Positions 1-33,784 of a stretch of DNA of 33,784 nucleotides are shown here, one piece after another (position 1 is the first letter of the stretch; each line of letters opens with the position of its first letter). The DNA lies in NCBI GenBank assembly GCA_018970245.1, contig JAGWWT010000013.1, forward strand, positions 1 to 33,784. Reading direction: 5' to 3'. This DNA comes from Patescibacteria group bacterium. GTDB lineage: Bacteria; Patescibacteriota; Minisyncoccia; Phycocordibacterales; PALSA-1337. The position numbers and the translations under genes were made by a program. Under the pieces are notes generated by a model that saw nothing but the letters and a program-made list of their open reading frames with translations, made no database searches and had not been told where the DNA came from.

Positions 1-129
1 CCGTTTCCCACGCGGCGCTCCGGTTGAGCCGGAGCATTTAACGCGAGACTAACATGACCGCCTACACACCCTTTACGCCCAATGATTCCGGATAACGCTC
101 GAAGCACTCGTATTACCGCTGCTGCTGGC

Positions 130-1070
130 CTTTCTTTTGGAAAGATATTTTCTCATGTCACCATGAGGATCGGACTATATCATCATCCCGATTTTGCATC
201 GGGAGTTCGGCGTCTGATAGTTTTCTAACTATCTCACTGTGTTGAGAGCTTTTCGCTCTCTCAAGATCAGTCTCTGAGGGGTCAAGTTATTTTCTGGCGG
301 TAATTTATACACAAAACATGGAAGGATATGCGGCCTTATCGATTCCAGGAATCGATGCCGGCCATTCTTGCCGATATACAATTTCGTATATCGTTTGCCT
401 CTGGAGCTGGGAGTTTGAATCGTGGAAACTATCCCAAAATTCTTGTCCAGAGCTTCCTGAAGCAATCTCGCTTCTTCAACAGTGAAATCATCGGCACTTA
501 TGGAGAATGAATAATGAGATTTCTCTCGAAAATCGAGAGTGCCATCATCCATGAACCATACTGCCAATGAGATCGGGGATTTCAGCAAGCCTTTTATATT
601 CACAGGAACAGTCTTCCTGCCATTAACATAAAATATCCTTCTGAAATCTTCCAGCGGCCTCAATGACCTCGTACTGAAATACCATTGAAGAGTGTCAGGC
701 CTTTGTTTGGGCGGGGTTTTCACTAGATCAGCCATATTCTCATATAGCCACATGACGTATTCTTTCTTCCTGTCCGCTTGTTTGATCTGCAGACGAGAAG
801 CCTTGAACTTGTCATATTCCAGCGAACCGTCACCAAGCAAAGTGCCGACGATGATATCTTTCTGTGTTTGCGATAAATCCATCGTGCCAATTATAACCGA
901 CTTCCCTGCTGATTGTCTGTGAAGGAACCCGATGAACATCGGATCGCAGCCCTAAACAGATTTCCAGCATATAAGCCGAATGTGCTCCGACACTTACGCG
1001 TCGGAGTCGCACCGCGGATCTACTACGAGTGCAAGTGTCTATCCACTTTAGAAGCTGCTATTTTTGTTTT
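130..1070 (-). other. Group I intron in 16S rRNA at E. coli position 516/517, with homing endonuclease gene
   Basis: This 941-nt insertion splits the conserved GTGCCAGC sequence after GT. It follows a U and ends in G, as group I introns do. The 3' half shows the two P7 signals: an R-type element TCAGAGACTGATC (about 261-280) and an S-type element GATATAGTCC (about 171-183), whose GACT and AGTC can pair. A LAGLIDADG gene fills most of the insertion and its 3' end overlaps the R element. I did not fold the full P1-P9 structure, so the subclass is not assigned. Position 516 is a known insertion site for rRNA introns in other microbes. Confidence 0.87.
229..882 (-). CDS. LAGLIDADG homing endonuclease (two-motif) in 16S intron at 516
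   Basis: The protein has about 217 residues when started at the ATG at 882. A longer start at 939 (236 aa) is possible but adds a sequence unlike the family. Two LAGLIDADG-type helices are visible: IIVGTLLGDGSL near the N-terminus and LAVWFMDDGTLD in the middle, each with the acidic metal-binding residue. This is the single-chain two-domain form, expected to act as a monomer that cuts an intronless 16S allele near position 516 and so spreads the intron. TTATAAT lies just upstream of this ATG, so the gene may have its own promoter inside the intron. The last codons overlap the intron P7 element, so coding and folding constrain each other. Confidence 0.9.
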   Translation of the reverse strand: MDLSQTQKDIIVGTLLGDGSLEYDKFKASRLQIKQADRKKEYVMWLYENMADLVKTPPKQRPDTLQWYFSTRSLRPLEDFRRIFYVNGRKTVPVNIKGLLKSPISLAVWFMDDGTLDFREKSHYSFSISADDFTVEEARLLQEALDKNFGIVSTIQTPSSRGKRYTKLYIGKNGRHRFLESIRPHILPCFVYKLPPENNLTPQRLILRERKALNTVR

Positions 1071-1196
1071 ACGAGTTTAGCAACTTCTTATTCTCCGGGT
1101 ACCGTCAATAACTTCGTCCCCGGCAAAAGGAGTTTACATACCGAAGCACTTCATCCTCCACGCGGCGTCGCTCCGTCAGACTTTCGTCCATTGCGG

Positions 1197-1227
<31 letters not shown>

Positions 1228-1236
1228 ATGGGCCGT

Positions 1237-1939
1237 CATAGCGTTTTCTCCGGTCACCCGGAGTATCAGACTATACCTTCATCCGATCTGAATTTGGATC
1301 GGAGCCAACATCTTAGCCGCCGTTTTAGCCACTAAAGTGACATTTCGGCGACTCCCTCGCTTATGCGAGAAGTCGTTACGGGGTCAAATATCTTTTGCTC
1401 TTTCCCTCCTGTCCCAGAATTCAAAGACCGGATCAGCCCGATCTTTTCGATGATATTCTTGTACATATCATCTGAAATCCTGTTGGTGCGCTCATTCTTG
1501 CCCAGAGATCTTATGATCTCAAGAGCCAGAACGGCTTGTTTCTTCTTTATCACGAGATGCGGAAGCATCGCTTCTAGGATACGCTTTACAGCTACCCTAT
1601 CGACGACCACTAATTCCGCCAAATCATGTGATACAGAAATCCGGACAATCCCTGCTTTCAAGTATTCACGGAGCTTTTCAAGCACATCTCTATGCTTCAA
1701 ATGCTGAGTGAAATTCAACTTGATTCGGGGACGATAGGTCCTGCGATACTTCGCGGTCTGCTTCTCCAGTGTTGCCACCAGAGAACCATCGCCATCGAAG
1801 AATCCAGCGACATATGCGTCGGAAAAATCAAAAACATCGACTTCCCACGGTATTCTCTTCATGCGTAAATTTTACCATGAAGAATCCACCGTTATGAGTT
1901 GGGTTTTACTTGAGGATCGCTCCTCAAGGAGATCGTTTG
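1237..1939 (-). other. Group I intron in 16S rRNA at about E. coli 328/329, with homing endonuclease gene
   Basis: This 703-nt insertion lies between GGGACTGAGAC and ACGGCCCATACACC, which are contiguous in other 16S genes. It ends in G. An S-type element GGTATAGTCTGAT (1263-1280) and an upstream element GTAACGACTTC (1365-1380) can form P7 through GACT/AGTC. The core resembles the 516 intron: TTTGACCCC precedes the R element here, and CTTGACCCC precedes it there. The 5' splice site follows a C rather than the usual U, so the exact boundary may differ by a base or two. Confidence 0.82.
1332..1862 (-). CDS. LAGLIDADG homing endonuclease (single-motif) in 16S intron at 328
   Basis: The protein has 176 residues. 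One LAGLIDADG helix, AYVAGFFDGDGSL, is visible at about residues 16-28. A second is not evident, so it should act as a homodimer on a near-palindromic 16S target. It is about 77 nt from the 5' splice site and ends about 95 nt from the 3' splice site, so its last codons must overlap the catalytic core. It differs in sequence from the endonuclease of the 516 intron, which points to an independent acquisition. Confidence 0.87.
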   Translation of the reverse strand: MKRIPWEVDVFDFSDAYVAGFFDGDGSLVATLEKQTAKYRRTYRPRIKLNFTQHLKHRDVLEKLREYLKAGIVRISVSHDLAELVVVDRVAVKRILEAMLPHLVIKKKQAVLALEIIRSLGKNERTNRISDDMYKNIIEKIGLIRSLNSGTGGKEQKIFDPVTTSRISEGVAEMSL

Positions 1940-2156
1940 GTCTCAGTCCCATCGGTGGGGGTCACCCTCTCAGGTCCCCTAGGCGTCATAGCCTTGGTAG
2001 GCCGTTACCCTACCAACTAGCTGATACCGATCAGGCCGCTCCCAGGGCGAAAAACCTTTACTCTTGCGAGACTATCGGGAATTACCCCGTCTTTCGACGA
2101 GCTATGCCCGACCCCAGGGTGCGTACCTAATTATTACTACCTCGTCTGCCGGTTGA

Positions 2157-2256
2157 TGCATCGCGCAACGCACGATGCAGGTTGCAAGTGACAGGTGAGA
2201 CAGGTTGAAACCTGCTACCTGAAACCTGCTACCTGCATCACACGCAGTGTGATGCA
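2157..2256 (-). repeat. Enlarged 16S V1 region: three consecutive hairpins, one built from short repeats
   Basis: Three back-to-back inverted repeats replace the short V1 helix. The first has arms TGCATCACAC/GTGTGATGCA (2234-2256). The second is about 60 nt (2176-2236) and is made of heptad-like units CAGGTAG, CAGGTTT, CAGGTAG, CAGGTTT, followed by inverted CAACCTG/CACCTG units that pair back. The third has arms TGCATCG/CGATGCA (2157-2179). All lie inside the mature 16S unless removed by processing. Confidence 0.85.
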
Positions 2257-2327
2257 CCCCCCTTGACTTGCATGCCTTATCCACGCCGCCAGCGTTCATC
2301 CTGAGCTAGGATCAAACTCTTAACTAT

Positions 2328-2552
2328 AAGCGAACGGAACAAAATAGAAAGCGCTAGCAGTCTATCATTGTGCGCCTCGCGGCGCTTCGCTTTGGCCTGA
2401 TCAATGGCCTCGAACTAGCTCGTTTCGAACATTGGAATATACGTATTTTGGATTTGTGTACTTGCACTATTTACATTCTCTTTATGCGATTTTCAAAGTT
2501 CCGCGCCTGCGCCGCAGGGCGACTTCTTAAAGCAACCATGCTTCACACGGCG
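2328..2552 (-). other. 16S rRNA leader (no protein gene)
   Basis: About 225 nt separate the inferred transcription start from the mature 16S 5' end. The strand reads through several short inverted repeats, for example GGCC...GGCC near 2394-2415, and a TTGCTTTAAGAAG sequence (about 2522-2534) that resembles an antitermination boxA. No convincing reading frame is present. The assignment as leader rests on position and the promoter upstream. Confidence 0.6.
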
Positions 2553-2559
2553 TAGAGAC

Positions 2560-2587
2560 ATAATACACGAATGAAATATGGCGTCAA
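2560..2587 (-). promoter_or_regulatory. Promoter of the 16S rRNA gene
   Basis: The minus strand has TTGACG (2582-2587), a 16-nt spacer and TATTAT (2560-2565), a near-consensus sigma-70 type promoter. Predicted start is near 2552. It supports separate transcription of 16S from the 23S-5S pair. Confidence 0.7.
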
Positions 2588-2615
2588 GTGCCCCAATGAG
2601 GCCTATTTCAATAGA

Positions 2616-2644
2616 TTGACAGCTTAATAAAATAATGCTAAAAA
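2616..2644 (+). promoter_or_regulatory. Promoter candidate for the permease-like gene
   Basis: TTGACA (2616-2621) is followed after 17 nt by TAAAAA (2639-2644). The -35 is perfect and the -10 weak. It is divergent from the 16S promoter. Confidence 0.45.
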
Positions 2645-2707
2645 GCAGACGAAACGTTCCTTACATCCACAAGCTTGGCTTGCCGGACAGGGACCAACCC
2701 GCTTCAT

Positions 2708-3229
2708 ATGAAAGACAAACTGAAACGCCTAATCCGTATGCTAAACCTGGGACTACTCATCACTGCTTCCATTTATCTGGCATGGAACAACCACCGGATC
2801 GGTGGACAGCCACTCATGATCGCCGGCATCGCGAGCAGCGGGAAATTCCTGCTCGGCATCATGCCGATCATCGTCGTCTTTTCGCTCCTAGCTGGCCAGA
2901 TCGCGACCTACTATAGGGCCCGACCGGCTCACGTGAGGGAGATCGTGAGCGGCAAATCTATCGTCAAAGCGGCTATTGCCGGCACCTGCACGCCAGGCGG
3001 CACCACGATCGGGCCAGTCCTGCAACAGGAATGGCAAAATGGCGGCAACAAGCTCGCGATCATGGCCTGCTTCCTGGCCATCAGCCTCCTGAACTGGACC
3101 ACCCTGCTCTTCCGCCTGCCGTTCTTCGGCGCGCGGCTCACTGCCATCGTCTTCGGCGTCGGTCTCCTCATCACGTCGATCGGCGTCGGAGTCCTTCTGC
3201 TCATACAAAAGCTGTCGGCAGTGACGTAA
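2708..3229 (+). CDS. Small polytopic membrane protein, possibly a half-size permease (ArsP/DUF318-like)
   Basis: The 173-residue protein from the ATG at 2708 has about four hydrophobic segments: near residues 10-27, 45-70, 110-130 and 140-165. The loop AGTCTPGGTTIGPVLQQEW between the middle segments is rich in Gly, Pro and Thr with one Cys, recalling the signature loop of the predicted permease family DUF318/ArsP, normally about twice this size. That family link is a pattern judgement, not an alignment. No Shine-Dalgarno sequence is visible; an in-frame TTG at 2675 is an alternative start. A copy of the dispersed terminator follows 27 nt after the stop. Confidence 0.6.
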   Translation: MKDKLKRLIRMLNLGLLITASIYLAWNNHRIGGQPLMIAGIASSGKFLLGIMPIIVVFSLLAGQIATYYRARPAHVREIVSGKSIVKAAIAGTCTPGGTTIGPVLQQEWQNGGNKLAIMACFLAISLLNWTTLLFRLPFFGARLTAIVFGVGLLITSIGVGVLLLIQKLSAVT

Positions 3230-3256
3230 GCATGGCTTGGTTCGAGCGATCCCCCA

Positions 3257-3290
3257 GCGGCTTCCCCATTCGTGGTCGGCCGCTTTTTTT
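3257..3290 (+). terminator. Dispersed hairpin terminator, copy 1
   Basis: GCGGCTTCC...GGCCGC followed by seven T. Most divergent copy: the inner arm is CCCCATTCGTGG. It terminates the permease-like gene. Confidence 0.8.
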
Positions 3291-3292
3291 GT

Positions 3293-3748
3293 TCAAGAAA
3301 TCCGAAGTTTTCTTAGCTTGTGCCGAAGCTCATTGAATCCAGGAACAGTCTCGCGAACGAGCGACCAGAAGTCGGGACCGTGATTGAATTCTTTGATGTG
3401 GCAGATCTCGTGGACGACGATGTAATCCTGGAGCTCCGCCGGCAAGAAGGCCAGCCGGTAGTTGAAGTTCAAGTTCCCTCGCTTCGAGCAGCTCCCCCAC
3501 CGGCTCCGCTGATCCCGAATAGCTATTTTGCCGATGGCGATGCCGTGCTTCGGGCCATAATGCCCCAGAAAATACCGGACCCGGTCATGCACGATGCTGC
3601 GCGCCGCCTCCTTGTGCGCGAGATATCTCTGGCGCGCTGCTTTCGACTGGCGCCGCGCCGCAGCATTCCATCTGCGTCCGATCACCTTGCGCCGTCGGCG
3701 GTAGAAAATGCGGAAGCGGCTAATTATTATTCTTTCGTGTGAACTCAT
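3293..3748 (-). CDS. YgjP/DUF45-type zinc metallopeptidase
   Basis: The 151-residue protein carries HEICHIKEFNH (about residues 113-123), a HExxH zinc site with a third His, then the FW and PGFNELRHKLR tail typical of the YgjP/DUF45 (COG1451) group. RSRWGSCS upstream is also characteristic. Family members are predicted cytosolic zinc peptidases of unknown substrate. The ATG at 3748 is preferred over one at 3823, because the upstream codons come from a copy of the dispersed hairpin element. Length is short for the family, which often has about 230 residues, so the N-terminal region is reduced. It lies downstream of the TrmB-like gene on the same strand, with a hairpin copy between them. Confidence 0.85.
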   Translation of the reverse strand: MSSHERIIISRFRIFYRRRRKVIGRRWNAAARRQSKAARQRYLAHKEAARSIVHDRVRYFLGHYGPKHGIAIGKIAIRDQRSRWGSCSKRGNLNFNYRLAFLPAELQDYIVVHEICHIKEFNHGPDFWSLVRETVPGFNELRHKLRKLRIS

Positions 3749-3811
3749 TCTATAACTGACCCATTTAGAGATTAATTTGGTACTGAAGGCTCGGTCTACG
3801 ATGTATCGGCA

Positions 3812-3844
3812 GCGGCTTCCCATTCATGGGCAGCCGCTTTTTTT
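3812..3844 (+). terminator. Dispersed hairpin terminator, copy 2 (no obvious upstream plus-strand gene)
   Basis: GCGGCTTCCCATTC, then ATGGGCAGCCGC and seven T, matching copies 3 and 5 almost exactly. On the plus strand nothing coding precedes it, only the antisense of the metallopeptidase gene. It may end an unseen small RNA or protect the minus-strand genes from antisense transcription. Confidence 0.75.
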
Positions 3845-4578
3845 CATTCGCCGCCCAACTTGGTCCAATGAATGTCGAAAATGCTTTTCAGAGTCATGAA
3901 GATCTTTTGGCTTTCTATGATCAACCCTATCTTCTCTTTAAAAGCCATAATGCCGATCTTATTCGGACCATAAAGATCGATCTCGACTTGAACTTTCAGA
4001 ACAGCAGGGTCTTCCAATATCGTGCGCCTAAGAAATCGGTTATCATCAGATTTGTATCGGCGCATCGCTTGCGTCTCCGGCGCGATGACGTATGCCCAGA
4101 TCTTCTTCTTGACCCTGCTCGATAGGTAATGCGCGAGGAACGTGTCATCGAGGACTCCGAAGATCTCATCCGAGACCCACGCCCAAAGAGGCCTATTCGG
4201 ATAGTTCAGCGTGTCCAAATATATCTCCTTTATGCCTTCTTCGCCTTCGTAGAACCTGATCTTCGGCTTCTTGTCCATGAAATTAGCTATAGACAGAAGC
4301 TCGGGCAAAACTGATCTTATAGCCGCCTTTCTCTCATCTAGCTTGAATTCCATATCGCGCGGATCTGAAGCCACATAGAATCTTCGCTTGTTCTTCAATG
4401 TGGAACCCGCAAGACCCTTTTCCTTGAGAGAAGAAAGGATGTCATATATGCTCGTCCTCTTCACCTTCGATTTTTGCGACAATCTCTGGACAGTCGTCTC
4501 GCCTAACTCGAGAAGAGCTAGATAGACTGCCGCTTCTTTATCATTGAGGCCGAACTGTTTTATCGTGTCGATAAGCAT
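3844..4578 (-). CDS. TrmB-family transcriptional regulator
   Basis: The 244-residue protein has an N-terminal winged helix (about residues 5-70; LNDKEAAVYLALLELGETT then RTSIYDILSSLKEKGL). A C-terminal part of about 130 residues contains FYEGEEGIKEIY and resembles the TrmB effector domain (phospholipase-D-like fold). Archaeal TrmB proteins regulate sugar metabolism; the ligand here is unknown. An extended -10 (TGCTAGTAT, 4606-4614) and nested inverted repeats (4617-4649) lie just upstream, consistent with autoregulation. Confidence 0.88.
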   Translation of the reverse strand: MLIDTIKQFGLNDKEAAVYLALLELGETTVQRLSQKSKVKRTSIYDILSSLKEKGLAGSTLKNKRRFYVASDPRDMEFKLDERKAAIRSVLPELLSIANFMDKKPKIRFYEGEEGIKEIYLDTLNYPNRPLWAWVSDEIFGVLDDTFLAHYLSSRVKKKIWAYVIAPETQAMRRYKSDDNRFLRRTILEDPAVLKVQVEIDLYGPNKIGIMAFKEKIGLIIESQKIFMTLKSIFDIHWTKLGGE

Positions 4579-4605
4579 ACTTTGTCGACAATTTCGACAG
4601 AATCA

Positions 4606-4614
4606 ATACTAGCA
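4606..4614 (-). promoter_or_regulatory. Extended -10 promoter of the TrmB-like gene
   Basis: Minus strand TGCTAGTAT (TGn plus -10) sits about 27 nt before the ATG. The following leader repeats TGTCGA twice (about 4583-4597). Confidence 0.5.
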
Positions 4615-4616
4615 AA

Positions 4617-4649
4617 ATATCCCCTAATATCAAGGATATTACAGGATAT
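4617..4649. promoter_or_regulatory. Nested inverted repeat, likely operator of the TrmB-like regulator
   Basis: Inner arms AATATC (4626-4631) and GATATT (4635-4640) with a 3-nt centre; outer arms ATATCC (4617-4622) and GGATAT (4644-4649). It overlaps where a -35 box for the regulator gene would lie. Confidence 0.55.
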
Positions 4650-4743
4650 ATTCACTTGTCCCGATCCATTTTCAAGCAAGATAATCGACATCTGTCAAAA
4701 TATCTTCCAGGGAAACAGGGAGCACATCAAAAAAAGGAACATT

Positions 4744-4848
4744 ATGTTGAAAAATATCTCCGCTATATTCTGCAGACGCGATGATGATGATTGGGAAAAC
4801 ACCAGCCAAGACAAGGATGACTTCAATACCAGCAACGATGATGATTGA
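4744..4848 (+). CDS. Possible small acidic protein (34 aa)
   Basis: A short frame starts at ATG 4744, 5 nt after AAAGGAA, one of the clearer ribosome binding sites in the window. It ends just before a dispersed terminator. The 34 residues have an acidic, Asp-rich second half (DDDDWENT, then NTSNDDD) and resemble nothing I recognise. It is divergent from the TrmB-like gene and downstream of the nested operator. A longer reading from TTG 4582 would run through the operator and is less likely. Short frames can arise by chance. Confidence 0.4.
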   Translation: MLKNISAIFCRRDDDDWENTSQDKDDFNTSNDDD

Positions 4849-4886
4849 TGATCATTGATGCCTCTGTGTAGCAGAGTCTGCGCCAT

Positions 4887-4920
4887 GCGGCTTCCCATTC
4901 ATGGGCAGCCGCTTTTTTTT
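4887..4920 (+). terminator. Dispersed hairpin terminator, copy 3
   Basis: Same hairpin as copy 2, followed by eight T. It follows the possible 34-aa gene. Confidence 0.82.
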
Positions 4921-4969
4921 GCGGTTGCGTTCGGAAAGCGGCTTTGTTAGATTGCGGTCAGACAAAATT

Positions 4970-5314
4970 ATGAGCGCTCATGATACCTTCCGTCTCGCGT
5001 TACCATTGATCGGAATCGTCCTTTCTGCAGCAATCCTGGCCTATCTCTTTTTCCAGACTGACCGAAGCGACCGGCAGAGGCACAGGATCGAGTCATTCAT
5101 CCGCAATTACCTCGGCAGAGTCTGGGTGAATGACCATAGGCTGAAGAAGGCCATACGGGATAGCGGCATAATCATGTCAGACAAGCTATTTTCCAAAGTG
5201 ATGTGGAGCCTATACGACTCTGGCAAGATCGAGATCGCAGAACACGAGATGGCCGATGACCCGAATGGACGCATACAAAAAGTCCTGAGCTACCGCATAT
5301 CGCATAGCGCCTGA
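4970..5314 (+). CDS. Orphan membrane-anchored protein with a winged-helix-like C-terminus
   Basis: The 114-residue protein has one N-terminal transmembrane segment (LPLIGIVLSAAILAYLFF, about residues 10-27), then a charged cytosolic domain. The pattern LGRVWVNDHRLKKAIRDSG...KLFSKVMWSLYDSGKIEI looks like a helix-turn-helix with a wing, but no family is recognised. The start at ATG 4970 is chosen because an earlier ATG at 4901 lies inside the terminator element. The stop codon is embedded in the next terminator copy. Confidence 0.65.
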   Translation: MSAHDTFRLALPLIGIVLSAAILAYLFFQTDRSDRQRHRIESFIRNYLGRVWVNDHRLKKAIRDSGIIMSDKLFSKVMWSLYDSGKIEIAEHEMADDPNGRIQKVLSYRISHSA

Positions 5315-5347
5315 CGGCTTCCCTATTCTTGGGCGGCCGCTTTTTTT
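5314..5347 (+). terminator. Dispersed hairpin terminator, copy 4
   Basis: ACGGCTTCCC...GGGCGGCCGC then seven T. The loop differs (TATTCTT) but the outer arms are kept. It overlaps the stop of the upstream gene. Confidence 0.8.
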
Positions 5348-5352
5348 CATTT

Positions 5353-5376
5353 AAAAAAGCGCCCTTGGGAGAGCGC
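5353..5376 (-). terminator. Intrinsic terminator for the minus-strand gene at 5404-5919
   Basis: Minus strand GCGCTCTCCCAAGGGCGC forms a stem with a CCCA-type loop and is followed by six T. It faces terminator copy 4, so the two genes are closed convergently. Confidence 0.6.
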
Positions 5377-5403
5377 CTCTGCGAACCGATACGAAGCAAT
5401 GTT

Positions 5404-5919
5404 TTACTTCGTCACAAAATGGACAACGCATGTCTTTTTGTCAGGCGCCACCTGGATCGAAGATATGAAGTGGATCTTCCGAGGGAACCCGTCCGGAAAA
5501 AATTTGAGCGAGCTCTTCACATTTTGTCCGGGGTTAGACCGATCGTAAGCCTTTCTGAGAGTCGCCATCTCCACCAGCATCCTATCGGCGACGGCGGACT
5601 CGAGATATGGATCATCGATAGAGACGACTTCCCAGCGCGGCATGGATGTTATGTCTTGTGCCTCCTTGCTGAAGGCAGCCACGGCCAGACCTAGGAATCC
5701 CTTGTTTCCGTGAAATTCGATTTCCCTGCGAAGCATGAGAAGATAAACTATGCGGCTCTGCGTGTGGACATCTATGCTCGAGCCGTCGTTCACTTCCAAG
5801 TAATAAGAGGAAATGATGCCCTCATTCAAGCCCATGAAAGAATAGCCCATCACGTGCCCGAACATCTGAATCACATCCGCCAGTTCCATCGTAAGAATCC
5901 CGTCATCTTCAGTTTTCAA
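5404..5919 (-). CDS. Hypothetical protein with TTG start
   Basis: No family is recognised in the 171 residues. The sequence is mixed alpha/beta without membrane segments or obvious catalytic motifs. The start is TTG at 5919, 5 nt after AAAGGA on the minus strand, a clear ribosome binding site. A consensus-like promoter lies 29-56 nt upstream. The gene is monocistronic, bounded by its own promoter and terminator. Confidence 0.75.
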   Translation of the reverse strand: MKTEDDGILTMELADVIQMFGHVMGYSFMGLNEGIISSYYLEVNDGSSIDVHTQSRIVYLLMLRREIEFHGNKGFLGLAVAAFSKEAQDITSMPRWEVVSIDDPYLESAVADRMLVEMATLRKAYDRSNPGQNVKSSLKFFPDGFPRKIHFISSIQVAPDKKTCVVHFVTK

Positions 5920-5947
5920 TTCGATCCTTTCTTTTTTGTTCGTGACA

Positions 5948-5975
5948 ATTATGCACTAAGATAATGATCTGTCAA
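5948..5975 (-). promoter_or_regulatory. Promoter of the TTG-started hypothetical gene
   Basis: TTGACA (5970-5975), 16-nt spacer, CATAAT (5948-5953) on the minus strand; predicted leader about 20 nt with a ribosome binding site. Confidence 0.7.
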
Positions 5976-6012
5976 TTCGTTAGGCTGCGCTTTTTCTTTC
6001 CGTGATCATCCT

Positions 6013-7272
6013 CTATTTCCGCGGCTTCTCGGGAATGGCCAGGAACTCTCCAGAAACCCGGGGGGACATGAATCTATCGTATATGCGTTGCAGATAGCGC
6101 GGGTCGCGGCAGCGCTCGAACGAATCCGCGTAATCCTTGTCTGTCACGAGCTTTCCGTATGCGGATAAAATGGCGTCAACGGTATCCACCGCAGATCCCA
6201 ACGTTTGAAGTTCGAATACGCGGCTAGAGACGATCCGTTCATGCTCTCGTTCCAGGAGTTCCCTGTCCATCAAAGCTCCTTCCATCCGACCGCGCAATTC
6301 GCGGCGCATGGTCTGGACCTTTTTGAAGCTATCGAGCGGTATCGTAAGCTCCCAATCGGCGGGATATATCTCCGAACCGTGGCTCTCAGAGAAATCGAGC
6401 GAATAGCACCAGCCCAAGTCGCGCCGCAGCCATTCATATAGAGCGCCATGGGTCGTGTTGGTGAGCAATCGACCGATGTGCCGTATGGCGAGCACATCTT
6501 CCAGGCGCCGCGTCTCCGGCATTCCGGCCATATGGTAAGTATATGATTCGACGTCCGTGAATCGCGCGTGATGGAACAGCCGCCGCGTCCAACCCGACTT
6601 CCGATATCTTGCCGGCAATCGATGCTCTTTGACCTCGAGCTTCGACAGCTCCCTGGTCACCAAGCCGAGATCGAAATCCCCGCCGATGACGACATACGCG
6701 CGCGGATCGAAGTACGCGGCATGAAGGGCGCGCAGGTCGGCGACCGTCATCGCATAGAGATCATCGTGCAGCCCGATATGCTGACGGACAGTGATCAGAT
6801 CCTGATATTTCCATCGGATGAGCCGGTGCTGTTCCAGCTTGTTCCTGCCGGGCCACCAGTTCACACCGCCAGCGCGCTCATTATCGATGACGCTAGCCTC
6901 ATTCTCGAGGTCTCGCTCATCCAAGAGCGGTTCGAACACATGGCTCATGAGGCCGAGGAAGGCGTCTTTGAAATGGCTGCTCGGTATAGACAGCTCATAT
7001 TCGGTCTGCAACATGCTGGTCGCGGCATTGGTGCTCCCACCGGCAAAAGCCACGAATCTATCGAACTGCTCCTTCTCCGGGAATCTGGCCGACCTATTCA
7101 TGGCCATATGCTCGAGGAAATGCGCGGCGCCAGGGCGGACAGACCCAGTGTTGTGGATGTGGCCGACGGGTATATGGATGGACACCAAAGCGAACGGGTC
7201 ATCCGTGGCTTTGTGATACACCATGATGCCATTCTTGAGCCGCGTCGCCTTGAAATCGAGCTTGTAGGCCAT
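6013..7272 (-). CDS. M16 family zinc peptidase (insulinase/processing-peptidase type)
   Basis: The 419-residue protein has the inverted zinc motif HFLEH (residues 51-55). The distal acidic region ENEASVIDNE lies about 70 residues later, where the third zinc ligand sits in M16 peptidases. TNAATSMLQTEYEL is also typical. Length fits a single-subunit M16B-like protein, normally working as a pair or dimer in peptide degradation. No signal peptide is present. A -10 box ends 6 nt before the ATG, so the mRNA is probably leaderless. Confidence 0.93.
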   Translation of the reverse strand: MAYKLDFKATRLKNGIMVYHKATDDPFALVSIHIPVGHIHNTGSVRPGAAHFLEHMAMNRSARFPEKEQFDRFVAFAGGSTNAATSMLQTEYELSIPSSHFKDAFLGLMSHVFEPLLDERDLENEASVIDNERAGGVNWWPGRNKLEQHRLIRWKYQDLITVRQHIGLHDDLYAMTVADLRALHAAYFDPRAYVVIGGDFDLGLVTRELSKLEVKEHRLPARYRKSGWTRRLFHHARFTDVESYTYHMAGMPETRRLEDVLAIRHIGRLLTNTTHGALYEWLRRDLGWCYSLDFSESHGSEIYPADWELTIPLDSFKKVQTMRRELRGRMEGALMDRELLEREHERIVSSRVFELQTLGSAVDTVDAILSAYGKLVTDKDYADSFERCRDPRYLQRIYDRFMSPRVSGEFLAIPEKPRK

Positions 7273-7278
7273 GCGCCT

Positions 7279-7284
7279 ATCCTA
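7279..7284 (-). promoter_or_regulatory. -10 box 6 nt before the M16 start (leaderless)
   Basis: TAGGAT on the minus strand, then a 6-nt gap to ATG at 7272. Confidence 0.55.
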
Positions 7285-7311
7285 GCGCTATCCGCGGGAG
7301 TTGGGTAGATG

Positions 7312-7926
7312 CTATGCCGTCAAACGGTAGACTGAATCAACGCCTTTATTCTGGCGGATCATCCTTCCCTGCTTTTCCAAAGTCTCCAGATAATTCAGAG
7401 CCGTCGACTCTGCCACTTTCAAATGCATCTGCACCTCCGCCCTGCTCACCATTCCATGCGCTCTGGCCAAGGCCACTATCTGTTCCAGATGTTCCGCCGC
7501 GATCCTCGTCCGCGCCGCGAGCGCCTTTGGCCGTAAGACATCGCGCACATACTCCCGCTGCTCGCGCGAGTGCAGGTCGAAGGGTGGGTTTTGTAAAGCG
7601 GGTTCGGGTGCAGGTGGCGGGGTGGGTTCAGCAGCAGGTGATGGAGGTGTGGCGGGCGGTGGTGGAGGAGGAGTGACGTCGGGTGGAGGAGGGGTGGGTT
7701 CTTCAGGCGCAGCGGTTTGGCTGGAATCAGTCGGTGGCGGGGTCGACTCGGGGGTTGCGCTCGGCGTTGATAGCGGTGCTTCTACCGCAGGAGCATCGTC
7801 GGGAACAGGTTCGGACGATCGCACAGGTTCAGCTGATTGCGGCGGCTCGACAGACGGCAGCGCAACTGGCGGAGATGGGACAGGATCAGCTTCAGCGGCT
7901 TCCGGAGGCTTTTGATCTTCTTCCAT
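7312..7926 (-). CDS. Proline-rich protein with C-terminal winged helix
   Basis: The first 115 or so of 204 residues are a low-complexity Pro/Glu/Ala/Ser tract. The last 85 form a probable winged-helix domain: RAEVQMHLKVAESTALNYLETLEKQGRMIRQ is a helix-turn-helix followed by a recognition and wing region. It may be a DNA-binding protein with a disordered linker or interaction arm. The Pro-rich codons give strong G-rich runs on the plus strand, which creates spurious glycine-rich frames there. A TGCTAGAAT extended -10 ends 6 nt before the ATG. Confidence 0.8.
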   Translation of the reverse strand: MEEDQKPPEAAEADPVPSPPVALPSVEPPQSAEPVRSSEPVPDDAPAVEAPLSTPSATPESTPPPTDSSQTAAPEEPTPPPPDVTPPPPPPATPPSPAAEPTPPPAPEPALQNPPFDLHSREQREYVRDVLRPKALAARTRIAAEHLEQIVALARAHGMVSRAEVQMHLKVAESTALNYLETLEKQGRMIRQNKGVDSVYRLTA

Positions 7927-7932
7927 ACGATG

Positions 7933-7941
7933 ATTCTAGCA
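7933..7941 (-). promoter_or_regulatory. Extended -10 box 6 nt before the Pro-rich protein start
   Basis: TGCTAGAAT (TGn plus TAGAAT at 7933-7938), then CATCGT and ATG. Predicted leaderless. Confidence 0.65.
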
Positions 7942-8090
7942 TCCCAGACATTTTTCCCTGAATCTCCTGTGAATTTAGGTTGTTTTTCACTCAAATTCAC
8001 TAGAAATCGACCGAAATCCGTGATTCTGCAGCATGTTGATAACTTTGTAATAAATACCCTGTTGTGATAGTCTTATAAGTACGGGAATTG

Positions 8091-8148
8091 CCCCCGGACC
8101 AAACTGTGGCGTTTATCGTCGCTTTCCCGAAAGGGATAGGTCCGGGGG
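8091..8148. ncRNA. Candidate three-way-junction RNA, unassigned
   Basis: A perfect 10-bp helix CCCCCGGACC (8091-8100) and GGTCCGGGGG (8139-8148) encloses two small hairpins: GGCG...CGTC and CCC-GAAA-GGG with a GNRA loop. A TATAAG box (8074-8079) precedes it on the plus strand, and no strong T-run follows on either strand. It sits in the 234-bp gap between the Pro-rich and DUF3800 genes, which are otherwise non-coding. Strand and function are unknown; it lacks hammerhead core sequences. Confidence 0.4.
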
Positions 8149-8160
8149 TTTCCTATTGCC

Positions 8161-8787
8161 CTATCTAGGCCACACTTGGACGTAGATCTCCCTCGCTCCT
8201 ATGATATCCCGGAAGGCCTTGGCATCTTTCTTTTTCTTATTCAGACTGCGATTGACTGCCCCGGCGACCATATCTGCCAGTTGCAAGAGGTTGTTTGACT
8301 TGGAATCCTGCATCTTCACTTTCTTTATGCAAACTTTGTCTTTGGTATTGATCTTCTTTTTCAGATACGTCGCAAGCTGGTATTTGAACAGCTTCCGGCC
8401 GGATTCATCTATGACCACGATGGGCTTCGAGAGCTTCTCTTTGGCATTCTCGAACAGCAGGTTGCTGGCGTACTTATAGAAAGATTCTTTGTATTTGAAG
8501 CCTTCGCTATAGAGGGCGGCCTTGTTGATGACTATGCCGTAATAGAAGAAATTGTATGGTAAGACCGCGCGGAAGAAAGCTTCCCTGACTCGATCAGAAT
8601 TCTCCTTGAAATGAAATTCGAATCCTTCCGGCAGATCGAGCTCCGTGCGCAGAAGGCCGATCCTTTTGTCGCACGCCAAAGCATCGTCGTTCTCCTCGAA
8701 CGCGATAAGGGCGATGGTGAAGAACTTGCTCGCTCCGTCGGCGAGCTTGAGCCCGGGATCCCCCGATTCATCGATGAATACCAGCAT
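8161..8787 (-). CDS. DUF3800 domain protein
   Basis: The 208-residue protein starts MLVFIDESGDPG, the N-terminal signature of DUF3800 (acidic residues D6, E7, D10). It carries the C-terminal LQLADMVAGA motif (about residues 168-177) found in the same family. DUF3800 proteins are predicted to have an RNase H-like fold and are frequent in defence regions; the biochemical role is not settled. It is the outermost member of the defence island. TATAAT ends 7 nt before the ATG. Confidence 0.88.
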   Translation of the reverse strand: MLVFIDESGDPGLKLADGASKFFTIALIAFEENDDALACDKRIGLLRTELDLPEGFEFHFKENSDRVREAFFRAVLPYNFFYYGIVINKAALYSEGFKYKESFYKYASNLLFENAKEKLSKPIVVIDESGRKLFKYQLATYLKKKINTKDKVCIKKVKMQDSKSNNLLQLADMVAGAVNRSLNKKKKDAKAFRDIIGAREIYVQVWPR

Positions 8788-8794
8788 GCAGGAG

Positions 8795-8800
8795 ATTATA
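8795..8800 (-). promoter_or_regulatory. Consensus -10 box 7 nt before the DUF3800 start
   Basis: TATAAT then CTCCTGC and ATG; predicted leaderless. No -35 match is seen. Confidence 0.65.
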
Positions 8801-8826
8801 CTCCTTCATCTCCCCCTTCGCCGTCA

Positions 8827-9030
8827 TCATGATCCCGTCCAATCTTTGCCGCACTCCGCGCACCTATCATTGCCAGTATGTTCGAACACGTCAGTGAATG
8901 AATTCGGCTGGTACATTTTCCTATCTTCATCCCAATAAAATTCATCATCTATGAGAGTCTCCACGAATTTTCGCTCAGCGCCGCAATACTGGCACGCATG
9001 AACGGGAAATTTAGCAGATATTGTATTCAC
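8827..9030 (-). CDS. Small zinc-ribbon protein
   Basis: The 67-residue protein has two CxxC knuckles, CQYCG near residue 13 and CAECG near residue 57, consistent with one structural zinc. The start is GTG at 9030. A promoter with TTGACA and AAAGAT places the start 6 nt after the -10. Such proteins are often DNA- or protein-binding accessories; no specific role can be given. Confidence 0.7.
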   Translation of the reverse strand: MNTISAKFPVHACQYCGAERKFVETLIDDEFYWDEDRKMYQPNSFTDVFEHTGNDRCAECGKDWTGS

Positions 9031-9036
9031 ACCCTG

Positions 9037-9065
9037 ATCTTTGATCGGAAGTAGATATGTGTCAA
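9037..9065 (-). promoter_or_regulatory. Promoter of the zinc-ribbon gene
   Basis: TTGACA (9060-9065), 17-nt spacer, AAAGAT (9037-9042), then 6 nt to GTG. Confidence 0.5.
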
Positions 9066-9075
9066 TGATCCAGGA

Positions 9076-9915
9076 CTATTTCCTTATATTCTCATCCAGA
9101 GTATTACCCTTTTCATCCTTCCAAGCTGTCCAGCCATTTATAGGCCTGCCTGACACAGTGGCCGCGGCGGCAGTCGGACTTTTGAACACGATATCTTTGG
9201 TAAATTTATATGAAATTCCATCAGCCTCTTTCACTAAAGTCCCATCTTTTATGAACTTTTCTCTAGCCGCTTTTGACCAACCAAAGAATGCTTCGGTCTC
9301 CCTCACTCTCGCCAAAGAACCGCTGAGTACGTTGATGCTACCATCAGTCAACAATTGAGCCCTAGCGTCAGCTCCGTCGGATTTCAAAAAATATATTTTT
9401 CGATCTGACAAAGAATCCGTAACGCTCTCAAATACCGGATATCCTAAGACAGAGAGAACATACCTGGCCTTATCGAAATAGTCCTTAGTGGTTATCTCAT
9501 CAAATTCAGACAGATGTGGTCTCCTGGGTACTGTGCGGTTCTCTAGATCGAAGCGTGCGATCTTGATAGCCTCTTCGTTGGCTACGGATTCCAAATATTT
9601 GACCTTGGCCTTATCGAGGCTGCCAATGAATCCTACTGCGGTATTCCAAAATATCTTTTTCTCATCATGATCATGGGTCAGCAATCGGCTTAATAGGTTC
9701 TCAGTCTCGCCTATATAGAGTTTTTGAGCCGAGCCTTCTTCGATATCACCGAATAAGAAATAGAGAGCTGGACTATTGGCACCTTCCCTATCCTTGAGAT
9801 CTTTGAGATTGGCCCTGGGCACAATGAACACTTTTGCCGGCCAATTGGCCATTTCTACAATCTTGAAGCCAGTATTTTCCGTAGGCAAAATTGTGTGCAG
9901 GACCTGATTTTTCAT
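9076..9915 (-). CDS. GIY-YIG nuclease-family protein with DUF4357 domain
   Basis: The N-terminal third holds a GIY-YIG-like fold: ALYFLFGD (about residue 50) for the GIY strand and KLYIGETENLLSRLLTHD (about 65-82) for the YIG strand and following helix. The C-terminal segment FKSPTAAAATVSGRPINGW matches DUF4357, which commonly follows GIY-YIG in restriction-linked proteins. It is downstream of hsdR on the same strand but has its own TGATCTAAT box 6 nt before ATG. Probably a DNA-acting accessory of the restriction locus. Confidence 0.88.
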   Translation of the reverse strand: MKNQVLHTILPTENTGFKIVEMANWPAKVFIVPRANLKDLKDREGANSPALYFLFGDIEEGSAQKLYIGETENLLSRLLTHDHDEKKIFWNTAVGFIGSLDKAKVKYLESVANEEAIKIARFDLENRTVPRRPHLSEFDEITTKDYFDKARYVLSVLGYPVFESVTDSLSDRKIYFLKSDGADARAQLLTDGSINVLSGSLARVRETEAFFGWSKAAREKFIKDGTLVKEADGISYKFTKDIVFKSPTAAAATVSGRPINGWTAWKDEKGNTLDENIRK

Positions 9916-9921
9916 GGTCCT

Positions 9922-9930
9922 ATTAGATCA
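9922..9930 (-). promoter_or_regulatory. Extended -10 box 6 nt before the GIY-YIG start
   Basis: TGATCTAAT then AGGACC and ATG. The AGGA could instead act as a short ribosome binding site. Confidence 0.5.
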
Positions 9931-9953
9931 TGGCGGGATCCGGGATGCAATAT

Positions 9954-12900
9954 TTACTGCATCTCTCCTGCCATCAACTCCGCCTGTTTCAACACTGTAT
10001 CTGTTGCTATTTCCTGCGCATCCGGCGGGTATCCGTACTGATTGAGCAATCGCCGGACCATCACACGCATACGAGCTCGGGCAGACTCGCGGACGTTCCA
10101 ATCGATCGTTGCGTTTTCTCGAACACGACCAACCAAGACACGCGCAAGGTCTCGAAGTTTATTATTACCAAGAATCTTAGTCGCGCTTTCGTTTTGGGCC
10201 AAAGCATCATAGAAGGCAATTTCATCTTCACTCAAACCAAGATCTTTACCTTCCTTATCGGCAGTCTGTATGTCTTTGGCCAAGTTAATCAACTCTTCAA
10301 TCACTTGAGCGGCCGTCAGCAAATTGTTTTGGTATCGCTTGATAGAGGCCTGAAGCATTTCCGAAAACTTCCGAGCTTGTACTGTGTTTTTCTTTCCGCG
10401 GCCGCGGATCTCGTCATTCAGAATCCTCTTGAGCAGTTCCAGGGCAATATTTTTACGCTCCATGCCACGGATTTCTTCAAGAAAATCTTCAGAGAGAATA
10501 GATATATCCGGCTTCTTGATACCTGACGCATCAAAGATATCAACGATGCCCTGCGACACAACCGCTTTACCTACCAACTGACGAATAGTTGATTCAACAT
10601 CGACATCACGACTGCCGCCATCGCTCGCCAACTTGATCAGACGCGCCTTTACCGCCTGGAAGAAGGCTACTTCCTCACGAATAGCTACAGCATCTTTCGA
10701 CGGCATAGCCAGAGCGAACAGTTTGGACAAGGTGATAACTTCTTTGATGAATCTATCTTTGCGATTATCTTTTTCTGAAGTATCAGCCAGGAGAAACTCC
10801 TCAATATCAAGGATCATCTTCAGTTTCGTCTCTGGACTACCAAGAAGCAATATATTCTTTGAAAGATCTAACCACTTGGGACCATTGAGAATACCGTATA
10901 TGGTCTCCAACTTAGCCAACATCTGCGGCACGACGTCCTTGGTCTGGTCCTCAATGACGGCCCCTTTGCCACCATTTTCCGTGTAATTGACCAGTGCTTC
11001 CTTGAGATCAGAGGCTATACCGATATAGTCGACGATCAAGCCACCAGGTTTATCATTGTAGACACGGTTGACGCGAGCTATGGCTTGCATGAGATTGGCT
11101 CCGCTCATAGGCTTATCGACATACATGGTGTGGAGACATGGCACATCGAAGCCGGTCAGCCACATGTCTCGAACAATGACCAGCTTCAGAGGATCTTTTA
11201 CATCCTTGAAACGTTGAGCTAGTTCTTTGCGCTGCTCCTTGTTGGTATGATGCGGCTGATATTCCTCAGGATCAGATGAAGCGGCAGTCATAACCACCTT
11301 GAGAGCTCCCTCTTTCCTATTGTCACTGTGCCACTCCGGTCGTAGTCTGACTATTTCCTCATAGAGCAAAACTGCAATACGACGACTCATAGCCACGATC
11401 ATGGCCTTGCCACTGAATACCTGCTGACGAGCATCGAAATGTTCAACAATATCCTTAGCAACATCTTTTACACGAGCTTGATGACCAACGACCGCCTCGA
11501 GCTGAGCCCACTTCGCCTTGGCTTTATCGCTTACGGTCGTCTCTTCACTTTCAAAAATTTCATCAACTGCGTAGTCGAGATGAGCCTTCTCTTCTTCTTT
11601 GAAGTGTAGCTTGGCGAGACGGGATTCATAGAATATTTTGACCGTGGCATGATCGTTTACTGCCGCTTGAATGTCGTATATATCCACGTATTCACCAAAG
11701 ACGGTGCGAGTATTTGCATCATCTTTCTCTATTGGCGTACCAGTAAAGCCGATAAATGACGCGTTAGGCAAAGCATCGCGTACGTATTTAGCAAAGCCGT
11801 AGCTCAAGATGGCACCCTTATCAGTTTCTCTAAGTTTTGCATCAAATCCATACTGTGTCCGATGAGCTTCATCAGCCATGACCACGATATTGGAACGCTC
11901 GGTCAAGGCCGAATATTCGGTCTCGCCATTTTCCAGAGAGAATTTTTGAATGGTGGTAAATACCACTCCTCCGCCCTTGGTGGCAAGGAGTTTTTTCAGA
12001 TCGGCCCGACTGTCTGCCTGTACCGGCTCTTGGCGCAGGAGGTCCTTAGCACAGGCAAAAGTATCAAATAGTTGTTGATCAAGATCATTACGATCGGTGA
12101 GCACTACAATGGTGGGGTTATTGAGTCGTTGGATGATCTTGCCGGCATAGAAAACCATCGATAGAGACTTGCCCGATCCTTGGGTATGCCAGACGACACC
12201 GGCGCGATGATCGGCGCTAGTAGCTCGCAGGGTGGAATCGATGGCTTTTTCAACAGCAAAGTATTGGTGATACGCTGCAACCTTCTTCATGGTACGAATA
12301 TCTATAGATCCGTCATCCAGGGTCTTCTTCTCAGTTTCAAAGACGGTGTAATTGCGAATAAGGTCAAGAAGTGTATACGGACGCAGCATGCCAAGGACCA
12401 GGGTTTCTATTTGCGGTTGGCTATGTCGTGCATCACGCTTACCATCTATAGATTTCCAGGCCATGAATCGGTCGAAGCCACTGGTAATGGTCCCCGCGCG
12501 AGCATCGAGACCATCAGAAATGACCAGAATACCGTTATATGCAAAGAGGTCGGGTACAGCCTGCTGATAATTGTGTATTTGGGTAAAAGCCTTCTGCACG
12601 GTAGCGTTTTCATTCGTAGCATCCTTGAGTTCTATCACTACCAGCGGCAAACCGTTTATGAAAATGACCACATCAGGTATCTTGTTGCGCTCCAGACCCT
12701 TGATAAAAAATTGATTGGTAACCAGAATATCATTTTTGGTCGTATGTTCCCAATCGATTACTCGTACCGTACGTCCGCGCATGTGGCCACCTTCCAGCAC
12801 CTCCACCGGCACACCTTCCGTGAGCAACCTGTGCATCGCACGATTATTCTCGATCACATTATCCGTCGCTTGAGCCACGCTCATGAGCTGGCTCACCGCA

Positions 12901-13088
12901 TAATTCCGCACTTCCTCAGATAGATCAGGATTGAGCTTTTTCACTGCCTCCACCAATCTCCCCCTCAGCACCACCTCCGCCAAATCCGGCCGCTCCGGCT
13001 CCAACCCCTCCGGGCTCGCATAGCTAAAACCCACCTTTTGCAAGAGCTCGATAGTCAGCTGTTCAATTGAGGATTCGTTGAGGGGCAT
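9954..13088 (-). CDS. hsdR: Type I restriction enzyme, R (translocase/nuclease) subunit
   Basis: The 1044-residue protein has an N-terminal nuclease core with D139 and E153-x-K155 (VVIELK). A SF2 motor follows: Walker A HTQGSGKS (301-308), DEAH (406-409) and GFTGTP (447-452). Length is normal for HsdR. It would cut unmodified DNA after ATP-driven translocation in complex with HsdM and HsdS. The start is 4 nt after the stop of the coiled-coil gene, so translation is probably coupled. Confidence 0.97.
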   Translation of the reverse strand: MPLNESSIEQLTIELLQKVGFSYASPEGLEPERPDLAEVVLRGRLVEAVKKLNPDLSEEVRNYAVSQLMSVAQATDNVIENNRAMHRLLTEGVPVEVLEGGHMRGRTVRVIDWEHTTKNDILVTNQFFIKGLERNKIPDVVIFINGLPLVVIELKDATNENATVQKAFTQIHNYQQAVPDLFAYNGILVISDGLDARAGTITSGFDRFMAWKSIDGKRDARHSQPQIETLVLGMLRPYTLLDLIRNYTVFETEKKTLDDGSIDIRTMKKVAAYHQYFAVEKAIDSTLRATSADHRAGVVWHTQGSGKSLSMVFYAGKIIQRLNNPTIVVLTDRNDLDQQLFDTFACAKDLLRQEPVQADSRADLKKLLATKGGGVVFTTIQKFSLENGETEYSALTERSNIVVMADEAHRTQYGFDAKLRETDKGAILSYGFAKYVRDALPNASFIGFTGTPIEKDDANTRTVFGEYVDIYDIQAAVNDHATVKIFYESRLAKLHFKEEEKAHLDYAVDEIFESEETTVSDKAKAKWAQLEAVVGHQARVKDVAKDIVEHFDARQQVFSGKAMIVAMSRRIAVLLYEEIVRLRPEWHSDNRKEGALKVVMTAASSDPEEYQPHHTNKEQRKELAQRFKDVKDPLKLVIVRDMWLTGFDVPCLHTMYVDKPMSGANLMQAIARVNRVYNDKPGGLIVDYIGIASDLKEALVNYTENGGKGAVIEDQTKDVVPQMLAKLETIYGILNGPKWLDLSKNILLLGSPETKLKMILDIEEFLLADTSEKDNRKDRFIKEVITLSKLFALAMPSKDAVAIREEVAFFQAVKARLIKLASDGGSRDVDVESTIRQLVGKAVVSQGIVDIFDASGIKKPDISILSEDFLEEIRGMERKNIALELLKRILNDEIRGRGKKNTVQARKFSEMLQASIKRYQNNLLTAAQVIEELINLAKDIQTADKEGKDLGLSEDEIAFYDALAQNESATKILGNNKLRDLARVLVGRVRENATIDWNVRESARARMRVMVRRLLNQYGYPPDAQEIATDTVLKQAELMAGEMQ

Positions 13089-13091
13089 GAA

Positions 13092-14387
13092 TTATTTTAA
13101 TTTTGAGATGAGATCAGCAATATCCTTGGCGCCAAGCCCATCTGGAAAGAGGCTCTTAAGCTCCTTTATCTTCAACACAACCTTTCCCCATTTCTTTCTA
13201 TCCTTTTCCTCTTTCCTATCGTCTTTCAAAACCTCTGATGAATCATGTACCTCTGAATATAAGTCACCAATAACCTTTCTGAAGAACTCAGCGTTATCTG
13301 GACCAGCTTGATCCTTAATCTCAACAAGGAATTTCGAGTGGTTTCTTATAACAGCAGCCAGAACTGCTTTAAAGGCGTATTTCTCATTTAAGATACGCTC
13401 ATTACCATACTGTTTTATAGCTACTCCAATTATAAAGATGAGGGGAGAAGTAAGTAGGAATCTAAAGATAACTATGTTTACCTCCGGTACTTTAGTGAGA
13501 TCAGTAAAGTAGCCCGCAAAGAGGCTATAAAGCATATAAGCTAGAACTGCAATCGATACCAAGAGAATTACTAACCAAGTAATTGAACTCCAACGAAGCA
13601 TCCTTTCTCTTTTCTGAAATGCATATTCAAATCCGGTATCAGTAATAAGAGCCGTGATCTTTTTAACCTCATCCTTATCGAGTTTTGCTTCCTCGAGTAT
13701 CTTTTCTATCTCAAGACCAACTTGGTCTATCTCAGATTTATTCTTATTAATTTCATCGAGGAGTTCCTTTGACTGATCACGAAATGTTTTAATTTCAGCC
13801 AAAACCGTACCAGTCTGCTTCTGTAGGATTATTGAGTTATCAAGAATAGCTTGGAGGCCCGTATTTTTATCTGTGATTTTTGCGTTAATTGCAACAAATT
13901 GCTGATACGCTTCTTGTACCTGAGTAAGTTTTGTCTGAACATCAGAGAGAAGTTTATCAATATCGCCAAGCCTCTTTTGTGCAGAATCCTTAATCTTTTC
14001 AATGTCTCCCTTCAGAGCTGTGACTGTTGAGACAAGCGCTTCAACTTCGCCGCCCCTACCCTCTATTTTCCCCTTTGTATTTTCAATTTTTTGAAGAGCA
14101 TCCGCAATTTTATCCAGATCCAATTGAATTTTCTCAAGATTGCTTTTTATATCAGAGAGGTACTTTGCTGATTCATTCTTTATGTTTTCAATACTTGAAA
14201 AGCGCTCTCTGGCATCATCAGAGATTTTACTGACGTCAGTCTTTCTGTCTTCAAGAGCCTTAAACGCTTCATCATATCTAACCCTAATGGCACTAATCTT
14301 TTCAAGAAGATCTTTAGCTTTATTGTATTGCGTCTTGAGCTCACGCAGTTCATCTGGATTTATATTTTCGGTTTTATCGTCAGACAT
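13092..14387 (-). CDS. Membrane-anchored long coiled-coil protein inside the restriction operon
   Basis: The 431 residues are about 260 of heptad-like charged coiled coil (Leu/Ile/Lys/Glu rich, few Pro or Gly). Two transmembrane helices follow at about 268-293 (WLVILLVSIAVLAYMLY) and 306-325 (FRFLLTSPLIFIIGVAI), then a C-terminal cytosolic tail of about 105 residues. No nuclease or ATPase motif is visible and no family is recognised. It lies 4 nt from both neighbours, between hsdS and hsdR, so it is co-expressed with the restriction enzyme. Tethering or sensing at the membrane is only an inference. Confidence 0.88.
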   Translation of the reverse strand: MSDDKTENINPDELRELKTQYNKAKDLLEKISAIRVRYDEAFKALEDRKTDVSKISDDARERFSSIENIKNESAKYLSDIKSNLEKIQLDLDKIADALQKIENTKGKIEGRGGEVEALVSTVTALKGDIEKIKDSAQKRLGDIDKLLSDVQTKLTQVQEAYQQFVAINAKITDKNTGLQAILDNSIILQKQTGTVLAEIKTFRDQSKELLDEINKNKSEIDQVGLEIEKILEEAKLDKDEVKKITALITDTGFEYAFQKRERMLRWSSITWLVILLVSIAVLAYMLYSLFAGYFTDLTKVPEVNIVIFRFLLTSPLIFIIGVAIKQYGNERILNEKYAFKAVLAAVIRNHSKFLVEIKDQAGPDNAEFFRKVIGDLYSEVHDSSEVLKDDRKEEKDRKKWGKVVLKIKELKSLFPDGLGAKDIADLISKLK

Positions 14388-14391
14388 TGCA

Positions 14392-15549
14392 TTAGTGAGA
14401 AAAAATGTTGTTTAACAGCTCATCTCTCAATCTCGACAAATTGGAAATATCCTTATTGTTGCTCCAAATCCTATAGACCATCGGCTGTACAACACTACTA
14501 TATTTTTTAGCAATTTCAACTAGCGGAATAATATACTCTTTGATTTCAAAATCTGGCCAATGACCTTTGTATTCTATGAATTCAATCTGACCCTTTGTCA
14601 TGAAATAGATAAAGAATTCGTCATATCCATTCTTGCCCTTGAATGGGATGACATTCTGAATCGCACAAAACGGATAATTTATGAGCCATAGGTTACATGT
14701 ATGATTCGTAAAAACAATCACTGGGGCTTCGGCCGTAGCAATCATGTCTGGATCTCGCTTTGTGTATCCATAAATACTAGTGGTCCCCTGATCTATGATC
14801 GGCGTCTTTCCATCTGAGTCCAAATCATCTTTATCACATCGATAAGTAATTGTTAGACGTTCAATGACGTCCATGACAGTTCCAACCCTCCACCCCTCGG
14901 GAATCTTGCCCAATTCGGAATCGACCATGACGCCGGTGGCGCCGGGGAAACGGAAATCGACGAACCATTCCTTGAAGATGGTCTCCGCCATGCGCTCGAG
15001 CGTGGTATTTTCAGCGCGCAAGAGCTCGATCTTGTCGTCAAGGGAGCCCAGGAGCGCGGCGATGGAGCGTTGGTCGTCTTTTGATTCTGGGATTGAAACA
15101 ATCAAATTTTTCAGGTCAGATACCGTAACATGTCCAAGACCCGTAGTCTGTCGTTGTTTTGCTCTATGTACAAAAACTGATTTTTGAGATTTGAGCAGAT
15201 AAAAGAAAAACTTTTTGTCGACGAGATTAGCGTCTGGCAAAACTTTGAAAATATGTTGATTGAGCCAACCTTCAGGCAAATCAAACCAGTAAATATCGAT
15301 CGATGTCTCAGGGCTGCCAGACCAAGAAAAAAGCATGTCTCCTTTATTCAAAAAATACTTTTTATCAAATGAATCTTTTGTAAAAGCTGTCTGACTGCCG
15401 ATCCCATTTTTCAATTCGTTAATTTTTATTACCGGTACCCCCTTTCTGTCATCAGAAAAGTTAATGTCTCTGAAAGCAAGCCCATTGATCCAATCTGCAA
15501 GAGAGTATACAGGGTAAGGTTGCCATTTTTTTGATGAGAGGAGGTTCAT
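14392..15549 (-). CDS. hsdS: Type I restriction enzyme, S (specificity) subunit
   Basis: The 385-residue protein has two target-recognition halves separated by the conserved helical region IAALLGSLDDKIELLRAEN...ETIFKEWFVDF (about residues 160-200), characteristic of HsdS. The central part has a higher GC content than its flanks (around 14880-15070). That fits recombination of variable recognition domains around a conserved spacer. The start codon overlaps the rloB stop by 4 nt. Confidence 0.95.
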   Translation of the reverse strand: MNLLSSKKWQPYPVYSLADWINGLAFRDINFSDDRKGVPVIKINELKNGIGSQTAFTKDSFDKKYFLNKGDMLFSWSGSPETSIDIYWFDLPEGWLNQHIFKVLPDANLVDKKFFFYLLKSQKSVFVHRAKQRQTTGLGHVTVSDLKNLIVSIPESKDDQRSIAALLGSLDDKIELLRAENTTLERMAETIFKEWFVDFRFPGATGVMVDSELGKIPEGWRVGTVMDVIERLTITYRCDKDDLDSDGKTPIIDQGTTSIYGYTKRDPDMIATAEAPVIVFTNHTCNLWLINYPFCAIQNVIPFKGKNGYDEFFIYFMTKGQIEFIEYKGHWPDFEIKEYIIPLVEIAKKYSSVVQPMVYRIWSNNKDISNLSRLRDELLNNIFSH

Positions 15550-16160
15550 TGCTTTGTCTCCGACTTAAATGACCTCAATCTTTCGACAAGCTTGTGCACG
15601 TGGGTAGATGGATCTCTTTTTGAGTGAGAGGTCGTACCGGCTTTATCGTGCTGTTCGTGTAATCTCTTTGCATTTCGAATGGCAGAGGCTTCCTTGTCCT
15701 TGATCAATTCATAAATATCAGAAGTGCTCTTATCATACTTCCTCCCGAGGAGTTTGGACAATTTCGGTTCAAATTTATCCCTGCCGATTGAGGTGTTCAG
15801 GAATTCAAAATGCAAAATAAACCACAACTCAAAACATTCATTTGAGTATGCTGGCTGAACGCCATTCGCAAGCGCTAATTCGATAGATTTGTTGAAGTCA
15901 TCATGATCATCACGATCGAAGACTACCCACCACTCTGTCTCCAAGTCTTTGTCTGTTTCAGCGTTCTTCCTGTCGATTACCCACTCAACCAAAGACAGGG
16001 TGTGGTCACCTCGACCGTCAACCTTGATCTCAATCGTGGTCAGTTTCAGTTCATCCTTGATGGAATTGAAATAGTTTGGCTCCGTCTTTTTCCCTTCAGT
16101 ATAAATGCGAATAACCCTTTTGGGTTTGCGCGTATTCTCTTTTCGAGCAAACCGTGACAT
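15546..16160 (-). CDS. rloB: RloB-family TOPRIM-like protein (AbiLii-like)
   Basis: The 204-residue protein has YTEGKKTEPNYF (20-31) with the acidic first motif, DRDDHDDF (82-89) as the DxD motif, and NECFELWFILHF (107-118). This set defines RloB, a TOPRIM-like family first named as a restriction-linked ORF. The paired upstream gene encodes an RloA ATPase. AbiL of lactococci uses the same two families, so an abortive phage-response role is likely but inferred. It overlaps hsdS by 4 nt. Confidence 0.9.
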   Translation of the reverse strand: MSRFARKENTRKPKRVIRIYTEGKKTEPNYFNSIKDELKLTTIEIKVDGRGDHTLSLVEWVIDRKNAETDKDLETEWWVVFDRDDHDDFNKSIELALANGVQPAYSNECFELWFILHFEFLNTSIGRDKFEPKLSKLLGRKYDKSTSDIYELIKDKEASAIRNAKRLHEQHDKAGTTSHSKRDPSTHVHKLVERLRSFKSETKQ

Positions 16161-16164
16161 CGCT

Positions 16165-17421
16165 TTACTTTTTTACAGAACCAATGAAAGGAAGCGCCCC
16201 AAATCGACCCTCGAGGTATTTCTTGGCGTACTCTGTGTCATTTCTCATGTCGAACTCGGCCAATGAGAAAAGTTTGGCGGCTCCGTGCTCGTCTTTCTCC
16301 GTAAACCAGAACTGATCCTTGATAAACTCGTCGCGGTAACCCAAAAGGCTCGTATCGTGCGTGGTCACGATCAGTTGGGCGTTATGTTTGTTTGTTTCCT
16401 CCGACTCGAACAGATCAACAATATGCTTAGTTAGAAGCGGGTGTAGGCTATTGTCGAATTCATCAATGAGAAGGACTTTCCCTTTTTCTAGAGTATCGAT
16501 GATCGGGCCGAGAATTGATACAAACTTCTGGGTGCCCATTGACTCCTGGTCTAGGGGAAGTTTGAAGGTGTCTGTGGTCTTAGTGTTTTTGTCATATATA
16601 GGATGATCCAGTGACAATATGCTCGTTTTTTCCATCTTCTTAATCGCAGAGAACTTTTCGGGCACATCCATGATATCTATCGTGGGCATATCAATCTCTT
16701 CTGTATGACCCCCTGAAATGCAAAAATCTGCCGCATTAAGATGTTTAAGAAAGTTTTCCTTAAAGCCCGCATGGTTCTTGAACTCTTTGATAGTGAATTG
16801 CTGATAGTTGATATAATTTAGGCTTGAGATAGCATTCATATTCCGGAGTGCATTCATGATCGCCATAGCGAAAGGGTCGTTAAGTTGTGCTGCCACCGAC
16901 AGAAACAAGGCCTCCTTTCTAGTCTTGCTACCCAACATCTCCGCGTCTTTGAAACAGTTTGCGTCTAATTTGATATCCTGCTCCTTTCGATCTATGAGAT
17001 TCTTCTCGGAACCAGTAGAGGAGGAGATCTTAACCATTCGCTCTGTCACAATATGATCTTTAACAAAAGAAAAACTATAACGATATGCTCCCTCGTTTGA
17101 CTCGGTAGCAGAAAATGCCAATTCGAATATAGTTGGATTGTTTTTGCTATCGACAGAAGCCAAAAACGGAGTATGCGGCAATTCGACTTTCTCTTGTATA
17201 TTGGCTGACGTCAAAATAGCCATCCTCATTAGACTAAAACCATCGAGAATAGTCGTCTTTCCAGATGCGTTTGGTCCATAGACAAACGAGGTTTTGAGCA
17301 AATTTTCACCACTACTTTCAAATGTATGACCATCGTTCTTTCTGGCTACCATAGAGAAAGTGGCCTTATCCTTAAAGGCCTTAAAATTTTGAACCGAGAA
17401 CTCTATGAGTGAGATTTTCAT
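16165..17421 (-). CDS. rloA: RloA-family AAA ATPase (AbiLi-like)
   Basis: The 418-residue protein starts with the SMC/ABC-like NFKAFKD motif, Walker A GPNASGKT (49-56), a signature-like QESMGTQKF (about 292-300), Walker B LLIDEFD (317-323) and the H-loop TTHDTSLL (353-360). These match AAA_15/AAA_21 ATPases of the RloA/OLD-like defence group. It ends 4 nt before rloB. Two good promoters precede it, so rloA-rloB-hsdS-X-hsdR can be transcribed without hsdM. Confidence 0.92.
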   Translation of the reverse strand: MKISLIEFSVQNFKAFKDKATFSMVARKNDGHTFESSGENLLKTSFVYGPNASGKTTILDGFSLMRMAILTSANIQEKVELPHTPFLASVDSKNNPTIFELAFSATESNEGAYRYSFSFVKDHIVTERMVKISSSTGSEKNLIDRKEQDIKLDANCFKDAEMLGSKTRKEALFLSVAAQLNDPFAMAIMNALRNMNAISSLNYINYQQFTIKEFKNHAGFKENFLKHLNAADFCISGGHTEEIDMPTIDIMDVPEKFSAIKKMEKTSILSLDHPIYDKNTKTTDTFKLPLDQESMGTQKFVSILGPIIDTLEKGKVLLIDEFDNSLHPLLTKHIVDLFESEETNKHNAQLIVTTHDTSLLGYRDEFIKDQFWFTEKDEHGAAKLFSLAEFDMRNDTEYAKKYLEGRFGALPFIGSVKK

Positions 17422-17464
17422 ATTTTGAATAAAATTTGCAATTTATAACTACTAATCAGCTAGT

Positions 17465-17492
17465 ATTATACATAAGACGATATAAAATGCAA
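17465..17492 (-). promoter_or_regulatory. Promoter P1 of the rloA operon
   Basis: TTGCAT (17487-17492), 16-nt spacer, TATAAT (17465-17470). Perfect -10. Confidence 0.7.
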
Positions 17493-17504
17493 GTTTTTTA
17501 CAGT

Positions 17505-17533
17505 TTTATGGTATATTCAATTTTTTGTGTCAA
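17505..17533 (-). promoter_or_regulatory. Promoter P2 of the rloA operon
   Basis: TTGACA (17528-17533), 17-nt spacer, CATAAA (17505-17510). Perfect -35. The two promoters are tandem in an AT-rich gap. Confidence 0.6.
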
Positions 17534-17552
17534 AAAATCGTTATTTGTAGCC

Positions 17553-17594
17553 GCATTTCAGATTTGATACAAAAACGCATCATTTCTGAAATGC
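17553..17594. promoter_or_regulatory. Inverted repeat between hsdM and rloA
   Basis: Arms GCATTTCAGA (17553-17562) and TCTGAAATGC (17585-17594) with a 22-nt loop. It starts 7 nt after the hsdM stop and ends about 20 nt before the P2 -35. With no T-run it is either a weak terminator or a regulator site. Confidence 0.5.
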
Positions 17595-17600
17595 CGCATT

Positions 17601-19160
17601 TTACAGGCTTATTCCCACCTTCCCCAACTGCTTCTTAATTTCCTCATTTAGCCTCACTTCCTCTGCCATTTGCCCCTTCAATTCAGCGGTAAGCTTGGCA
17701 ATTTTCTCCTCAAACGGGATACCGTCATCGACAGCATCTTTTATGCCAACATAAAGACCGGGTGTAAGTTTGTAATCGCGTTTTTTTATATCCTCAAGAG
17801 AAGCCGACTTACTAAAACCTTTTTTGTCTTCATATTTACTACCTTTCGATCGCCACTGATGATAAGTACCAGCAATCATAGATATATCTTCATCGGAAAA
17901 TGCTCGGTGAGTACGATCAGTCATGTGGCCGACTTCTGAGGCATCGATGAAGAGAATCTCACCTGTACGCTTGCGATCACCATTACCAGCACGCTTGCGC
18001 GAGATGAACCAGATACAAGCCGGAATACCCGTATTGTAGAAAAGTTGCTTCGGCAACATAACAATACAATCAACCAGATCGGCATCAACAAGTCGCTGAC
18101 GAATTTCTCCTTCACCACTGGATTGCGACGACAGTGAGCCATTAGCCAAGACACAGGCCATGATGCCATGCGGAGCCAAGTGATAGACCATATGCTGTAT
18201 CCAGGCGAAATTGGCATTACCAGCAGGCGGCTTGCCATACTGCCAGCGGGGATCGTTTTGCAGAAGTTCCCCGCTCCAATCAGAATCATTGAATGGCGGA
18301 TTAGCTAGAATATAATCAGCCTTGAGATCACGATATTCATCCCTGAGGAATGAGCCGTCATTATTCCACTTGATGCCTGAACCATCAATTCCACGAATAG
18401 CCAGGTTCATTCGTGCCAAACGATAGGTCGTCTGATTGCTCTCCTGACCATAGACGGCTAGATCATCGATACGGCCTCGGTGTGACTCCACAAATTTTTC
18501 AGACATAATGAACATACCACCTGAACCACAACACGGATCGTACACGCGACCTTTGAGCGGCTCTGTCATCTCAACCATCAACTTCACGATCGACTTTGGT
18601 GTATAGAATTGGCCACCCTTCTTGCCTTCGGCATTGGCAAATTCGCCGAGGAAATATTCGTAGACACGACCAAGGATATCTTTCGACTTAGCCTCCTCGT
18701 CACCGAGAGCAATATTTCCTATAAGGTCAATCAGCCCACCAAGTGAATTCTTGTCGAGATTGGGCCGAGCAAACACCTTTGGAAGAATGCCCTTGAGAGA
18801 CGGGTTAAGCTTCTCAATTGCTTCCATAGCATTGTCGAGATCTTCGCCAATAGTCGGCAGCTTGGCCCGTCCGTGCAAATATGACCAGCGGGCTTCTTCA
18901 GGGACATAGAAGACATTCACCTGACGATATTCATCAATATCTTCCGGATTAGCACCCGTCCCCTCTGCTTTTTCTTTTACAAGTTTGGTATGCAGCTCTT
19001 CAAAAGAATCAGAAATGTATTTCAAGAAGACTAGGCCGAGCACGACATTCTTGTATTCGGCGGCATCTATATTCTTGCGCAGTTTATCGGCTGCCTTGAA
19101 GAGAGCCTTCTCAAAGCCTTCCGCTTTGTCTTTGGTTTTAGCACCAGCAGATTTTGGCAT
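17601..19160 (-). CDS. hsdM: Type I restriction enzyme, M (N6-adenine methyltransferase) subunit
   Basis: The 519-residue protein has the HsdM N-terminal helical domain (EYKNVVLGLVFLKYISD). The methyltransferase SAM site is DPCCGSGG (208-215) and the catalytic NPPF motif is at 287-290. GGQFYTPKSIVKLMVE precedes the SAM site as usual. Together with HsdS it would methylate adenines at the target site. It is first in the island and separated from rloA by a 179-nt AT-rich promoter region. Confidence 0.97.
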   Translation of the reverse strand: MPKSAGAKTKDKAEGFEKALFKAADKLRKNIDAAEYKNVVLGLVFLKYISDSFEELHTKLVKEKAEGTGANPEDIDEYRQVNVFYVPEEARWSYLHGRAKLPTIGEDLDNAMEAIEKLNPSLKGILPKVFARPNLDKNSLGGLIDLIGNIALGDEEAKSKDILGRVYEYFLGEFANAEGKKGGQFYTPKSIVKLMVEMTEPLKGRVYDPCCGSGGMFIMSEKFVESHRGRIDDLAVYGQESNQTTYRLARMNLAIRGIDGSGIKWNNDGSFLRDEYRDLKADYILANPPFNDSDWSGELLQNDPRWQYGKPPAGNANFAWIQHMVYHLAPHGIMACVLANGSLSSQSSGEGEIRQRLVDADLVDCIVMLPKQLFYNTGIPACIWFISRKRAGNGDRKRTGEILFIDASEVGHMTDRTHRAFSDEDISMIAGTYHQWRSKGSKYEDKKGFSKSASLEDIKKRDYKLTPGLYVGIKDAVDDGIPFEEKIAKLTAELKGQMAEEVRLNEEIKKQLGKVGISL

Positions 19161-19222
19161 AACAATGATTCGCCACTTAACTATAGCGCGTTTGTGGCTG
19201 TATCTCTAGCACAACTTCCAGT

Positions 19223-19816
19223 CTATGTCTCACCTCCCCACCATCCCCCTGATGACCGGTATGGCCTTCTCGATGGCGCGTTCGCGGTGGTTGTGGAAGC
19301 GGCCGAGCTCCGCCGGCTGGCGGAGGCGGCTTCGAGGATATGGCCGCGGAGCTCGCCTTCGGCCGTGACCGCCTCGCCTACCTTGCCGTCCGCCGAGACC
19401 GGGAGCATGCACAGGACCGTCCTGAATGTGGCCGCTCTGTCCTCACCGGAGATCCCCGACATCGACCTTAGGCAATGCTCTATGATCTCTTCATCATTCA
19501 TCTTCCTGCCCACCCAGCGCCTGACCCGTATGCCCGGTTCCCCATGGAGGCCGTCTATGAATATGCCCGTATCGTCCGACATGACCACGAAGCTCCGGCC
19601 CCGCATGGAAGGCGCGGCCGAGACGGCTTCGGCGTAGGCGCGGGCCTTGATGAGGGCATTGTCGCCCAGGGACGAGCCGTTCTCCTCCGGATCCAGTGTG
19701 ACGCCCGGCAAGAAGTCCGCCAAGGCGTGGACCTCGAGGCCATGGAAGCCGAATAGCCGGCCGATCTCCCGGATCTTGCCCGGATTCGAGGTGGCGTAGA
19801 GGATCGCAGCTTTCAT
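19223..19816 (-). pseudogene. Ham1/RdgB-like NTP pyrophosphatase, C-terminus damaged by frameshift
   Basis: The first 150 residues are clearly Ham1/RdgB: TSNPGKIREIGRLF, then SDDTGIFIDGLHGEPGIRVRRWVG with the catalytic Asp pair. After GHILEA the frame turns into Ser/Arg-rich nonsense ending at 19223. The -1 frame ending at 19230 reads PAELGRFHNHRERAIEKAI, which matches the family end (SHRGxAL). The GFGYDPIF substrate loop is absent from both frames. A near-direct repeat (GGCGAGCTCCGCGGCC and GGCGGAGCTCGGCCGC) brackets the gap, consistent with a deletion. A sequencing error could explain the shift but not the missing motif. TGATATAAT lies 12 nt before the ATG. Confidence 0.7.
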
Positions 19817-19828
19817 AAGAATGAGCCG

Positions 19829-19837
19829 ATTATATCA
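19829..19837 (-). promoter_or_regulatory. Extended -10 box of the Ham1-like gene
   Basis: TGATATAAT, then 12 nt to ATG 19816; leader only about 5 nt. Confidence 0.6.
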
Positions 19838-19964
19838 TCCCCATAAACAGAGAAGCGCAGCCGGACCGAAGTCTAGCTGCGCTTACGATATCACTCAAAG
19901 AGCGATCGTAAATCTCCATTGCCTTTCGGCGAGCATACATTAAGCCGCATGCGGGGGCTGTGAA

Positions 19965-20390
19965 TTAAGCGGCTTGCTGCTTCAAATCGATACGGATGCG
20001 CTTCAGATAATCAGCGGGTCTGACCGCCAACATATCAACAATCCCTTTACGGAGATTGTTGATATCGCCGTAGCTGAATTCGCTGCCAGGGACGACGAAC
20101 AGGCTGTTGTCATCTTGCGTCGTCCAAAACATCGGGACCCCGCTGCCATACGTGCCGGGTTCATCAAGCATCCCCGTATATAGCAGACCGAGATTGATGT
20201 TTTGACCTGATACATCTTTGTATATCTTAGCCAATGCGAGGAACTCATTTTGCCATTGCAGGCAGACCTCGTGGAACCTCCGAATCTCATCCGCCCAGTC
20301 TTGGGCCTGACCAGACTCGTTTTCTGTGCTCGTTCCGCTGTAGGCCCACACCGCGATCTTGGTCGCCAGTCTTCCAATCATTCTTTTCAT
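19965..20390 (-). CDS. Hypothetical protein downstream of the structured RNA leader
   Basis: The 141-residue soluble protein is not recognised. It has an amphipathic helical N-terminal half (DWADEIRRFHEVCLQWQNEFLALAKIYKD) and a Gly/Ser-rich middle. The ATG follows the last helix of the structured RNA by about 13 nt, and no ribosome binding site is visible. It is the only gene served by the strong promoter at 20604-20632. Confidence 0.6.
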   Translation of the reverse strand: MKRMIGRLATKIAVWAYSGTSTENESGQAQDWADEIRRFHEVCLQWQNEFLALAKIYKDVSGQNINLGLLYTGMLDEPGTYGSGVPMFWTTQDDNSLFVVPGSEFSYGDINNLRKGIVDMLAVRPADYLKRIRIDLKQQAA

Positions 20391-20403
20391 AGGTCAATGG
20401 AGC

Positions 20404-20597
20404 GCGCTGTTGTCCGCCTTTTGGGCGATCCGGTAGTCGCGTACCGTTACCTTGCGGGGACGTACCCCTTTACCAGTCCAGGTAACTGACTGCACCACCT
20501 CACACGAGATAGCTTGCCGCATACCTCTATGGATCGTTAAAGAGGAGACATGCGAAAAGCTATCCCGTGACAGCGCTATATTTCAACGTCCTTCACT
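20404..20597 (-). ncRNA. Highly structured RNA (candidate leader/riboswitch or independent ncRNA)
   Basis: On the minus strand a closing helix GCGCTGT (20570-20576) and ACAGCGC (20404-20410) encloses four hairpins. A: GATAGCTT/AAGCTATC (20508-20564) with inner CGCAT/ATGCG and CCTCT/AGAGG. B: GTTACCT/AGGTAAC (20446-20486) with inner GGGG/CCCC. C: CGGTA/TACCG (20431-20446, sharing one base with B). D: CGCC/GGCG (20415-20427). A consensus promoter starts it. No RNase P, tmRNA or SRP signature is present. The closing helix sits just before the start codon of the next gene. Confidence 0.65.
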
Positions 20598-20603
20598 GCG
20601 TAC

Positions 20604-20632
20604 AGTATACACCTAAATCCCCTTTTTGTCAA
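20604..20632 (-). promoter_or_regulatory. Strong promoter of the structured RNA
   Basis: TTGACA (20627-20632), exactly 17 nt, TATACT (20604-20609). Start predicted near 20597. Confidence 0.78.
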
Positions 20633-20667
20633 TAGGCACATTCCGACGATCGGGTGGCCGCTTCGTA

Positions 20668-20697
20668 GGCTTCCCATTCATGGGCAGCCGCTTTTTT
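20668..20697 (+). terminator. Dispersed hairpin terminator, copy 5
   Basis: GGCTTCCCATTC, then ATGGGCAGCC and GC plus six T. There is no plus-strand gene upstream; it lies between two divergent promoters. Confidence 0.72.
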
Positions 20698-20752
20698 GTT
20701 TGACAAAGTCTGTTTTAGATGATTTTATATCCGTCAGAAAGGACGATGACCT

Positions 20753-21328
20753 ATGTCAATAACATTCACGCCCCTGGACGAAGAAAACCGGGATTCTATC
20801 CATAAGATGTCTTTGGGGATCTATCTAGACGGGTGCTGCTATGAATTCGCGGCGGCCCTGAATCGAGATCTCGGCTGGCCCCTTTACGGGCTCATGACTG
20901 TGAATCCGCTAGGTCTCATAATCAGGCACGCTGTGGCAAAGGATCCTCGACACAGATATTGGGACATCCGAGGACCGGTCAAGAGACGATCCTTAGGGTC
21001 GCCATTCGACTTGAATGATCCTCTGATCCAGCCGATCAGCCTAGAGGATATGCGCAAGATCCGGCCAGTCGACGACGGTGATATCGATCGCGCTTCCCTG
21101 ACGGCACAGGCACTATGGCCGGAGCTGCCATGGCTCGCTCACACTCTTCATGCGCGCTCGCAGGAATTTCTCGTGCGTCTGACAGATCTATGCCGCAAAC
21201 ATGGCGTCTGGATCAGGGCGCCCTATCCAGCAGCACAAGTAGTGCTTTCAAACGCGTATGGTGATGAGAAAGGATTCAAATTGAGCCCGACTCTCGACGG
21301 ACAGTACTTCTTCGACAGGATGCTGTAG
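20753..21328 (+). CDS. Orphan protein with a papain-like Cys-His-Asp pattern
   Basis: The 191-residue protein has DGCCYEFAAALNRDLGWPLYG (about 25-45), then a His in IIRHAVAKD and an Asp in YWDIRG, spaced like the Cys-His-Asp triad of papain/transglutaminase folds. The second half contains helical segments and no membrane region. The assignment rests on the spacing pattern alone. AAAGGA about 9 nt upstream of ATG 20753 is the ribosome binding site. TTGACA at 20701-20706 with an AT-rich TTTATA box 18 nt later is a plausible promoter. Terminator copy 6 follows. Confidence 0.7.
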   Translation: MSITFTPLDEENRDSIHKMSLGIYLDGCCYEFAAALNRDLGWPLYGLMTVNPLGLIIRHAVAKDPRHRYWDIRGPVKRRSLGSPFDLNDPLIQPISLEDMRKIRPVDDGDIDRASLTAQALWPELPWLAHTLHARSQEFLVRLTDLCRKHGVWIRAPYPAAQVVLSNAYGDEKGFKLSPTLDGQYFFDRML

Positions 21329-21349
21329 AGTGACAGCTCTTTTCATCAT

Positions 21350-21383
21350 GCGGCTTCCCATTCATGGGCGGCCACTTTTTTTA
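21350..21383 (+). terminator. Dispersed hairpin terminator, copy 6
   Basis: GCGGCTTCCCATTC, then ATGGGCGGCCAC and seven T. It ends the papain-like orphan gene. Confidence 0.8.
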
Positions 21384-21385
21384 TA

Positions 21386-21443
21386 CGGGCGCCTTGAAAA
21401 AGGCTATCCATTCATGTAAGGTACCAGAAATGACAGGCGCCCG
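21386..21443. repeat. Inverted repeat with 40-nt loop
   Basis: Arms CGGGCGCCT (21386-21394) and AGGCGCCCG (21435-21443), perfect over 9 bp. It is between terminator copy 6 and the next promoter, so it is probably outside both transcripts. Confidence 0.6.
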
Positions 21444-21449
21444 AGGGCG

Positions 21450-21478
21450 TTGACAGCGGGAGCGTGCGGTGGTATCAC
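21450..21478 (+). promoter_or_regulatory. Promoter of the small two-helix membrane protein
   Basis: TTGACA (21450-21455), 17-nt spacer, TATCAC (21473-21478). Confidence 0.55.
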
Positions 21479-21522
21479 ATATGCCAGCTGCACATCAACC
21501 TGACAACCATGAGAGGTGCCAT

Positions 21523-21711
21523 ATGAACCAGATCGAGAATCGACCGAAACGCGATGAAGCGGTCACCGCGTTCATAAGCAGGATCTTGGTATCGACCGCG
21601 ATCGTCGCCTTCGCCGTTGCGCTCGGATTCCACTTGCAGTCCAAGCTCGCCCGGACGCTCATCGTTCTCGTCTGCATACTCGTGCTCGTGTTCATTTGGA
21701 CGGATGACTGA
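21523..21711 (+). CDS. Small two-helix membrane protein (62 aa)
   Basis: From the ATG at 21523, preceded by GAGAGGTG as ribosome binding site, the protein has a charged N-terminus. Two hydrophobic helices follow: ISRILVSTAIVAFAVALGF and TLIVLVCILVLVFIW, joined by a short basic turn. No family is recognised. A promoter lies 45 nt upstream and a strong terminator follows within 30 nt, so it is a self-contained unit. Confidence 0.7.
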   Translation: MNQIENRPKRDEAVTAFISRILVSTAIVAFAVALGFHLQSKLARTLIVLVCILVLVFIWTDD

Positions 21712-21740
21712 TCAACTTTGCTCTATGCAGTCTCTGTCCT

Positions 21741-21771
21741 GCGACCCGCTTCGCTTGCGGGTCGCTTTTTT
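21741..21771 (+). terminator. Intrinsic terminator
   Basis: GCGACCCGC and GCGGGTCGC form a perfect 9-bp stem, followed by six T. Confidence 0.88.
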
Positions 21772-21787
21772 GATCGGCGGACCGGCA

Positions 21788-21816
21788 TTGACTGCCGCGC
21801 CGAGCAGAGGTAGCTT
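21788..21816 (+). promoter_or_regulatory. Promoter of the 118-aa hypothetical gene
   Basis: TTGACT (21788-21793), 17-nt spacer, TAGCTT (21811-21816), then 5 nt to GTG 21822; leaderless. Confidence 0.6.
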
Positions 21817-21821
21817 TTACG

Positions 21822-22178
21822 GTGAAACACGCCCTTTTTATGGATAACATATTTTGTCTCATGGTCGACGGCGGGAAACTCAGCGATGAAGCCCGGAATT
21901 CGCTCCTCATGGCAGCCCAGAAGATGCTGACCGACAATGTCCGAGTATCGACGCTCGATGAAAGCGGCTGCGGCTTGAGAGGCTCGATCGGCACTGAATA
22001 TAAATACGGGATAATGGGGTCGATCGGAGGGATCATCTTCAATGCCCAGTTCTATTTCAGAGGACGCCTCATGAAAGTGGAATTCATAACCAGGCCGATC
22101 AAAGACCTGGGATCCATCAGACGCCAGAAATGGCGGCCGCTGCTCGCGATCGCCGAGCCGGACCTGGCTTTGAATTGA
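21822..22178 (+). CDS. Hypothetical protein (118 aa, GTG start)
   Basis: No family recognised. Mixed composition with a Gly-rich central part (SGCGLRGSIGTEYKYGIMG) that suggests beta hairpins. The promoter geometry selects GTG 21822; ATG 21840 is an alternative. A clear terminator follows 36 nt after the stop. Confidence 0.65.
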   Translation: MKHALFMDNIFCLMVDGGKLSDEARNSLLMAAQKMLTDNVRVSTLDESGCGLRGSIGTEYKYGIMGSIGGIIFNAQFYFRGRLMKVEFITRPIKDLGSIRRQKWRPLLAIAEPDLALN

Positions 22179-22214
22179 ACGGGTCTGGATCGACCGCGCT
22201 TCGGATCGACCGCG

Positions 22215-22243
22215 CCGGCATCTCCCGAAGATGCCGGTTTTTT
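22215..22243 (+). terminator. Intrinsic terminator
   Basis: CCGGCATCT and AGATGCCGG with a CCCGA loop, then six T. Confidence 0.88.
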
Positions 22244-22263
22244 ATGCGCGCTCTTTTGGCGCG

Positions 22264-22272
22264 TGCTACAAT
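22264..22272 (+). promoter_or_regulatory. Extended -10 box, leaderless start of the methyltransferase
   Basis: TGCTACAAT ends 6 nt before ATG 22279. Confidence 0.65.
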
Positions 22273-22278
22273 CCAGGC

Positions 22279-22851
22279 ATGCAATACGCCGATTGGATAA
22301 GCGTGGCGACAGCCTGGATGTGGGTCATATTCATAGCGGTATGGGCGGCATCAGCCCTCTTCGCCAAGAAGACCGCCAAGCGGGCCAGCCTGCGCTGGTG
22401 GCTCGTGCGCATCATATTCATACCCATTGTGATCATCCTCGCCCGCATCTCCGGCATGAAGCCCGGCTCATTCTTGCTCCTATATATAGAGGATCCAGCG
22501 CTGCGCGCGATCGGCGCCGTCCTAGTCCTCTCGGGGATCGCGCTCGCCATCTGGGCCCGCTACCATCTCGGCCGGAATTGGGGCATGCCCATGTCCGAGA
22601 AGGCCGACGCAGAGCTCGTCACCGCCGGCCCGTATGCATATATACGGCATCCGATATACGCCGGCATCTTCCTGGCGGTCTTGGGGTCGGCATTGGTATT
22701 CGGGATCCTGTGGGTGCTAGTGCTGGCTATCTATGTCGGCTATTTCCTCGTCTCAGTCCGGAAGGAGGACGAGATCATGGCGCGGCTATTCCCCGACGCG
22801 TATCCCGCCTACAAGGCGCGGACCAAGAAGGTCATCCCGGGGGTGTGGTGA
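22279..22851 (+). CDS. ICMT/NnrU-type membrane methyltransferase-like protein
   Basis: The 190-residue protein has about five membrane helices. The C-terminal signature is RYHLGRNWGMPM, LVTAGPYAYIRHPIYAG and EDEIMARLFPDAYPAYKART, typical of isoprenylcysteine carboxyl methyltransferase and phospholipid methyltransferase relatives. Bacterial members methylate lipids or unknown small molecules at the membrane using SAM. The start at ATG 22279 fits the -10 position. The stop is 6 bp from the end of the convergent ORF6N gene. Confidence 0.9.
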   Translation: MQYADWISVATAWMWVIFIAVWAASALFAKKTAKRASLRWWLVRIIFIPIVIILARISGMKPGSFLLLYIEDPALRAIGAVLVLSGIALAIWARYHLGRNWGMPMSEKADAELVTAGPYAYIRHPIYAGIFLAVLGSALVFGILWVLVLAIYVGYFLVSVRKEDEIMARLFPDAYPAYKARTKKVIPGVW

Positions 22852-22856
22852 CCCAT

Positions 22857-23405
22857 CTACGGCGATCTGCGTTGGAAACCTATCGGGCCTTTTTGTTTCG
22901 GCGGCTCGGAAATCAGCCTGGCGATGATTTTGTATATCTTCTTGATGTGCTCGCTTTGAGAATCCTGTTCACGTTTAAGAAGCTCTACTTCCGCTGCGAG
23001 CTCGCGATTGGAAGACAGGATTTCACGCAATTTGATGAATGTCCGAATGATCAAAATATTCATCTCGACCGCTCTTGAACTATGAAGGATCGACGAAATC
23101 ATTGCTACACCGTGCTCAGTAAAAGCATATGGAGAATATCTTCTCCCACCTCTTCCGATCTTTGAGGTTGCAAATTGCAACCTCAAAGATTCTAACTCTT
23201 CTTCTTTGATCTGGAACATGAAATCTGAGGGAAAACGACTTAAGTTCCTGCGAACAGTCTGATTCAGATATTTTGTAGAAACTCCATATAGCATGGCCAG
23301 ATCAGAATCTAGCATCACTTTCTGTCCACGTATGAAAAAGATCTTCTGAGCTATGGACTCAGCCGGAATGACGGACAAGCGCGAAGAGGCCGCGGTTTGC
23401 GACAT
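22857..23405 (-). CDS. ORF6N-domain DNA-binding protein
   Basis: The 182-residue protein has the ORF6N core IRGQKVMLDSDLAMLYGVSTKYLNQ (about 25-50), FPSDFMFQ and RRYSPYAFTEHGVAM. A C-terminal coiled coil follows (LREILSSNRELAAEVELLKREQ). ORF6N domains are phage- and mobile-element-associated DNA-binding modules. A 23-bp palindrome overlaps its promoter, and a related 33-bp palindrome lies inside the gene, so autoregulation is plausible. TGGTATAAT ends 6 nt before the ATG. Confidence 0.9.
   Translation of the reverse strand: MSQTAASSRLSVIPAESIAQKIFFIRGQKVMLDSDLAMLYGVSTKYLNQTVRRNLSRFPSDFMFQIKEEELESLRLQFATSKIGRGGRRYSPYAFTEHGVAMISSILHSSRAVEMNILIIRTFIKLREILSSNRELAAEVELLKREQDSQSEHIKKIYKIIARLISEPPKQKGPIGFQRRSP
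23158..23190. promoter_or_regulatory. Intragenic palindrome resembling the ORF6N operator
   Basis: Arms ATCTTTGAGGTTGCAA and TTGCAACCTCAAAGAT (16 bp perfect) around a single A. It lies in codons for residues around LRLQFATSK of the ORF6N protein. Confidence 0.7.
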
Positions 23406-23411
23406 GGGGTG

Positions 23412-23420
23412 ATTATACCA
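23412..23420 (-). promoter_or_regulatory. Extended -10 of the ORF6N gene
   Basis: TGGTATAAT, then CACCCC and ATG 23405. Leaderless. Confidence 0.75.
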
Positions 23421-23425
23421 TGAAA

Positions 23426-23448
23426 TGAGGTCACATATTGTGACCTCA
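23426..23448. promoter_or_regulatory. Palindromic operator upstream of the ORF6N gene
   Basis: Arms TGAGGTCACA and TGTGACCTCA, perfect over 10 bp with a TAT centre. It covers the position of the -35 box. Confidence 0.7.
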
Positions 23449-23451
23449 AGT

Positions 23452-23793
23452 TTACGGTGTATCGATGAGACATGTTGAGCCGATATTTATGAGGCACTGC
23501 GGCAAGTCGCCATCGAGGAACCATCGGCCTTGATAGAGGACGATCTTTTCGGTCTGACCATTTGGAAGCTTGCAGATGCCGAAGTCTGATCCGCGGCTGA
23601 CCAGGCTAGCGCAGCCCCTGAATGAATAGTAGTTCTCGAATGAGCTGTGAGCCCAGCGGAGATAGAGGACTTGCTGGATGCCAAGAACGATCGCGGCCAG
23701 GACTAGCAGGCCGGCTACGGCGAAAAGAAGCGGCTTCATTGAGCGGCGGCGCGGCTGCGAGCCATTCATGGCGATGGAAGCGGATGGATTCAT
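23452..23793 (-). CDS. Hypothetical protein with one N-terminal membrane helix
   Basis: The 113-residue protein has a basic N-terminus (QPRRRSMK), one transmembrane helix (LLFAVAGLLVLAAIVLGI, about 22-40) and an exported domain with four Cys (CASL, GICK, PQCL, STCL) that could form two disulfides. No family recognised. It ends 3 bp from the ORF6N operator. TATAAT lies 12 nt upstream of the ATG. Confidence 0.65.
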   Translation of the reverse strand: MNPSASIAMNGSQPRRRSMKPLLFAVAGLLVLAAIVLGIQQVLYLRWAHSSFENYYSFRGCASLVSRGSDFGICKLPNGQTEKIVLYQGRWFLDGDLPQCLINIGSTCLIDTP

Positions 23794-23805
23794 AGCGATA
23801 GCATG

Positions 23806-23811
23806 ATTATA
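23806..23811 (-). promoter_or_regulatory. -10 box of the Cys-containing membrane protein
   Basis: TATAAT, 12-nt gap to ATG 23793. Confidence 0.55.
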
Positions 23812-23872
23812 ACCGAAATCAGCGGCGAAATGTTACAGGCTTTCGGCGCGGCATTTGCCGGAATTTTTTCGA

Positions 23873-23901
23873 TTGCAAAAAATCAGACAGAAGAATATGA
23901 T
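23873..23901 (+). promoter_or_regulatory. Promoter of the 108-aa hypothetical gene
   Basis: TTGCAA (23873-23878), 17-nt spacer, TATGAT (23896-23901), 11 nt to ATG. Confidence 0.55.
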
Positions 23902-23912
23902 GGCGCCAGACT

Positions 23913-24239
23913 ATGAAAACAAACCTGACCTTGCTAACGAATGCTGGCACATTCTTCCTTTATGCCTTCATTCCAGCCTTGCTCATGATCGCATCCGTCG
24001 TCCTCTTGATATCCAGACGGCGCGACAAGAAAGCCTGGCACGCGTCCGAGACGCGTATAAAGGAATCTTTCGACAAGCTCATGGGATTGCCGCTCGAAGC
24101 ACCATCGGAGGATCGCAATAAGGCCCAATTGGACTTCGCCGCAAAGATGCGACAACATCTGTCGCTCTGGCCGACGGAACGCCATGCGTCGATGCGAAGA
24201 TACTTGTCCCTGCACTACGATATGGTCGATGATTGGTGA
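23913..24239 (+). CDS. Hypothetical membrane-anchored protein (108 aa)
   Basis: One N-terminal transmembrane helix (GTFFLYAFIPALLMIASVVLLI, about 12-33), then a basic cytosolic domain of about 70 residues with Trp and His (LSLWPTERHASMRRY). No family recognised. It is a single-gene unit with promoter and terminator. Confidence 0.65.
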   Translation: MKTNLTLLTNAGTFFLYAFIPALLMIASVVLLISRRRDKKAWHASETRIKESFDKLMGLPLEAPSEDRNKAQLDFAAKMRQHLSLWPTERHASMRRYLSLHYDMVDDW

Positions 24240-24244
24240 GTGGT

Positions 24245-24267
24245 GAGCGCAGACCGCGCTCTTTTTT
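24245..24267 (+). terminator. Intrinsic terminator
   Basis: GAGCGC and GCGCTC with loop AGACC, then six T. Confidence 0.8.
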
Positions 24268-24374
24268 ATCCAACATACTCCGCGGCATTAATTGCGGCAT
24301 TTGCCGGATCCAGCGGTCGTGGCAGCACACTCATGATCAGGCGCCAGAGAGCCGACGGGCGGCGCCACCCCGCT

Positions 24375-24451
24375 CCCTATTCTCTATTCTCTAATATCTA
24401 ATATCTAATATCTAATCTCTAGTCTCTAATCTCTAGTCTCTACTCTCTACT
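24375..24451. repeat. Degenerate 7-bp tandem repeat downstream of secF
   Basis: Eleven heptads in register: CCCTATT, CTCTATT, CTCTAAT, three ATCTAAT, CTCTAGT, CTCTAAT, CTCTAGT, two CTCTACT. Consensus on the minus strand is roughly ATTAGAG. The last unit overlaps the secF stop. Confidence 0.85.
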
Positions 24452-25484
24452 CCCCCTTCCCCCACTTCTCGATCGTGACCAGGAATGGCGAGCCGATGAA
24501 GATAGACGAATATGTGCCAGCGGCGATGCCGATGATGAGAGCCAGCGCGAAGTGCTGCGTCGAAGATCCGCCCAAAATGTACAGGACGATCAGGGCGATG
24601 AGCGTCGTGAGAGATGTGTTGACCGAGCGGGTGAAAGTCTGGCTTATGCTCATGCCCACCACTTCGGCGAACGGTTTCTTCAGGCCGCGGCCTTCTGACT
24701 GGAGGCGGAGATTCTCTCGCACGCGGTCGAAGACGACGATCGTGTCATGCACCGAAAAGCCGAGGATGACCAAGAGGGCCGTCACGAATAGCGTGTCGAC
24801 TTCGTAGCCTGCCGCGCTCCCGAGGATGGCGAATACGCCGATCGGGATGAGGACGTTGTGGATGAGGCCGATGATGGCCGTTACGCCATACTTCCAGGAC
24901 TGGACCGGCTCGGAAACTTTGCGGAATGCGAAAGTGATGAAAAGGATGATCCCGATCAGGACCAAGATGACGGAGACATAGGCCCTGCGGATGGCTTCGG
25001 CGCCAAGGACCGGACCGACGGAGTCGAAGCTCTTGACCGTGCCTACGGCGGCTATCGGAGAGGCCGTAGAGACCGACTCTGATGCGGTCGAAGAGGCGGC
25101 CGCAGAGGAGGCGGCCACAGAGGAGGAGGCCACAGAGGAGGCGGCTGATGCGGTCGACGAAGCGGCTCTGCTCTGGCCGACATCCACGGCATGCAAGGCC
25201 GCGTAGACCTGGACTTTGCCAGCCTCGTCGATCGGCTTCATCCTGACGATGTATTCATCCTGGCCGGAAGGACGGACCGAGGCCTGCGGATCGATCGGCG
25301 CCAGCGCCGCGCTGATGGCATTCTGATCCGGCGCGCCGGCGGCCTGGTATTGGACGTCTATGAGCGTTCCGCCGGTGAAGTCGATGGAGGGCTTCAGGCC
25401 GAACACGAAGAGCGCGACCAGCGAAGCGGCCACGAGGAGGCCTGAGAACGTGTAGAATATCTTTCTGTTATTTACAACCCACAT
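24447..25484 (-). CDS. secF: Protein-export membrane protein SecF
   Basis: The 345-residue protein has an N-terminal helix, a periplasmic domain beginning GLKPSIDFTGGTLIDVQY, and five further helices with the conserved FSVHDTIVVFDRVREN motif and SINTSLTT-like RSVNTSLTTL. With SecD it uses the proton gradient to complete Sec export. An Ala/Ser-only stretch of about 45 residues (about 102-148) interrupts the periplasmic domain and is absent from typical SecF. It starts 6 nt after secD. Confidence 0.96.
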   Translation of the reverse strand: MWVVNNRKIFYTFSGLLVAASLVALFVFGLKPSIDFTGGTLIDVQYQAAGAPDQNAISAALAPIDPQASVRPSGQDEYIVRMKPIDEAGKVQVYAALHAVDVGQSRAASSTASAASSVASSSVAASSAAASSTASESVSTASPIAAVGTVKSFDSVGPVLGAEAIRRAYVSVILVLIGIILFITFAFRKVSEPVQSWKYGVTAIIGLIHNVLIPIGVFAILGSAAGYEVDTLFVTALLVILGFSVHDTIVVFDRVRENLRLQSEGRGLKKPFAEVVGMSISQTFTRSVNTSLTTLIALIVLYILGGSSTQHFALALIIGIAAGTYSSIFIGSPFLVTIEKWGKGE

Positions 25485-25489
25485 GGTAG

Positions 25490-26968
25490 TTAAAAGCGGA
25501 ATCCGTTGCTAATGAGGAACCTCGAGATCTTGCCTTCCCTCTGCGGCGCCAAGGCGTAAAGGAAGAGGCGCGAGATGGTGATAGCCGTGAACATCGATAC
25601 GACCACGCCGACCACGAAGACCAAGGCGAAGCCGGTGACTATGGACGTCGACCCGAAGAGATACAAGACGAAGCCCGTGATGACAGAAGAGATGTTCGAA
25701 TCGCGGATCGACAGCCAGGCGCGCTCGAAGCCGTGCTGCATCGCGTCAGGGATAGTCGCCCCTTTGGCGAGCTCCTCCTTCATGCGCTCGAAGATGAGGA
25801 TGTTGGCGTCCACGGCCATGCCGATCGACAGGATGAATCCGGCGATGCCCGCCGCGGTGAGAGTGACTGGCGCCAGCGCCCCTGGCGAGAACGCCGATAC
25901 GACATAGAATAAGATGGCAGCCAAGCCGAAGCCCCAATGGTAGCGCATGGCGAGGAGCATCAGGATGAAGAAGAAGAATATGATGGTCGGCGAGACGCCC
26001 AGCTTGAAGATGAGGAGCGAGAGAGTGACATAGATGGCGAGAGCGATGGTCGCGACCAATCCCGGCAGGCGGTACCAGGCGATGAGGAAGATGGCGATGA
26101 TGATGAAGGCGACGATGCCGGCCTTGATGCCGCCATTCACGGCTTCCTGCCCGAGCGAGGGGCCGATAGTCTGGCTGGAGATGAGGGTTATCGGTATCGG
26201 GAGCGCGCCGAAATTGATGTTGCGGACGAGCTCTTGAGCCTGAGCGACGGTGAATCCGCCGGAGATCTGGGCCTGCCCGCTCGGGATCTCTTCTCGGATG
26301 ACCGGGACCTCTATGGGCTGGCCGTCGAGGAAGATGCCGAGATAGTCGCCGGTATGCTCCTTGGTGATCTTGTCGAATAGCGCCGTGCCGTCGCTGTTGA
26401 AATTCAGGCCGACCACCGGCTCATTGGTGGTGCTGTTGAACTGGAGAGTGGCCTTGCTGACCATGCCTCCATTGAGGCCGGTGGGCTTGAACATGGCGAG
26501 ATAGGCGGCTTGCTGGGTCGTCGTAGACTCGCTCTGGAGAGTGGTCGAGGCCTGGAATGCCTGGAAGTCCTTGGCGGTGGCCAGCCTGAAATCTAGCTCC
26601 GGGGTTGCGCCGATGGCCTTCACAGCCTCGTCGACATTGGTCACGCCGGGCAGCTCGACGATGAGCTTGTAAGCGGCCTGAGCCGAAGAGAGAGCGGCTC
26701 CCTGCTCCGTCTGGACCACGGCCTCGGAGACGCCGAAGACGTTGACGCGGCGCTCGACATCGTCATGGAGAGCGGTCATCGCGTCCGGTATGTCTGAAGG
26801 TGCGAGCTTGGATACGTCAGCCTGATAGACGAGATGCGTCCCGCCGGAAAGGTCGAGGCCGAGCACGAATGGGTGGCTGGCCCCAGGGCCATTGGTCGCA
26901 TAAACGAAATAGCCCACGACGACGGCGGCTACGAGGAGCATCACTGCCCGGGCGCGGTGTTTCAGCAT
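25490..26968 (-). CDS. secD: Protein-export membrane protein SecD
   Basis: The 492-residue protein has GLDLSGGTHLVYQ after helix 1, the periplasmic P1 domain (VELPGVTNVDEA), and the helical half with AVDANILIFERMKEEL. It is translated just before SecF. TACAAT ends 10 nt before the ATG, giving a leader of only a few nucleotides. Confidence 0.97.
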   Translation of the reverse strand: MLKHRARAVMLLVAAVVVGYFVYATNGPGASHPFVLGLDLSGGTHLVYQADVSKLAPSDIPDAMTALHDDVERRVNVFGVSEAVVQTEQGAALSSAQAAYKLIVELPGVTNVDEAVKAIGATPELDFRLATAKDFQAFQASTTLQSESTTTQQAAYLAMFKPTGLNGGMVSKATLQFNSTTNEPVVGLNFNSDGTALFDKITKEHTGDYLGIFLDGQPIEVPVIREEIPSGQAQISGGFTVAQAQELVRNINFGALPIPITLISSQTIGPSLGQEAVNGGIKAGIVAFIIIAIFLIAWYRLPGLVATIALAIYVTLSLLIFKLGVSPTIIFFFFILMLLAMRYHWGFGLAAILFYVVSAFSPGALAPVTLTAAGIAGFILSIGMAVDANILIFERMKEELAKGATIPDAMQHGFERAWLSIRDSNISSVITGFVLYLFGSTSIVTGFALVFVVGVVVSMFTAITISRLFLYALAPQREGKISRFLISNGFRF

Positions 26969-26978
26969 AGTAGGGCCT

Positions 26979-26984
26979 ATTGTA
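26979..26984 (-). promoter_or_regulatory. -10 box of secDF
   Basis: TACAAT, 10-nt gap to ATG 26968. Confidence 0.55.
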
Positions 26985-26995
26985 CGGATTTTTGG

Positions 26996-28363
26996 CTATT
27001 TGCCAAGCCTCCTCAATAATACCTGGATCGTCCTGAAAACGATCTTCAGGTCCAGTCCGAATGAGCGGTTCTTTATGTAGAAGAGGTCGTATGACAGCTT
27101 GTTGGCCGTCTCTTCGGTATCGATGGCATGATGAGGGTGCGCCTGATGGTAGATGAGCGCCCAGCCGATGACGCCAGGCTTGACCAGATGGCGCGCGCTG
27201 TAATATGGGATCTCCTTCTCATAGACCGACACGAGAGCCGGCAGCTCCGGGCGCGGGCCGACCATGGAAAGGTCGCCCTTGAGGACGTTCCAGAATTGCG
27301 GGAACTCGTCTATGCGGGATTTGCGGAGGAATGCGCCGACTTTGGTGACTTTATTCTTGGTGACGCCTTCCGATCCGTACTTCCCTTCATCGTTGCCTGA
27401 CATGGTGCGGAATTTGGTGATGCGGATCTGCCTGCCATTCTTGCCAGTGCGCGTCTGTGTGATGAAAAGCGGCCCGCCATCTTCCATCTTTATGGCCGCC
27501 CAGACGAATGGATAGAAGACCAGCGAGACGATCCCGCCGAAGACGGCGATCGCTATGTCGATCAGGCGCTTGAGCCCGTCGTAGACGACGCGGCTCGCCA
27601 GAACGGCATTGGACTGCTCTATCAGCCAGCGCTCCGAAACGATCGAGAGAGGCACGCGGTCGAAGATGGATTCATAGAGGCGCTCGGCGTCGATGACTTG
27701 CACGCCGCTGAAGACCAGAGGATATAGGGACGGCATGGCCGATTCGACGTCCTCGTCGTACATGTCGGCTGCCACGGCTTGGGCGCGGGAATCGGCGACA
27801 GACGAAGAGACGGCTTTGGCCAGGTCGGCCGGCCTGCCGCTATAGGCATGAGGATCGATAGTCTCCACGAAGATGAGGCCATATCGGCTCGAGCCATTCA
27901 CTTCCAGGCGAAGATCCTCGATCTCTGGCCCCGAACCGACCAGGATGGCCGGCTGGCGCCTGGCGTGCGAGACCACGGGATACATGATCGTCCGCCAGAA
28001 ATAGAGCATGGCGGTCGCCACTATGAAATATATGACCAAGTTGGCCTTCGGAGCGATCGACACCGGCGCGAAATAGAAGAAGACCACGCCGATGACGATG
28101 TCGATGATCTGGATCGTCAAGAAGAGGTTGCGCGAGCCGTTGCGGACCAGGGCGGCGCGCTTGTCGTACAGGCCGGCCGAGAAGTTGACGAGGATGAAGA
28201 TGACTATGAGGATCGAGAACGACCTCATATGCTCGCCCAGGAGCGACCGCCCGGGGATCTCGCCGTAACGGATAGCAAGGGTCAGAATGAGCGAGAAAAC
28301 GTAAGCCAGCGCGTCGCCGACGATCAGGGTGGCCGTGGAACGGGAATTGGAAAAGCCGGACAT
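26996..28363 (-). CDS. Undecaprenyl-phosphate sugar-1-phosphate transferase (WbaP/polyprenyl glycosylphosphotransferase type)
   Basis: The 455-residue protein has four N-terminal membrane helices (about 10-130), a nucleotide-fold middle (AILVGSGPEIEDLRL) and the C-terminal bacterial sugar transferase domain: KRLIDIAIAVFGG, then KFRTM, RKSRIDEFPQFWNVLKGD and SMVGPRPELP. It would start a lipid-linked surface glycan. Start at ATG 28363 is set by TGGTAATAT 7 nt upstream. A longer reading to 28984 runs antisense through the neighbouring glycosyltransferase and is rejected. Confidence 0.94.
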   Translation of the reverse strand: MSGFSNSRSTATLIVGDALAYVFSLILTLAIRYGEIPGRSLLGEHMRSFSILIVIFILVNFSAGLYDKRAALVRNGSRNLFLTIQIIDIVIGVVFFYFAPVSIAPKANLVIYFIVATAMLYFWRTIMYPVVSHARRQPAILVGSGPEIEDLRLEVNGSSRYGLIFVETIDPHAYSGRPADLAKAVSSSVADSRAQAVAADMYDEDVESAMPSLYPLVFSGVQVIDAERLYESIFDRVPLSIVSERWLIEQSNAVLASRVVYDGLKRLIDIAIAVFGGIVSLVFYPFVWAAIKMEDGGPLFITQTRTGKNGRQIRITKFRTMSGNDEGKYGSEGVTKNKVTKVGAFLRKSRIDEFPQFWNVLKGDLSMVGPRPELPALVSVYEKEIPYYSARHLVKPGVIGWALIYHQAHPHHAIDTEETANKLSYDLFYIKNRSFGLDLKIVFRTIQVLLRRLGK

Positions 28364-28370
28364 GGTCGAG

Positions 28371-28379
28371 ATATTACCA
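28371..28379 (-). promoter_or_regulatory. Extended -10 of the sugar transferase gene
   Basis: TGGTAATAT, 7-nt gap to ATG; leaderless. Confidence 0.6.
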
Positions 28380-28435
28380 TGGTTTTTGGCCTGTTTCAAG
28401 GCCAAAACGCGCCGCATCCATGCCAGCAGCCGCTC

Positions 28436-28464
28436 TTGGCGCGGCATAATACTCGTGCTAGCTT
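28436..28464 (+). promoter_or_regulatory. Promoter of the GT4 gene
   Basis: TTGGCG (28436-28441), 17-nt spacer, TAGCTT (28459-28464) preceded by TGC; 7 nt to ATG 28472. Confidence 0.5.
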
Positions 28465-28471
28465 TAGACGG

Positions 28472-29677
28472 ATGAAGATCATGTATGTCATAACCAAGTC
28501 GAACTGGGGCGGCGCCCAGCGGCACGTCTTCGACCTGGCCACGGCCATGAAGGAGAAGGGCCACGAAGTCTGGGTGGCCCTCGGCGGCGAAGGCCTCCTC
28601 AAGCAGAAGCTCGAAGCGGCAGGCATCTATACTTTCTCGATCTCCAGCATGCAGCGGGACATATCGGTCGGAAAGGATGCGGGGTCGCTCAAGGAGATAT
28701 GGCATGTCATCCGGAACAAGCGGCCGGACGTCCTCCATCTGCACAGCACGAAAGCAGCCGGGCTCGGTTCCGTGGCCGGCCGGATGCTTCGGGTGCCATT
28801 CGTGGTCCAAACGGTCCATGGATGGGCATTCAACGAGGACAGGCCGCTGGGCCAGAAGCTCCTCATCAGGTTCTTCTCCTGGCTGACCATGCTCTTCACT
28901 CACTCCACCATCCTGCTCTCCGAGCGGGAATTCGAGCAGGCTGCGCGCTTTCCGGGCGTGAAGAGCAAGCTCAAGCTCATCCATCCTGGCATGAAGGCGC
29001 AGACGCTATATTCGGTCGACGGCGCCAAGCAGGCGCTGGCGAAGAAGATCGGCATGGAACCGGCCGAATTCGGCAAGAAGACCGTCGTCGGCACGATCGC
29101 CGAGCTTCACCCGAACAAGGGCATCGGCTATCTCGTGGAAGCGGCGGCCATCGTCAAGGCCCAGCATCCGGGGATGATCTGCATCGTCATAGGCGATGGC
29201 GAGGAGAGCGCTTCCCTTCAGGCAATGTCGAAGGAGAAGCAGCTCGATAGCGCCTTTTTCCTGGCGGGATACATGGATAATGCCGCCGAGTACCTCAAAG
29301 CCTTCAACGTCTTCGTCCTGCCTTCAGTCAAGGAGGGGGCGCCATATGCGCTCCTAGAAGCGGGATCGGCTTCCCTGCCGGTCGTGGCCACGACAGTGGG
29401 CGGCGTCCCGGAGATCATCGAGGACATGAAGTCGGGCATCCTAGTACAGCCCAAGAATCCGCGCGAGCTCTCGCACGCTATCTCGTTCATGATCGAGCAC
29501 CCTGACGAGCGGAGGAAGTATGGAGCGGCTCTCAAGGAACGGGTCTCTACGAAATTCGGGTTCGATCGGATGATCTGGCTGGTGGAGGGGCTATATTCGA
29601 CCCGCGCGTCGAGGATGAAGGGGGCGGTCGTCGAAGATGGAAGGAGGGAACCGGGATCATTGACGGCGCAGAAATAG
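28472..29677 (+). CDS. Glycosyltransferase family 4
   Basis: The 401-residue protein has the GT-B N-terminal domain (MYVITKSNWGGAQRHVFDLA, then LHLHSTKAAGLGS), and the C-terminal donor-binding domain. That domain has GTIAELHPNKGIGYLVEA and the KEGAPYALLEAGS motif with paired Glu, then VGGVPEII. It probably extends the glycan begun by the divergent sugar transferase. Start at ATG 28472, where the promoter and the first conserved residues agree. Confidence 0.95.
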   Translation: MKIMYVITKSNWGGAQRHVFDLATAMKEKGHEVWVALGGEGLLKQKLEAAGIYTFSISSMQRDISVGKDAGSLKEIWHVIRNKRPDVLHLHSTKAAGLGSVAGRMLRVPFVVQTVHGWAFNEDRPLGQKLLIRFFSWLTMLFTHSTILLSEREFEQAARFPGVKSKLKLIHPGMKAQTLYSVDGAKQALAKKIGMEPAEFGKKTVVGTIAELHPNKGIGYLVEAAAIVKAQHPGMICIVIGDGEESASLQAMSKEKQLDSAFFLAGYMDNAAEYLKAFNVFVLPSVKEGAPYALLEAGSASLPVVATTVGGVPEIIEDMKSGILVQPKNPRELSHAISFMIEHPDERRKYGAALKERVSTKFGFDRMIWLVEGLYSTRASRMKGAVVEDGRREPGSLTAQK

Positions 29678-29745
29678 GGCGGCGGTTCAAGAAGGTGCGC
29701 GGCGCCGCGAGACAGCGCGGCTCTACTGGGCACACTGTTTTCATA

Positions 29746-29846
29746 TGCTTTCCAAATGGAAAGTCGGGAAAAAGCCGACTTGCCAAAAGATTCAAAACCA
29801 ATCAAACAGATGAAGATCTATGACCTGACTTTCCGTTTGGAAAGCA
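29746..29846. repeat. Long inverted repeat with competing hairpins between convergent genes
   Basis: Arms TGCTTTCCAAATGGAAAGTC (29746-29765) and GACTTTCCGTTTGGAAAGCA (29827-29846) pair over 20 bp with one G-U. Each arm is also a small hairpin (CTTTCC...GGAAAG). AAGTCGG...CCGACTT (29761-29781) competes with arm 1. It occupies the 215-bp gap between the GT4 and rodA ends. Confidence 0.75.
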
Positions 29847-29892
29847 GTCCGGCAGAGCACTGTCATGCGCAGAGACGGCCCATTCTCGATGA

Positions 29893-31020
29893 TCACTGCG
29901 GCCCGATGAACTCATTCCTGTCCGCGTCCTTATGGGCCGGGCGGGCGTAAGCGCTCATGGCCATGAGGAGCCCGAGCGCGATGAACTCGCTCATTATATG
30001 CGTGCCGCCATAGCTCATGAACGGCAGAGGCGTGCCCGTGACCGGCAGGAGGTGCATATTCATGCCCACATTCACGGCGATGTGGACGATGAAGAAGACG
30101 GCTACGCCCGCGCCATATAGGATCTCGAAATTCGTCGCGCCGCGGCTGGCGATCGAGATGATGCGCCATATGATCACCCCATAAAGCCCGAACAAGATCA
30201 CGATCCCCACGAATCCCCATTCCTCGGCGAAAGCCGCGAAGATGAAGTCCGTCTGGTATTCCGGCAGGAACCTCAAGCGCGACTGCGTGCCGTACCCCAC
30301 TCCCTTTCCGAACAATTCGCCGGAGCCGACGGCGATGGTCGACTGGTAAGCGTTATAGCCGGCGCCGTGGATGTCGGCCAGCGGATTGATGAAATTGACG
30401 ATGCGCTGCTTCTGGTACTCCTTGAAGCCGAAGCTCCAGAGCAGGCCGAACGATATCGCCACTATGCCGATCATGGCGAAGAGGTGCTTCTTGGAGATGC
30501 CTGAGACCATGATCATGCCGAGCCAGACCAGGAATATTATGAGAGCCGATCCGAAGTCTGGATGCAATAGCACCAGGACGAAGAGCACGAATGTGTAGAG
30601 GCCGGATATGACGATGTGCTTGAAATCGGCGATCTCGATATGGCGCCGCGAAAAATATTTCGCCAGGACGATGATGAGCGCGATCTTTGCGAAATCCGAC
30701 GGCTGGAACGAGAACGCGCCGAACGAGAACCAGCTCTGAGCGCCGTGCGATATGCGACCGAGGACCATGAGCGCGCCGAGCAGCGCGACAGAGATCGCGA
30801 AGAGCGCGACGGAGACCCAAGTAGACCTAAGGAACCTGACATCCAGCGTCGCCAAGCCGAAAAAGACGACCATGGACGCGGCGATCCAGATCATCTGGTG
30901 CGACGCATAAGTCGCGTCGCCCGTGAACGAATGCATGGTGATCAGGCCCGCCCCGAGAATGGGCAGGATGGCGAGGAAGAGGATCCAGTCTATGCGGTTG
31001 AGCAGGCTTTGGTTCTGCAT
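29893..31020 (-). CDS. rodA: RodA/FtsW-family peptidoglycan glycosyltransferase
   Basis: The 375-residue protein has about ten membrane helices and the SEDS signatures QPSDFAKIALIIVLAKYF, HPDFGSALIIF, GVGYGTQSRLRFLPEYQTDFIFA and TPLPFMSYGGTHIM. Length is closer to RodA than FtsW. It polymerises glycan strands for the cell wall. It is last in a three-gene run, 32 nt after the upstream stop. Confidence 0.95.
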   Translation of the reverse strand: MQNQSLLNRIDWILFLAILPILGAGLITMHSFTGDATYASHQMIWIAASMVVFFGLATLDVRFLRSTWVSVALFAISVALLGALMVLGRISHGAQSWFSFGAFSFQPSDFAKIALIIVLAKYFSRRHIEIADFKHIVISGLYTFVLFVLVLLHPDFGSALIIFLVWLGMIMVSGISKKHLFAMIGIVAISFGLLWSFGFKEYQKQRIVNFINPLADIHGAGYNAYQSTIAVGSGELFGKGVGYGTQSRLRFLPEYQTDFIFAAFAEEWGFVGIVILFGLYGVIIWRIISIASRGATNFEILYGAGVAVFFIVHIAVNVGMNMHLLPVTGTPLPFMSYGGTHIMSEFIALGLLMAMSAYARPAHKDADRNEFIGPQ

Positions 31021-31052
31021 CGTGGCCGGCCCGGTCCATCCCGAGCCGGTTA

Positions 31053-31808
31053 CTATTCTGCCACAGGCAGGACTTCCTGGGAAATGACCGCGCCATTCCT
31101 GTCGATCGGCCAGGTGAATGGCGCGACAGCCGACCCGCCCGGCGGCACCTGATCGACTATGGTCTTGGAGAATCCGACGGCATTGTGGTCCTTGTCATAC
31201 AGGACGGCATAGACCTCGAGAGGCCCTATCGGCTGGACGCTGGAGTTGCTCAGAGTGGCCTGGAATGACGAGCCGGAAGCCCCCTCTGTGTAGTTCAGAT
31301 CGGAGATGGAGAGCGCGCCTAGCGGATCCGTCTCGGAAGTCCAATCGGGCGGCGCAGTGAACTCGAAGATGGCCTTTATGGGGACGCTCTTCTTTACGTC
31401 GACATTCGGGATGAAAGCGAGGGTGTTCCGGTGCGGCGGTATTGTCACTGTCCCGGACACATCGGATATGGGGACGCCCGAAGAGTCGAAGAGGACGATG
31501 TGGAAAGGCACGTCGTGCGCGCCGCCGGCGACGTTCGGATTGACTATGTAAGCCGCGAGGTTGTAGACGCCAGGGGCCATCTTCTCGAACCTGACCCAGT
31601 CCGCCCTTGCCGGGATGAATGCGTCGGGGCAGAGCTTCTGGCACGAGCCGCCGCAATCCACGCCCTGCTCATTGCCGTTCTTCACGCCATCGAAGCATGA
31701 AGGCGGCTTGTAGAAGCGCAGGAATAGTGGCAGGCCGACAGCGCCCACGGCGACGATCGCCGCGATCGAGAGGTATATGAGCCGGCGTTTTTGCGACCAG
31801 GAAGACAT
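31053..31808 (-). CDS. Membrane-anchored protein with Cys-rich motif and beta-sandwich-like exterior
   Basis: The 251-residue protein has one N-terminal helix (about 10-30), then CFDGVKNGNEQGVDCGGSC and CPD, a four-Cys motif that recurs in Patescibacteria surface proteins. Two beta-rich repeats follow, each with a P-P-x turn (TIPPHRNTLAF, QVPPGGSAVAPF), similar to FxLYD-type domains. The exact function is unknown. The start is 2 nt after the upstream stop. Confidence 0.82.
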   Translation of the reverse strand: MSSWSQKRRLIYLSIAAIVAVGAVGLPLFLRFYKPPSCFDGVKNGNEQGVDCGGSCQKLCPDAFIPARADWVRFEKMAPGVYNLAAYIVNPNVAGGAHDVPFHIVLFDSSGVPISDVSGTVTIPPHRNTLAFIPNVDVKKSVPIKAIFEFTAPPDWTSETDPLGALSISDLNYTEGASGSSFQATLSNSSVQPIGPLEVYAVLYDKDHNAVGFSKTIVDQVPPGGSAVAPFTWPIDRNGAVISQEVLPVAE

Positions 31809-31810
31809 GC

Positions 31811-32713
31811 CTACTGGGTAGCGACCGGTATCGGCACTGTGCCGGTCATGCCGCCATTGTCAAAAGGCGCCGAATCATAAGGCGCATAGCTGCCCTGGCG
31901 ATCCTGCGCCGGTATCCAGCCGCGCGCCGCCCAGAGAGCGGAAAAGACCGTGAATGGCAGGATGATGACAGCCAGGATGCCGATGACTATGAAGGCGATG
32001 AGCCAGCCCTTGAAGGCGGAAGTCTTCACATCAGGCTGGCGGACGCGCTTCAGGTCCGCATAGATGTCACGAGTATATGAGACGATGAATGGGACAGCTG
32101 CGGCAGTGACGATGAAGCTGGAGACGATCGGACCGAGAATAGGTATGAGCGCCAATATCGCGCTCACGATCGCGCTGAATAGGATGACTATCACGGCTGC
32201 AAGGACTCCCCTGCCGAACACAGCCCACCAATGGCCTTTGACCAGCGAATAGCTCTCCGCGAAGGCCGCGAAGCCGCGCTTATCATCGAGGACTCTGGCA
32301 AAGGCGTACATAGAGGTATAGACCGCGACTATTATCCCGGGGATGATGAGGAGCACGAATGATCCCCAGGATACCAGGCAAGCGATGATAGCTACGAGCA
32401 AGAAAGACCAGAACATCGAAAAGCCGAGCTTATACTGGCCCTTGGCCGTGAGAGCGGCGCCAGCATCGGTCGAGTACCTATTCACGGCATCGATCACACC
32501 TATATACATGGCTAATGTGAATGCTATGGAAGCTATGACCAGGAGTATGGCTATAGGCAAGCCGATGACGGTGATCGCGAAGAGCACGGCGACGACCTTG
32601 ATCGCCGTCGGCACCAGAGCGATCATGGCGAAGATCTGCCAATGCTTGGACAGCGTATTCCAGGCATTCTTGAGCAGCTGTCCTGGGCCTATCAGAGTAT
32701 TTGTTTGATCCAT
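31811..32713 (-). CDS. Polytopic membrane protein, YciC/DUF975-like
   Basis: The 300-residue protein begins LIGPGQLLKNAWNTLSKHWQIF and has six predicted helices in three pairs, followed by a Pro/Gly/Asp-rich soluble tail. The pattern LVKGHWWAVFGRGVL between helices resembles DUF975/YciC-type proteins. ATG 32713 is preferred; codons further upstream overlap the 5S region. A TGGTATAAT box gives a leader of about 27 nt. Confidence 0.85.
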   Translation of the reverse strand: MDQTNTLIGPGQLLKNAWNTLSKHWQIFAMIALVPTAIKVVAVLFAITVIGLPIAILLVIASIAFTLAMYIGVIDAVNRYSTDAGAALTAKGQYKLGFSMFWSFLLVAIIACLVSWGSFVLLIIPGIIVAVYTSMYAFARVLDDKRGFAAFAESYSLVKGHWWAVFGRGVLAAVIVILFSAIVSAILALIPILGPIVSSFIVTAAAVPFIVSYTRDIYADLKRVRQPDVKTSAFKGWLIAFIVIGILAVIILPFTVFSALWAARGWIPAQDRQGSYAPYDSAPFDNGGMTGTVPIPVATQ

Positions 32714-32746
32714 ATGGATAATTTTGGGCTTATAAATGCTCCAACT

Positions 32747-32755
32747 ATTATACCA
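32747..32755 (-). promoter_or_regulatory. Extended -10 of the membrane-protein/rodA operon
   Basis: TGGTATAAT directly downstream of 5S. No terminator separates it from 5S, so read-through is possible. Confidence 0.6.
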
Positions 32756-32770
32756 CTTTTGAATCCTATG

Positions 32771-32879
32771 TTCTGGCGGCAAGCTACTTTCGCCCCGTAG
32801 GACTATCATCGCCGCAACTGCGTTTCACTTCCGTGTTCGGAATGAGAACGGGTGGTGCCACAGCGCCGAACCACCAGAA
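32771..32879 (-). rRNA. rrf: 5S rRNA
   Basis: 109 nt. Ends TTCTGGTGG and CCGCCAGAA pair; the interior has CATTCCGAACACGGAAGTGAA and GGCGATGATAGT, typical of 5S. A small hairpin (CGCAG...CTGCG) precedes it. Confidence 0.95.
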
Positions 32880-33244
32880 CGCAGGATTCAACTGCGTAGA
32901 TCATACCTCAAATCGTCATCGCAATGCCGGCATCACAAGCCGACGCACAAAGTTCCTAATAGGATCGGCGGATTAGTACTTCACGGCTCAACGCCTTGCG
33001 GCGCGTACACCTAAAGCCTATCAACGTGATCATCTCTCACGGGCCTCACCGATACCTGATCTTGGGGCCGGCTTCGCGCTTATATGCTTTCAGCGCTTAT
33101 CCGATCCGAACATAGCTGCCCGGCGGTGCCGTTGGCACGACAGCCGGTAGACCAGAGGTTCGTTCAACTCGGTCCTCTCGTACTAGAGTCAATTCCCCTC
33201 AAGTATCAACGCCTGCAGCAGATAGGAGACCAACCTGTCTCACG

Positions 33245-33641
33245 CTTCTTTTCGCACCTTGCAGTGCGGAATGGACTATATGATCATCTTTTATCGTCGC
33301 GTGGCTTCACGCAAAGAGGAAGATGGTTGACGTGTAGTCTCTACGGGCGACACAAGTCCGTAAAGTCTTTCAACTTTATGACTCTGTCTTCCCTAGGTGT
33401 TACCTCGCTCCCCTCCCGGAGATACGGGCTTCACCGATATCAGTCAACTGTGTCATCGAAAATCGCTTTTCGAGACCGCCGTGGACAAGTCTTATACATT
33501 GAATGGTGGGATCCATTCATCCAACCTCGGGATTCAGACGGTAAATCAGTCCAAAGTCGAAAGTCTATAAAGTCTTGTAAAGTCATGGCAAATCGCTCTG
33601 ACTTTATGGACTTTATGGCTTTATGGACTTTCAACTAACTT
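33245..33641 (-). other. ORF-less group I intron in 23S rRNA at E. coli 2593 site
   Basis: A 397-nt insertion after GACCGT and before CGTGAGACAG. It follows U and ends in G. R-type element CGTAGAGACTACACG (33331-33345) and S-type ATATAGTCC (33271-33285) pair through GACTA/TAGTC. It contains no reading frame of size. The site is the one cut by I-CreI in the chloroplast Cr.LSU case. Confidence 0.88.
33548..33632 (-). repeat. Short AAAGTC-type repeats forming a snap-back hairpin in the 23S intron
   Basis: AAAGTCCAT, AAAGCCAT, AAAGTCCAT, AAAGTC on the minus strand (33600-33632) face GACTTTACAA, GACTTTATA, GACTTTC, GACTTTGG (33548-33587), pairing end to end. A related pair lies at 33359-33380. 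Confidence 0.75.
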
Positions 33642-33673
<32 letters not shown>

Positions 33674-33784
33674 TTGGCGAACAGCCAAACCTTTGGGAGC
33701 TTCTCCACCCCCAGGATGTGGTGAGCCGACATCGAGGTGCCGAACTCCGCCGTCGATATGAACTCTTAGGCGGAACTAGCCTGT

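What the first reader, a model, noticed from the sequence alone, without database searches (positions are those of the whole stretch)
13092..14387. Membrane-anchored coiled-coil protein between hsdS and hsdR
About 260 residues of coiled coil followed by two transmembrane helices and a tail, translated in register with restriction subunits. No standard type I system needs such a protein. It could hold the complex at the membrane where phage or incoming DNA arrives, or be a membrane-disrupting effector for RloAB.
Basis: inference. Interest (0 to 1): 0.7.

Follow-up and report, generated by a model that had tools for sequence, protein, structure and literature searches.

The report
Membrane coiled-coil partner of restriction systems
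A bacterium's DNA-cutting defence operon carries an extra gene for a membrane-anchored coiled-coil protein, and relatives of that protein turn up inside several unrelated DNA-modifying defence systems and alone in prophages, which suggests a little-noticed membrane arm of bacterial immunity.

Summary
Window 13092-14387 (-) is an intact 431-codon gene, 4 nt after hsdS and 3 nt before hsdR. It encodes a strongly heptad-periodic rod (residues ~12-248), two TM helices (~266-291, ~302-325) and a cytosolic tail. No Pfam, NCBIfam or PADLOC model claims it.

It belongs to a broad, unnamed family defined by the TM hairpin flanked by F-x-x-R and E-x-Y-x-F-K. In 23 Patescibacteria genomes with the family, 15 copies sit beside restriction or modification genes: type I, type III, type II, Eco57I-like, EcoRI-methylase plus GmrSD/HNH, and a helicase-nuclease. 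Two intact copies fill the hsdS|x|hsdR slot and one lies between mod and res. In Acinetobacter BREX it lies between pglX and pglZ (3 of 3 intact loci read). Within 5 kb of a DNA methylase: 11 of 20 tested, 0.86 expected. A distant branch stands alone in prophages, including the P2 defence hotspot.

Best reading: an autonomous anti-phage membrane module, repeatedly embedded in modification-based defences as a second line, probably a latent membrane effector. Tethering and entry-blocking remain open. An RloAB effector is unlikely, because only the window has RloAB. Mechanism is inferred, not shown.

The parts
13092..14387 (-). coiled-coil + two-TM protein gene (431 aa), the subject of the finding
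13644..14354 (-). heptad-periodic rod, residues 12-248, predicted cytosolic
   Evidence: 0 of 2000 shuffles as high; topology
13608..13619 (-). F-x-x-R motif before TM1 (residues 257-260)
   Evidence: F257 invariant in 34-row alignment A8; R260 nearly invariant in 11-row A2
13515..13592 (-). TM helix 1, residues ~266-291
13413..13484 (-). TM helix 2, residues ~302-325
13368..13385 (-). E-x-Y-x-F-K motif after TM2 (residues 335-340)
   Evidence: E335, Y337, K340 invariant in A8
13095..13367 (-). C-terminal helical tail, predicted cytosolic
14392..15549 (-). hsdS
   Evidence: PF01420
9954..13088 (-). hsdR
   Evidence: PF04313, PF18766, PF11867
17601..19160 (-). hsdM
   Evidence: PF02384, PF12161; the only PF02384 place in the window's genome
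16165..17421 (-). RloA-like AAA_21 ATPase (PADLOC AbiLi), a separate embedded module
15546..16160 (-). RloB (PADLOC AbiLii)
   Evidence: PF13707
9076..9915 (-). GIY-YIG-like + DUF4357 protein (PADLOC PDC-S14) downstream of hsdR; link to the finding unproven

Best explanation
The protein is an accessory anti-phage module, not a subunit that restriction needs. A coiled-coil rod and a tail lie in the cytosol, tied to the inner membrane by a two-helix hairpin; the conserved F-x-x-R and E-x-Y-x-F-K motifs sit where the hairpin leaves the membrane on the cytosolic side. Most likely it is silent until infection is sensed in the cytosol, by the rod or through the neighbouring modification complex. The hairpins then rearrange and damage the membrane, stopping the infected cell. 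Placed between the modification/specificity gene and the restriction gene it serves as a second line when restriction fails or is blocked, as PrrC does for EcoprrI. SHOWN: gene, architecture, family, repeated embedding, standalone prophage copies. INFERRED: topology (positive-inside rule), defence role (location). PROPOSED: trigger and membrane damage.
For: Tight operon in the window. Same slot in a distant relative: L008 hsdM-x-hsdS-CCTM-hsdR, 24% identity. mod|CCTM|res in L026 (profile match 89.7%, E 1.9e-6). pglX|CCTM|pglZ in 3 of 3 intact Acinetobacter loci read. 15 of 23 Patescibacteria genomes beside restriction/modification genes; 11 of 20 tested within 5 kb of PF02384/PF01555, 0.86 expected, P about 4e-11. 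Association changed several times: 8 label changes on the tree, at least 4 forced by starred branches. Prophage branch is homologous (hhalign 97.7%, E 1.9e-12) and in E. coli HS sits between replication endonuclease and portal, a site where 4 of the 21 systems of one screen lay. K/R before/between/after the TMs: 79/35/96, three of 26 rows without motif uninformative. Precedents for embedded effectors in hsd operons: darTG2 between hsdS and hsdR, prrC in EcoprrI.
Against: No toxicity, membrane damage or phage protection has been measured. No fold or profile match links the hairpin to a known pore former. Most prophage copies have no restriction neighbour (48 of 51), so a guard role for the restriction complex cannot be general. 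Nearness to RM genes is expected of any defence gene in a defence island, so the 5-kb statistic alone does not show a functional link. The family also sits in type III loci, and type III enzymes are reported not to respond to Ocr, so one common Ocr-like trigger is unlikely. 8 of 23 Patescibacteria copies lack a restriction neighbour that I recognised.
Confidence: 0.4

Rival explanations
1. Membrane tether: the cytosolic rod binds the modification/specificity complex (HsdM-HsdS, PglX, Mod) and holds it at the inner membrane, so that entering phage DNA is scanned and cut at the point of injection.
For: In the window, L008, L010/L012/L016, L026, L112 and L117 the gene lies directly after the specificity or modification gene, gaps from -29 to +15 nt (L016 by annotation). 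SNIPE shows that membrane placement can serve DNA cutting at injection (PMC13190303 passages). N-in/C-in topology puts the rod in the cytosol.
Against: Standalone prophage and plasmid copies without restriction partners. The partners are unrelated families with no shared docking surface known. The Acinetobacter NEB394 BREX of seven genes is active without it (PMC9122589 passages).
Confidence: 0.22
2. Entry blocker: it works alone at the inner membrane against genome injection, like prophage superinfection-exclusion proteins, the coiled coil perhaps engaging injected phage proteins such as tape-measure proteins.
For: Standalone members in many prophages (50 viral loci) and in P2-like prophages at or near defence hotspots.
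Against: Weak resemblances to tape-measure proteins are what any coiled coil gives. It does not explain repeated embedding in modification operons.
Confidence: 0.2
3. Effector or membrane partner of the RloA-RloB (AbiL-like) pair in the same operon.
For: RloA and RloB lie in the same operon.
Against: No RloA/RloB hit was listed in any other family locus annotated, and hsdS separates it from rloB.
Confidence: 0.04
4. Hitchhiker with a general membrane or structural role, carried in defence islands and prophages without antiviral action.
For: No function measured; 8 of 23 Patescibacteria copies lack restriction neighbours.
Against: Overlapping or near-overlapping operon positions between RM subunits and repeated independent association.
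Confidence: 0.12

Closest known systems
PrrC in the EcoprrI type IC locus
   Same: Accessory gene embedded in an hsd operon; proposed logic of a second line when restriction is inhibited (PMC3874165 and PMC12707154 passages).
   Different: PrrC is a tRNA anticodon nuclease; this protein has no Pfam domain above cut-off, and instead a membrane hairpin and coiled coil.
DarTG2 between hsdS and hsdR in EPEC
   Same: Same slot, between hsdS and hsdR (PMC12255303 passages).
   Different: DarTG2 is a two-gene toxin-antitoxin pair; this is one membrane protein.
SNIPE (PD-lambda-1; DUF4041 + GIY-YIG)
   Same: Elongated membrane-anchored defence protein facing the cytosol (PMC13190303 passages).
   Different: SNIPE has one N-terminal TM and a nuclease domain; here two C-terminal TMs and no nuclease domain. 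A GIY-YIG gene lies 4 nt upstream of two relatives, which is only a lead.
PHROGs phrog_34659 and phrog_30912 (unknown function)
   Same: Prophage and plasmid relatives match them: L013 to phrog_34659 at 6e-87, L011 to phrog_30912 at 5e-59.
   Different: The window protein itself matches only weakly (phrog_30912 E 0.31).
SLATT / DUF4231 two-TM effectors
   Same: Two-TM architecture linked to bacterial conflict systems (SLATT background recalled).
   Different: No SLATT or DUF4231 match at E up to 10; hhalign with one DUF4231 protein 0.1%.

Membership tests
Type I RM core subunit (HsdM/HsdS/HsdR) | N6_Mtase, Methylase_S or HSDR/SWI2_SNF2 domain in the protein | tested here: not met
   No such hit for the protein; the neighbours carry them.
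PrrC/RloC anticodon nucleases | NTPase plus anticodon nuclease domain (recalled definition) | tested here: not met
   No NTPase or nuclease Pfam above cut-off; weak SMC/Rad50 matches only in the coiled coil.
PrrC-like guard logic (works like, not member) | Activated when the neighbouring restriction enzyme is inhibited | not testable with these tools
   Only the position is shown.
SNIPE | DUF4041 and GIY-YIG domains with an N-terminal TM | tested here: not met
   No DUF4041 or GIY-YIG hit listed for the protein; TMs at 266-325 of 431.
SLATT / DUF4231 | Match to a SLATT or DUF4231 profile | tested here: not met
   None at E up to 10 for 9 members; hhalign 0.1% with one DUF4231 protein.
SLATT / DUF4231 | Shared fold | tested here: inconclusive
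   Foldseek viral list has SLATT proteins only at E 3.5 and 4.1; model confidence modest.
This unnamed coiled-coil/2TM family | TM hairpin flanked by F-x-x-R and E-x-Y-x-F-K | tested here: met
   34-row alignment A8: F257, E335, Y337, K340 invariant. All 36 rows given were recovered by an iterated profile at 1e-22 or better (that profile was rebuilt from these rows, so the E-values are not independent). Some divergent members (e.g. L026) keep only a changed form of the second motif.
PADLOC-DB 2.0.0 defence models | A specific, non-coiled-coil match | tested here: not met
   Best matches LmuB 1e-5 and JetC 6e-5, within the coiled coil; nine relatives likewise.

The most novel reading that the evidence does not exclude
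One membrane module has been recruited many times, independently, into almost every kind of modification-based defence: type I, II and III restriction, EcoRI-methylase/GmrSD-HNH pairs and BREX, often directly behind the gene that reads or marks DNA. It also works alone in prophages. If so, DNA-modification immunity has a general membrane-acting second line, built on a new two-TM effector class, beside the nuclease back-ups catalogued so far.
Probability: 0.45. Interest if true: 0.82.

Novelty: new variant of a known kind. Interest (0 to 1): 0.62.

Why it matters
Accessory genes embedded in RM and BREX operons are known, but the described ones that I read of are nucleases, tRNA cutters or DNA modifiers. 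The 2026 BREX survey catalogues nuclease back-ups; in its main text 'transmembrane' does not occur and 'membrane' occurs only in a reference (PMC12839542, passages). A membrane module shared by type I, II, III and BREX systems, and carried alone by prophages, would join systems usually treated apart and give a testable handle on what happens when restriction fails. It occurs in E. coli HS and on Acinetobacter plasmids, so laboratory tests are within reach.

Tried and rejected
Close-relative scans: genome contigs gave 1 relative; viral contigs with the window protein gave none; plasmids and phages by tblastn with the window protein gave none. The wider family appeared only through the divergent relatives L005 and L006.

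NCBIfam and PADLOC hits to SMC, Rad50, LmuB, JetC and others were rejected as coiled-coil noise: they lie in the rod, differ between relatives and, for NCBIfam, are far below curated cut-offs. Pfam hits are all below their cut-offs; most lie in the rod, a few (Yip1, ASC) in the TM region, and none recurs among relatives. PDB sequence hits with A9 are coiled coils.

SLATT/DUF4231 was considered and not supported. Foldseek gave no match at E 0.001 or better for either model. VIA-align listed hairpin look-alikes (8j2f Z 10.1 rmsd 2.2 over 97; 6b87, titled transmembrane protein TMHC2_E, Z 9.8 rmsd 2.3 over 100); for long helices such Z values may mean only a common arrangement, so no kinship is claimed.

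RloAB effector rejected as a general role. An Ocr-type single trigger was weighed and not adopted because type III loci also carry the gene.

Rows dropped before counts: G273, G1302 and G1306 (weak or divergent hits) were not searched for methylases, so 11 of 20 becomes 11 of 23 if they count as misses; the 15 of 23 includes them as misses. G056 was left out of the tree because its gene has an early stop. In the topology count L109, L116 and L117 lacked the motif pattern and gave no usable TM values. In one search, L037-L039 were left out because they match the Acinetobacter type.

Literature searches that found nothing on this family. Payne et al. 2024 (embedded defences) was seen only as a cited reference, not read; it may include this family.

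Full report
OBSERVATION. The gene is real and intact: 13092-14387 on the minus strand, 431 aa, ATG start. The operon reads hsdM (17601-19160), RloA-like ATPase (16165-17421), RloB (15546-16160), hsdS (14392-15549), this gene (called CCTM below), hsdR (9954-13088), then a GIY-YIG-like + DUF4357 protein (9076-9915). Gaps around the gene are 4 and 3 nt. The rod is far more heptad-periodic than chance (0.988 against 0.231 +/- 0.062; 0 of 2000 shuffles). Two TM segments follow. The AlphaFold model (34 rows, pLDDT 69.6, pTM 0.37) is all-helical, with a long helix 176-248, a break near 249, and a hairpin 250-293 / 302-361. A model of a prophage relative (40 rows, pLDDT 77.2, pTM 0.36) repeats this layout: 175-257, break, 260-307 / 313-368, preceded by a helical N-terminal region.

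TOPOLOGY. Across 26 members, lysine and arginine counts before TM1, between the TMs and after TM2 were 79, 35 and 96; three rows lacking the motif gave no usable values. By the positive-inside rule both rod and tail are cytosolic. This is inference.

FAMILY. The window protein alone finds few relatives: 1 in genome contigs; 5 of 197 related genomes including itself. Two of these, L005 and L006 (24-26% identity), opened a wider family by tblastn: 31 and 27 plasmid records. Invariant positions in a 34-row alignment are F257, E335, Y337 and K340. Profile comparison of the RM-linked group with the prophage group gives 97.7% probability, E 1.9e-12. All 36 rows given to an iterated profile were recovered (the profile was rebuilt from those rows, so its E-values are not independent). 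No Pfam, NCBIfam or PADLOC model fits beyond coiled-coil noise. PHROGs phrog_34659 and phrog_30912, of unknown function, cover the prophage and plasmid branch.

CONTEXT IN PATESCIBACTERIA. Profile searches hit 6 of 379, 6 of 383, 2 of 294 and 10 of 288 genomes, with overlaps; this makes 23 distinct genomes. Reading the loci with Pfam on the partners, 15 of 23 lie beside restriction or modification genes. Type I: window, G041 (hsdM-x-hsdS-CCTM-hsdR), G1275 (CCTM-hsdS-x-x-hsdM, with an hsdR-like gene upstream), G1314 (hsdS fragments). N6 methylase + specificity gene: G1225. Type III: G343 (mod|CCTM|res) and G955 (same order, frames broken). Type II: G290 (CCTM, then methylase and MvaI/BcnI-type nuclease). 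Eco57I-like methylase: G1245. EcoRI methylase + GmrSD_N/HNH protein: G857 and G1249, and G093 about 3.5 kb away. GIY-YIG gene 4 nt upstream with methylase genes nearby: G681 and G056. Helicase-nuclease: G1393. The other eight (G003, G536, G784, G854, G1243, G273, G1302, G1306) have none that I recognised.

CHANCE. PF02384 and PF01555 places were searched in 20 of the 23 genomes. Eleven of the 20 gene copies lie within 5 kb of such a methylase; 0.86 are expected from coverage; P about 4e-11. With 2 kb it is 7 of 20 against 0.44. This shows company, not partnership: defence genes cluster. The stronger evidence is position inside operons: gaps of -29 to +22 nt to the upstream partner gene in 10 of the 11 rows that have one, the eleventh 59 nt (13 rows measured; two of the ten are BREX copies of one type), and repeated association on the tree: 8 label changes, at least 4 forced by starred branches (36 rows, several long branches, so placement of L026, L110, L107, L024 and L116 is unsure).

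BREX. In three Acinetobacter plasmid loci read (L010, L012, L016) the gene is annotated between pglX and pglZ, overlapping each by 4 nt in the two measured. A fourth (L124) is a wreck with fragments, an IS256 element and brxL. The studied NEB394 BREX has seven genes and works without it (PMC9122589, passages), so it is an accessory.

STANDALONE COPIES. 50 viral contigs carry the prophage branch. Of 51 viral loci annotated, 3 had a restriction-like neighbour in my small reference set. In E. coli, 56 of 5,426 genomes have a DNA match, 12 of them over at least 80% of the gene. In E. coli HS the gene lies between the P2-type replication endonuclease and the portal gene, as it does in a prophage on a Klebsiella plasmid. 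That interval is a known defence hotspot: in one screen 7 of 21 systems were in P2-like prophages and 4 at this site (PMC9519451 passage); see also PMC9122126 passages.

MECHANISM. The standalone copies imply that sensing and action can reside in this one protein or use common host or phage partners. The embedded copies imply value next to modification systems. Accessory effectors in hsd operons have precedent: DarTG2 between hsdS and hsdR (PMC12255303 passages) and PrrC embedded in EcoprrI (PMC3874165 passage); review passages describe such guardians (PMC12707154). I therefore favour a latent membrane effector as second line (0.4), over tethering (0.22) and entry blocking (0.2). SNIPE (PMC13190303 passages) keeps the tether and entry readings alive. 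Overall I put the chance that it is an anti-phage protein at about 0.85.

LITERATURE. No paper found or 124 describes this family in what I saw; only listings and passages were read, and one relevant preprint (Payne et al. 2024, seen as a reference) was not read. DefensePredictor (PMC13092281, passages) tested E. coli systems with TM and coiled-coil parts; I could not tell whether a member of this family is among them.

Noticed in passing
window 15546-17421: RloA-RloB pair (PADLOC AbiLi/AbiLii, 5e-87 and 2e-29) embedded between hsdM and hsdS: a second embedded module in the same operon.
   Followed up: partly
window 9076-9915 and 8161-8787: Downstream of hsdR: a GIY-YIG-like + DUF4357 protein matching PADLOC PDC-S14 (1e-74), then a DUF3800 protein.
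   Followed up: no
L007:1838-2278, L106:3244-3693: A small GIY-YIG protein ends 4 nt before the family gene in both loci; possibly a two-gene unit.
   Followed up: partly
L002:3208-5432, L108:10543-12713, L115:4841-6946: An EcoRI-type methylase and a GmrSD_N + HNH protein form a recurring pair near the family gene, perhaps an unusual restriction system of its own (Pfam on the L002 pair only).
   Followed up: partly
L110:4945-11083: A type III mod|x|res locus with broken frames, the family gene included: a decaying copy that keeps the gene order.
   Followed up: no
G1243, G1249, G1275, G1302, G1306: Family frames contain in-frame TGA codons, in keeping with TGA-reassigned lineages of this phylum (code 25 was used to read them).
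   Followed up: partly
L124:5342-12624: Acinetobacter seifertii plasmid BREX remnant: fragments of the family gene, an IS256 element and brxL.
   Followed up: no
window 26996-28984: 662-aa protein whose last 190 residues match WbaP/PglC-type phosphoglycosyl transferases (1e-25): a surface-sugar gene near the defence operon.
   Followed up: no

Follow-up and report, generated by a model that had tools for sequence, protein, structure and literature searches.

The window, by which we mean the whole stretch of 33,784 nucleotides that was analyzed, comes from a Patescibacteria genome (G000:C26) of 1.42 Mb in 101 contigs. On its minus strand, a transcript of ~750 nt is predicted to run from ~20597 to ~19845, with transcription expected to start near 20597. 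This window copy, hereafter W, comprises a 5' structured domain, an ORF and a 3' structured domain, the elements of which are listed in Table 1.

Elsewhere in the window, a DUF3800-IX RNA (Rfam RF02968, 53 bits; 8090-8153, plus strand) adjoins a DUF3800 gene on the opposite strand (8161-8787, minus strand). The 16S rRNA (window 1-2319 and 32952-33784, minus strand) can be matched only piecewise, the pieces being separated by long inserts, one of which holds two ORFs (229-939 and 1332-1862) that read by eye like LAGLIDADG homing endonucleases; judged in the same way, both window ends appear to hold intron-bearing rRNA. Near-identical repeats on the plus strand, GGCTTCCCATTCATGGGC(A/G)GCC(G/A)CTTTTTT at 20665-20705 and 21345-21385, flank an orphan ORF (20753-21328) that opens MSITFTPLDEENRDSIHKMS, and are perhaps repeated terminators round another exchangeable gene.

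Table 1. Elements of the window copy in transcript order, followed by defense-type neighbors of two other copies
Feature	Position	Strand	Description
Promoter	20604..20632	-	TTGACA-17-TATACT; 11/12 consensus positions (consensus scan)
5' structured domain	20404..20597	-	leader + P1 + P2 + P3/P4
Leader motif	20586	-	TTGAAA, within the 5' domain
P1, closing helix	20576-20570 / 20410-20404	-	7 bp, GCGCTGT/ACAGCGC
P2, long hairpin	20567-20505	-	~63 nt
P3	20499-20494 / 20437-20432	-	P4 inside P3
P5, 5' strand	20395..20402	-	CTCCATTG; ends 4 nt 5' of start codon
Cargo ORF	19965..20390	-	141 aa; in P5 loop; no known family
P6 hairpin, then P5 3' strand	19914..19930	-	GCC-GAAA-GGC, then CAATGGAG (19921-19914)
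P7 hairpin	19884..19910	-	asymmetric 1x3 internal loop, ACGA-T-CGCTC...GAGTG-ATA-TCGT
P8 hairpin	19882-19855	-	GCGCAGC...GCTGCGC; probability 1.00
P8 + TTCTC + P0 3' strand segment	19845..19882	-	
P0, 3' strand	19849-19845	-	TGTTT; partner 20583-20579
Phd/YefM antitoxin near copy G190	L060 404-923	-	
MNT nucleotidyltransferase with HepT near copy G773	L106 123-952	-	

The promoter and the 7-bp closing helix recorded in the initial annotation of this DNA are both in place. Within that helix the fold is multi-helical, as proposed, but it has three branches, one of them compound, rather than four hairpins, and the hairpin given as 57 nt is the longer P2. Nor does the base of the closing helix abut the start codon at 20390: 13 nt separate it from the AUG, and this gap contains the 5' strand of a long-range helix, P5. 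The segment 20597-20391 has a minimum free energy of -80.6 kcal/mol, whereas its shuffles average -64.6 (z = -3.9; equaled by 0 of 200 shuffles), and the opposite strand of the 5' segment folds more weakly (z = -2.9). In the full transcript, P1, P2 and P3 have pairing probabilities of 0.98, 1.00 and 0.94. The element that had been described is real, but constitutes just the 5' half of the RNA, the 3' half (~19930-19845) coming after the stop codon of the gene.

The two halves are joined by P5, in which CTCCATTG, before the start codon, pairs with CAATGGAG, after the stop codon, with a probability of 0.99 in the full transcript; the 5' strand is the exact reverse complement of 19921-19914. The ORF enclosed in the P5 loop has a chance of staying open of 7.6e-4 and a codon-usage z of 5.7, and its start region displays no visible Shine-Dalgarno sequence. 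The covariance models of Rfam 15 gave no match to either half or to the relatives described below at the gathering threshold or at a meaningful E-value, scans of both halves at E up to 10 yielding chance hits only, in line with the earlier remark that no known class signature could be seen, and ARAGORN finds no tmRNA in the window.

Five further copies beyond W were found in Taylorbacteria and related families. Copy M (genome G005), from the genus of W, was the one strong match in a DNA search of the family (E = 1.6e-18, 74% over the 5' domain); copy T, from another family of the same order, was found by an order-wide search, and both genomes are named Candidatus Taylorbacteria. Copies G190 and G114 were found by a covariance model of the 3' domain, and copy G773, from another family of the class, by a refined covariance model. 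The homology between W and M breaks off at the start codon and returns past the stop codon (W CGCCGAAAGGCAATGGAGATTTACGA, M CGCCGAAAGGCAATTGAGAATTTTACGA), and in each of the two the segment before the start (CTCCATTG in W, CTCAATTG in M) is the exact reverse complement of the 3' sequence of the same copy. Every copy is laid out as promoter, leader, 5' domain, CTCMATT, AUG, ORF, stop codon, AAAGGCAATKGAG, P7 and P8. A near-consensus promoter lies at the equivalent place in all six (read from the sequence in the five other than W), the leader ends in TTGAA or TTGAC (CTGAA in M), the AUG follows P5 by 1-4 nt in 6/6, and P8 is followed by TTCTC, TCTC or TC. AAAGGCAATKGAG, covering the P6/P5 3' region, is likewise conserved in 6/6 copies, 13-48 nt past the stop codon in the five in which the distance was measured. 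The arms are mostly the same across the six copies, G114 having no clear P2. A reading of the conserved AATGGAGA as the opening of a second, short peptide was discarded, because W and M differ by a 2-nt indel that breaks the frame and M has no ATG.

Unconstrained folds of the ORF-excised RNAs return the same arms in most copies. When the complete transcripts (482-842 nt) were folded with the ORF in place, P5 reached probabilities of 0.99 in W, 0.96 in M, 0.96 in T, 1.00 in G190, 0.99 in G114 and 0.20 in G773, and P0, the helix closing the whole RNA, reached 0.42, 0.16, 0.82, 1.00, 0.32 and 0.95 in the same order of copies. Complementarity of at least 8 nt between the start and stop flanks (14 nt before the start against 80 nt after the stop) was present in 5/5 long-ORF copies, M and T being entered via L042 and L040, but in only ~8 of the 345 ORFs that served as controls, taken from the retrieved loci.

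Covariation provides a second line of evidence. In P7, 8 of 11 pairs carry double changes, a result obtained in 0 of 500 shuffles, and controls with slid strands collapse. P1, P2, P7 and P8 co-vary with near-complete replacement of their sequences between copies, and each strand of these helices and of P0 pairs far better with its own partner than with the partners from other copies. The noncanonical pairs on the transcript strand comprise 16 G-U and 0 A-C, beside 15 other mismatches, and selection therefore appears to act on the RNA strand. The strands for the own-partner and G-U counts were picked by eye, above all those of P0, such that these figures illustrate rather than test the pairing; the unconstrained folds and the P7 covariation are the stronger evidence. 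For P5, there is one compensatory pair, distinguishing W from M (CTCAATTG/CAATTGAG in M), and only one because this helix hardly varies. The initial annotation had named an absence of covariation in homologues, or a confident match to a known RNA class, as what would refute it. Neither was observed: the RNA is unassigned, conserved, promoter-led and structured, with covariation, and the 5' domain of W has homologous, co-varying counterparts in the relatives.

The cargo ORFs encode 141 (W), 137, 185, 173, 210 and 62 (G773) aa. No meaningful similarity was detected by BLASTP among the first five, and the sixth, that of G773, was compared with the others by eye only. Searches against Pfam, PHROGs, NCBIfam and PADLOC (NCBIfam and PADLOC only for G773) gave no convincing match, with no PADLOC family above noise, and the W protein has no relative in these databases or in the PDB. 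From their sequences, the ORFs look coding: each of the five long ones would stay open by chance with a probability of 1e-3 to 1e-4 (0.07 for G773), and codon usage lies 2.5 to 6.3 SD over shuffles. The GRAVY index is negative in 6/6 proteins, which are soluble-looking rather than small hydrophobic toxins. AlphaFold models computed without an alignment reached a pLDDT of 51 for the W protein and 46 for the M protein.

The genomic surroundings differ between copies. M lies between a YdjM-type gene and ftsZ, a place unlike that of W, and is adjoined by intact genes. A near-empty counterpart of this site is present in the genome of W itself, where the distance from the YdjM-type gene to the conserved flank upstream of ftsZ is ~36 nt, as against 817 nt in M; in a further genome (G028), a methyltransferase-like gene, named by eye, occupies the same spot. 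The ~780 nt inserted in M extend from near the -35 box, just past the stop codon of ydjM, to the vicinity of the P0 3' strand, with no target duplication visible. The unit thus appears to have been inserted as promoter plus RNA, at a variable spot. The distribution is patchy, with copies in 4 of 397 genomes of the order (W, T, G190, G114), 2 of 34 genomes of the genus (W, M) and one more in a sample of the class (G773). Defense-type genes occur near 3/6 copies, W adjoining a type I restriction system and G190 and G773 the genes given in Table 1, and T, M and G114 have housekeeping genes beside them. No integrase gene or cassette array was seen in the immediate flanks read for each copy. DNA and protein searches of phage and plasmid records gave no match, and IMG/VR, scanned for five DNA patterns and with two proteins as queries, yielded no relatives, the leads L103, L104 and L112 being chance matches, inside coding sequence or in an unlike context.

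In three loci (L047, L048 and L069), the 3' core is preceded by a promoter-like site and followed by a strong hairpin. These loci are possible ORF-less relatives, with promoter and terminator, and could be small RNA genes of this type or simply share a common module; the model R3 was built with L047 and L048, and its scores for those two are accordingly not independent. L047 is nearly identical to L062, which belongs to a MAG of another family: a stretch of 2,090 nt with one mismatch, which includes the small RNA gene akin to the 3' domain (1455-1580 in both), is common to the two MAGs, reflecting either recent transfer or binning contamination. Other candidates were discarded. The genome-wide palindrome pattern gave six matches, namely M, T and four by chance (L039, L041, L043, L044); the BLAST leads L028, L029, L031, L033 and L034 were unrelated and lacked the second half; the R1 matches in G213 and G234 were unrelated hairpins; and the R2 matches L063-L086, except L069, were mostly coding or unconvincing. 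Among the latter, L084 (G142, ~950-1630) consists of an ORF bounded by inverted palindromic copies of the 14-nt CTACATTAACGTGACGCTATAGCGTAGAGTTAATGT, another kind of repeat, and looks like a separate small mobile element.

The anatomy of the RNA in its six copies is well supported, the sequences themselves displaying the promoter, the helices, the position of the ORF and its exchange, and for one copy the insertion as a unit; the function we infer. The reading that we favor, while placing it slightly short of an even chance, is that of a self-contained unit of ~750 nt in which a closed multi-arm RNA frame holds an exchangeable ORF in the P5 loop, with translation gated by the 3' region. P0 would close the ends of the RNA, from which the arms P1-P4, P5, P7 and P8 would extend, the ORF occupying the apical loop of P5. 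The full-length RNA would fold back such that the 3' region holds the segment just 5' of the AUG in P5, and the cargo would be translated little or not at all before removal of the 3' domain or the opening of P5, whether by a factor, by processing or by a ribosome. P5 would thus mask a start region without a visible Shine-Dalgarno sequence, making translation depend on the state of the 3' domain. The frame may further serve as a portable expression and stability cassette moving between genomes, with new cargo genes acquired at the P5 loop and the RNA frame kept. Against this reading, the predicted P5 is improbable in G773, which has the shortest ORF, P0 is weak in the predicted folds of W, M and G114, and P2 is unclear in G114.

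A stable P5 could just as well benefit the RNA itself as regulate translation, and the possible ORF-less relatives, with promoter and terminator, hint at a 3' core that functions in the absence of cargo. It is conceivable, albeit rather unlikely, that the folded RNA is itself the product, a large noncoding RNA and possibly an RNP scaffold or ribozyme, with the ORF as a passenger or an accessory protein that a peripheral loop shelters, much as group I and II introns do. The closed complex fold, the conserved internal-loop hairpin P7, the conserved unpaired stretches and the possible ORF-less relatives are all compatible with this, but the ORF of every copy is unrelated to the others, unlike intron-encoded proteins, no gene is interrupted, and no Rfam ribozyme or intron matches at E up to 10. 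The defense-type genes near half of the copies (type I restriction, Phd/YefM and MNT/HepT), the hok-like fold-back silencing and the patchy, mobile distribution would suit a toxin-antitoxin-like or anti-phage unit with varied effectors silenced by the RNA fold until infection or stress. We consider this improbable given that PADLOC matches are not beyond noise, the proteins look soluble, three copies sit beside housekeeping genes and defense neighbors are common in these genomes.

The conservation of foldable flanks on either side of unrelated ORFs, and insertion as a unit, also recall an integron-like cassette acting at the DNA level, in which the flanks would be folded single-stranded recombination sites; the G-U but never A-C pairs on the transcript strand, which point to selection on RNA, the promoter of each copy and the solitary occurrence of the copies leave this explanation little probability. 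The riboswitch or autoregulatory leader suggested in the initial annotation agrees with a structured domain between promoter and start codon and is nevertheless very improbable: the six copies have different, unrelated ORFs downstream, so that the RNA is not the leader of any one gene, and it continues past the stop codon into a conserved 3' half that pairs back. The free noncoding RNA offered there as the other option accords poorly with an anatomy that runs on through the gene to the 3' domain, although ORF-less relatives of that domain (L047, L048, L069) may exist. Finally, short single-helix matches to other genomes do arise by chance, but that the whole is an ordinary mRNA with stable hairpins is scarcely credible in view of the E-value of the match to M, the conservation of both halves round unrelated ORFs and covariation that survives shuffle and slide controls.

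A structured RNA usually either acts as leader to one set gene family or is a gene that contains no ORF. In the present case, the RNA frame appears to be inherited and the protein gene inside it swapped, with the position of the start codon fixed by pairing with sequence beyond the stop codon. That the gated frame set out above represents an undescribed class of mobile unit, a conserved RNA fold acting as the vehicle for exchangeable protein genes whose translation start is controlled by the 3' end, is a tentative proposal, plausible rather than probable. We found no described class with this arrangement in the open-access literature, and an earlier description elsewhere is possible. If confirmed, such units would be a novel means of packaging and regulating genes, and perhaps of moving them, found in a radiation of bacteria where gene regulation is almost unexplored.

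Among known systems, hok-type mRNAs of type I toxin-antitoxin modules also fold back, their 3' region pairing with their own translation-initiation region; they encode a small hydrophobic toxin, and the antitoxin is an antisense RNA. The present RNA resembles them in the pairing of its 3' region with the initiation region (P5 0.96-1.00 in 5/6 copies), its own promoter and its compact folded transcript, but its cargo of 62-210 aa is nonhydrophobic and unrelated between copies, it has a large extra 5' domain, and no antisense consensus promoter was seen on the opposite strand within 20390-20600. Integron gene cassettes similarly combine unrelated orphan ORFs with conserved foldable flanks and insert as units, whereas here it is the structure of the RNA strand that is conserved, with its own promoter and in solitary copies. 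Group I introns carry ORFs in a peripheral loop. Group II introns likewise hold an ORF in a peripheral loop of a structured RNA (PMC8637638). The looping out of a whole ORF from a structured RNA is thus shared with both, but the unit has its own promoter, interrupts no host gene and does not encode a conserved intron protein, and no Intron_gpI or gpII core was matched in Rfam at E up to 10. The possibility of a circularly permuted intron was dismissed for want of a core match and because such RNAs of the group II type reportedly contain no ORF (PMC8637638). OLE, GOLLD and ROOL are large ornate noncoding RNAs (PMC12286853), and the RNA described here shares with them the character of a large, closed, multi-arm bacterial RNA of unknown role and patchy distribution; it differs from them in having no sequence or structure match in Rfam and in that an ORF is part of its layout.
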